The notes beneath the pieces are model-generated. The model searched no databases and had not been told where the DNA came from. It was given only the letters and a program-made list of their open reading frames with translations. The translations under genes were made by a program, and so were the position numbers. This document shows, one piece after another, positions 1 through 64,000 of a DNA stretch of 64,000 nt. Every line of letters starts with the position of its first letter. The stretch's first letter is position 1. This DNA comes from Pomacea canaliculata. Taxonomy: Eukaryota > Mollusca > Gastropoda > Architaenioglossa > Ampullariidae. The stretch spans positions 13,705,731 to 13,769,730 of the forward strand of contig NC_037602.1 of NCBI RefSeq assembly GCF_003073045.1. Direction: 5' to 3'.

Positions 1-1835
1 GATGATGTGCGATTCTGTTTGATTCACTGTCCTGCGGTGATGTTAATGATAGTTTGACTGTTTGGATAGTTTGACCCACCGTGTCCATCGACCCTTCACT
101 TAATTCTCGCGAGGACTACGCATGATCGAAGAACTCAGCGTATGTCCTACCCACTTCATGCGATCACCATCTTGACTTTGAAATGATGTTGACACTGCTG
201 GTAATCACTTCAGGCGTTTTTCTTATCGTACTTGAAGAGAGACTCGGGAGACACAATAAGGATAATGGTCATGGTGACATGCGCACACATTCACGTACAA
301 TATATCCACACACATACACACAAAGTACAGGTATGCATTGTGTGTTTGTATAAATAGGGACAGCTAGGAACAGAGGTAGGAGAGGCCCCGGGGGGACAAG
401 GAAGACGCGAGGCCTGTACACACTCTTATACACACCTGTACACACTTATACACACCTGTACACATTCCTGTCGTTCCCGCTGGCGCGCGGTGTCAACAAG
501 ACAGACAGGTGGGTGGGCGTGGCGCGGGCAAGTCCTGCAGACGCCAGGTAACTACAGTTACGACACTGGTGTGCACAGTGCATCGTGGTGTACACCACTG
601 CTGGGTGCATCGGTGCTGACTGCAACACCTGGAGACTCGAACTCCCGAAAATCAGCACTACATGCCGATCAACCATCACCTGCAAATTAACAATATTTTT
701 TGCCTTCAATCGTGGCGAATGGATGTGAAACTAGAAGTGGAGGGACCAAACAGGTTGCGAATAGTCAGGCTTATCCATGGGTTGTGGTGTCTGTAGGTTC
801 GCACGCTTGGCTGCTACTGGAGTCAAGAAGCACACAGCGGCAAGGTCCGTGTAAATGGGAAACAGAATTCGCTTGCAGGTCCATGTTATGATATATAACT
901 GTGGTTACAACTTAAGTGAGACGTCTCCAGTAGAGCCGTGGGAACGAACAGGTGTGCTACTTACTGGATTAATTAAGTCATTGTGTGGCTGGCTAATCAT
1001 CCGAGAATGTTATCACAGTCAAACATGTTTTGCAGTAAGTGTTTGCGTTGGGGAGGTCTTAAGTGCGCAGGTGAGAAATATTTCACATCTACGCATTTTG
1101 AATGTACAGGTAAAAGGTTTGTACAGTTAACAGCGACCGCTGATCGGTTGTGAAAACAACAACAAACACTTGTGACAGTGACAGCTAGTGCCTTTATGTA
1201 CATTTTCTCAAGAGAAGGTTGGCCATATAATCTTGTGTCCGTTTACACTGCTTTAATTTCCTTCTTTCTCTTGTTCCTCTTCTTCCTCCGTTTCTCTCTC
1301 TCTCTATGCATATTAGTAATAAATTTAGTGAAATGAAAAACAAAATAAAAACCTAGATCCGTTCATACTGCGCAAAATAACACGAACCCGTTCTTTCTCA
1401 AGCAGACATGCACGCAACATACTCACACACGCACACACACGCACACGTTTGTCTACACCTTTCATGCAATAAAAAAGACGAGACAAAGTGTGAAGATATA
1501 GTACAGAGTTATATCTATATTAGAATCTCACTCTGTTCGCAACATTCCTTTTCTCGTTAACTTTTTTAAATGGTTCTTTAGAGATGATGCAAACATCCAC
1601 ATTCCTTTTTTTTTATCTTTTCTTTTCGTTTTGTTTTGTTCTTTTGCCGAATGTCCATGCACAGCTTTCCGTAATTGCTGGGACATTTCTGTGTGACCGT
1701 GTCTGAAGATTGTCTTTGTGTCTTTGTATCATACGTGCGTGTGTGTGAATCAATCTGTTGATGTGTGTTTGTATGGTGTGCAGATCAAGCTATTGTTGAT
1801 GTCGTGTTGATGTGCCGGGTTTATGTGATGTGCAG
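1..1835. other. Non-coding stretch upstream of the first PDZ exon
   Basis: No recognisable coding exon is seen here. The stretch has short CA-rich microsatellite runs (about 1420-1450) and a TATA-like TATAAATAGG near 350 with no gene that it clearly serves. It is best read as the intron before the first visible PDZ exon, because that exon opens in the middle of a PDZ domain. Near 1780 there is an imperfect copy of the splice-acceptor region used at 1836. Confidence 0.5.
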
Positions 1836-4431
1836 ATCAAACGATTGCTGCCGGGCGGAGCCTGTGCCAGATCATGCAGCCATCTTGCCGTTGGTGACCG
1901 ACTGGTAGCCTGTAACGGACAGAGCCTGAAGGGCCTGACACAAGTCCAGTGCCTGCAGGTCCTGAAGTCTGCAGCATCGCCCGTCTCCCTGACTGTACTT
2001 CATACGACTCCCATCCCTGAGTCCCCATCTTCCTCCGCATCCAGTCCACTGCTGGCAGCGGGCGAACCCGAGGATGGATCGCCTGCTAGCGCCGACGAAG
2101 TTCTAGTGTCGGGAGACGGAAATCAGCCCCAAGATCAAAGCTGGGGGTCATGCGAGCATGTACAGGAGGATTATGAAAACGGGACAGACTCAGAACACCT
2201 GTTGCATTCACACGACAACCACACATCCTCGACCCTTACAGCTCTGTTTGTAGAAGCCACTTCCGGTGGACCGTCTGACCTCGTCATAGACAGTGCGACC
2301 ATGTCCAATCCCTTCTTCGACGACGTCAACTCCGTCCCATCTCCAGAAGCTAGTCCAGCAAGGTTGACCAAGACGAATCCGTTCTACCACGACCTTCTGG
2401 GAGATGAGTTCGGCAGCAACCCAGGCGCTGCTAATTATAACAACTCTTCTCCCTTCGACTTTTTGTCCGACCCCAGAGAGACGGGCAGCGATGGTCTTTC
2501 TGCGTCCAACGTTTTACTCGATCTGAGCGGCGGAGACGACTGGCTGATGGCATCGTCTGTGATGACACCATCCAGAGGGGACGCCGGTAAAGCATCGGGT
2601 AACGATGTCGTGGCTGGTGTTGGAGTCACTCCTCCGACAAATTTCTCGGACGTCTCTGAGATTTTACGAGATTTTGCTCCAGCTTCTGCCCCGGCGAGCG
2701 CGCAACCCCCGGTGACCAACATCGACGATCTGTTGGGCATGGATTTCTTAGTGATGGGAGAGACAAAAGAGACAGAGCTGCTACCACCTGCAGTACAGTC
2801 AGTCAGCATCAGCCGAGACGACAACGGCCTCTCAGACGAAAACTTTGATTTTCTGGTTGACGCCGAAGAGGCTAAACAGGACATACAGGCTGTTCCAGTC
2901 GTTGGGGACGAACCTCCCCCTCCGATACCTACAACCACATTCCCTGGTGCTCCGCCTGCACAAGACTCGAGCTTGGATGAACACACTTCCACGATTTCCT
3001 TGCCGTTCGAATGCCCTATCGCTGGTGGACGTGTTGATGGCAGTGTGGTTCATGTGACGGACATCATGGTCAGCTCCTCTTTCAAGCCGCACACGTCGTC
3101 GATAATGGTCTCATCGACGAAAGCATCGCCCTGCTCCTCTTCCACTGCTGGAGAGCTTTCGCCGCCAGGACCCGCGTGTGGAAGATTGAGTGGCTCGGAG
3201 GACGCTCCCTCGACACAAATCTACTTCGACAACAGTGAGCCAGAGGAGAAGAGTGGTCCTGCCTTAGCTCTCGCGCCAGGTCCAGGTGAACCGGATACGA
3301 ACGAAGAAAAAATATTTCCGACGGATGTTCATAGAGATAAGGAGGACAACGGATGTGCGGTGCCCGTAGATTCCGGAGAACAGAAAGGTAAACGGCGACA
3401 GGTGGGTGAATCGGATAAACACAACTTGCCGTCGGTCATGGCAAAAATGGATACAAGCAAGTCTCCCCGGGATGACAGACACCCAAAGATTGACAACTTA
3501 GTGGATGAAGGGAAATCGTGCCTGTCATTCTGAGCCGACGAGGAAGCAGAAATTGCAGATACGGTGCTGACCAGGTGGGTAGCGGGGGAGAAAAGGGAGA
3601 CCACTTCTGAGCCTACAACGGACTCTGCCTTGCGTAAGGCTGTGATTCAGATACAGACAGGTCGCGCCGACCTTCCAGACAACGCCATCTTTCACACCAC
3701 CATGGGCGTCACCAGGATCCCCCAGCAGGTGTCAGCGGGATAGTGATGGAGGATGCGATACAACCTGTGTCTGTGCTCAAAGATCACCAGGGAAATAAGC
3801 ATTACGTCCCCTGTACGACTAAACGAGAGGAGGTTCTGGATCAGTGAGAAGGAATGTGGATGAATCTGCTAAACATGACATTGCTGAGGTCATGGTTAAA
3901 ATGGACGCCAGTCCCAGCAGGGGAGGTGACAGGCAGCAGACGGCAGAGAATAAACCCAGCATCGAAGAGGATACCATCGAACGCAGGGTATTAGCGGGAG
4001 ACGAAAAGGAGAAAGCGATGGTAGCTGTGTCTAGGTGGCTAGCAAAGGAAGCGGAAGTCAAACAGATCCCAGCTTCTGCGCTTCAGAGGGTAGTCGAAAG
4101 TGTTCTTGACTCCCAGCCTCACCATATACCTTCTGCAACTAGTGTGGGCCGGCAAGAAAATGTTCTAGACTCCCATCCTTACCAGGCACCTGTAACCAGC
4201 GGGGCGCACCATGACATTGTGAACTGCGAATTGACTAAATCGGAACCGGAAATGATCGCGAAGATGACGTCAAGCAACATTTTGGAAGGCATTCCGCAGC
4301 AGTCGCTGAGTCCCCAGAAGGGACCACGGAGCATGATGTCGCTGCCTGTACGACAGAACCAGAGATGAACATGACTCAGAGGCGGTCCAGCGATCCTTCT
4401 GTCCAGCCACCGTCCCCTCCTCCAGAATCGA
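1836..4431 (+). CDS. Exon of the PDZ gene: PDZ second half plus NPF-rich acidic linker
   Basis: The acceptor is TGTGCAG at 1829-1835. The frame then runs open from the PDZ half (IKRLLPGGAC, GDRLVACNGQ) into a low-complexity region rich in Asp, Ser and Pro. Two NPF motifs (SNPFFDD, TNPFYHD) and a nearby SPFDF are typical ligands of EH-domain and other endocytic adaptors, which hints at trafficking partners. The frame meets a TGA at 3531-3533, yet the same frame continues beyond it in protein-like sequence (ADEEAEIADTVLTRW) to about 3740. Two further frame changes fall between about 3730 and 3845. The segment ends at the N gap. Splice acceptor and composition support a real exon; the breaks look like base-call errors. 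Confidence 0.65.
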
Positions 4432-7400
4432 NNNNNNNNNNNNNNNNNNNNNNNNNNNNNNNNNNNNNNNNNNNNNNNNNNNNNNNNNNNNNNNNNNNNN
4501 NNNNNNNNNNNNNNNNNNNNNNNNNNNNNNNTTAGTGAGAAGAGAAATCGTGCCTGTATTCCTGAGGTCCGACGATACAAAATTGCAGATACGGTAGCTA
4601 TTCGCCAGTGTGGGATGTTCGAGGGAGAAAAAAGCGAGACACTTTGAGCTACGCAGCTCGCTTGCGTAGGGATGTGACTTTCGATACAGTCAGGTGCAGC
4701 AGCGACTATCTCAGAAACGCCATACTTTACAACACTATGGCGCACAACAGATGCCGGCGCAGGACCCAGCCAGGTGTCAGCGGGCAGTATGATGGAATAG
4801 CATTAAACGGTGTGTCTCAAACAACAGGAAATAGCATTAGTCCTGTAGACGACTAAGGAGCAGGGAGGTTGCGTAGAATATGAGAAGAATGTTTGAGATC
4901 TTCAAAACTAAAGCATGACAGTAAGCTGAGGGTTATGGATTAAAATGGTCCAAGTCAGCAGTGTTGAGATGATCAGTGCCAGCAGAACGGCAGTAGAATA
5001 TATCCAGCATTGATGAAGTAGTAACATTGAAGGCAGAGGTATTAGCGGAGTCGAAAGGAGAAAGCGATGAGCAGTGTTAGACTAGGTAGCTAATGGAACG
5101 TAAGTCAATTACGACTTCTGCCATCTTCTGCGCTGTGCAGAGGGTAGTCGAAGTGTTCTTCGGACTCCCAAGCCTCACATTACCTCTGCAACCTAGTGTT
5201 CCGTGCGCGCCAAAAAATTGTAAACTCCCATTTTACCAGGTCCCTGTACCGCAGCTGCGCATCCTTTGACATTGTGAACTTGCGATGACTAAATCGTAAC
5301 CGAAATGATTGCGAAGAGACATCAAGCAATACTTGGAAGGAATTCGCAGCAGTCGCTGATCCTCCAGAAGGGACTTCGGATCATGCAAGTTGCTGCTCAA
5401 CGCACAGAACCCAAGATGAACATGACTCATGATGGGGTTCCACGATACTCTCTGTCCCACGTTTGTTCCCCTCTCCAGAATAGACCCGACTCGTTCTCGG
5501 CTCTAAGCCAGGACAATATCACTAGACCTATGTTGGTAATGGAAAAAAAGAGGGAACGAGACTACGTCCGTGTTACAGAACGCGCCAGTTGAGACCGTCT
5601 CCAGACTAGTGCCCGAAACGCGCTGTTTTACGGTTCCTTTGCCCAGAGCCGCGGCTTTTTTATACGTCTGGTGGAACAGAGTAGAAGTACCATCACTTGG
5701 CTTTGGTGGATGAGCATCGGAACGGGTCAGTAACACGTGCGAGCCAACTTCGGCCTGAGCCTGGGGTCGTTGTGGTTTATCTTCGATCCTGTCTATGTAG
5801 CCGTCTGGTCGACGGGGGCAAGGGCGGACAGTGTGTTAGGTCCAGTGTCATCAACAACGGCGAGTAAGTCGACACGTGGTCGATGATGCTCCTTTTCCTC
5901 GTGGACGGTCAACCCGGCATTTGCTGGGACTGGGCTCAAGGTGAAACGCTACAAGGTCAACGTTCTCAGTGACGGAGGTGCAGCGCAACAGTCCCGTAGA
6001 CAAAAACGGAAACCTGCGGTGAGTGTTGTAGTTTCGTATAGCATTACTTCCTGTTGCGCAAGTCGTGCCGGTTGTTGGTATTGGTCCTCATTTTCGTTAG
6101 TCTTTGAGTTGCTGTTATTCTGTTGTCAAGTTGTTGCTGATGCTGTTTTTCCAAAGTTTGGTGTTGTATTTTGTCTTCTTGAAGATCATTTGAATTTTTT
6201 TTATGTTGTATATGTCCTGCCTCAGATGCTGTCTCGTCTTGCTTGTAATGCCTGTCTGTAAACTAGTTTGCTTTTAGTACATTATACTGTCTGCTGGTTC
6301 GGTAATGATGTAATTAATCTGCACTAATATTGATGCCTGTGAAAAGAGTCTGTTCATGGGCAGACTGGAATTCATAAGTGCGTCCATTGATAGTCCTCCC
6401 TTTCTAAATTCGATAAAAGATGTGTGTTAATTGCATGCCTGCTAGAGAGAGATAAGAAATATATGGAGGATGAGTTATACGATCTGGCTATTCTGCTATC
6501 GCAATTTGGCTGAGACCTCACCTGGAAATTACTTGCTTATCTAGCAAGCGCGTGAGACGGGCGAAACTCAACGCAAAGGTCTTAGACTACAGTAAATGTA
6601 ATATAGGTGGCTAACCTGACGACCCGAATGCAATGGTGAGGTGAATAAGAGTTGTCAGAAGGTACCTGGCAGGTAAGCTCTGTCCTAGTATAACAGGTAC
6701 TAACACAGCGCGCGTGCACTCTTGCTAAAATACACAGGTTGATACTACCACGGGGTGTCTACTGGTGTTTGATTCCCCCCACTCGAACTTCCGTATGTAG
6801 AGCGCACTGTTGGTGGGAATTCAATGAATTACTAGGAATAGGTGAGAATTTACAAGTCCAACGAGTCATGGCATTCATTCATGTCTACTTTCAATAAGTT
6901 GACTACTCAAAATTTCATTGAATATTCATCACTCGGCACTATAGCAGATGGCAATGCTATCATGGCTCCTTCCCACCTCATCAAATGTCGTGACTTTCTG
7001 TTTCTGTAAGTTTGCATTCAAAAGAGTAAAATGATTGGGATACTGAGTGACGCACCGCGTAACGTTGTTTGTGCCGCTTATTGTGTCGATCAGTTAATTG
7101 GGGAGGGGACTGGCAATTGGTAGATTCGAGAACCATCGAGATGTTGGCTGAAAGAATGGTGTCTTAATGCTATGAACAGACTGATGAAATGGTTCACTTA
7201 GTTTATAGGTAATAATAGGCGGAACTTATTATGGGATAAAAAATGAATTCAGTTAATAAATTGAGTGATAAGCTCGGAGTTATTTTGCGATCGGCTAAGA
7301 TAGTAATAGTGTTCTGTTCGGAGTCTTGCAGTAGTCGAAAGTGCTTGGCGGCGCTCTTCAAGTTCTCTAACAGTGTACGCCGCTAAGCTGCGGACCTAGC

Positions 7401-10400
7401 TACTCATTTTTTGTTAGTATTAGTCAACATATTATTTAGCTTGTCTATCAGTGTTTAACAATAACAACAGAAGATTGTATCCGTGACAGTATTGCTTAAT
7501 CTGTTTGAAAGAGATGTTTATTATTTACAAGAAGCAAGCTGCTTATCATGATCTGACTCTTTCCATTCCCACTTGTGTCCTTTGGTAATCACGTTCTGAT
7601 TATGTATATTCTTGGAGAAAGAGAAGGTCTCGTCAACCTCATAAACATCATTGTGGGAAAAAAAATAAGAGTTTCTGTCATAATAAATTTATGGAGAAAG
7701 AGAGTAACGAATTGTGTCATCACATAAAAAGATATTTTCAAGAGATAAAAGAAAAGCTTGTTCTTATATGATCACTCACGCCTCTTCATCCAGTTACGAA
7801 GATTTATAGTGATCGTTAGTGTATTGCTTCGTTTTCTTGTTTTAAACCAAAAGATTTACAGAGTTAGACTTATCATTGTCTACAAAGCGGTGTTTTATGC
7901 TTTTGAATCTGAATTTTCGTTTCAACAGTAAAAAATCTTGCTTTCATAACAAACTAACAAACAAAATTGTTATAAAAATCGATAGTTCGCTTGCATAACA
8001 ACCCTGTATTGTGATTAACATGAGTAACATAGAACAATCCGTGACAATGAGAGAGAATAGATTTTCTTAGGTCTTGCAAGCTTGAAATATGTATCATTGG
8101 ATATTGAATACTCCATTCGGCTTTATCTAGGTATACTTGCTATTCAGTAGGGATTCACTGCGATAACCATGTGATCCTACTCTTTAAGATAAAGCTCAGT
8201 AACTATTCAGTAACATCATAATAAGAGCCTATAAAGTGTTAATGAAATGCTAACAACTCACCCACGTTAGGATGAACCTGTTCATGCGGAAGCAAGGTAG
8301 TGATCGTGTTGAATGAGATTGGCGTTCTGTGTAGAGATAGAGCCTAAAGTAACTGCTTGTTATTGTTATTTTTTTTTTTTTATCATCCGTGAGATTCTCG
8401 AGTCATTGGGAGGATTAGGAAGCATGTGTGCCTGCAAGTAACGATGTGAACATTTTCAGATGATCGAGAGCACTGTCGCAAATCTTGACTGCGTGTCAGT
8501 CACCGAATCGACTGTTGGAGCAGATTTAGCGCTGCTGATGGGTTGCACCGTAATTTACAATGCACACGCTGTCTGGTTTACCCTGTAATTGGATGTGTGT
8601 GCTTTCAACGATAGTTAGGCATGAGCAGTGAGGAGCCTACGTTGTATAATTCAGTCGGATTCTGCTAGTACTTAGTCTTCGGGGTGGGGTTTCCGCGCAC
8701 TTGCGGGGTCAAGCAGATTCCTTCCTTTCTCTCATTGTTTGGTCCCTACCGGTGAGAGCGCAAGCAGGAACAAACTAGATCGACACGTGAGGTGCCTAGT
8801 GATGTTATCTATTAGTTTTTGCTAATTAGTGCTTCATATCTAATATATAGATCTTTCTGTGGTAAGAGATATCAGCTATGCTAAGCTACAACACATTGAA
8901 GTTTTTGTCCTCAAATATTTGTATTTGTTTTATTGTTGACAAGAGAAGCTTTGTTATTTGCGTTTTTCATAGTTAACAAAAAAATTCCAGTGGTTACTGA
9001 TGTTCTTTGCTTTGAGGCATCTCAGTATCAGGATTTCCATGACAGAATGTTGTGTTGAAAACTCGACAAAATAAGCAAAGAAACTTTGATTGGATGAATT
9101 GATGCATAGGTTGACAAATGTCATAATGTGTGTGACCCACGCATATATCACGTCAACTACTTTGCGTTCTCAAGCATTCTGAGCGAGGACACCATTGAGC
9201 AACTGCTGTGCTGGCGAACGCGGAGCAACAGCTGCAACATGGCGGAGGACGTTGTGCATGTGTGGTGGAGGTGCGCGCTCAAGATACTTCTTTGCCAAGC
9301 GCGAGGCTCGTCATCCTCTGCTAATTCCTTTTAGAGGAGGTTGATATAAAGCGTGCAGTGTACGTGCGCCAGCACCGCTACATCTCTAGTTTGTTTTTGT
9401 TTGGGTTTTTGTTTGGGTTTGGCAATACTGTGTGTCCCAACCCACCGCGAGTGTACTTTCTAAAATGACGTAGCTGTAATTGGCTGTGCTGTACAATGGG
9501 GATGTTGGGGAGACCACTTAACGGGAGTATAAGAAACATTACAAGTTGGTTCGGCGGTGGTCGTAGAAGAAATTACCTTTACCATCAAAAACTGCGTGGA
9601 ATTGCATGGCGAGGGTGTGGTCACTGTTAGGCTAACGCGAAGATTCTGGTTTTTTTTTTACTACCCAAGAACTGCGTTTAGCATATTACACTAATAAAAG
9701 TGCTAGCTTGTGTGTTATCAGGTGCTCAGTTGTGCATTGATCTTGAGAGGTGCTTCTCAATTTATTGCATGCGCTTGAACTAGAAATATGCAAAGGTAAA
9801 AATTGTTATTATATAGCGCTTATCTCACCTCCAAGTGCATCTGCGGTCGCCTGTGCGAGCTGCCTCTGTAGGAACTCGAATGAGGCTTCGGTAGCATCCA
9901 CTTGTCTTACGGAGAGGCGCTGATAGTGTAGGGCCTTAAGAGGTAATTGTCGTGGATTTTAAGTGGAAGAAAATGTTCATTCAGGCGTTGTATAGCTTAC
10001 ATAAGCTCTACACCTGTTTTGTGCGCTGCTCACTTTATGGAGAGCCGAGCTGCATTGTTGTTGCAGAAATCAGGTCTTCTAAAGAGAAGGTAGACGAGGT
10101 AGAAAGACGTGATGAGCTTGTATTTCGTTCGGATCGTTATTGGGATATGTTTCTCCACATCAGGTTCAGCACAGCACATTCTCCGCCAATGATGTTGCTT
10201 CTCAAGGCTTATTGTTCACTGAAAGCCTAGAGGGCTAGAAACTTCGTCATCTAGGGCTTCAATATGATCTCATCGAGCTCATAATGTTCAGTTTTGTACG
10301 TGTCTACTGGGAGGGTGTTGGATGTGTGTTGATACCGAGGTTGTGTATGATGATTGTGCTGGAGATTAAGAAATATGCATGTTTGAGAATTAAGACTGTG

Positions 10401-13400
10401 CGTGTGTGGTGACGGTGGTATGTATGTGTGCGCGCGCGTTCTTGCGTGCGTATGTGAGAGAGGGTGCATCTGAGAGGCCGGTGTGCTTAAGGACATAAAC
10501 AAGTCGTTTATTTTTACGATGGATTTAGGAGAAGAATAATAGTTATAGGATTTATCTGGAAACATCGTTTATAACAATTAAAGACTGATATATGATCGTG
10601 TTGGAGAATGTGAATGTTTGGCACCTATGGCGGGTCTGTAATATGGTTATATTTTCCAGTAAAGACTTCGTGTGTGAGGCGTTAGCATAAACTTGAGTTT
10701 TTCTGAACCATCATTTCCCCGACACTGGCCTCCACCACGCGAAGTCCGCGACTCGCACAACCTGAGATCATCTCTCGTTATCTATATATATTATGGAATA
10801 ACACATCAGCTAATTATCAGATCTGCCATAATAACAAATATAACGCATACGCACTCGTGCGCGGCGCACACACACACAAAGACACACTGACTCTACACTG
10901 TATTAAGTTGTTGCTAAATCCTGATTAATGCCGTAGCGTTAACAAGAACTGGTAGAGAAGTGAATCAAAGGCGGGTTAGTGTCCAACTGTCTTGTGTGTT
11001 GGAATACCTAGCATCCATCTCTTCCCAAAAGACATTTAGTGCTGTTGGTTTTGTTATAATCGAACAGAATTGGTTTTCTTTCTTGTTTCTTTTCAAGTTT
11101 GAGCATTACCGCATCTCAAGGTCAGTCACAAGATTTTTTTCCGCGGTGGTTGGCCTAACATGCTGTCGCTGCCGAGCGCAGTCTCTAGTCTATAGGGCAA
11201 GGTAAACCTATCTCCTTTGGACCAAACACATTCCCACGGTTTTTGTTAAAGCAGATTCTGATACCTTAAGTTATTTTGAAAAAATCTGTGGATCTTTAGT
11301 ACAAAGTTGTCTTCCAGGACCTCTTCAGCTCGTCAGGTCTTAGCTGAGCTTTTGTACTGACTATAGCTGGCAGAGCTTGAGTCACAAACGACAGGAAATG
11401 CAACTTGGAGATAACATAGGCAGCAGAAATTGTATATACTTTCCAGTAGAACGTTTACATGACTGGCACAAAAGTACAAAAAGCTACAGGAAGAGCAACA
11501 GCTCATACACATCAAGAGCCGCACTGCTCCAACACAACAACTAGGGCACTGCGCTCATCTGGGGAGAGTGGCGAGGTGTGATTCTGTACTTTCTTTCTCT
11601 CAGCTGTCTCTATTTGCCCCCACTCTCTACCCCTATGCGTTTATCTGGATTGCAGCGTCTGAACTGCCAGGGTGCTTGCTTTGATGAATGTAGTTGGCAA
11701 CAATTGAACGAACGGAATGATCGAGAAAAGACTTTTAGGTGAGTGAATCTCCTTGCAGCATGCAGACGAAGCAGTTCCCGAGTTCAACGGGCACTTCGGC
11801 CTTGATAGTGATATCCACAAGTAAACGTATAGAAAAGTATTTTTGTAATTTCCAGGAGCCCTTAAGTGCTGATAAGGTGTTAATACAGATATTAGTATAG
11901 AGAGTTCTCCATGTGATCATGCGCGCAGGATATGAAGTTATACCCTGAGAACGATCACGATGTTTACTTCGGCAGGCAGCGTGCCTCATCTTGAAGCCGG
12001 CTACTGACGGCCTGAGGTGGTTGTGCATAGGAGATGCTGGTCTATTTTTTTCGTTGGAACAGACCGCTATCAACAACAATAAAAGTTTCGGTACGGATAG
12101 CACTCAAAAAAATGCGGATGATGAGGAATAAAAATTATGGCCACTGTCCGAATCACGAGCGTGACGACGATTATCAACCTGATCGTAGACAGCGATACAC
12201 TTGATTATCCAAGCCGGATTGTGAGGTTTATGTTTTATATCTTCGTGTAGCTGGCGAGCTGTTCACTACTTCTTCGCATGACCTTTGAGGTGTTACTTGC
12301 CTGTAAAACAATCAACTCATTTCGCAGAATATCTTAACAAGTCGTGGTGCATCGTTTGTGCTTCTCAAGAGACCTTGTTGGACTTACATAACCACTGACC
12401 GTGAGATCTGCAAGTGGTCCTCAACCAGAGAGAGTCCTGTGATAGATCGCAGCAGTCGGTGGCTGTGATACGCGCCAGTGTTAGCGGACAAGTGATCAAG
12501 TTGGTGAGCACAGCGGCTGGCTAAACTTAATCGATCGAGAGTAGAGGAGAGAGAGGCTTGCTTTGTCGCCAGAGCCCGGCGCAATGATACCTTGTTCTTC
12601 ACACAGCCCATTGCACACTCTCAACCCATCTCAATTTCACTTACCTTCGAAAAAAGCCCTCCAAATCCAACATACACACAATCTTATAGATCAGCCTCCA
12701 CAAGACAACCGAGCACATCACTTGCCGACGTGAATCAGGTGTTTCTCAGGGTTGGTGAGGATTCTGGCCACGCCATTTGGAAAAAGGCCTTGGAATTAGC
12801 ATGGAGTTGTGTGTCGTCGGAGGAACAAGAGGTGACGGGGATATTTGGTTCGTTGATTTTTTAGTAGATGTGTGAAACCTTTGTCGAGGTAATTGGCTTT
12901 TCGTTGTTGATGTTTCTGCTCTGCGTTCTTTTTTTTCTGACTGCTTGTTCGGTTTCTGTCTCATGTTTTAAAAAAGCTAGTTGCTGATTTTATAGCTTCT
13001 TGACAAAGATGATTCTCTATCAGTTAGGGCTGTAATTATAAAAGTGTGAATGTATAGTACTGTATATTATGATTATAGTCGTTTAGAGATAGCATCTTGG
13101 TTTTATAGAATGTGATTTGTGGCGTTCTTTAATTATACAACATGATGGACAATTGGTATTGGATTATAAATACGTTGTTTTCAGATTCCTAGATAATGTG
13201 TTTTGTATTGCAACGCTTGATACTAGTAGAATGATGCATACTAGTATTATTATCTTTTCCTGCGGTAATACCTGTTAGTTAGCGCGTGGTGGAACTTAAC
13301 CCGAGGAATGCTGGGTGCATTGTGATGCTCGAATGAGTGTGGAAAATGACGCAAGTGTCTCACACCACATACAAAGTCTGAGGGATGAATTGACGTTTGC

Positions 13401-16400
13401 TGTGTTTGCGACAGCTCATGATCGCTGCTCTTGCACTTGAGGGTGTTGTAGTAGCAGGTAGGTGGCTTCTTACAAACGCTGCAGCGTGCAAATTCTTCTG
13501 GTGATCTACGTAGTTAATTGCACTACAAATTGTTGTATACGACACAGTGCCTGGGCAGTTCAGTGTCAACGTTTGTAAGTACCGTTGTACCTGTCATGCT
13601 ACGCTAGATAAAAGAAATACCTAATACATGTCTTTCGGTTTCGTTCTATAAGCTGTAGAATAATTATTGTACCCATATCAAGGGCGTCCACGCCCGGTGA
13701 TCTGAGGCCAGTGTTGTTGCTCCGCTGACAGTCGACTGGTAAAGGCTGTATATCGAAGTTCGGACGCCACAGGTCGAATGGTTCATGAGAGATCGATTGA
13801 TTTGGCAGCGTTAAATAAGAACGACTAAAGACTCTAGGGTCAGCGCGGTGCACCAGGAATTCGAATCGTGTCGTGCTTAGCGGAGGGGCACGTGGGAAGT
13901 GAGGGAGGGCAAGGTGCTGGAAGCGGAATGAAGCGTCTTCCTGGCTTGACGGTTGACCGGATGCACTCTGCAATGTGCGGGCTCTAACTGGCCACATGCA
14001 TAACAAAGTTATCACTGAAACAGATTCTATCCATTTGGAAACTTCGAACTTCTCTGTTTAACGAACGCTCAATAGTTCGCTAAATCTGAGTTGGTAATCG
14101 CTTATGCTAAGTGTGCTTAGCATGCTTGTAGATTTCAAGCTTTGGTATAGATGGGTGTCCGAGTGTTTATTAATTATTGGGTCCCGAGAGTTGAGCGAGT
14201 AAAAACAAACTTGTAATTATGTGGGTTGAAGAGAATTGCTTCATGTTTAGTTGTTGCGAGAGGCTTTAGTCGTAGACTTGGTGGATGGACTAGGCTTACT
14301 GTCCGTTTGCAAAAATGGTAGGACAGGCGGACTGAAATGACCCTACCCTGCCCTCATCTCAAAGATTTTCGTCACATCGCATTTCAGTGACAGAATATCT
14401 GCTCTGCACATATCTGAATGTGGTGTCGAAAGCTATAGACCACCATTGCAGAATGGTCGTGCTGGCTATAGAGTTCGCTATACCGGTTGCGCTACATTCG
14501 ACAATCCGCTATGATGGAGGAGTTATCGAGGACGCGACGGGTGGGTGGGAAGTTACCAATGCATGGTAGTAGAGAAGAATTACGGAATTGTTTCCTGGAC
14601 GAAAAGGCTACTAAAGTTTGCCGGCAAGTGTGCGTTAGGAACGACATGCCATCCTTTCGCGGCAGGCAGCGGACAACCCCTTGTTCCTCCAACCAGCCAT
14701 CACCAGGTCGCAGACAAACTGTGGTAAAAAGCCGGGCTTCGATAGGATGCGCTATATTCCAGTTTCGAGAATAGGTATCTGTGTTTTGTTTAGGGGGACT
14801 TGCCTGCTGCCCCCTGGTCTACATATTCGCCAATGTAGATTCATCAAGTAAAGTTAGAAGCAGCTGTTTTCTCGTTCAACCAGTCCGCTGCAACTCTGTG
14901 GAATTTGGGGAAACTTTGCGCTTGTACAAGGTCGTGAGTGGTTTTGACAGGAGCAAAAACTATGCAGTGTGTATAAACACCTAATCTTGGCCACAGGCGA
15001 GGTGTTCATTATTCAAAGGTGCGTGTCCTATCCACTTTGCCGCCGCTGCTCGGCTGCCATCTGAAGTTTCCTTTCTGCTCCTCTTGAATAGCGCTGTTGC
15101 GGTACGTGGTTATTAAGCTGTAAATCATGAGGCTTGTTTTTTGCGAGGGTTTTTTGTTCTCTTCTGTATATACTATAGTAGAAGAGTGTGTATTAATTGA
15201 GTGAAATAATAGTGTTTTCCTTTCTCATCTTAACTTCACTGCGCGCACACAAGACATACACGTCACAACAACGAAGAGAAGATGGATTCCGAACTATATG
15301 TTGTTTGTCAGATTGGTAAATTTCCATGTTCTGTGATCTGTATTATTCGTAGCTTCGTTTTGTTTATTTTCGGTTATTATCCTTATAAATTTATAAGTGA
15401 TGTCGCGGCGTCACCGTCTATCTCTAGACGGTGTCCCCTGATGCCGCACTCCGTACAGTTTGTGGACTGTGTCGTGCCAGGTAATTCTTGTGACAGCCGG
15501 CGACCGGTCGCAGAACACGGCGGATTTAAGACCAGAATAACATTGGAGAATTAGTGACCGATGGGGATTTATTTGGTGCTACTGTTGTTTCTCGTGGTTA
15601 GAGGGTTGTGCTGCCTGTGTCTGGTGTAGAAGGGAGGGACGGTCAGGTGTGTGTCTTTCTGATTGCACATTGCTGAACCTTCGTCGGTGCTGCGTTGGAG
15701 GTGATTCGGTAATGATTATATTACATTGGAACTGGCAGGTGGCTTAGCAAATCATCGAGATACTTTTCCTGAACGGGAATAATTAATACACGCTAATTGG
15801 AGCATCACCTACTTACACTAGTTTGATTTTTGTCTAACCTGAAGTAAATTCTCTACGCACTGTATATATGATTAAATGCGTTGTTGGCTTCTCGCGTCTT
15901 CAAATTTCACATCATTCGGTGTTATTAGCTGTCTGATAGTAATAGGATTTCTAATAAGCATATTGCTCTTCTTAAGTGGTTATTTGCTGTATTTATTTTG
16001 TCACTGATAAAATTAGCAAACTTTTAAATGTTGGCATTATTCTTATAGCAGTTAATTTTATCACACCTACCCAGAAATTCGGTGTTGACTTGATTTGAAA
16101 TCACTTTCCTGGCACAGGTCGACGTGCCGACGCAGGCTTGGAGTTATCGCCCCGGTGCGTATCTATCGTACTTTTGACGTGATAGCCAGGTAACATTGTC
16201 ATATTGTGATTTAGGTTTTTTTTTTGTGAGGAATTTCACGGATCAGGACAGCAGAATCGTGATAGGTTTTTGAGGTAAGCTAACGTCACGTACATAACAA
16301 CAATTAGTAATTGGCGGCTCGATCTGTAGTAAAATTCACCGGCGAATAATTATAATCAAAGCGGGTAAACATCAAGCATGGAAGGAAAAAAATACACACG

Positions 16401-19400
16401 AATGTCAACAAAAAAAAGTATTTCTCAGCTGTTAAACAGCCTGCGAATTCCATGTAAACAATAAGGCAGGAGCTATTGTGTTGCAGGAATTATAACAAGT
16501 AACCAAGTGATGCATTTGTGTATAAACTCGTTATAACCTTTTATCTCTGGATATGCTGTCACATTTATTAATGTAAAACCATCGTTTTGGATACACAATG
16601 CAGACAGCTAGTTGGAAAAGCACTGTGGAATGATGGCAACGCATGCTATGACGGTGTATCTTACTCGCCCACGCGGCTAGAAAAGTGTAGTGTTAAGTAG
16701 ACTATTGTTTACATGCTTTGATCACATAGCAACTGTAGTAAGGAAAATGTATTTTCCATGTAGTAGACACGAGTGTCATTACATGCATTTGGTTTGCTGA
16801 GTCCGTTACTACAGAACCTATCATGGAAGTGTATAGGTGGATCTGCTTGTCTTTCCTCAAAGACAACTGCTAATCTTGCGAAAGTGACTCAGTGTTAGTC
16901 TGGCGAGCTAAAACAGAATTGCAAAACCGAAGTTGTACCTAATGCTCGTTTAGGTTCGAGTACCGGGAAGACGGGGAATCTCTGCAGCAGATACCCGTGG
17001 CTATGTCGTAGCCCGTGTCCAGATACATAAATAGGATCAAGCCGATGACGTGTATCTTGTAAAGGCCTGTGAGACCAACGCTCTGTCCAGCACGCGCTTT
17101 CCTGCTCTTCTGAACATAATCGGTATCGCAACGTCGGGTGGCTGCATGGGAGGGAGACAGTTGGTTCTACGACAAAGACGTTGGTCGTCGTCACCTAGTT
17201 GGATCGGTGTAGCGGAGTTATCAAACTCCCCGGAACGTGCGGTCCATCCTCAATAACGTTTTATCTGACATGAAAATTCTTAGAGTCATTATTATAGCTA
17301 CAATGTCTGAGACAGTCTTGCTTCATGGTAAAGCTGGGAAATGTTCACACACCATGAAGATATCTTTTTTAATGTTTCAAATGTTGGACACAATTTGGCG
17401 AAGCAATTTCAGACCAACCAGTCTGTTGTGATGACTGCTGGAGTAGCAGAATGAGGCAAAAATTGTCTTGTCATATTTCCCCTAAACGTGTCTTGGTTTC
17501 TTAAGTTTCATTTTGCCTTTTCCCCAGCAATATAGGGGAGTCTCGTGGTGCAACAGTTAGGGGCTGTCAGCAATACATTCATTCATGATTGGCTGTCCTG
17601 GGTTCAGATCTTGTCTTGGGCAAACTGCTTTTTCTTTGCATGTGACATCTGTTTATAGCGCTGGCCTTTGCGGTCTATATACGCTAACGCTCGTGTAAAA
17701 CACTACCTCCCCCATCTACGTCTCAGCAATATGGGAACTTTGTATTGACCATAATAAAATCACCAAAATCCCGGAAAATAGAGATGCAAATTAATATTAT
17801 TGCTTCAGGTTATCACAGGGCTCTGGTATTTAAGAGTGTGTTTTTCCTATTTTTTTTACATGTATCCTAAACCAAAACATATTTTTTTGTTTAGAATAAT
17901 GATCAAACTAAAATGTTGGTGTTCACAAGGACTAAGGATGTGTATTCTCTCCAGAAGTGATGGTGATTTGATTAGTAATTCAGAATCGTGAAACATGAGA
18001 TCTGAGAGAACAAGAGAAGGGGAAGAGGGAGTGTATGTATAGTATGTGTGTTTGCAAGCAATGTAGGCTAAGGCATGATAGTCGGACTTATGAGAGCATA
18101 CCTCGATGAAGTGAAGATAGTGTTCCAAAGCTGCTTAAGTTCTCTTGAAGTCGCCAAGCTGCAGCCCATAATTAGACACATTGGTGTTAAATGGTGTGAT
18201 TAGTGTTCACAAGAGTTTCGTGAGGAGTCATCTCAGGCAAAAATATATCATCAGATGGTTCTACACCTGATGATATACTATAATAACCTGTATATAGACA
18301 CATAACAAAGCAGACTCTGATAGTTATAAGTATAAGATGGAAATCGTATTTGGTGATACAGCTTAAATACACTTGTATGCGAATACTTGAGATCCTATCA
18401 AAATCCCGTCACTTGTTTCGTTGAAGAGTCAGGCTCATAATCAGAAAAGAGGAAATAAATTGCTAAAACTGGCTAGTTTGCTAACAATACTGTGACAGTG
18501 AAGAAGCGGAAGAAAAGCTGGAATAGTAAACTGAATTTGATAGTTCGTTACATCAAAAGACCAACTCAGCAAGGTAATTTTTTTTTCATGTTTCCATTAA
18601 ATGTCAGCATGAGGTCTGCAGCAATTGTGCAGTTATTTTAGCTGTATTTCCTTTTACAGTACATGATGTATTTGTGTTTTTCCTCACAGGTTTCCTTTTA
18701 GTTCATGACTAATTGGATTTTTAATTTTTGAGATTCAGCATCTTAAAACCTATTCCAGATAATCAAAGTTATTACTGCTGGTCTGCTCTGAAATTGCTAC
18801 TGTAATTTATTTTTTATTAATGTTGAAGATGAAGTGTTTAATTTTGATGGTTGCAGAGTTGGTGATTATATTTTATGCGTGAATACGAACTGAACTCACC
18901 GGCCAGCTCGAAGGACGTGTGCAGCAGGTGTTTCGTCTACTTCCAAGGGGCCTGGTCAAGCTGCTGGTCAGCACTCAAGCCCCAGCAACAGCTGGTAATA
19001 GCAGTGAGATGCCTTCCTTTCATCTGTTTAGTTTTAGCAGTCACAGATGCTTGCATGCATCCACATACAAATACACAAAGAATTTTTTGACACAAAGTAT
19101 AAACAATTTGTGATGTAAATATTTGTGAAATACTAGCATGTGATTTTACATTATGGTCATTTGCCAGAAGATATTTTGTCCTTTTCTCATCAGTATACTT
19201 CAGACACTGGCTTAAGATATTAAATTGAATAATCTAAACTGACACTCATTCTCCATTTTTTATGTTCCTTTCTGTGATACTTCATAATAAGTTACAACCA
19301 AAGGCCTATATTCCAGTAGCTTTATGTTCACAAATTCCCTGTCCTCCATCAGCTTTGATATGAATTGTTTGAAGTGTACTTTCGGCTTGCAGAAAACAGA

Positions 19401-22400
19401 AAAGTAATTGTGAATTGTGTTTTTTTATTCCATTTTCTTACAGTCGCTGAGCCAGCAGGGGGCCTTCTTTCACCTAGACAAAGTGGCACAGTAAGAGTAT
19501 CTCCCCTCCCCTTCGCATCAGCAAGTGCTGATAACTCATCCATTCCAGTTACTTCCCCTGCATCTGACCGTGCTGTATCTGCAGTAACAAACTCAGCACA
19601 GACTCCTTGTGCTGCTGTAGCATCTGAAGAAGAAGACACAGAAGACATGTCAGGTAGCCCTTTTAGACTTTCAAAAGCCCTGAGCCCTCGTGGTGGGACT
19701 ATGCCTTTTGAAGCTCCAAAACCAACCCCTAGGCAGAAGGTTACAGTGCCAACACCTGCAGCAAAGGTTCAGAGTGACCTTAGCAAGGATGAAGGAAATG
19801 CCAATGCTGTTGCCTCCACTAGAAAAGCTGATTTTGTGACGACTGCTGCACGGCGACCATCTGCCAGGGATGAAGATCTTCCTGAGACACCCGAAGTTTT
19901 TCCTTCCCAGATAAAAGCTACAGAGAATGTAGTCCCAATGTCAACAGAAGAAACTATGCTTTCAGAACAGTACATTTCCAGCACTGTCTCCATTATGAAT
20001 GCTGCTCGCCATCCTTCTGGTGTTGACATTCCTCGAGAAGAAGTCCTACCTGTGTTTGCAGAGGCAGCAAAGAAGTTGCCTCCAACACCTGTGCCAAGAA
20101 GTAAAGTTGGAAGTCCTCCCAAAAGGCAGGAAAATGACCAAGAGGAGATAACTTTGTCAAACTTGACCAGCTCATATGCCGAAAGAGAAGTGGGCGCACC
20201 AGTGAGGGAAGAGATAGTCACATGTAAACCTGTCATCTATTCTGATAATACACAAGATACCTTCGCCTCCCAAGGTCCCACCTCCAGTTGCTCCCAAACC
20301 CAGCCGCGTATCAGACTTACCTGTTTTTGGTGCTCATACAAATGATGGTGTAGTAGAGGTGCTCTCTCCCACATTTGTGTCACCAAGGCTGATCGAGTTT
20401 GTAGATCCTTCTGTTGCTTCTCCAGAGGAGCAGCTGAAATGTCGCAAGTTTGTATCATCAGCAGCACGCATGTTTGAAGAGAAAGCAACAGAAAAACCAG
20501 TCCATAACATGACTAAAGCCATCAGGTCTTCATTGCCCATCACTTCTGTTATCCAGACCTTCAGTAAGGAGGGAGAGGTAGAGGCACATGGTGGCAAGCC
20601 TATCAATAGGGCCCTCATGCCAGACAGAGAAAAGCGAAAAAGCACACCACTGTTTACTGCAGTCACATCTGCTGGGTTAACAAAACCTGCAAGCTTGTCT
20701 CCACTTAAAGACGTTCCAACGTCTAACAGGGTAGGTGATGCAAAGCGTGCGTTGGCCCAGAAGGTGGTGGAGAACAGTCCACCAGAAAGGACCCCTCGAA
20801 TCAACTCAGCCCTTCAGCCAAGACGTCTCTGTTGAAACAGGATTGGCAAGAAGAGCAGCATGTGACGTCTCCACCTCATGTTGGTAAGGCTGAAAACTTT
20901 GATTTGTCTTTTAAACCGCCTTCACATTCTTCCATTCACTTTGTGCACACTGGTGATTCACATGAGCACTTCCCTTCTTTATTTACTACAGCACAAGAAG
21001 CCACAGAGGATGGCAAACAACCTAAAATGGTTTTCTCATCCAGTTCTTTGCATCATTGTGATAAAAAAAGCGATTCTTCCTCCTCAAGCTCTTCCAGTAA
21101 ATCTAGGGGGATCAGATGTGTTAGATTCAACCATAAGAAAGTTTGATGATCTTTTGTCGGACAAGCTTGAGGAAGAACACCTCACAGTGTCCAACAGTGT
21201 CTCTCTAGACCTTGAATCATGGAATGCTACTCGAGAAGCTGCAAGAAGGAAGGGTAAAAAGGAAGTTACAGAGAGACAAGATTTTGGTTTACTTGCCTCA
21301 GAGACAAAGGACATAGTGAATTCACAGCCTGCAGAACAGAAAGATGTTGCAATTAGCAACACTGATGAGATTTCTTCAAATGGAATTTCTCAGATGTCAC
21401 CAACATTTAAGAAAGCAAATACAGAAATACATGATGCTTTCGCAGATGTTCATAGCAACTCAGTGACACAAGACTTGCACCAAGAGTCACAGGTAACAAA
21501 AGAAGATGATGCCAAAGATATTATCTACAGAGTTGTGAAGGTAGAAATACATCAGTGTCCTGAAACACTAAGTGATTTGACACTTCAAAGAACAGTCAAA
21601 ACAGATGAGCCACAACAAAAAATGTCATCTCTAGGTGATGGAGATGCCAAAGATTATCCTGATCAAAAAATTTCAACAATAATAAATGATAAAAAAGATC
21701 AAGATGTTGACTCAAATGAGCTTGAAGCTGTCTCAGAGCAACTTTATGAACAGCATGCTTCAGCTTTAGTGGAGAGTGTTCTGAAGCATGCGTTGAGCGA
21801 TGTAGCCTCTAAAAAGACCAAAGATGTGAACAATGTTGATACTTCTCTTGCTTCACCTTCTCTGCCAGAAGAGGAACCTCCACCTCTGCCGGGTGCTCCA
21901 CCTCCCCCACTCATTTTGCGAGATCCAGCAAATGTTCTCATCACTGCAGCAGATTTAGAAGAAATACTCCAGTCATCCAACAGTGAACAGATACCACTAT
22001 CAGAGGTGGACAGAGACTTCACAGAGTTTGACAGATCTCCTCGGTCTAATCAGCCAGTAAGTGATACCTGTCTGAGGACTCAGGTGTGCTAGATGAGGAG
22101 GATTCACCACACAAGCAATGTGGATTCTTCAACATTTGAGTTAGTGATGACACCGGACGAGGTCATTGCTTCAGTGGTGCCCTCTGGAGGAATCAGTGCC
22201 ATCTTCATATCAGATAAGGCAGCAGCACTCCTCTGTGCCTGGCGTTGCTGATTTAAGTGGTGCCAATGCTAGCAAAGATGTATCAGACTTTTTGGTTGAC
22301 AGTGTTGTTGATGTTCACACGGATTTCAGTTTGAGTGCACCGCAAATGTCAGCTCACTGTGGATATGTCTTTGTCACAAATTTCACCATCATCACAAAGC

Positions 22401-24887
22401 ACTGTCACAGGCACTTCTCAGGAAGCAGCCCATTTGTCTTACTCTTCAAATTCTGAAATTTCCAATTTGCAGGATTCCCACTTCCCAAAATGCTCTTCAG
22501 TTCCTCACCAGGTCCTGGAGGTGGTGTCCCCTGGTGGAGCCAGTACAACTGGTAAAGGTGTTGAAATTGATACAAAGGACTTGTGTAAGTCTCCTAGCAC
22601 TGAAAGGTACACAGGGGACCTAACACAGAGTTCCTGTTTAAATGACAACATGAGGAGTAATGCAGTTCAGTGTGATCAGGTATGCGACGTCAATTCCACA
22701 GTAGCAGATAATGAATCTTTCAGCATATCTGGCACAGCTTCACCACATAAACCTGACATATCTTCCAATCAGAAGCAAGCTGAAGGAGCTCAGCAAGACA
22801 AAAGAAGACTTTGTGGAAATTATTAGTCCGCGAACTTTGTATTTTCTGGATCCAAGTGGCAGTCTCTTTCTCCAGTGTCCTGCCTCATCTCCAGTTTCTC
22901 TCAGCACCTCCATGTTGTGGCAAGTGTCCTCCTTACACCCACAGCAGCTGCTAGATCTGGTTGCTAAGGGCAACGAGGAACTAACTTCTGCACAACTGCC
23001 TTCCTCATTGGAGCTGAAGCTTGTAGCTGCCCAGAGTTTGGATGGTGGAGTGTTAAATGTGGATGTAACACAGCGGGAAGATTACTTTGTGCAGGTGAGT
23101 TAGTGAAATCTGCTTACTTGTTTGTTAATTTGCTTGGAAAATCTAGACAGCTGGACTCTTGTAACTAATAACTTGCACTATGGTTGCTTTTTGTCTGGGC
23201 AATGACAAGTGACTGTGACATGATTCAGTTAATATTTCAAAGTATATATTAATCACTTTGGCTTCTCCTGTAGGTGACCAAAGTCAAAAGTGTGAATAGC
23301 ACTGTGCAGGAGGGAGATGTGTTGCTGTCAGTTGATGGTCAAAGTTTAAGGCACAAGAGACCAGCGCAAGTCTTTGCAGTTCTGGAGGACACCCATCCCA
23401 AGAGTGTTGTTTTGATTGCCCGAGGCCTCAAGCTCAAGCTGCTTAGCGTTTCAGAAACAGGTAAAGCATTTGTTATTCACTCGATTTGGATAAAATTATT
23501 GGAGGCTTGTGTTGTGAACTTTTAACTGCATTTGATGTCTCACTATCTGTTGCATTGTTGTCATTGATTGTTTCCAGGTCTGTAAAGAACACAATACTAT
23601 CTCTACCTATAAACATCTTTGTCATGAATTCCATTTAAAACTTGCTATGCAGGAGTTTTTACAGCCTTTTGTCCACAAATTGACATGAAGCATAAAGCAT
23701 GATTCTGCATCATCTTAAAATCAGTGCTTAGACTTACTTTTATGTGACTTTTATGTGCAGTGTTACTGTTGTCATCCGTGTATTTAGAACATTTCATTGA
23801 AGAACTATTTATTTGCAGGTTCTGAGGAGAAAAAAACAACACCACCATCCAAGCCACCATCTGGCACAGAGCTCATGGCATCTGGAGTGTTTGAAGTTGT
23901 TATGATCAAAGGACCCACAGGAGTTGGCTTCTGTTTAGAGGGAGGAAAAGCATCACCTCTAGGAGACCTTCCTATAGTCATTAAACGCATCTTCAAAGGT
24001 CAGTTTCTGTTGTTTCAATAAATGTGTGAGAGAGAGTAGTTTTTTTGTCATTTGTTCTTGTTTCATTTTCCATAGCCAGTTTGAAGGCCTGCAAGGCCAA
24101 AATAGAATGAGAAATGTTCATAGGTGTTAAAAAATATTATGGCCTACAAATAATCTGCTTGCTTTTATAAAGGCAGATGCTTTTAACTTAAACTTATTGA
24201 CTTGATATTGTACGTTCATAGTGATTCACTGTTGCAAAGTGGTTAGATGTCATGGAGAATGATAAAATGATTGTCAAATGGAATTAAGGTACTATTGTCA
24301 AATCAGTATCTAAGGTAAAAATACTGCTCTCTGACCATTTAGAGACTTACATAAGATAAACAGTTCTTGGTTGTTTTTTTCTGCATGTGATCTTTATTGG
24401 ACTCTCACCTTTCAGGTACATCTATTTGCCCTCTTTTACATAGATTTACTACCTAAAACTAAAAAACGCTTTTTAGAATTATGTTTGTATTTGAAGATAA
24501 TTATTTATTTACATGGTATATGTTGGTCATATTTGTCTCATTCCTAGTTATTAGACACAGTTATTTAAGTTGTACATGCCTGGGACATAACAGATGTATC
24601 CATCATTCAGCTTTGTAGGATGTTTAGGGAGAAAATCCAGTGCTCCTTGTGAGTTGAAGCAGATATTGATATATTTTAGTGTTTTTATCACGGTAAAACG
24701 TCACTGAAAAACTTTTTTTTTTAATCACTCAGGAGGTCCAGCTGAAAAGTGTGGTCAGTTGAAGGTGAAGGATGAAATACTGGCTGTGAATGGTGTGGAC
24801 TTTACAGAAATGAGACACTACGAAGCTTGGAATCATCTGAAGTTCCTTGAGGATGGGGAAGTTCACATCAAGATTAGGCGCCATTGA
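1836..24887 (+). CDS. Multi-PDZ scaffold protein, pro-interleukin-16 / PDZD2-like (partial at 5' end)
   Basis: Supported exons are 1836-6018 (broken by a gap), 18907-18994, 19444-23094, 23274-23460, 23819-23998 and 24733-24887. Join phases agree from 18907 onward. At least four PDZ domains are visible: a C-terminal half at the start (GDRLVACNGQSLKG), a C-terminal fragment at 18907, a third across 23000-23460 (GDVLLSVDGQSLRH) and a last one from 23890 to the stop. The last has GVGFCLEGGKASPLGD, then RIFKG, GDEILAVNG-like and EAWNHLK elements, in the order typical of the final PDZ of IL-16 and PDZD2. Long acidic Ser/Pro-rich linkers separate the domains. The protein is probably a cytoplasmic scaffold; whether it yields a secreted C-terminal fragment, as vertebrate IL-16 does, is unknown. 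The 5' end is outside the window or unrecognised. Several frame breaks occur, most likely sequencing indels; a decayed gene is the alternative. Confidence 0.75.
4432..4531. other. Assembly gap of exactly 100 N
   Basis: A run of 100 N, the conventional placeholder for a gap of unknown size. The sequence on its right repeats the sequence on its left (3488-4431 and 4532-5484), so the two contig ends probably overlap and the gap may be artificial. Confidence 0.95.
4532..5484 (+). repeat. Noisy second copy of 3488-4431 across the gap
   Basis: The sequence follows the left flank of the gap block by block, with many single-base insertions, deletions and substitutions. Shared landmarks include AAATTGCAGATACGGT (left 3550, right 4574), AGGTGTCAGCGG (right 4780), GGTATTAGCGG (right 5038), CGCAGCAGTCGCTGA (right 5346) and ATGAACATGACTCA (right 5415). 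Reading frame is lost throughout the right copy. This is most simply an unpolished read end or haplotig that was not merged; a true tandem duplication with decay is possible but less likely, because gap and copy boundaries coincide. Confidence 0.85.
5485..6018 (+). CDS. Probable 3' end of the first large PDZ-gene exon (frame-broken)
   Basis: Beyond the duplicated part, the sequence stays GC-rich and protein-like in short pieces in different frames (for example SSTTASKSTRGR and VKRYKVNVLSDGG). It ends at a strong donor, CCTGCG|GTGAGT, at 6018/6019. It probably completes the exon that starts at 1836, but indels prevent a continuous reading frame. Confidence 0.4.
6019..18906. other. Long intron-like region of the PDZ gene, about 12.9 kb
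   Basis: No convincing exon of the PDZ gene is seen, although the first half of the PDZ domain that ends at 18907-18994 must be encoded somewhere before it. Contents noted: a SINE at 17534-17723; short GT/CA-rich runs near 10390-10460 and 10860-10885; and a minus-strand reading with an XK-related-like membrane motif around 16945-17095. Base usage between about 6 and 17 kb looks unusually even, with few simple repeats compared with the rest of the window. That would fit low-accuracy sequence next to the gap, but this is only an impression. Confidence 0.45.
17534..17723 (+). mobile_element. tRNA-derived SINE, copy 1, with perfect 9-bp target-site duplication
   Basis: The element is flanked by identical CAGCAATAT at 17525-17533 and 17724-17732. 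It starts with a tRNA-like head (GTGGTGCAACAGTTAGGGG as box A region, GGGTTCAGATC as box B region) and continues into a body with CTTTGCATGTGACATCTGTT and AGCGCTGGC. The same body occurs on the minus strand at 51530-51742. The perfect duplication suggests a fairly young insertion, inside the long PDZ-gene intron. Confidence 0.8.
18907..18994 (+). CDS. Exon of the PDZ gene: C-terminal part of a PDZ domain
   Basis: The acceptor is CCGGCCAG at 18899-18906 and the donor CTG|GTAATA is at 18994/18995. The 88-bp exon reads LEGRVQQVFRLLPRGLVKLL, the last helix and strand of a PDZ domain. It ends in phase 1 and the next exon (19444) starts in phase 1, which supports the join. The first half of this PDZ is not found upstream in the window. 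Confidence 0.6.
19444..23094 (+). CDS. Large linker exon of the PDZ gene with many frame changes
   Basis: The acceptor is TTTTCTTACAG before 19444; the donor is GTGCAG|GTGAGT at 23094/23095. The exon encodes a long disordered acidic linker with Ser/Thr/Pro-rich stretches, proline-rich SH3- or EVH1-type ligands (PPKVPPPVAPKPSR near 20265; EEEPPPLPGAPPPPL near 21880) and, at its end, the start of a PDZ domain (LELKLVAAQSL to DYFVQ). The frame changes about eight times, near 20250, 20810, 21100, 22065, 22110, 22200, 22340 and 22770. All pieces lie in the same order, with matching composition and no splice signals between them. The change near 21100 falls in a GGGGG run. This pattern fits unpolished indels; true pseudogenisation is the alternative. 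Confidence 0.65.
23274..23460 (+). CDS. Exon of the PDZ gene: second half of the penultimate PDZ domain
   Basis: The acceptor is CTCCTGTAG and the donor AACAG|GTAAAG. The exon reads VTKVKSVNSTVQEGDVLLSV, then DGQSLRHKRPAQVF and SVVLIARG, a clear PDZ second half with the GD-x-LLSVDG element. It enters in phase 0 from 23094 and leaves in phase 1, matching the next exon. Confidence 0.85.
23819..23998 (+). CDS. Exon of the PDZ gene: first half of the last PDZ domain
   Basis: The acceptor is TATTTGCAG and the donor TTCAAAG|GTCAGT. After a short Lys/Pro linker, the exon encodes FEVVMIKGPTGVGFCLEGGK followed by SPLGDLPIVIKRIFKG. GVGF is the carboxylate-binding loop. The loop with GGKASPLGD and the RIFKG strand match the arrangement in the last PDZ of IL-16 and PDZD2. 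It is symmetric, phase 1 to phase 1. Confidence 0.9.
24733..24887 (+). CDS. Terminal exon of the PDZ gene
   Basis: The acceptor is AATCACTCAG. The exon reads GGPAEKCGQLKVKDEILAVN, then a helix with EAWNHLK and the last strand VHIKIRRH, followed by TGA at 24885-24887. The protein ends only a few residues after the PDZ fold. Confidence 0.9.
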
Positions 24888-27800
24888 ACTTAAGAGTAAT
24901 GGAATTTTTTTTGAACCATCAGATCTTGAATTGCATGGGTCAAGTTATCAGTATGCTTTAATTATTTATCTGAAAATTTTATTAGAATGAACTTAAAAGA
25001 ATGAAGAGACTGTCAGATAGTCATTAATTGTGGCCTATTGGCTTCACCTAAATGAAGAGAACTGTCCAACATAATGATGGGGTTGGTAAATCAAGTTTGG
25101 TTTTTTTCACTTGAGAAATATGTAAATAATGATGCTCTCATGATCACGAACAGTGTTTCCTTATTATTATCGAAATTTTATGGCATTCTGTCACCATAAA
25201 CTTCAGCAACAGAAACATAGAAAATAGTATGGTCTCAGCATCAGAGTGTTATGATATTCACATTATCACAGGTTTATTGATATTAATTTTTGATACTCCC
25301 ATTGTCACAGATTTCTGATATTTCTGCTATCACCAATTCCCTGCTTTGCTTGCAAGCTTACTGTATATAAATTCCAGTCATAATCTGCATAGTGTTAGCA
25401 CTGAAAAGGTGTTACTGTCATCAAAAACTGTAAAAACTTTCAAGAAGGATATAAAAAGACATTTTAGTTTCTGATGCCTATAGCTCAGTGCTAATTTTTT
25501 AAATTTTTATTTGGGATGAATCACATTTGATTGGTATTTTTCACAAATATGCTTTCAGTAAACTTGGCAAAAAAAATTAAGATCAAATCACTGTTTTAAC
25601 AATTAATGTTTAAATAAGGATTTTGCTGTTCACTGGAAGCATTCTCTGTCAATATCCAAGATAACATTTAAGATGTCTTGCTACAAAGTTATGCTGAACA
25701 AATTACTTCAAAGCTTACTGTATTAACCTGTAAAATAGATGTGTATGCATCCATGTGACAAAACATTGCTCTAGACTGCTTACTTCTTAGTGTTTATATT
25801 TTTTGTACATTTCCATGCATTTATGTCTTTGTGTGAGTGTGTAATAATATAATATTTATTCAGTTTTTGGGAGGCCATCTGGCCCACATCATCACATGCT
25901 GCTGGTTACATGGATGTCAACAGTGGGGGGCTGTACAAGATCAACATTTCAGTTATGTTTGAGGCTTCAATTTAATATAAACAATATAATGACATCAATA
26001 TTGAACAGTTATATGTAATCTGTCATGGTGTCCTCATTTTCAGGCATTCTGTTTATGTAGAGGGCAATATTAATGGCTACTTTTCCCTTAAGGTTCTTAA
26101 CAAAAGGTGAACCTTAGAGGGTAAGGGGAATTAACGATAAAAGAGTGGAATATATCTATCACGTAAGGCTGTATATTTAGAACATATTAGCAAAAAATAC
26201 AATCCTTAATGAAGCCACCATTTATAAAAACTAATTTTTTGTTTTATCCATATTAACTGTAAGTTGCCATTTGTTACAAAATGTTTATAGATAGTAGATT
26301 TTACATTGAAGGGCATCAGGAATCAGCAACAATGGCAATGTCATATTCATACATCAAAAGTATCCCATGTGGATCTGCCACGTACACCACATAATGTTAA
26401 ATCTGACCAAGGTGTGGGTGTGTGTGTGCATGTGTATGTGTTTAACTTTGGTAGATGTGTTGTTTGTACAGACAGCTTCACTCTTGAATTACTATCCTGT
26501 GCATTGATCTGATTGTGAAATGGAATCTTCTGATGGATAATAATCTTTATGAATATTTTTCTAGTTTTGTAAAAGAAAATTATGTTTAAGTTTATAATCA
26601 TGTCTTAGTTACAGCAAACTGGTGGTACATCATTGGCTGTAGATGCTAAAAGTCTTGTACAGAGTATAGTTGTGACCTTAATGTCTACTACCAAATTAAC
26701 TTCCTCACCTTGTAGCTTTTGAAGAAAACTGTAATTTGTACTTCTTACCCACCTTTGTTCAAGTCTGATTGTGTCACAAATATCCAAACCATACCTCTGG
26801 TGAAAACAATATTGTAAAGATATTAAAAATACAGAAGGCAATAAGTCATTTAGAAGGCAACCACTTCTGCCACAATTTTACCTTTTAGAGCCTGCTTAAA
26901 GTATTATGCGCTTGTGATTGGATGCTATCGTATCTATAATGTGGTCAGTGTTGCAAATTTGTGACCACTGACTCATTATGAAATCAGTTACGACCATCAG
27001 AAATGTGTCTGGCAAAAAAGAAAATGAAAGTGGCTATATCTGAAAAATTTTGTATTTCTTTGTGGCCTATAAGATCCTGATTCAGTTCTGGGTTTGGTAT
27101 CTTTCACAATATTTGCACAGTATAAAGTGTATACATTATCTGGTCAAAGTTTTCTTATGTTTATGGCACATGATTGATCTATATTTATTGAAATTTTATT
27201 GGATAATAGTTTTGTAGAAATTCTAATAATGCGTGCTGTATTTACAACTGAAAGAGGTGAAGGTAATTAAAATGTAAATAAAATATAACTTTCAAAACCT
27301 CCTTCACTTAAGATGAGGTAAGATGTGGTCTGTCTGATAAAGACAGGTTTGAATGCATGTTTTGAGGGCTGCTTTATCATTGTTTTAGAGGACCTGCATT
27401 TAGCAACATTTCAATGAGCAGATATACCAGGTGATAAATATTTTTCAAGTTTCTACTTACAAGAAAATCAAAACTGCAGTCTGGATATATTACACAGATA
27501 TATTTATATAGGTGTGTGTGTATAAAATATATATCTTATTTTAGAATGCCTTTTTATTGACAATATTTTTTATCATTGACAGATTTGCAATAATAAGAGC
27601 TGATGAACTGTCTCTTCATTGTTTTTCTCCCTTAGATCTTATTTACTACAAGCTCAACATTCATTAATGAAATATGAAGATGTATATATTAGCATAAACT
27701 TACAACTTTCAGATTTCTTCCCTTTATCAACAGGAAGTTTTTTAAAACAAATTTTGGTTGAGAACATACAGTCTTTTGGTTTTGATACCAGAGCTTCAGA

Positions 27801-28163
27801 AGTATGCATAATTACTGAAATATGTAAGCCTGTATAAAAATATTTCTTGGTTGATGATGGTGTGCTATCAATAAACACTTAACGCAAAAAAATAAAAGAT
27901 TGTGTGAGACTGATGCACATAAGTTGGCACTGTTTATGTACATGACATGAATATTTGCACAGAAGGTATATGTTTGTTATAAAAATGATTTTAAGAATAA
28001 CAAATTGTAAAATTGTCAAAATACAAGCTTTCATTGTATATGTTCTCCAGTTCTATGGATATAATGTTATTGTAAACATTTATAAGTATGAAAATACACA
28101 AAGTATATAATTTGTAATATCTTATTGTGTAGTGTGTATGGCACTAACCAGATTACCAATAAA
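24888..28163 (+). other. Probable long 3'UTR of the PDZ gene
   Basis: AT-rich non-coding DNA with no splice-supported exon. AATAAA signals lie at 27870-27875 and 28158-28163, and sequence character changes shortly after the second. A 3'UTR of about 3.3 kb is inferred from this; no transcript evidence is available. Confidence 0.5.
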
Positions 28164-31100
28164 CATCTGGACTGATCATTGTGGGTTTTTTAAACCTAAT
28201 GTGTATTTAACATTTGTATATAATCAAACTTGCACACACACAGATATATTCATTATGATATTAAGGTGAAAAGAGTCAACAGACATAACTGGATTGTTTT
28301 ATTCGAAATATTTTAGGACACTGAAAAGTTAAACAAGTTTTAAGGTCACATAGCTGTGCAGGCTTTATCTGGTCTGTGCAAAAACTGTAAACATTTGGGC
28401 CCCATCAACAATCAAATAGACCCTATAACCATAGCCTATCATTTGAAGAAAGTCCAAAACTAAAAACTACATGATGCCGCTAGTAAAACTACAGGACCTT
28501 AATGCGAGTTTTGAGCTCTATCATGTATGCACCAGTCAGATGGTCCTATACCACAAACTAATATCACACCGACTCTTTAGCTACGATATCAGTTTTGGGC
28601 ATTTATTAGCCTGCACTCGCAGTTCCTGCTCTCTTCCGACTGCTATTCTAAATAAGTATTTTATCTCCGAAACAATTGAGGTACATTTTTAAAATCAAAT
28701 TTCAACTGTGCAAACGTGGGCATAAAACATGTCAAACTTATCTGGCGTCCTCTTTTTTTAACAAAATATTTTGCCGTTTCCTCCGGTACTTTCGACTGTG
28801 GAGGCAGCCCCCTGCACTGGTCGTCATGTGACGTGTCTCTGAACCTCCAGCTTAGCTTCTGCACGATGCGACTTCTCTGAGTTTTGCCGAGGGCCTCTAA
28901 GTAGGAAGTGTCAGGTGTTCGCACGTGCCAAACCACGACGTCTGCTTTTGCCGTCGCCCGGGTTCTTAGCGTGCCCTCCCTCCCGTGGCCCTGTGATCTT
29001 CGGAGTTTAGCAAAAGTCAGCCCGTGACCCACAGCTTCCTCTCCGTCCAACCTCTTCGCCCCTCCCGTCCACGTGACCTTTTATCGAAGAAAATTTCGGA
29101 CACTCCCACTCTTCGTTCCATCATCCATGATGCCTGTCCCATTTCCCACGGGAATGGGATTTGGATTCCAAACGCTTTTTTCTCGCTTTTAAAATCTGAA
29201 TGAAATAACAGTAACCGACTACCTTGATGTGTGCTGTTCCATCCACACTGACGTTTCCCAGTATGGACAACACTGTATGGGGCCTGCCTAAAGTCCCTTC
29301 CCTTCACTGACAAAAAGTGGTATGTAAAAAAGGGTTAGGAGTGAGTAGAGTTTGAAAATAGGATGAGAGATGTAGTGGGTGATGTGGGAAACCAAAGAAC
29401 TGACAAACAGACTGAGTACATGGAATAGGAAAGAAAAAACTGTGACGATTGAAGCTAAGTATGGTACACCAGCAGCCCAGGTTATCAAACAGGTTATAAT
29501 ATCATACAGGTTATAATACAGCCCAGGTTATCTCAATACAGCTGCCTACTCCCTTGTCGGGTAGGACCCACGCCACGCGCATGTCCGCGCCATTTGTCCC
29601 ATCCTGACCAAATTATTCACGATTATTCATTTTCTTCTCATCTGTGGAAAGGCTGTATACCATATGTTTGGTTAGTGTAGTTTGCTCTAGAGCGTTTTTG
29701 TTTTAATGTTTATTTTATGTTTTATGTTAGCGGTCACTATGGAAAAAAATACTCCCAGAGCCAATATTCACAGAGTTTATTCGAGGGATCATATGAGAGA
29801 AAGAGAGCGCGGCTCTTAGCTCTTTGATCTTATTCCATATCGTCGTGATGGCTGGTCGTATGGCAGGTGAAGGGACATCCTCCTCACAATGGCGGGTAAC
29901 AGATAAAGTTAATGGTTATTGAGGTTCATCCCGTTTGCTTCTACTTTTGTTATAAAGTTAGACTGCCAGTGACACAGATTTTAGCAGTCCTGGAATCTTG
30001 TTGAAGATTCGTAAATATGTTTATAAAGTGGTTGAATTTGTGTTTGGCTGATGGATAACTCATAATTATGCATTTAACATGATCGTTAAAAAAAAAACCC
30101 ACTGTAAAGCGAGCTCTTATATTGTGTCTTGTGTGTGTGTACCTGTGTTTGAGTTTGATGAGTGACCTGTCTTTCAGTTCTTCTGTTTGTTTGTTATCTC
30201 TTCTTTTAATTGGCTTCTTTTCTTCAGCTCCGTTTGCCTGGTCTGTGTTTTATTCCTTTCATCTCAGTTTTTCTTTCCTTCCAACCTTATTTTTACCCGT
30301 CTCATACTTTCATTATCGCCTTTTGTCACGTGGGTGTCTGCAATCTGTTTTTGCTGACCTCTGTCCGTGACCTGCTGTTTAATTATTTTCTAACATGTTT
30401 TCCGACCGATTTCAGCTATCCGGCAAGACATTAAAACAAGGCATAACAACTTTTTGTGAAGGGTATGGCTAAGAAGTCTGCCAAGTCTCTTTGCCAACAA
30501 GTCCCTCGGCTCATGCTCGAGGGAAACGAAATAGAAAAACTGTAGGAATGGCTACCTGGCCTGTGTCCAGATGCACGAGCAAGTACCAGATGACTACGCC
30601 GGGCTTATAACACTACTGTTTAAACGAGAAGTAGAAACTAAGAGACTTAAGACACTATTCTTCATAAATAAATGGAAGACAGCTGAATCGATTGAAAACA
30701 GGAAAATTCGCGGTCAGCGCAGTGATTGCTTTAAAAAAAATTGGCATTGATAGGGATATTCAATACAGTGTGAAATATAATCTCGTGTAATAATCTTCCC
30801 TAAAACTAAATCAAAAAGTAAATGTAGTTTTTATTATAATAGTATGTACACCAAAGTCGTTGATTCTTGTTGATTATGGCGCCATGGACTGTTTGCATTG
30901 TCTGTTCCTTCTTGTCTACTTCATTAGAAGACCAGTTCTTGACCCGTAGTTGTTGGCTCGCCATAAAGCATCGTTTCTTCCCCTCTCTTTCGCCCATATA
31001 TATATATATATTTTGTTTCTGTTCTTAACCCCAATGTCTGTATCATGCAGCCAGGCCACACCTCAGAAAAAACCGCCCATGAGGCTTAGCACCATCGCCG

Positions 31101-31685
31101 CCCACGTGACAAAACTTGTATTCCGACTCATTTCACCTTCTTAACAAGAAGCCGATTTGTCCCAGTCGTCGCAAGGGACGCCGAAGGAAAGACTGCGAGG
31201 AATGTCTTTTTGACTCCGATTGCTGGCCGGAGGGGGGCAGTACTTAAAGGGCAAAGGTCTGTGCTACGTCACTCGAGGGATTAGAAGGCTGGCCACAAAG
31301 GTGGGCTGCGCGACAGAGACAGCGTCAGACCACCTGACGTCGGGCGGTCGTTGGCAAAGCCGTGGTGGCCTTCATTTGTTCTTCTTAGACTGGCGTTACA
31401 GTCTTAGCATCGTTGTCGACCTGTGCTGTGCAGACCTCCAAAGGTCAACTAGTTCCAGTTTATGTGGAAAGAACTCGACACGCTTCAGTGTCTAATTTAC
31501 AGTACATACATGACGAAGTTCAAAGAACGAAGGTCACCAAAGTACTGTGACAGTGATCAAGTACTTAATATAAAACAGTAATAGAATACAGTCAAGTACT
31601 GTAATATTGTATTTCATTAACAAAATCCCGAGCACAGAGGGGAATAGAAGGCTTAACTCGTTATAATCGGTTCGTCGTAGCTGTT
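28164..31685. other. Intergenic region between the PDZ gene and the chitin deacetylase-like gene
   Basis: No gene is recognised. A GC-richer block at about 28770-29080 gives overlapping minus-strand reading frames without known motifs. Short direct repeats of CAGGTTATAATA and CCCAGGTTATC lie at 29475-29535. A TA microsatellite is at 30997-31010. Promoter elements for the gene at 31686 are not obvious. Confidence 0.5.
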
Positions 31686-32952
31686 ATGGACCTGCATTGC
31701 ATCATTATGACATCTGTTTCCGTTTGTCTCCCTTTACTGCTGTTGCTTCCCCTGACGTTAACTTTGGACGACCGATGCTCCAGCAGTAACTGCCAGCCCC
31801 CGAGTTGTCGCTGTCCGGGTCACAACATCCCTGGAGGCTTCGAACCGGAGGAGGTGCCCCAGATGGTTCTGATCACCTTCGATGATGCCGTCAACTGGGA
31901 CAACTGGGACTTTTACCTCCGCCTCTTCCCGCCGGATGGAAGCCGGCGAACCCCAACGGCTGTCCGGCGGCGGCTACGTTGTTCGTATCCAACAATTTCA
32001 CGGACTACTGCATGGTGCGCAAGCTGCACGGACGCGGCTTGGAAATCGCGGACCACAGTCTGACCACCGTCTGCCGCACGCCTGGTGGGCCGAGGCCTCG
32101 CGAGAGGACATCGAGAACGAGATCGTCACCCAGCGTCATAACCTGGCCCAACTGGCGGACATCCCCGTCACTGACATCCGCGGCTGGCGATCACCCTTCC
32201 TTCAGCCCAGCGGGGACAACATGTTTGAGGTTAGTCCTACATGGGTCCGAAGTTTCTGGAAGGTTGTTTCTCGTGTGTGTCACCAGTTTGCAGGCTGAAC
32301 TAGCTCACGCTCGCAATTTTTTCCCCCATTTCACCCAATCTGACACTACCTGGCCGCTTTCTCAGACTTATTCAATAATACCTCAGCAATTTCCTTCTGT
32401 GACGCTTTGCGGTAATTGGAAGAGTCCTCGCCGCATAATGTGACATATGGTGTACTTCAGTTCTGTGGTCTCTAACTCAGACTGAAATAACTCTAGCATC
32501 CACGTCTTCTTACCACCGGAAACTTCAGTCTGGGGTAAGAATATGTCTGGAAGTGTATCACAGCAACTAAAGCTCGTACTGCTGGCTGGTAAAGGTCGTA
32601 ACTTGAGGAGTGAGGATTTCGAGCCCTCCCTACTAATTTGGGGCCACTGAGTTACTCGATTTTCTCTGCCTCGCTGTCGTCTCAAGTACCCAATCCACGG
32701 CTAGGTCAACGCTGCGTCACACGGGAAGCGAACCGACTAACATATTTGCCACTGAGTTTGGACGTTACTGTCGTAACCATTACGATACTACTAAGATATT
32801 CGTTTCTGGCTTTGCGAAGACTGACCGTGATAACTACATTATTTCTCCCCTAGCCTTCACGCAATTTTCAATTTTAAAAACCTGTTGCTTGTAGCTGGGT
32901 GCACCAGCAGAATCAGTTTGGACGACCACTACGATGACGACGACAATACTGC

Positions 32953-33019
<67 letters not shown>

Positions 33020-35059
33020 AATTAGTGTTACTGTCGCGTAACCGTCCCTGACGTCGCCACACAGCAGTAAAGAAGAAAAAATGAACGGTACAAAACAAAT
33101 TTATTACACACAAAAAATGCTAGTGAAATCTCTCAAATGCACACCTGCACACCCACACTTAAAAAGAGAGTGAAAGGAAAAAGAGAAAAGAAAAACTGCC
33201 CTGTTCACAGGCGAGAGACAAATAAAAAACAAAAGGGGACACAGCACCCGCACGCACTGCTGTGTGGCAAGTCTATTGTCCGGTCAAGGTGTCCGCCGAC
33301 TGCAGCTTGCCCTCTGGCCCTGCATGACGCTCCACCGCTGACTCCCCTTCCTCTCTTCCAGGCAGGTTCCCCGGGGGCCCTCTGCAGGTGCGAAACCGGT
33401 GCAGCCCGTTGGTCACGTTAGCCCCTGCTCACAGCTCCGCAGGAAGACTCGGGGAACAGCAGGGTCACCTGTCCACGCGCTGACAGGGCGATGAGGGCGC
33501 AGGGTGGACGGGCGGACAGTTGGGGTCCTTGACGTAATGACGGGCGTAGATGGAGAAGTGGGAGAGTGGAGACGAAGCCTGTAAAGAGAGCAGTCCATAC
33601 AATTGTCCAGCAACAGGTGGCTCTCGTGAAACTGCTCCAGGTCCCACTCTTAGATAAACATTTCTAAACATGTCCTATATATATATACAAACCACCAGAC
33701 TATTACATCTAAATTCTAAATCCACACAAGGAAAAGCAGGTGAGCGCCACATGCAACTCGACCCGGACATCCCAATTCTAAGCTAACAGGTGATGTAACA
33801 CGTTCCGCACTCTAAATCTGAAGAACATAGTTATTAGACATACACAAAAACACACACAATACTTTTGATGTAGCCGAGTGGTGGGGATTGTGGAGTGAAG
33901 GCACAAGGCTCCCGCCGACAGAGCTCTGTGGATAGACAAGGCACGCAAGCCATCACACCACTACAAGGTAGCATGTACCAACTGGTGGTGGCTAGAATAG
34001 TGCGAAACCCCAAAAAGATAGACGTCCACTCATCCAAACGGTTTGCGACAGGTCGTCTGCAGAAAAAGGCGCCGGCTGCCAGGGCCCCGGTCTCACACCA
34101 TCCTGCACGTCCGGCACTGCCCGTTGCTGGAGGACGACAGGCCTAATATGAAGACAGTCAAACAATCACCAACACGCGACAGTTACTACTTTTTATTGTA
34201 TTCGCCTCTTTTACGGGCTTTATTTTTTCCTTTTCGACAGGTTTTGTACGAGAACAACTTCACGTATGACGCCACCATGACCTACCCGTTTCCCCGCAAC
34301 GTCTTCTCACCCGTAATGTGGCCTTTCACCCTGGACTACTCCTACACTTTGGTCTGCAACATCCAGCCCTGCCCCAAGCAGACGTATCCAGGGCTGTGGG
34401 TGATACCTGTGGTGGTCATGATGGACTACCGCGAGCACCTGCCCTGCGCCTACGTGGACCATTGCACCAACGAGCCCCGCAACCAGTATGAAAGCTTCGA
34501 GATGTTGTGGAAAAACTTTCTGCGCAACTACCGCACCAACCGCGCCCCGGTCTACGTCAACCTGCACTCCGTGTGGCTGGAGACAGATTTCCACATGGAG
34601 GCCATGGATGAATTCATTCAGCGCCTGCTGGGCATGAAGGACGTGTACCTGCTGTCGGTGCATAAGGCTCTGGAGTGGGTCAGCCACCCGACACCGCTGT
34701 CACGCATCATGGACTTCAAGCCCTGGCAGTGCGACTTCACGCCGAACCAGGAGGACAAGGAGTTCTGCTCCTTCACCTTCCGTCCCATCAAGTCCACCAC
34801 CACCCGCCGCACCACCACCACTTCCCGCACGCGCTACCACAACACCGCCGAAGACCAAGACAACGACATCGACGATGAGGAGGATAGAGACCACAACGGC
34901 TTTGCGAAAGAGAACATGGAAGACAATAGGGGGAAGGGACACAGACATCACGCACACCGCCCGTGGTTTCTGAGGGGCACCGCGGTCAGCTCCCTCCCGC
35001 CAGTCGAGGTTATCCTGCTGCTTGCAGGGCTGAGTGTTCTCATGTTTGTGAGCACGTGA
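31686..35059 (+). CDS. Chitin deacetylase-like protein (CE4 polysaccharide deacetylase), GPI-type tail
   Basis: Two exons, 31686-32229 and 34241-35059, joined in phase 0 (donor TTTGAG|GTTAGT, acceptor TTTTCGACAG). The start is followed by a signal peptide (SVSVCLPLLLLLPLTLTL), a Cys-rich stretch and the CE4 domain. Motif 1 is TFDDA with both metal/catalytic Asp present. Motif 2, HSLTH, is present but interrupted by a frame break. Motif 3 is RGWRSPF, and a later VNLHSVW carries the conserved His. The C-terminal part has Cys pairs typical of animal chitin deacetylases (CNIQPCPKQ, YVDHCTN), then a Thr/Arg- and acid-rich linker and a final hydrophobic segment (VEVILLLAGLSVLMFV) that ends the protein, as in GPI-anchor signals. 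Exon 1 needs two single-base corrections, near 31949 and 32063; each looks like one lost base. Length is about 453 residues. Likely role: deacetylation of chitin at the cell surface or in the matrix. Confidence 0.85.
32590..32815 (-). mobile_element. Probable tRNA-derived SINE, different family from the 17.5 kb copy
   Basis: On the minus strand, a tRNA-like head shows TCGTAATGGTTACGAC (box A region) and, about 45 bases on, GTCGGTTCGCTTCCCG (box B region). A non-tRNA body follows to about 32590. I found no clear target-site duplication, so ends are approximate. Confidence 0.45.
32948..33019 (+). repeat. Compound triplet microsatellite (CTG)n(ATG)n
   Basis: Nine CTG units pass directly into about fifteen ATG units, inside the chitin deacetylase-like intron. 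Confidence 0.95.
33360..33640 (-). other. GC-rich, coding-like block antisense in the intron, unidentified
   Basis: On the minus strand, a good acceptor (GCTCTCTTTACAG) precedes GCTTCGTCTCC, and a donor-like GGACAG|GTGACC follows 120 bases later. One frame between them reads SHFSIYARHYVKDPNCPPVH, which looks protein-like. I do not recognise the family. It may be an exon of a nested antisense gene, a pseudogene fragment or chance. Confidence 0.25.
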
Positions 35060-35063
35060 CGTG

Positions 35064-35559
35064 AATAAATGAATGTTGTTACAGAGAGAGAGCGAGAAAG
35101 AAAGTATAAATTGTGTGTGTGAGAGAGAGAAGAGCGAACGGCAAGTATAAAATTTGTTTTTAGTTGTTCTGTTGTCGAATTACTAGCAGTATGATAAATA
35201 ACTTTTGTCGTTTTAAAACGTAAAGCTTTCGTTTCCATCACGTAGTGACGTAAGATTGTATTTACCGGAACTCCTGCTGAGGACAATCATTTCTGTGTAC
35301 ATGCGCGTGATTGCAATAGCATTGTGCACAAGATCACGTGTTCATGGCGACACTGACGGACACCAGTTGCCCCGAGCTTTAACAAAATTCTCAATGCATT
35401 CTTCAAGAAGGATTTTCTCTTTGACAACAGACATGGCGCGTTTGTTTTCCTCACTTCAATTACAACTTTTATGTCATGTCAGATGATCATCATTATTACA
35501 GGAAATGTGATCTCTATGTTTTTATCACGATTCTTTTGTTTTTTGTTTATCCTAATAAA
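35064..35559 (+). terminator. Poly(A) signals of the chitin deacetylase-like gene
   Basis: AATAAA at 35064-35069 lies only a few bases after the stop. A second AATAAA at 35554-35559, followed by GTCTTTTGAT, is the more plausible transcript end, giving a 3'UTR of about 0.5 kb. Confidence 0.5.
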
Positions 35560-36075
35560 GTCTTTTGATAAGAGCAACTTCTTCTATTGTGACCTGGTCG
35601 TCAGGGCAACATTTTACAGCCTTTGGCCCTGTAAGTTGTAGTTCCAAAGAACCAGAGAGTGTCTATGTGTAACTGGATGACCACAGGCATACTAGCGAGT
35701 ATGTTACCCGCTCACCTGAGGATCTCACACAGGTAACATTGAGAACAATTCATCTGTTACATCCTAGTTGTGGCAGCCTTATAATTGATCTCTATTGTTT
35801 GTGATGAAAGCTATTATGTGTAATTGAGTCTCTGCCTGTGTCCGACAATCTCTGTCTAAGGCCGTTCTTAAACGGAATTATTGGACAAACGCTTGACCTA
35901 ACTTGGTTAAACATTTATGTTTATTTGTCCGAATAAAACAGCCTTTCGTAAAGGTGAACAATGCGTGCAAACACACACACACACACCAAAAAGAAAGAAA
36001 GGTCTGTACATTTTGTTTCATCCTTGCTCTGCAGTGCAAAGTCAACAACACTGTGAAATAGGAGTTAGAGACTGC
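35560..36075. other. Short intergenic region between convergent genes
   Basis: No gene seen. It separates the chitin deacetylase-like gene (+) from the CUB-repeat gene (-), which end tail to tail. A CA microsatellite lies at 35970-35987. Confidence 0.6.
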
Positions 36076-36081
36076 TTTATT
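36076..36081 (-). terminator. Poly(A) signal of the CUB-repeat gene
   Basis: AATAAA on the minus strand, 112 bases after the stop codon at 36193. Its position supports the assigned last exon. Confidence 0.75.
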
Positions 36082-36192
36082 CACCACCACAGAGTTGTTT
36101 CATGTAGAGTGAAAATAATACGAGGCTTGATGCTCTAGATAAGGACCTCGTCAGGCAGCAGCACGTCTGCAGTTGTCATGTTTGGTCGCAGA

Positions 36193-36307
36193 CTACCCCC
36201 GCAGGCCGTTGTTAACATTGTTAAGTGCATTTCTCACATTATCGATGTCCTGGTCCAATTCGTTCAAGTCAGCCTCGAATTCCCCGAGAGCGCTTGTATT
36301 GGGACAC
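36193..36307 (-). CDS. Last exon of the CUB-repeat gene: acidic helical tail
   Basis: The acceptor is CCCTCTGTTGCAG. In phase 2 the exon reads CPNTSALGEFEADLNELDQD and continues with an Asn-rich amphipathic stretch to TAG, a short possible coiled coil. As sequenced, the repeat exon of cassette A ends in phase 2 because of a 2-base insertion in one repeat, so this frame is reached. The other two frames close within about 14 codons. Confidence 0.6.
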
Positions 36308-39300
36308 CTGCAACAGAGGGTGAATGTTCAAGAATGAGACTTTACACTTAGGTGATGGACTGATAAAGCACCATACTTTTTGATTGAACAGTTGAGGCAT
36401 CAAACTTATCTGATAGCAAGGGTTTTGTAACCACTTGGATGGTATTAATTCAGAGTTATCTAAATAAGCCTCTTTTTAATCGAATGGGCGGGTGATTGTC
36501 TCTTTAACAAGGTTTTGACTTTTGGTGAGTTATGTTACTATGACCTAATCCCACATGGCCTGTTACTGTTACTAAAGACTAAACTTTGAGTTCAGTCTTT
36601 GGCTGATAGAGCTACTTTGTTGAACAACAAAAACATTCGCAAGATTATTTATTACTGGGAAGTTTTCGAATCCTTTCTCGCCATTGTAGTTCGTTGCTCA
36701 GTTTTTATAACTATGAAGACAACATGAAATTCCAAGTTTGCTCGTCCCCTGAGAGAAGGAGTGAGTTAGCAATCCAAGATTATCTGAATAATGAATGAGA
36801 TCCACCCGTGGAAACCTTGAACGGCGACATATTGTGTTAGAACAGTGAACCATAAACAGTGAAGTGTGAACAAACAAAAAATTATATAGCAAGTGCACAA
36901 AGATTAGCAATCTCTTTACCTGATTAGTAGTGTTGTATGGGTAGCCGGTAGAATTAGTGTAGTAGGGATAGCCGGTAGAATTAGTGTGTAGTATGGGTAG
37001 CCGGTAGAATTAGTGTAGTACGGGTAGCCAGTTGAATAGTTGTAGTATGGGTAGCCGGTAGTGCTGTTGTAATTCCAAACGTCCCCTGATCCTGTTGAAG
37101 AAAAAATAAATCCCTGAAATTATCATTGAAAACGTAGCATGGACTTATTGTCTATCTCCTCCAACACCTCATCCTCCTCTTTGTCACATTACACAGACCG
37201 TCAGGCCAGCCTTTCATTTGCATGACTAGTTTTTGTCTTTGTGCCCGTCTGCTCTTGTCTCTCTATGGAATGCTTCGCACAGGCATATAGTGCAGTTCCA
37301 ACTAATGTTATTACAAAGTTCAATGAAGCTTTAAGGAAAGCTACGGATTCCATGACCATGAATATTAGTATTAACACTAAAAATGGATAACAGCTTTCAT
37401 TGAATGGTTTGACGAAGAATGCAAGCCAAAGAAGAGTTTGGTAAGAAGGACATTAAGAATGCATAAGAAGAGAAAAACAGAGGAAGGAAGGATGCTGTAA
37501 AGAAAGAAAAGCATGCAAGCACCTATTAAAAGAGAAGGAGCAGTCCTTTATCCACACAAAAAATCAGATCTCTTGTGGATGATACCAGCAACCACAAGGT
37601 CTTTTGGAGAAAATAGAAAGAAATGCAGGAAAAGGCATTTATAATGGGGACAATAAAGGAGGAAGAGTGGTAAACTATTTTAAAACAAGACTGAATAAGG
37701 GATGGGTAAAATGTAACATTTTGAGTGACACCTGTTAACATAGGGACAGTGCTTACAATATTCAGCAAGATATTCAGCCCATAAAAATTGTAAAGCTGCT
37801 GGTCCAGATAGCATCATGAGCGAGGTGTTAAAAGCATCTGCCAATGCCATAGTATCTTTCTTTGTGAAATTATTTAATAGTCTATATGACCAGGGAATAT
37901 GGCCCTTCCTGGAGAGTGGACTAAATCAATAATTATTCAAATTTATAAGAAGGGTGACCCAAATAGTCCTGATAACTATAGAAGCATTTCACTAATAAGC
38001 ATACTAAGTAAAGTTACAAGCATTATACATAAAAGGCTGACTTATGGGAATCATATAATTGTGCTTAAAGCAATTAAAGACGTGTGTGTGTATAACGTTT
38101 TTCTGTTTTTTTTCTTCCGTCCATCCAGCGGCCTCTCCGGAGGAAGAGCTATCGATTTATTGTTCGCTCTGTGTCTCAGTTAACCCATTGCGTGTGGTTA
38201 GGTGCTGAACTGTGTAATAAGACTAACTCACCTGAGGAGTTTGTGATGACGTAGCTGATCTCAAAACCAGGTCCTTGGACAGACGAGTCCGATATAAATC
38301 GGACCACAAAATCGCTGTCATACACTTGATCTGCGCGTACACACGAGCACGCACACACACGCGAGCACACACACACACACGCAATGAGGATTTCTCATCG
38401 AGTAGATATGAATGTAAATTACTTAAGACAATTTACTGAGGGGCCATGCAACATAAAGAAGTCCAGATTAGAAGTCACATATCAAAAGACATTTTTGAAA
38501 TAATAAAATGGATATTAAAGTATATATTCCGCCATTAATGACTATCATATTTAGATTCATACAAACATAAAAACAAGAACAAAATTTATATCCAAGAAAT
38601 CCCTGCTATAAAAGTTGGCTGTTCAAACGTTTGTCAGAGGTTACTTCACGTCACAAACAAACAAACAAACAAACAAACAAACAAACAAACAAACAAACAA
38701 ACAAACAAACAAACAAACAAACAAACAAACAAACAAAGATTGACTTACATGTTCGCTGGCCGGCCTGGGTACCGCAGATCAAATTATTATAGTCGTCATC
38801 AAATGAAGCTTGTCATACGAGCAAAAAGAGTTAGCTTCGATGCTGACATTGTATCTGAGGGTGATGAAGGTGCCTGGCTGTGTGTGGATGGTGTAGGTCC
38901 ATTGTGCATTATCCGGGTAGTAAGAGGGATAGTTGAGGCTTTGGAAACTTCCAGACGGGCCCCAAAAGTCTCTGGTCAAGAAGGAGTAACCTGCAATCAA
39001 CCAAGCACCAGAAAGATAAAATCTTTAATTAAATTGAAAGTGTGCAGTGCAGTTTATAGTAAGTCCCGTAACAGTGAGAAAGAAATAAAGAAAGAAACAA
39101 GCAAACAGCCAAAGAAAAAAACAAAGAGTATTGGCGCACTGGGAACACCTGCAAAAGTGGTTAAATGCTCGACAATGGACACTATACTTAGCTAATGGAT
39201 AGATAAGACACCATACTTCTTGAGATGGACAGTTGAGGCACCACACTTGTCTGATAGAAAGGGCTTTACAATCAGCTAGGTAGATATTAATTCTGAGTTA

Positions 39301-42300
39301 TCCGAATGGCCTCTGAGGGTGACTGCCTCTTAAACTCTTTCTGCTTCTCACAAACTTTTGACTTTTTGTGCCTCATTCCTATTGAGTCTGTTACTGTTAC
39401 TATGCTTTACTCCTACATAGTCTGTTACTATGACCTGCTCCCATGTAGTCTGTTACTTTAACTATGCATTACTCCTACATAGTCTGCTACTATGACCTGC
39501 TCCCATGTGGCTGTGCTACTGTTACTATGGCCCGATGTTTAAGTTCAGACTTTTGCCGAAAGATCTTTTTTAAAGAAAAAATTTCAAGGTTAGTTATTAC
39601 TACTGCACTTTCCGGATCCCTACTCACGATGGTAGTTGGCGGAAGGGACATAAAAGTATGGAGAGTTCTACACAGTAGGAAAGACAAGCGTTGCTCAGTT
39701 TTCATGACTATGAAGACATTATGCGCTTCCAAGTTTGCCCGACCCCGGGGAGAAAGACTGAGTTAGCAATCAAGATTATCTGAATAACGAATAAAATCCA
39801 CCCGTGGAAACCATGAACAGCGACATATAGTGTTAGAACAGTGAACCATAAACAGTGAAGTGTGAACAACAACAAAAATTATATAGCAAGTGCACAAAGA
39901 TTAGCAATCTCTTTACCTTGATCAGTAGTGTTGTATGGGTAGCCAGTAGAATTAGTGTAGTACGGGTAGCCAGTAGAATTAGTGTAGTACGGGTAGCCAG
40001 TAGAATTAGTGTAGTACGGGTAGCCAGTAGAATTAGTGTAGTACGGGTAGCCAGTAGAATTAGTGTAGTACGGGTAACCGGTAGAATTAGTGTAATATGG
40101 GTAACTGGTGGAATTAGTGTAGTATGGATAGCCGGTAGAATAAGTGTAATATGGGTAACTGGTGGAATTAGTGTAGTATGGATAGCCGGTAGAATAAGTG
40201 TAATATGGGTAACCAGTAGAATTTGTGTAGTATGGGTAACCGGTAGAATTAGTGTAGTATGGGTAACCGGTAGTGCTGTTATAGACAGGTTGATAACTGC
40301 TGTTGTAAGAAGGTTGATAAGTGGTGCTGAAATTCCCAAAGCCCGTGGATCCTGTTGAAGAAAAAAAAATCCCTGAAAATATTATTGAAAAAATAACGGG
40401 AACGTATTGTCCACCTCCATCCCCTCCCCCAATACCTTTTATCTTCATCTTCGCAACATTACACAGACCGTCAGGCCCGCCTTTCTTTTGTAATGAATAT
40501 TTTTGCCTAGTCACGTGAGTGAGATATGAAGACTTCCCATAAACCTGTGTCCGTCATTGTCTGCTCTCTCTATCAATGTATACAGTTATCTGTTTGCTCG
40601 TCCGTCCATCCAGCCGTCTGTGCAGAGGGAAAGCTGTCACTTCATTGCCTGCTCTGTAGTGTCTATAAACCCGTTGAGTGAGGTTACCTGCTGGACTGTG
40701 AATGAGACAAACTCACCTGAGGAGTTGGTGATGACGTAGCTGATCTGAAAACCAGGTCCTTGGACAGACGAGTCCGATGCAAAGCGGACCACAAAATCGC
40801 TGTCAGGCACTTGATCTACCCGCGTACACACACACACATACAAGCACTCCATTTCCATCATATTTACATCTTTGATGCAGTTGTATTTATGTACTGTTTA
40901 TAGTAAAGGTCCAGCAGACATCTATACATTGCACTTGAATCATATCTGACTGGATTGAGTTTTAATTTAATCAGTCATAAAGTAGTTTTGTGACATTAGA
41001 ACCAAAGCTTTTGACACATGTTTGTCTGTCAAGACCAAAGCTGTAGACACACACATTAAAAACAAAAACAATTGTTGACTTACATGTTCGCTGGCCGGCC
41101 AGGGTACCGCAGATCAAATTATTATAGTCGTCATCAAATGTCAGCTTGTCCCAAGCGCAGCTAGGGTGAGCTTCGATACTGACATTGTATCTGAGGTGAT
41201 GAAGGTGCCTGGCTGTGTGTGGATGATGTAGGTCCATTGTGCGTTATCGGGGTAGTTCGAGGGATAGTTGAGGCTTTGGAAACTTCCAGACGGACCCCAC
41301 AAGTCTCTGGTCAAGGAGGAGTAACCTGCAATCAACAAAGCACAAATAGAAGAAAGATAAAACCGATTTTATTAAATTGGAAGTGTGCAGTGCAGATTAT
41401 GGTAGGTCCCGTAACAGAGATAAAAAAGAATGAAAGAAAAAAAGAAGAAATAAAATGAAGATGGCGCATGTGCGAGTGTGTTCTTGCATGAGCAGTGAAA
41501 TGCATCTTTCTCTCTCTCGCTCTCGCGCAAAGTTCCGATGAACCGATTTTTTAAAATGGAACTTTAAGACGGTGGTTCTCAAAGTGTGGTCTACAGCTGA
41601 CAGTCATCATCTGTCCGCAAAGTGATGTTTAAATCGCGAGATACACTAATTAGTCGAGTGTTGATTTTACACCAGTTTTAATTTCATCCATGCTCACCTG
41701 CTCGTTCACATAAAACCCTCGCTTACCAACGAAGTCTTTACGTCACATCGTGAGCATCACGTCATTCAACCGCGTCATAGGTCACCCTTAGTAACTCAGT
41801 CCACTAATTTTTTAATTTTCATGAGTACTTTGCGAAGTCTGTAATTTAATGTCAACTAATTACTAGTCTACTTTCTCAAAGTACATTTAGTTTTGAATTG
41901 TAACGAGAGCAATGCGGCAGTTTAAATGTGAAGTTCACGAGACAGAGTAGTTCTGGGCCTCGTTAGCAAAGTGGTCCACGGTCTGAAATACTTTGAGAAT
42001 TTGAGAAGCATTGCTTTCAGAGAACATGATATTTCTCCAGAGAAAATTACAGAGATGCCACTTACCTGCTTGTCTCTTCAGACGGGAAAGAAGGAGCTGG
42101 AGAGAAAGGTAAAACTGATAAGCATTTACAAATATTTAACGATAATTCACTAAAATTATTTTTAAGTTCATTGAGAAGACGATTGCACTTTTTTCTCACA
42201 GGAAGGTAAGGCAATTTATTGACATCCAAGACCTATACAAATATCAATTTAAATTTCAGGCTGTTGTATGGGTAATATGGGTAGCCGGTAAGAAACAATC

Positions 42301-42838
42301 GTTTATTAACATCCAAGATCCATTCAAATATCAGTGTAGACTGTATCCTACTCAAAGATTAATCATTTATGACATACAAGATCCATACAAATATCTATTC
42401 AAATGTAATGAATCTATAATTACATTAACACCCATTAGTAAAAGTTAATCGATATAGAAAGTTAAGCAATGCTTTTAGAGGCAAATTTTATCCACCACAT
42501 GGATTTCGAGAGAATAATATTACAATATGTATTTGTAATTAGACATAATTACATTATGTTCATTATATTGGAAAATATATAAAAGGTTTCAACAATAAAC
42601 TTTTTAAGAAAAAGCCTTTGTCCAGATACATTCCCTCTATCCTGTCTTCTGCCTAAAGCATTTTCCTTTTTGGCAAGTGATTCGAAACAATCTTTGTCCA
42701 GCGACAAGGTAGAAGATACGAACACATCCCAATTACCCTGCTAAAAAAGTTCTTTTTTTAACTGACATTCTTTCCAGGTAGTGAGTGTACCAGTTCGGCG
42801 ACCGTCAACAAGATGAGAGAAACTTTCAATAAACTCAT
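36193..42838 (-). CDS. Secreted protein with two CUB domains and tandem YPYYTNSTG repeats
   Basis: Exons in transcript order: signal exon from 42838 (end unresolved, near 42760); cassette B 41084-41325, 40717-40815, 39917-40351; cassette A 38749-38990, 38232-38330, 36920-37091; last exon 36193-36307. The start gives a signal peptide (MSLLKVSLILLTVAELVHSL). Each cassette has a CUB domain split over two exons (SGSFQSLNYPSNYPDNAQWT; SDFVVRFASDSSVQGPGFQI) and one exon of 9-residue repeats, most with an NST glycosylation sequon. Internal borders are phase 1, so B's repeat exon joins A's CUB exon in frame and the whole reads as one gene. Each first CUB exon lacks one base (242 instead of 243), at different sites. 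I know no family for the repeat; an extracellular matrix, mucus or shell protein is a guess. Two adjacent genes are the alternative, but no second signal exon or poly(A) signal was found between the cassettes. Confidence 0.7.
36920..37091 (-). CDS. Cassette A repeat exon, five 9-residue units
   Basis: After SGDVWNYNSTT the exon encodes five units of the type GYPYYTNST, one of them with two extra bases. The length of 172 bp shifts the exit phase from 1 to 2. The matching exon in cassette B has 13 units. Confidence 0.7.
37275..38095 (+). mobile_element. LINE fragment with reverse-transcriptase start, degraded
   Basis: In scattered frames, the sequence reads CKAAGPDSIMSEVLKASANA and then WTKSIIIQIYKKGDPNSPDN and YRSISLISILSKV, the standard opening of a non-LTR reverse transcriptase (GPD, KKGD, NYR-ISL). 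Stops and frame changes occur and both ends are truncated. The block is absent from the same intron of cassette B (40352-40716), so it inserted after the cassette duplication or was lost from B. Confidence 0.8.
38232..38330 (-). CDS. Cassette A, second CUB-half exon
   Basis: 99 bp, phase 1 to 1, reading QVYDSDFVVRFISDSSVQGP then GFEISYVITNSSG. Donor CTCAG|GTGAGT. This is the last third of a CUB fold. Confidence 0.8.
38654..38736 (+). repeat. (ACAA)n microsatellite
   Basis: About 20 tandem CAAA/ACAA tetramers, just outside the first CUB-half exon of cassette A. Confidence 0.95.
38749..38990 (-). CDS. Cassette A, first CUB-half exon, one base short
   Basis: The acceptor is TGATTGCAG and the donor CGAACAT|GTAAGT. 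It reads GYSFLTRDFWGPSGSFQSLN and on to IEANSFCSYDKL, where one base is missing compared with cassette B (AAGCTTCATTTG against AAGCTGACATTTG), so the frame breaks before the FDDDYNN element. Confidence 0.75.
39917..40351 (-). CDS. Cassette B repeat exon, thirteen 9-residue units
   Basis: 435 bp, phase 1 to 1, fully open. After GSTGFGNFSTTYQPSYNSSY it has twelve full units of YPYYTNSTG type and a partial thirteenth (YPYNTTDQG). Ten of the twelve full units carry an NST sequon; two have TYST instead. Three of nine residues per unit are Tyr. A chain of closely spaced N-glycans on a Tyr-Pro backbone is predicted. Confidence 0.8.
40717..40815 (-). CDS. Cassette B, second CUB-half exon
   Basis: 99 bp, phase 1 to 1, reading QVPDSDFVVRFASDSSVQGP then GFQISYVITNSSG. 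Donor CTCAG|GTGAGT, identical in layout to the cassette A exon at 38232. Confidence 0.8.
41084..41325 (-). CDS. Cassette B, first CUB-half exon, one base short
   Basis: It reads GYSSLTRDLWGPSGSFQSLN and on to HTQPGTFIT. One G is missing compared with cassette A (TGAGGTGATG against TGAGGGTGATG on the plus strand). After that, the other frame continues LRYNVSIEAHPSCAWDKLTF and DDDYNNLICGT to the donor CGAACAT|GTAAGT. Confidence 0.75.
41570..42013. mobile_element. Non-autonomous hAT-like element, 444 bp, with 8-bp target-site duplication
   Basis: Inverted ends are CGGTGGTTCTCAAA on the left and, reversed, CAATGCTTCTCAAA on the right. It is flanked by CTTTAAGA (41562-41569) and CTTTCAGA (42014-42021), matching at 7 of 8 bases. 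The TGGTTCTCAAA-type end is typical of hAT elements. It has no coding sequence and lies in intron 1 of the CUB-repeat gene. Confidence 0.75.
42211..42404. repeat. Three diverged tandem units plus a remnant of the YPYY repeat
   Basis: Units begin near 42211, 42300 and 42361, sharing TTTATTxACATCCAAGA and ATACAAATATCxATTTAAA-like blocks. Between the first two, at about 42258-42292, the minus strand reads TGYPYYPYNS, a short relic of the repeat exon. This may be what remains of an older third cassette in intron 1. Confidence 0.55.
42760..42838 (-). CDS. Signal-peptide exon of the CUB-repeat gene
   Basis: The ATG at 42838 has a good context (GCCGCCATCATCATG). It opens MSLLKVSLILLTVAELVHSL, a clear secretion signal. 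The next exon needs phase 1, but the obvious GT sites here are in phase 0; only a weak A|GTTAAA fits. The exon end is therefore unresolved, and a missed small exon or an indel is possible. Confidence 0.6.
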
Positions 42839-42930
42839 GATGATGGCGGCACCAACACCAGCAGCAGCAGCAGCAACAGCAGAGGAAGCAGACGGCCGGC
42901 CTTAACCTGATTTCTGGTTCGTGAGGAGAC

Positions 42931-42938
42931 TTTTTATA
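42931..42938 (-). promoter_or_regulatory. TATA box of the CUB-repeat gene
   Basis: TATAAAAA on the minus strand, 93 bases before the start codon, in the context GAGCTATAAAAAGTC. It predicts a 5'UTR of about 65 bases with a CTG-rich run. Confidence 0.65.
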
Positions 42939-43838
42939 GCTCTTGTTTTTCTTTTCACTATTCACTTGCGACCAGCTGTCCAATCTGAGGTTTGTGGAGG
43001 CGGTGAAGTCACGTGAAGGTGCATCAACAGACAATATTTCACTCAGGCTTACAGGTGTGTCAGGTGAAAAGAATGTACCATTGCCTTTGAGAAGTCTTTG
43101 GAGCGGCTTTGTGGCCAGTTGTAATGCACCCCAAAAGATCGACCCCCAACACCACCACCACGACGACCACCACCAACACCACCCCCACCACCAGCACCAC
43201 TCTCTGTTCTTATGTACAGACGAATTAAAGGAGAGCGCCCACGAACACTGAAAAATTCGGTCAAGATGTTTTATAAAAAGTTCTTTAATATACTAAATAT
43301 TAAACTCATGGGGTTTTATTATTATTATTGTTGTCTTTGAACAGTTTGATAAGTAAAGCCATGTTTTATTTGTTATATTAATGGCAAACTTTAAGTTGTA
43401 ACAAAGTGCTTTACTGATATACAATTATGATTGTTGTTATGGTTGTTGTTTCGTTGTTGAAGAGTTTCAGCTGTAACGTAAATTTTCTATGGTTGTCATT
43501 ATAAAGGCACATCCAAAATTGTGATAGTGGGCTTCAGAAAAGTAAATTATTATTATTAACCTCAAAGATAATAATAACAACTCATTGCGCTGAACACGAT
43601 CATGAAATAGTCACAAAGATGTAAGAACGAAGTATAATGAGAAGGCTCGATGAGTTCCGGCAATAGGCACGGGGACACAACTCTCAGACTGCCATATAAG
43701 CGGCTTCTAAACTGAGCATTTTGTGTTTTATGCAAATTGGACTCAAACTTCTGACCAAAGTGTACATACTCGTTCTAGATTATATGGTATGACCAAACGT
43801 TTCCACAGAATTATGGTTTCAGCTGTATTTCTTTTATG

Positions 43839-43972
43839 GACTACAAGGATTATTGCTAGTGAACTACAAGAATGACTGCTAGTGGACTACAAGAATGACT
43901 GCTAGTGGACTACAAGAATGACTGCTTGTGGACTACAAGAATGATTGCTTGTGGACTACAAGGATTACTCTA
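43839..43972 (+). repeat. Minisatellite, 23-bp unit, about six copies
   Basis: The unit is close to GGACTACAAGAATGACTGCT followed by AGT. The inner copies are nearly identical; the outer two differ more (GGATTATT, GGATTACT). Confidence 0.9.
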
Positions 43973-45858
43973 GTTAAGAACTAGAATTACTGCTAAATCA
44001 AATCCTAAATCAGGTGTTAGGCAGGACGCGTTTTTTTCTTCCCTTCTCTTGCATTCATCTACCCGTTTAAGACTAGCCTTAAGACCTTTTTAATGCGTCC
44101 AGTAGAGCTGGTGGTCAACTCTTTTTCTACCACACCCTCGATCCATCTCTTTGTTTTTGTGGTTTGAACTCAGTGTTCATTTATTTCTTGGGATGCTCAT
44201 TTGTTCAAGCTCATTGCGCTCTCTGCAAGCCGGGAAATGCGCCATGTAAGTGATTTGTGTATTATCATTCTTATTATTTCACCTTCCTTATACTTTTTAA
44301 TTTACATTTAATATGATAAAGCTCTCTGAGTTTGTGTACATTTCCAGCGATAAAAACTTTTCGAAGAATTCATTAAAATGGTCAAGTTGGTTAGTAATTT
44401 AAAGTTTTTATTTGGTTTCTTGTCTTTAAAATATTTATTCATGCATAAAAAAACTATTTGTTCTTAAAATGATGTTTATATGTCTTGAGACTGTGTCCAA
44501 TCCCATGAATATTACTTATGTAAGCTTAGTGAATGCTTTAACCAGTGAAAATATTGTTTCGGAATCGAATATTGATTTTTTCCTTCCATACTGCCCTGTG
44601 TGGCTGTTACAGATGCTGTGCACTCACACCTTATGGAGGAGTTTGTGTGCTTACCTTGGAGTCAATAGCGCTTTGCCAGCAGATGTGTTTGATCCTACCT
44701 GTATGCAAGCAGTGGTATGCACAGCTGATGCTGTGTGTAGAATCAGGTGTTAGGTATGCCCGGTGAGTTGAGTCAGTAAGATTGACCTTCTGATTCCTCC
44801 CCTCGCCGACACACACACAGATAAAAACCTTGAGACTCGCTAAAATCCACCGAATTCGGGACGAAAGTGAGAGGTATCGTAGTAGGGAGATTAACCCGTC
44901 TTCTTTCATTTCACGAACCATAACTTAAACACCTATAAATTCAAGTTCTTTATTTAAGTATTGAAATAAAACTCTTAAAAAATCATATATATATATAATG
45001 CCTTTTTTTGTTATTTTACTTTCACTTATGATACCATTGTTACGCTTGACTGAAGGATTGAAGGGGAACTTTATATCTCCAGCTGAGAGCAATCGACCTT
45101 TATTTACGTATGTACCGTGGTGGACAAAGATGCTCTCTGAAAATCCACTCATTATATCTTGAAATTGATTTCTACAAAAAGCACAAACGGTCACAATAAT
45201 TTTATTTTTATCAGCAGTGACTTCTGCAAAAGGTCGTTAATAAGTCACCATTGACTGATGTGGGCTGGTAAAGACAACAATGAACGTGGGCCGGTTATTT
45301 CCACCAAAACCCATATCACACCGGCTCACCGACCCCCGCCATGACCATGCGGCTTCTGCATCACAACAGTCGACCCAACCTGAAAGTCGAATCGACCAGG
45401 CTCAGGCTAAATGAACCCCGAGTAACACCTGTTTCATATTAACCGAACATCTAATGATGATAAAGGCTATTTTTAAATTAAAAAGAAACCATTGATTTAA
45501 ACGTTTCTTTTTATGTGCCAGTGTTTTCTGTGTATTGCCAGGCTGCCATGTTTGTTTAGGAAGATGTGGTTTAAGCTTGTTTGAAACACACATGGCTGTC
45601 AATAGTTGACGTTCATATCTAATTCTATCATCGGAGATCGACTTGTCTTTTAGGGCCTGGACGGATTCAATTTTCGGAGTTGGGAGTATACGGTGGCCAT
45701 GACTATAGTTTTGATCAAAATGAGAGGTGACCCATGGAACAAACAGTCTCTTTCCAAATATATTTATTTTACGTAATTTCTGCAGAAAATCGTAGTGTAG
45801 GGTCGACCAAAGATTTTTTAAAAAATGTATTCTTTTTCCAACATGCAACATTTGCAAT

Positions 45859-45945
45859 TCCCCCCCCCCCCAAAAAAAAAACAAACAAACAAAACAAAAA
45901 CAAAAAAACAAACAAACAAACAAACCAAAACCAAAACCAAATAAC
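45859..45945 (+). repeat. Homopolymer and CAAA-type simple repeat
   Basis: A run of ten C, then ten A, then CAAA/ACAAA tetramers and pentamers. Base-call errors are likely here. Confidence 0.9.
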
Positions 45946-46186
45946 CCAACCCAGGTAGTCACATTTATATAACGAAATACGTCCGTGAATTCCATTCTTT
46001 GGTGTTGCAACTAAGAGCGAATCGTAATCGGGAAAATGTCAAGAAAAGGGTTTTATAGTTTATATTTATATATTAACAATAGCAGGCTGTTGGTGTAATA
46101 GAAACAGTCGATTTTCTTCGTCTTTTGATCAATCTTTTATCACTCCTTTTTTGATTGCTCCTTTTTCCCCTCTGTTGGTTATGCAG

Positions 46187-47979
46187 GCGCGCTCAGAGAC
46201 ACAAAGGGGTAGCGGGGGAAAAGGAGGGAAGACCGTGGTTGACTTACAAACCAAGCCCCCTTCAAACTCCAAGCAGTGGATCCGACCACAGTGGGCGCGC
46301 AACCCAGGGTTATTCTATTGGAAAAGATAATCAACATTCATCCACATCTGAAGTTTTTACCCCCACACGAGTAAATAAATCTCGTTCACGCTCCCAGCCA
46401 CCCACAGGTACCGCTTGTTCTAAATGCCTAAGTGTATGGATTGTTGCTCCCAGCTTACAAAGCTGTTGGTCCAAATAAGCCAGCTCGTGCTATATGATGT
46501 TGATTATTCAGTTTGTTGCACAGTCTAAACACATAGAACACCACAATGCAACACTTTTTAAAGTGTAGGACAATAATAATAAAAACAAATGTAACATGTA
46601 TGAACACATCGCTCAGCAAAGGCCTATTACAAATATTTATTTATAAATATTTTGTTCTAATTTCACATTTGGCAATGTGACAGAAAATCTTTTAAGTTTT
46701 ATATGATATAAGGAGCAGTTATATTGTTTATATTTATCTTGCTAATCCATCATCTACACTATGCTACTGTTCCTAAAACTGTTAATAGTTACATTTTGGA
46801 TCAAACTGGATACAAACTGCAATGTTGTTTTCCATTATCAAAGTTTTTGATTACACAAGATGAAAATAGTACCTCAGCATGCCTACATCCATAACTGAAT
46901 ATTCTTCAGGAATTTATCTTTCCCAGGATAATCCTGGATTCTTACCTGCATCCAGAAATCTTGGTATAAAAAGTCTCGAGTTATCCAAGAGGCCTAGCTG
47001 AAACAGTTGTACAGATTGCATTATACTATTTATATGCAGGGATAAGAGTATGTAGGAAATATTTCCAGCTCTAGCTTTATACATCTTGTAGACGACAACA
47101 AAATTGAGCTCCATGTCTGCTGTGTGTATGGATACATTTAAGAAAATAAACGGATTGTTAAACATCCCGGCAGACTCCAACTTGGTTCCTTGTTGCGCGA
47201 AGCCTTGTGTTGATACATGTCTGAATTGATAAAGATATGGCCTAGTGAAATAAGAGTTTCTTATTGTGATTAAAGTATACTTATCAACACATTACTATTG
47301 TTGAGCTTTCCTTCTGAAAACCTTCTGTGACAAATGCATGTCATGGGAGTGCACTGATTGGTTTGTTTCAAGGGAGGACTGCTACCAAAGCTCATTATGT
47401 TACAAACAACGTTACTTTTGATATATTTATATTTTCTGTCATGAATAGCAAACATTCTATTTTCTTTTCTTTGGTATTTGACATTCACTGTTTACTATAA
47501 ACACACAGCATGTTTTATTTATCCTAACTATACAATCTTTCTATTATAGATTACCCTTCCCTTTCTGTGTAAGAAACTAAGCAGTTTTGCAGCCTTTCAA
47601 TTGCTCTCTCTATATGCTTGGAAAATAAAAATATGCATGATCGTGTACATTAAATACATCTCTGCAACATATCACTATCACTTCCTCCTCTGCTGTAGTC
47701 TCTTGTACGAGTAGCATCCCAACCTCAAGATACATATAAAATCAAATGTGTTTGATGTTTATGCTGGCCAGGTGCCTTCTCAACAACAATGTACACGCTA
47801 CCAGTTAAAGGGGGCATAATCAAGCAAGTTGGCAGCATTCAGACAAAGACATGTATCTCTGGACTGTTTCCAAAACAAAGTTTCGGCATTAACTTCTCGA
47901 AAGAGGCCAAAGCACAATTTCGCTTCTAGTTTATCAACATCAAGAAGAAAAGCAGATGAAGTAAACTCTCATGCTGGAG
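46187..47979 (+). CDS. Two candidate exons of an unidentified gene
   Basis: Exon 1 is 46187-46407 (acceptor TTGGTTATGCAG, donor CCACAG|GTACCG). Exon 2 is 47836-47979 (acceptor AGTTGGCAG, donor TGGAG|GTACAA). Both are open in a single frame, and exon 1 leaves in phase 1 as exon 2 requires. The product is basic and Ser/Arg/Thr-rich with no recognised domain (TPTRVNKSRSRSQPPT; ALTSRKRPKHNFASSLSTSR). Neither a start nor an end exon was found. It could be part of a real disordered protein or a chance pair. Confidence 0.35.
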
Positions 47980-49919
47980 GTACAAAAGCTCAAGCTCTAT
48001 GGTCTGTTGTGCTTTTGGTTTTTAATGGCTATAAGTTGTGGGAAGTTGACCTCGAGGACTTTCACCAAAGGTGAAAGAAATAAAAAGTAACAAATTTATA
48101 GCAAGTCTATTTCTATTGTCGACTTCAGAATTTTATCGCAGTTCCAGATATTAAACTGTTAAATAGTTTGTCAAGGTCTGACAACCTACATCATGAGAGG
48201 CTAAGAGTTGGTCTGGACAGCCAGCCAGCAACCCAGATATATGTCAGTGGTTTGGTTTGGACAAATCAGTTGCAGAGAGTGAACCAATAAATACCAATGC
48301 ATCACTACTTTCAGCCCATAACCAGTTGCAGACTAAACAAATGTCAAATTTGAAAGGCTTTTCTTCAGCCTAGCTATTTTATCTTAGCTGATATTAAAAT
48401 CTTTTTGACATTTCTATTTCATGGGATTTTGCGTCACAGCTATTATTCAAAAACCCATGAATGGCATGTCCTTTAATGGAGATACAATGAATGCTAGCCC
48501 CCATGTTGTTGCAGGTTTGGACAGCATGTGACATTTAGCATCATTATAATGATCCTAGTTTCAAGACAGCATGGTAATGAAACAACCAAAATTGTTGTGA
48601 ATTGTTGAGAAAGCAATGCAAGATAAAAATATATTCAAACAAAAAAGCCGAAGTTTTAGGTTGTAAAACATCCATCCCTATTACCTGGATGTTTCTTTCA
48701 TCAAAGAAAAAAAAAACCTGCTGAATTTCACTTACTGTGATCGAAGTATTCATCATAAATAAAGCACACATCATGGCTAAAAAAGCATTTTAGCCCAAAT
48801 AAAATGTTCTTCTGAGTAAAATGTTTAAGCCTTTAAGGCTTTCATTTATGATACCAGAAATGACAGCACAAAACTAGCCACAAAATGTTTGCAACATACT
48901 TGTCGACATCCTTTGTTCTTTTCTTTGAACCCATCTATCAACTTGAGTTATAAAAAGTATTGTGTTGCTATTGTGTGGATAGAACAGCTGTCATTCATTT
49001 CTCTGAACCTTGCTTTGGTACACCTTGCCTCATCATCCACTTGTTTCAAGGACCAAGGCCTTGTTTTAAGCCATTAACTACTTTAGATAAAACCAGTTTG
49101 CTGAATTCAACAAGGTGAAAATAATTTATTTGAAACAGAATGCAATAGTTTGCAGTTAAAAACAAAACCTTGAAGCCATACATTTTGAACGCATAGTTTA
49201 TTGGATTTTTTTTTGAAGGTTGTTGTCGACCCCTTTTTGAGATATTCCCCAGTTTGAATGATATATGAGCCTTGTAACTCATCACAGGCCATCTGCACTT
49301 AAAGCCCACAGAAACAGTAGATAAAAATACCACCATAAAGAAACCATTACAAGCTTAGATAAATTCCATCTGTACAACACAACAAATTTGAAACAAAATA
49401 TTTGTATATATATTATTTACAAATCAATAGAACAAAAACATCCTCGGGGAAGAGGAGAAAAGAAACTGATAACCACTGCTCACAGAATCTTTGTAAGTGA
49501 AGTCCTTTGGGAGGCTCAATTTCTTCCCTCACCCAATCCTTTAATCTGCAGATATTGCTGAGTAATTTACCCCACCCATTGACCAAGAGTGGCAGTTGCT
49601 CCTGCCAACAAGATTTCTTCTGATCAAACCTGATCACAGAAAAAGTACTACTATGGACCACCTTTTTCACTCATCCCTCCATGCATAACAATAGTTCTAC
49701 ATGCTCACCTATGGAAACTTTCAAAATGTTTGAGATAGCAACACCACCTATGTGCATCACATACACACACTGCCTGCAAACTAAATCACATCCACCCATC
49801 CACATAAACATGCACATATACACCCTTTTGTACCTTCAGTGCATGTATGTGCACACATATACAAGTGTTTGTGGGAGAAAACTTCTGGAACATAGTGCCT
49901 TGCTAGAAAGCAGGAAGTT
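47980..49919. other. Intergenic DNA and probable GOLPH3 3'UTR
   Basis: AT-rich, with no supported exon. The right part (from about 49100 to 49919) probably holds the minus-strand 3'UTR of GOLPH3. Confidence 0.45.
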
Positions 49920-54990
<5,071 letters not shown>

Positions 54991-55524
54991 TTCTCAGTTG
55001 CCTATTTGTAATGAATGTCAAGCAATCAGCTCTTCTTAGCGTTTTCCACAAAATGGCGGATGCTTGTTTAGACGTCAATGTTTTTCGAGAAATAGCGAGA
55101 TCTTCTTAAAGGAAGAATTTACTTTAAAGTACTTTAGTAGAAGAGTTAAATTTGAAGCAAAACATATTCTTTGATTGTACTTCTAAAAAAATAAACAATG
55201 TACCACGGAAAAGGAGGGTGGGTGGGGGAAAACTAGCTACTATCCGCTTCAGTGTTTCTTTCAAGATCACAAAGTCATTTAATATTTTCACACAAATCTT
55301 ACTAAGACAATTTAACTGAAAAAAATTAGCTTTTATTAACACTAAAATTAGCGATAATTCAAATTATTTGACTTCAAATTTGAAAGATCTCGGTAACAGC
55401 ATTCAAGCGCGAGACTAGACTGTTTCCAAGGAAACAACTCCCTGCAGACCAACGCAAGAACTGTAGTATTGGGGTTGATCGCTGTAGCCAGTCTGTCTGA
55501 ACATTTAATAAATCAGCTATAATC
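54991..55524. promoter_or_regulatory. Bidirectional promoter region between GOLPH3 and CFAP161
   Basis: 534 bases separate the two start codons, which point away from each other. No TATA box is evident. The region between about 55000 and 55080 and near 55400-55460 is less AT-rich. Shared regulatory DNA is inferred from spacing only. Confidence 0.55.
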
Positions 55525-58500
55525 ATGGCTGTTCGGACCTTATAATCCGTCAGTTCGTGTAGGAAACTGGAGCGAAGACATTCAGTTAGAGGAGGTATTT
55601 TTAGAGCTCACAGATTGTCAGGTGTAATTGTGTTAATCGCGATGTGTGTGTGCATATCAACTTCAGCAGCGGAGCAGTTAATCTTTTTCAAAAAAAATTG
55701 TTAAATGAACGATGTAACAATGACACCAGCATAGGAACTGATTAGTTCAGAGGATAAACATAAAGTAATTTGTGTAGATCTAGGCCATGTGGCAAAATGT
55801 AATTATTCATTAGATAGACTTATATTGCAATTTAGATTATTTCAACAGCGGCATGAGCTAAAAATAATATAAGGCTAGCATTGTGCTGAATGCAAAATAT
55901 TAATAAATTTCTTTTACAGGACACCTTAAAGAACTTCTTATACAAGAGAGAAAGAGGGGAACTTTTGATTCAAAAAACATATAACCTATTCAGCACCATG
56001 TTAAAAAAGGTGATTTAACTGTTTTTTGAATGTTGAAAAGGCTGCAAGTTTGGTTCATAATTTTAAAATTAAGTGCACTGGGATATTATATTACATCTGA
56101 AAAAATATGCAAATGTTTATTATTTTTTTAATGATGTAAATTCGTTATTTACAGGAAGATATATATATATAGAATAGTGCTAACATAAAATAACTATCTT
56201 AATCAGAGATGGGGTTTTGTGTTTGCCATTGTAATAGTTAAGACATTTGTTTTTGGCCCACCAAATTATTCCCAGTTAATGTGTTTCTTTGCTTCAGGTT
56301 GAGCTCTCAGTCACTCAAGATTTTGCTGTCCACTTTGGTGACCAAGTAATGCTGCAATGTGCTGGTGACAAGGACCGCACTCAGTATTTTATCAACCAGA
56401 TTCCACGAAATGACTGTGTTGTTGCACTCAATGTTTCAGATCCTAATGTACTTTTCCAAGTACAAATCACTGGAAAAGCTTCTGTCACAGGCAGCCAGAC
56501 TATTGAACCTAATCAACGGACAGTTTTCAGCATTGAAAGGTGACTTTTTATGTCTATCCCAAATACTGTATTACTATTTATTATAGTTTTACATTTTATA
56601 TTTTTTATGCAGTGAAGTTTTTATTGCTTTGCACATCCTGAAGAAGAACATGACGTTTAACAAGTTCAGTGTGAACTTTGTGTAGTTCAGAAACTATGAA
56701 CTCTCACCATCCACTAAAAATTTGAAACTATAGCAAATATTGGGATTCAGAGGGACTGTTGTTGGTAGCTTTGATGTAAAAAAGTGGATACAAACTATAA
56801 TTATATAAGACAGAGCTTTTTTATCTTACATTTGAAAATGTATATAGAAAAAGATGTCTTCTTGAGAATGGGTGCTTTATATTCTGGCCTGTTGTAGACA
56901 GCACTGTGTAACACATACAATGTTTCATTTCTACGGTTATATAGGGGTGGGCCAATCACACAGGAAATCATAATAATACAGAGAATACTTTTCCAGATAG
57001 TAAGAAGATGTTTTATTAGTTCTCCCTTAGAATAGTAGAGGAGGATCTACAGGAAGCAAATCTACAGGAACATGGTAATCTTAATCGGAGGCAGATAAAA
57101 ATGCACAGATTAAAAATACGCACACTCGGCAACTACATATCTGTTTGAACAGCAAAAAATGCCAAGAAAGTGCTTCCTTATCCTCCAGCTCTTGACTACT
57201 TATATACCCTGCCCCATTGAATCTTCCAGAACCTCTTGCCCACTTCTGTGTTGTCACATTGCTGCATCTTCTCACCGTGGTAGGCCTAACTAAAGGAGCT
57301 TACCAGCCGGTCAAATCCAAAGCCCAGAAACCCACCACAATGTGTCTGTGCACATGTGTGTCTGTGCATATATATATATCCTCTGCCTGACATAGAAACC
57401 CAAAATAACCAGGTTATATAGAAAGTCAAGCAAACTATGGAAAGGGCATTAGACCAAATGGAAGGACAGGACATTAAAGTTTGTTCCAATAAAAAGGAGC
57501 TAACCAGGTCGTCCAGTATTTTGTTCTGACTTACAGATATAAAAAAAAATACAAAAGCGATCAAAGCATAAAAATTCCAGTCAGCCCTTGTAATAAACAA
57601 AGTTTTAATTACAGCTATATAGGAACCTTGTTGGTAATCAAATCTTCCACAGATGATCAACATCAAGAATTCAATTTAGGCATTTTAAAAGTATCTTTCA
57701 CATAACACCTATAACTTTAAAGAGTTAATATAGTAGTATGGAGCATTGCACATACACACGCACAGAGGAATAGGTACAGGCTTGGCGGTGGGAGGTAATT
57801 AATGGCCGGGTGACAACTTCGTGGCCGAAGGAGAATGGGAGGGGGTTAACTAGTGACAGGATGGAGGTGCGGGATGTTTTGGAGAGAAGTCAGGTGGTAA
57901 GGTAAGGCAAAGAGGGCAGGAGGGGAGAATGTGAGGGGACAGCACAGAGGTGAGAACTACGGGTCATCAAGAACACGAGTTTGTGATGTGGATGTTTTGC
58001 CTTAGCCAGAACTATTGACTTAAAGGACTTGGAACCCGTGAGAGTATTGTGTTTGTTCTTGTAGTGAGATTGGGAAAGCAACCCACATCTACCTTGTTAC
58101 ATTAATTGTATAATTATAAACAAAAATTATAATCTTCTGTATAGACATGGCAAGTGAACAAATTAAGTTCAAACAGACACTAACCCTGAACCCTCCTGCT
58201 CTCCTTTAGTCCCTGAATTGTCACCCAGCCAGTAACTACCCCCCACCACCAAGCCTGTACCTATTCCTCTGTGCCATGTTCCATACTACTATATGGCCAG
58301 GAAAGGGATAATGTCTCCATACAGGGTGTGGGAGGGTAGATGGGTACCATTCTCACAAAAAGGTGGTATCACCTCTTTCCCCAAATGAACTAAAAATGTT
58401 AGGGGACAACCTTTAATTTTTTTTTAAACTTTGACCTTATATGACATCAAGACTGAGCTCAAAAATTTTGCAAAACTTTTTACACCTAGAAGTTATTTAA

Positions 58501-60626
58501 CAGTTAATAGTACTTACTTTGCAGCCCTATGCTCCACAGGGGTGATTTGGAACAAGAAGCATATAGCAATTGCTTTAATCTAATTATTTTTTGTCAAAAT
58601 AATTTATGTAATTTTCTTTTCTTTTAGGACTAAAATGCTTTTTAGAAAGTAAAACCTTTTTTTTTCCATAGTGTTGGTGGGGGTCAGCTTGGTGCCAAAC
58701 TGCGGTATGGACAACCATTTTATCTTCGAACTGTGGGCGAACATTCAGGAAATGTGAGCCATATAAGATCATTCTTAATGTGGTCAAAAACACATTTATT
58801 GTAAAACTACAGCAGAATAATGATCAAAAATGTATGTGTGTATGATAAAATAAATAACGTATAGACATCTTTACTGTTTCCTAACAGCCAAAGAAAATGT
58901 TTTTCCATTAAATTTTTACAATTTTTCAAGAATTTTTTTATATTTAATTTTAGGCATGCATATCATATCTAAGGGTTGCATTTTCAATTCTTAAAATGAA
59001 ATATTTGTAACTGCTCTAAGTTTATTTATAAAAGACTAAATATTTGTATCTCATCTATGCATTTCTACTTTTCTTTTTACAGTTATACCTGTTTTCAGAC
59101 AAACTCAGCTTCAAAACTGAAAATAAATCTCGCCACCAGGAGCTATTACTTGTTCCAGAACCCAGTTTTCTGACACAGTGGATGTGCCTTTACCGCAACC
59201 CTTTACTTCGACTGGAATATGAGCATGAACCAGTGATGGTAATCATATGTGGTTAAAGGGCTAAAGCACTGTTATTCGGGGAACCTGCACATGTAGTCAT
59301 ATATTTTGGGGAAATGTAAACGTAGTTTAATCTTAACTGAAGTAAGAATTGCAGTTATCCTTTTTACATATCATCACTTGCAAGTCTCTAAATTAAATGT
59401 GCATGGCTGTAAAAGTACACAACTGAGTTGATGTATAAGAACACAGGCTGATACCAGAGGTTTTAGTAAGACTTAGTGGAAGGATTTTAAGATGTACAAA
59501 AAAATCTTGATGTCAATAGTTTGCATCCTTCCTTAAGTCAATGTTTGTCGTTTACTAGTTTCCAGTTTAATAAGCACCACCTTGTTTACATAATTTACAT
59601 GAACTTACAGGGGGATATAAGTTTTTACTATTATTCTTGAATGTTTGCTTTCAGGCCAATGACGAGCTGATTATAGTGCACTGTAAGACAAATCAGGCCC
59701 TTGCTGTAGAAGGGAAATATCTTTCAAGGTGTGATGCAGCCTGTACTATTTTCCTTGATAATTACAATATAATATTGACTGTATTTTGAATTTTCCATAG
59801 CATAAAAATGGACAAACCTTCCCCCCTCAACACATAGTAGTTGTTTATTTTTATGAAATAAGCTTAGGAATCAAATACCAAAGTTGTCTAAAGTTAAGCA
59901 TATAGATGCTGGATTTTAAGTAATGACAGCCTTATGGTTTTCTAGTGAAACTACTTCTCTAATGTTTTAAGTACATAGAAAAGTGCAACATATGACTGAC
60001 TCTAAAGATAAATGTGTGTGGTCTGATCTGCATCTGTTTGCTATTGTGTCTCCTTTATTGTTGACTGTCAGTTTCTTTGTACCCTTTCATGTATAACAGT
60101 GGTGCCAAACCTTTTCTTGCGTGAGGACCACACTGGACATTATATAAAATCTCGTGGGCCAGAACATGGCGGTTTTGCCAGAATTATGATGTTGTATCTG
60201 GTTAAAATAAGTGGCTTGGATAAGGACCCTTTGTGGGCTGTAGATTGGGCAACCCTGATGGATGAAGCATTAAGCTCACCAATATGCAGTGAAATGCACT
60301 CTAAAAATTCAATTATCTTATATATATTACTATTATTATAAAATACACTACTTGTTTGAAAGCCAATGACCGACAAGCGACAAGAATTATGGGATTGTAA
60401 AGTAGAATGCAATTATTGGCAAAAGTTTTTCGAAATGTTTTTTTTCTTTCTTTCTTTGATTTGCAGGACCCCTTTTGGAAGGGAATATGAACTCGCAGTT
60501 TGGACATATCTAAACTCTCATAAAGCAGAGGAACCACAGAATCACTGGATGATAGTCATGTCTGTGCCTGGCAGCACTGTGCGTCCAGTTCCAGATCAAG
60601 GAAAGCTGCATGAGACAGTTTCATGA
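55525..60626 (+). CDS. CFAP161: Cilia- and flagella-associated protein 161
   Basis: Seven exons: 55525-55594, 55920-56009, 56298-56539, 58672-58753, 59083-59238, 59655-59728 and 60467-60626, with consistent phases (0,0,2,0,0,2). The product is about 290 residues, against about 301 in human. Matches include VRVGNWSEDIQLEE, FLYKRERGELLIQK, ELSVTQDFAVHFGDQVML, LRYGQPFYL, PLLRLEYE, HCKTNQALAVE, FGREYEL and YLNSHKAEEPQNHWM. In other species CFAP161 is a microtubule inner protein of motile cilia. Exon 1 has one extra base: the only good ATG (55525) reads MAVRTL and stops, while the conserved frame starts two codons later (FGPYNPSVRVG). Removing one base within GCTGTTC gives MAFGPYN; this is probably a sequencing error. 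Confidence 0.93.
56540..58671 (+). other. CFAP161 intron 3
   Basis: About 2.1 kb of AT-rich DNA without exons, containing the MITE at 57731-58291 and a short TA/CA-rich run near 57340-57380. Confidence 0.7.
57731..58291. mobile_element. MITE, 561 bp, long inverted repeats, TA target site
   Basis: The left end TAGTAGTATGG (57731) and right end CCATACTACTA (to 58291) are perfect inverses. The inverted repeats extend imperfectly for about 75-85 bases, including CAGAGGAATAGGTACAGGCT on the left and its complement on the right. The element is flanked by TA on both sides. It has no coding capacity. The TA target suggests a Tc1/mariner-type transposase, by inference. Confidence 0.8.
59729..60466 (+). 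other. CFAP161 intron 6
   Basis: No exon; holds a short hAT-like element at 60097-60257. Confidence 0.7.
60097..60257. mobile_element. Short non-autonomous hAT-like element
   Basis: The left end is CAGTGGTGCCAAACC; the right end, reversed, is CAGGGTTGCCCAATC. Flanking octamers ATGTATAA (60089-60096) and ATGGATGA (60258-60265) match at 6 of 8. The internal GCGTGAGGACCACAC resembles the interior of hAT-derived repeats. The duplication has decayed, so it is older than the element at 41570. Confidence 0.55.
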
Positions 60627-61748
60627 ATTTCATGCACATGGGTGATGCACTCAAGGCAGGAAAAAATAAGAAAATATAATGTCAGTTTTAAAGTGCAACT
60701 CTGTTGTGAAACTAATTAGTCACTCTGTTGCATTTCATACACTACTTAAAAGTCTGCAATATACATGATGCCACCCCTACTACAATCCCTATGTGAGATT
60801 TCATGGAAAAAAATAATAAGAACAAAAATGTTGCATTACTGTAGAGAACAGCACATGTTAGTGTATTTGAATGCATGTATGTAACAGAAAAGAAACAGAT
60901 GACATTTAAAAATATTTTGAGTATACAACATGTAAGAATGCATTAGGGTGTATGCTATATTATAGCAGTTTATCTGCACATCCAAATAATGGAAAGCTGA
61001 CATTTTTTTTCTGAGCACTTATAGAAACACCAATATTACTTTTTCAACAATTTATTCAATGTATTTATCAATAATACAGCGTTCAGTTAAAAAAATATCT
61101 TTAATAAATCATTTTACTTCTCTTGATACTTTACATTTTGTGGTAGCCGGCAAATGTTTTATTGTTGCCAACATCATGTTTGTATGAAACATGCTGCAAT
61201 AGATTTTTCTTACATTTGTTAAGATACTACCTTAACACTATTGATGAAGGATTGGCGTGAATTGATGGCCTCGCTGTCCCCCCATCCACACACAGAACAT
61301 GTACATTCCAGAAGCATATATACATATTGCATGAGGTCCAAATTTGAAAGACACCTAGAAAACTGTACACAACTCAACTCACACTTTCATACATTTATGC
61401 AGAGGGTTTGAATTATGCTTGTACTGTATGTACTAAATAAACACTACCCTTTGGTGTCTCATTGTGTGTGTCAGTATGTGACCAAAGCTGATGCCTAACC
61501 CAAACATTAAAGCACTAAACTATCAGTGACAAAGTGATGTGTGTATTTGTCTACTGATAAAACAAAAACTGCAAGAATCCTTTATGCTCATTCTATTAAT
61601 CTTAATTTTTACATGTGTGTTTGTGGATTTCTTTACCTATCACATCACATGCTTATTTTTGAAAGTAGACAGGGCAATCAACATTGTGCTGACAGCCATT
61701 TATAAACATGTCAACAGTTCACACCCAGCATTTCCTGTTAAGGAAATT
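60627..61748. other. Convergent 3'UTRs of CFAP161 and the SRCR gene
   Basis: AT-rich DNA between two stop codons that face each other. On the plus strand AATAAA lies near 61436. On the minus strand AATAAA candidates lie near 61048. The transcripts may overlap. Confidence 0.5.
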
Positions 61749-63976
61749 TTAATATACTCCATTTTTGTCCATTCGCTTACTGCTAGCAGCTTGCTCTACC
61801 ACATTAAAGAGGGGGTTTGCATAGCCATCGTTCCCATTTCTTTGAGTTTGTCCATTGCTTTGGTTGGTGTAATGGGCATTACCATCACTACCAAGGGTGA
61901 TCTCAGATGCTCCAGTCATGTACTTGCTTGTGCCGGACAGAGTAAAGGGATTAACTTCAACACCTCCCATGTCATACAGCTGGTTTTGCATTGCTATGCT
62001 GCCATCAGGGTGCTGTTCCATAATGTTGTCATCAAAGCGCTGATGGGGTATAGCTTTTCGGCGCTGGTGGAACTTGTACATAACCACAACAGAAACAGAT
62101 GCCACCAACAGGATCACAATGATTGGAACAGCAATGGCAGCAGCATTGGTTTTGACCGTGCTGTGAGCTTGGGCTTCTGTAATCCCGCCTTCTACTGGTG
62201 TATTGCTTGAATGGGTTGAAGAAGTGTAATCTGAAATGGTTTGTGTGGTAGGGGTGACTGATACTGAAGATGTGACAGCTTTAGCTTTGGTTGTGGGTGG
62301 TGTTGTGCTGCTTTTAACAGTGGTTGTGGGTTTTGTGCTAGTGGTTGGCTGCCTTGTGGTGGGTTTTGTAGAAGTGGTATACACTTGTGTAGTGGTGGTG
62401 GTTTGGGCCTGTTTAGTAGTTGTAGTAGTGGACATAGTAGTTTTGGTAGTTGGTTTAGAAGTGGTAGTGGTTGGAGTAGTGGTGGTTGTGGAAGATGCAT
62501 TTGTTGAAGTGATGGTTGTACGGGATGTTGAACTAGTAGTGAAAGTGGTGGTTGGTTTTGTAGTGGAGGTACTCATGTAATCTGAAATGAGATAATGAAA
62601 AGTTAAATCAGCATCTGGTTAATATCAGATTAAGCTGATGTATATTTGTGTATGTATGCATGTGTGAAGCCATATATCTACGAAATTGCAAGCATAAAAA
62701 TAGCGATATTAGATGTTCTCTCATAACAATACTTCTAAATCTGGGTTTTTCTAAACAATTTCAATTAAAATTAAACCGACAAGATGCTTCCCTTAAAATC
62801 AGAGTCAAAATAAGCATTTGAGGAGCAGCTGATAGTTTGTCGTTTTTTTTAAACTCTAAAGAAGAGCACAGCCCATAGCCTAAGCAAGAACAAATATTTA
62901 GCAACTAGCTTCTATCGAAAGAAAAGCACCATAACCTTTATCTGTTCATTTTACTACAATGCTCAAGTCCTCCGTTAACACACAGCTCTATTTCGTAAAC
63001 AAACAATTTAAAATTCTGACAGTTTTTTGTAGCAATGCCCAAGCTGGTTATATTACAGCTTACGTAAATAAAAATAAATCACTCAGAAACTAATATTCTT
63101 ACCAACGCTAGAGTTGACTGTAGAGCAGACTGCAGATGCATAACCGAAGTCATGAAAGCACTGTGGAGTTGCTAATATGTTCTTGCATGTATCAAATTCT
63201 TCCCGATGTCCACACTTGGATTCTATAGTTGTTAAGGGAAATGTTCCAAAGAAATTACAGCAGGCAGATCTTCCATGGGAGTAGCCAAGAGATAAGCAAA
63301 GAGTAGATGCTGCTTCATCATCAAAGCCGTGTGAACACTTTAATGAGTAGGCGTCACCTTTCCATACTTGCACAGCCCCAAAGGTTATGTTGCTTAGGGT
63401 CACTGTATGACAGAAGTAGACATTTTGTTGAAAAATTAAAATGGGAACTCTAGCCCACCAGCCCAAAACTATCTGTAGGACTCTTTCAAAATTGCGGAAC
63501 CATCTTAACACTCAGCTTTGCACCTTAACTTTTATTTGTGCAAAAGTTTTTGTTTGTTTGTAACTTTACTTATACATGTATATGAAATTGATTCTTGCCT
63601 AATGGATTGGTCTATTCCTGAAATAATTTTTAGTAGCCAGTTGTTGGTCAGGAACAAATTATTTCACCTTTGGGAACACAGTGCACTCTGGCATAGTCGC
63701 TGATGTACTTATAGCTCCCCCAACCATCGTTGGGACAGGCCAGCAGTGATCTATGGTGTGGTCCACACTGCACATTGCCCAGGTATATGGGGCTTGAGCT
63801 GACATTATAGGTAGCATTGCTGATGTCACCACCTGTAAAGCCAAGCTCTCTGCACAATACATCAGCATCATCTTTTGACCAGGAGGTGGTATGTAATGCA
63901 TGCCATTCACCATCATAGCCGACCATCACTTGACCTTCAAATAAGGATCCCCCTGCCAACCGGAACTCAATGCCAT
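61749..63976 (-). CDS. SRCR-domain membrane receptor with mucin-like stalk (3' part; 5' end outside window)
   Basis: Exons in transcript order: 63668-63976, 63103-63402 and 61749-62581, all joined in phase 1. The first encodes a scavenger receptor cysteine-rich domain (FRLAGGSLFEGQVMVGYDGE; DADVLCRELGFTGG; LLACPNDGWG). The second encodes another, more diverged, SRCR-like domain (SNITFGAVQVW; ASTLCLSLGY; DFGYASAVC). The third gives a Thr-rich stalk of about 140 residues, likely O-glycosylated, one membrane span (AAAIAVPIIVILLVASVSVV), a basic stop-transfer YKFHQRRK and a ~90-residue cytoplasmic tail. The tail has NPF (VNPFTL) and NPLF (GYANPLF), possible adaptor motifs. It is probably a cell-surface recognition or scavenger receptor. 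All three exons are open without breaks. Confidence 0.88.
62582..63102 (-). other. Intron of the SRCR gene
   Basis: 521 bases of AT-rich DNA with standard GT-AG ends (GTTG|GTAAGA; TCATTTCAG). Nothing else is seen. Confidence 0.8.
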
Positions 63977-64000
63977 CTGCAAAATTAAAGTTTCCATAAT

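What the first reader, a model, noticed from the sequence alone, without database searches (positions are those of the whole stretch)
36193..42838. Unfamiliar secreted protein: CUB domains alternating with a 9-residue Tyr/Asn repeat, built by cassette duplication
The sequence shows a signal peptide, TATA box, two cassettes of CUB-half, CUB-half and repeat exon, and a poly(A) signal. Symmetric phase-1 exons let whole cassettes be duplicated without breaking frame. I recognise no family with the repeat YPYYTNSTG. An N-glycosylated, Tyr/Pro-rich extracellular protein is predicted; a matrix, mucus, adhesive or shell role is a guess.
Basis: partly seen in the sequence, partly recalled or inferred. 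Interest (0 to 1): 0.8.

Follow-up and report, generated by a model that had tools for sequence, protein, structure and literature searches.

The report
Secreted CUB and tyrosine-repeat protein gene
An animal gene predicted to make a secreted protein in which two CUB binding domains alternate with sugar-decorated, tyrosine-rich repeats; the repeat is unfamiliar, but the general kind of protein, an old extracellular domain joined to a young repetitive stretch, is well known in secreted animal materials.

Summary
On the minus strand, 42838 to 36193, lies a split gene: TATA box, signal peptide, a small exon ending in a furin-like RLKR site, two cassettes of CUB-A, CUB-B and repeat exon, a terminal exon and AATAAA; all 8 introns can be drawn GT-AG. 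Both CUB domains match Pfam and keep the calcium-site acids of PCPE-1. The cassettes are one tandem duplication that copied no leader, so one transcript is expected. Not in the finding's text: as assembled, the frame breaks three times (A1, A2, R2), and twice more (end of R2, start of T) if the terminal exon is read in its long frame. A neighbouring deacetylase exon breaks likewise, so assembly errors look likelier than a dead gene; reads are needed. Repeat-array variation sits mostly at third codon positions; exon-against-intron conservation is mixed. Most likely role, unproven: a secreted matrix, mucus or glue protein with calcium-dependent CUB modules and cross-linkable Tyr-rich glycosylated spacers. 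Expression, phylum and animal relatives could not be tested. The kind is known; this architecture was not found in seven literature searches.

The parts
42931..42938 (-). TATA box (TATAAAAA), 100 bases upstream of the ATG
   Evidence: sequence
42767..42838 (-). exon 1: start codon and signal peptide (MSLLKVSLILLTVAELVHS...); 3' end is either 42767 (AAT|gtcagt) or 42791 (CTG|gtacac), both phase 0, both weak donors by eye
   Evidence: signal peptide and donors judged by eye, no predictor available
42066..42096 (-). exon 2, 31 nt: LLLSRLKRQA, furin-like R-x-K-R site followed by QA
   Evidence: furin consensus recalled
41084..41325 (-). CUB-A exon of cassette 1 (one frame change as assembled)
40717..40815 (-). 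CUB-B exon of cassette 1, 99 nt, phase 1-1
39917..40351 (-). repeat exon R1, 435 nt: 13 units of the TGYPYYTNS type, open in frame
39142..39156 (-). remnant of the terminal exon's acceptor and first bases, inside the intron between R1 and CUB-A2; marks the edge of the tandem duplication
38749..38990 (-). CUB-A exon of cassette 2 (one frame change as assembled)
38232..38330 (-). CUB-B exon of cassette 2, 99 nt
36920..37091 (-). repeat exon R2, 5 units; one frame change within the array as assembled, a second at its end inferred from R1
36193..36307 (-). terminal exon: long frame gives an acidic, helix-like tail ...NTSALGEFEADLNELDQDIDNVRNALNNVNNGLRG; read as assembled in phase 0 after R2 it gives VSQYKRSRGIRG and an earlier stop
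36076..36081 (-). poly(A) signal AATAAA

Best explanation
This is a live gene for a secreted modular protein of about 500 residues: signal peptide, short propeptide cut at RLKR, then CUB - Tyr-rich repeat - CUB - Tyr-rich repeat - short tail. The second CUB-repeat cassette arose by one tandem duplication between phase-1 introns. The CUB domains most likely act as calcium-dependent binding modules (binding basic side chains or glycans), and the repeat arrays, rich in Tyr and N-glycosylation sequons and free of Lys and Arg, act as hydrated spacers whose tyrosines can be cross-linked by tyrosinase or peroxidase. The product would be a structural part of a mucus, glue, cuticle or shell matrix. Shown here: exon anatomy, CUB homology, calcium-site residues, the duplication, third-position bias in the array. 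Inferred: that the frame changes are assembly errors, secretion, processing, cross-linking and role.
For: CUB Pfam hits of 54.6 and 55.1 bits; Protein Data Bank sequence hits for copy 1, best cubilin 3kq4_B, E 3.5e-16. PCPE-1 residues Glu60 and Asp109, named as calcium ligands and ligand contacts, and Asp68, needed for binding (PMC6372009, passages), align with Glu, Asp and Asp in copy 1 (after an offset of 4 between chain and paper numbering); the same letters stand in copy 2. Tyr67 is Trp in copy 1 and Tyr in copy 2. R1 piece: 44 Tyr, 14 sequons and 0 Lys or Arg in 145 residues; read-through protein 15.6% Tyr and 25 sequons in 505 letters, with the longer exon 1 and the long tail. Third-position bias in the array, p = 0.0012. 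CUB exons 313 of 340 identical between cassettes against 412 of 492 in three flanking intron blocks together, p = 0.0005 (but see against). No copy of the leader between the cassettes (0 of 58 leader hits at E <= 10 lie there). Deacetylase exon 31851-32270 breaks frame twice too: none of the three frame pieces of that exon gives a Pfam hit at E <= 0.01, the joined read gives PF01522 at E 5.2e-05, 23.6 bits against a cut-off of 23.1. A tyrosinase was found only in the adhesive one of three Cornu aspersum mucus types (PMC10475054, passages).
Against: Three frame changes as assembled, five if the long tail is right. The intron block after the repeat exon is as alike between cassettes as the exons (206 of 227 against 313 of 340, p = 0.64), so the exon conservation may owe something to gene conversion or chance. 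dN/dS between the CUB cassettes is 0.49, not different from 1 (p = 0.13, 107 codons). Open frames of 577 and 345 aa exist in the same window, so indels are not everywhere. The exon 1 donor is ambiguous. No transcript, tissue or relative was seen. In the limpet adhesive study (PMC7333891, passages) the listed proteins have 3.9-15.1% Cys but for one, and CUB is named only in the protease-like P-vulgata_14.
Confidence: 0.38

Rival explanations
1. A recently dead gene: the frame changes are real mutations and the locus is a pseudogene, perhaps of a live paralogue elsewhere.
For: Three to five frame changes, in three or four of nine exons; dN/dS 0.49 not different from 1; one intron block as conserved as the exons.
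Against: No in-frame stop in the 107 codons compared in either CUB copy; splice dinucleotides, TATA box and poly(A) signal kept; two of three intron blocks less alike than the exons (p = 0.006 and 3e-07); frame breaks in the neighbouring deacetylase exon and three frame flips among overlapping ORFs at 19359-22092.
Confidence: 0.2
2. A secreted recognition or signalling protein, such as a reproductive (spermadhesin-like) or immune factor, in which the repeats are only flexible glycosylated linkers.
For: CUB is a binding module in cubilin, neuropilin, C1s, MASP and PCPE-1, the matches; calcium-site residues kept.
Against: No other domain above a Pfam cut-off in the five pieces scanned; the Tyr content of the arrays goes beyond what a linker needs. 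Neither point is strong.
Confidence: 0.25
3. Two separate genes, one per cassette.
For: The two cassettes repeat each other and a remnant of the terminal exon follows cassette 1.
Against: The remnant is only about 15 bases, and none of 58 leader hits at E <= 10 lies between the cassettes.
Confidence: 0.04

Closest known systems
CUB domain proteins (Pfam PF00431; cubilin, PCPE-1, C1r/C1s/MASP, neuropilin, spermadhesins)
   Same: Both copies match the profile over positions 5-110 of 110; the second Cys pair and the calcium-site acids are kept.
   Different: The first Cys pair of the canonical domain is absent (the PCPE-1 Cys at chain position 42 is Trp here); no protease, EGF or other partner domain above a Pfam cut-off.
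Molluscan secreted proteins with repetitive low-complexity domains (RLCD), reviewed in PMC4897951
   Same: Short repeat of about 10 residues, biased composition and, as the review describes, a repeat joined to an ancient domain (passages seen).
   Different: Tyr/Asn-rich with N-glycosylation sequons rather than the Gly/Ala bias that the review calls usual; CUB is not mentioned in the review's text (its one 'cub' match is a journal DOI); mollusc origin and mantle expression not shown.
Tyr/DOPA adhesive proteins such as mussel foot proteins (recalled)
   Same: Tandem short repeats with much Tyr.
   Different: No Lys or Arg in the repeats, N-glycosylation sequons instead; CUB domains present.

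Membership tests
CUB domain (PF00431) | profile match above the curated cut-off | tested here: met
   54.6 and 55.1 bits against 21.4, read through the frame change with X
CUB domain (PF00431) | four cysteines in two disulfides | tested here: not met
   2 Cys per domain; the second pair is kept, the first absent. Some accepted CUB domains lack the first pair (recalled), and the profile match stands, so I keep the domain call
Calcium-binding CUB | Glu/Asp/Asp at the calcium site (PCPE-1 Glu60, Asp68, Asp109) | tested here: met
   aligned residues are Glu, Asp, Asp in copy 1; same letters in copy 2
Calcium-binding CUB | binds calcium and a basic ligand | not testable with these tools
   needs protein
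RLCD secretome protein of molluscs | signal peptide and short tandem repeat with biased composition | tested here: met
   signal peptide by eye; 13 units in R1 and 5 in R2
RLCD secretome protein of molluscs | expressed in a secretory tissue of a mollusc and found in its secretion | not testable with these tools
   no transcript or proteome data; phylum not established (no genome held)
Mussel-type DOPA adhesive | Lys- and DOPA-rich repeats (recalled) | tested here: not met
   0 Lys or Arg in both repeat pieces; DOPA not testable

The most novel reading that the evidence does not exclude
The YPYYTNSTG array is not disordered but folds as a beta-solenoid of 18-residue coils (two units a turn) with stacked tyrosine ladders, so the protein is a rigid, Tyr-laddered rod tipped with calcium-binding CUB domains: a new kind of cross-linkable secreted fibre module. 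AlphaFold2 on R1 alone (one sequence) gives strands every 9 residues with an 18-residue pattern, mean pLDDT 79.8, 65 of 144 residues at 90 or more, four of five models at 75.9-79.8 and one at 36.9; no solved structure matches at E <= 0.001. But AlphaFold2 is reported to predict such solenoids confidently for random perfect repeats (PMC11795689, passages), and the same DNA in a wrong frame also gave strands, at mean pLDDT 66.3.
Probability: 0.07. Interest if true: 0.6.

Novelty: new member of a known kind. Interest (0 to 1): 0.36.

Why it matters
If transcribed, it is a clear case of how a young secreted material protein is built: an ancient binding domain, a repeat that can grow by slippage, and phase-1 introns that let the pair be duplicated whole. 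It gives a concrete candidate for tyrosine-based cross-linking in a secretion. It also warns that coding frames in this assembly seem to carry small indels, so automatic annotation may have missed or split the gene.

Tried and rejected
Separate genes per cassette: rejected because no leader copy and only a scrap of the terminal exon lie between them. Known family for the repeat: none in Pfam at E <= 1; best Protein Data Bank sequence hit CFAP96 at E 0.042, taken as chance. Weak sub-cut-off Pfam hits set aside: DUF7257 on CUB copy 2 (0.057), FlaC_arch (0.031) and Prefoldin (0.2) on the terminal piece. Relatives in collections: repeat exon in frame, genome contigs 14 and viral contigs 17 pattern matches, none confirmed; CUB copy 1, viral contigs, no match. 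These collections are prokaryotic and viral, so the absence says little. Literature: searches listed no paper that I recognised as describing a CUB plus Tyr-repeat protein; I saw listings with the starts of abstracts, and passages only of PMC7333891, PMC10475054, PMC9382459, PMC6626399, PMC6337334 and PMC4897951. No whole paper was read; only the CC-licensed part of PMC is held. In the passages seen, CUB in other adhesive systems occurs with a metalloprotease (PMC9382459), with SRCR domains or in tolloid- and cubilin-like proteins (PMC6626399), or with EGF domains in oyster proteases (PMC6337334). sought calcium-site background; the AlphaFold2 caveat. Reverse-transcriptase-like and other pieces of the window gave no Pfam hit at E <= 0.01 (0 of 5 pieces).

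A first version of the exon-against-intron test (310 of 337 against 124 of 152, p = 0.001) was faulty: the intron stretch held 25 exon bases, and the better conserved intron after the repeat exon was left out. It is replaced. Because that weakens the case for constraint, I moved the pseudogene rival from 0.17 to 0.20 and the main reading from 0.40 to 0.38. The count of frame changes was also corrected from a flat five to three plus two inferred.
Full report
WHAT IS THERE. A TATA box stands at 42938-42931 and AATAAA at 36081-36076. Nine exons and eight introns can be drawn with GT-AG ends: E1 (42838 to 42767 or 42791), E2 (42096-42066), A1 (41325-41084), B1 (40815-40717), R1 (40351-39917), A2 (38990-38749), B2 (38330-38232), R2 (37091-36920) and T (36307-36193). 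Exon 1 has two in-frame donors, both weak by eye, and I cannot choose between them. E2 ends in RLKR-QA, a furin-like site (consensus recalled).

THE CUB DOMAINS ARE REAL. Each A exon plus B exon makes one domain: Pfam CUB at E 1.5e-14 and 1.1e-14, above the curated cut-off (read with X at the frame change). In the Protein Data Bank copy 1 matches 35 distinct sequences at E <= 0.01, led by cubilin and PCPE-1. The PCPE-1 paper names Glu60 and Asp109 as calcium and ligand contacts and Asp68 as needed for binding (PMC6372009, passages). With the offset of 4 between chain and paper numbering, these align with Glu, Asp and Asp in copy 1, and Tyr67 aligns with Trp. Copy 2 keeps the same acids and has Tyr there. 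The first cysteine pair of the canonical domain is missing; 2 Cys per domain remain.

THE REPEAT LOOKS TRANSLATED. R1 holds 13 units of 27 bases. In the first 12 units 7 of 9 third-position, 2 of 9 first-position and 0 of 9 second-position columns vary; Fisher p = 0.0012 for third against the rest. The last unit, which differs (TGYPYNTTD), was left out of that count; with it the figures are 7, 4 and 2 of 9 for third, first and second. Columns and copies of a tandem array are not independent, so the p-value is indicative. The R1 piece has 44 Tyr, 14 sequons and no Lys or Arg in 145 residues. Two other frames of the array are also free of stops, so openness alone proves little.

THE DUPLICATION. 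The cassettes align over 36301-39100 against 39142-41442. The unit's edge lies a few bases inside the terminal exon, whose remnant remains at about 39142-39156. None of 58 hits of the promoter-to-E2 stretch (42040-43050) at E <= 10 lies between the cassettes. This makes an internal duplication in one gene, not two genes. Conservation since then is mixed: CUB exons 313 of 340 identical; intron before CUB-A 90 of 109 (p = 0.006), intron before the terminal exon 116 of 156 (p = 3e-07), but intron after the repeat exon 206 of 227 (p = 0.64); the three blocks together 412 of 492 (p = 0.0005). The blocks are those that BLAST could align; the A-B and B-R introns align poorly and were not used. dN/dS over 107 codons is 0.49, p = 0.13 against 1: suggestive of constraint at best.

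WHAT THE FINDING DOES NOT SAY. As assembled, the frame changes once in A1, once in A2 and once within R2. R2 then ends in phase 0, one base short of R1's end, and T starts one base short of the phase-1 pattern; two more changes must be assumed if T is read in its long frame, whereas the assembled letters give the short tail VSQYKRSRGIRG. By comparison of the cassettes, most of the five are one-unit length differences in short runs, which I recall as the usual error of long-read consensus. Controls: a polysaccharide deacetylase exon at 31851-32270 also runs through all three frames; none of its three frame pieces gives a Pfam match at E <= 0.01, but joined (with the next exon) they give PF01522 at E 5.2e-05, 23.6 bits against a cut-off of 23.1. 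Overlapping ORFs at 19359-22092 flip frame three times, though the two pieces of it that I scanned have no Pfam domain to show that they are one exon. Against this, frames of 577 and 345 aa are open, as is the 162-aa GPP34 frame. I favour assembly error at odds of about 4 to 1 over a recent pseudogene; only reads can decide.

FOLD OF THE ARRAY. AlphaFold2 on R1 alone gave mean pLDDT 79.8 with strands every 9 residues. Foldseek listed 224 Protein Data Bank matches at E <= 10 and none at E <= 0.001. [quoted passage not shown] The DNA array has a weak two-unit period (mean identity 0.92 at lag 2, 0.89 at lag 1, last unit left out), which fits an 18-residue coil or simply duplication of pairs.

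FUNCTION. The best guess is a structural component of a secreted material: calcium-dependent CUB binding modules and cross-linkable, glycosylated Tyr-rich spacers. Of three snail mucus types, only the adhesive one held the tyrosinase found in that study (PMC10475054, passages), and the review of mollusc secretomes describes RLCDs, alone or joined to ancient domains, as a common pattern (PMC4897951, passages).

VERDICT. A well-founded gene model of an ordinary kind with an unfamiliar repeat. Searches for the repeat letters and for CUB plus Tyr-rich or gastropod secreted proteins showed no description of it, within the limits of the held library and of the listings seen.

Noticed in passing
31605-35059 +: Polysaccharide (chitin) deacetylase-like gene beside the CUB gene; one exon (about 31851-32270) runs through three frames, as if the assembly had small indels.
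   Followed up: partly
19359-22092 +: Long overlapping ORFs change frame three times; looks like one large coding exon with indels; two pieces scanned, no Pfam domain found.
   Followed up: partly
42266-42292: A scrap of the Tyr repeat (15 of 15 bases identical over part of it) lies in intron 1 with no splice sites that I could see: perhaps a trace of an earlier third cassette.
   Followed up: partly
37790-38070 +: Reverse-transcriptase-like reading in the intron between CUB-B2 and R2, judged by eye; no Pfam match at E <= 0.01.
   Followed up: partly
63083-63998 -: SRCR domains (Pfam E 1.2e-14, and 0.00016 which is below the cut-off) near a Thr-rich, membrane-protein-like ORF at 61749-62618 without Pfam match.
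   Followed up: partly
49920-50408 -: GPP34 / Golgi phosphoprotein 3 exon (Pfam E 2.5e-22), frame open.
   Followed up: no
38653-38737: (ACAA)21 microsatellite directly beside the CUB-A2 exon, in the following intron.
   Followed up: no
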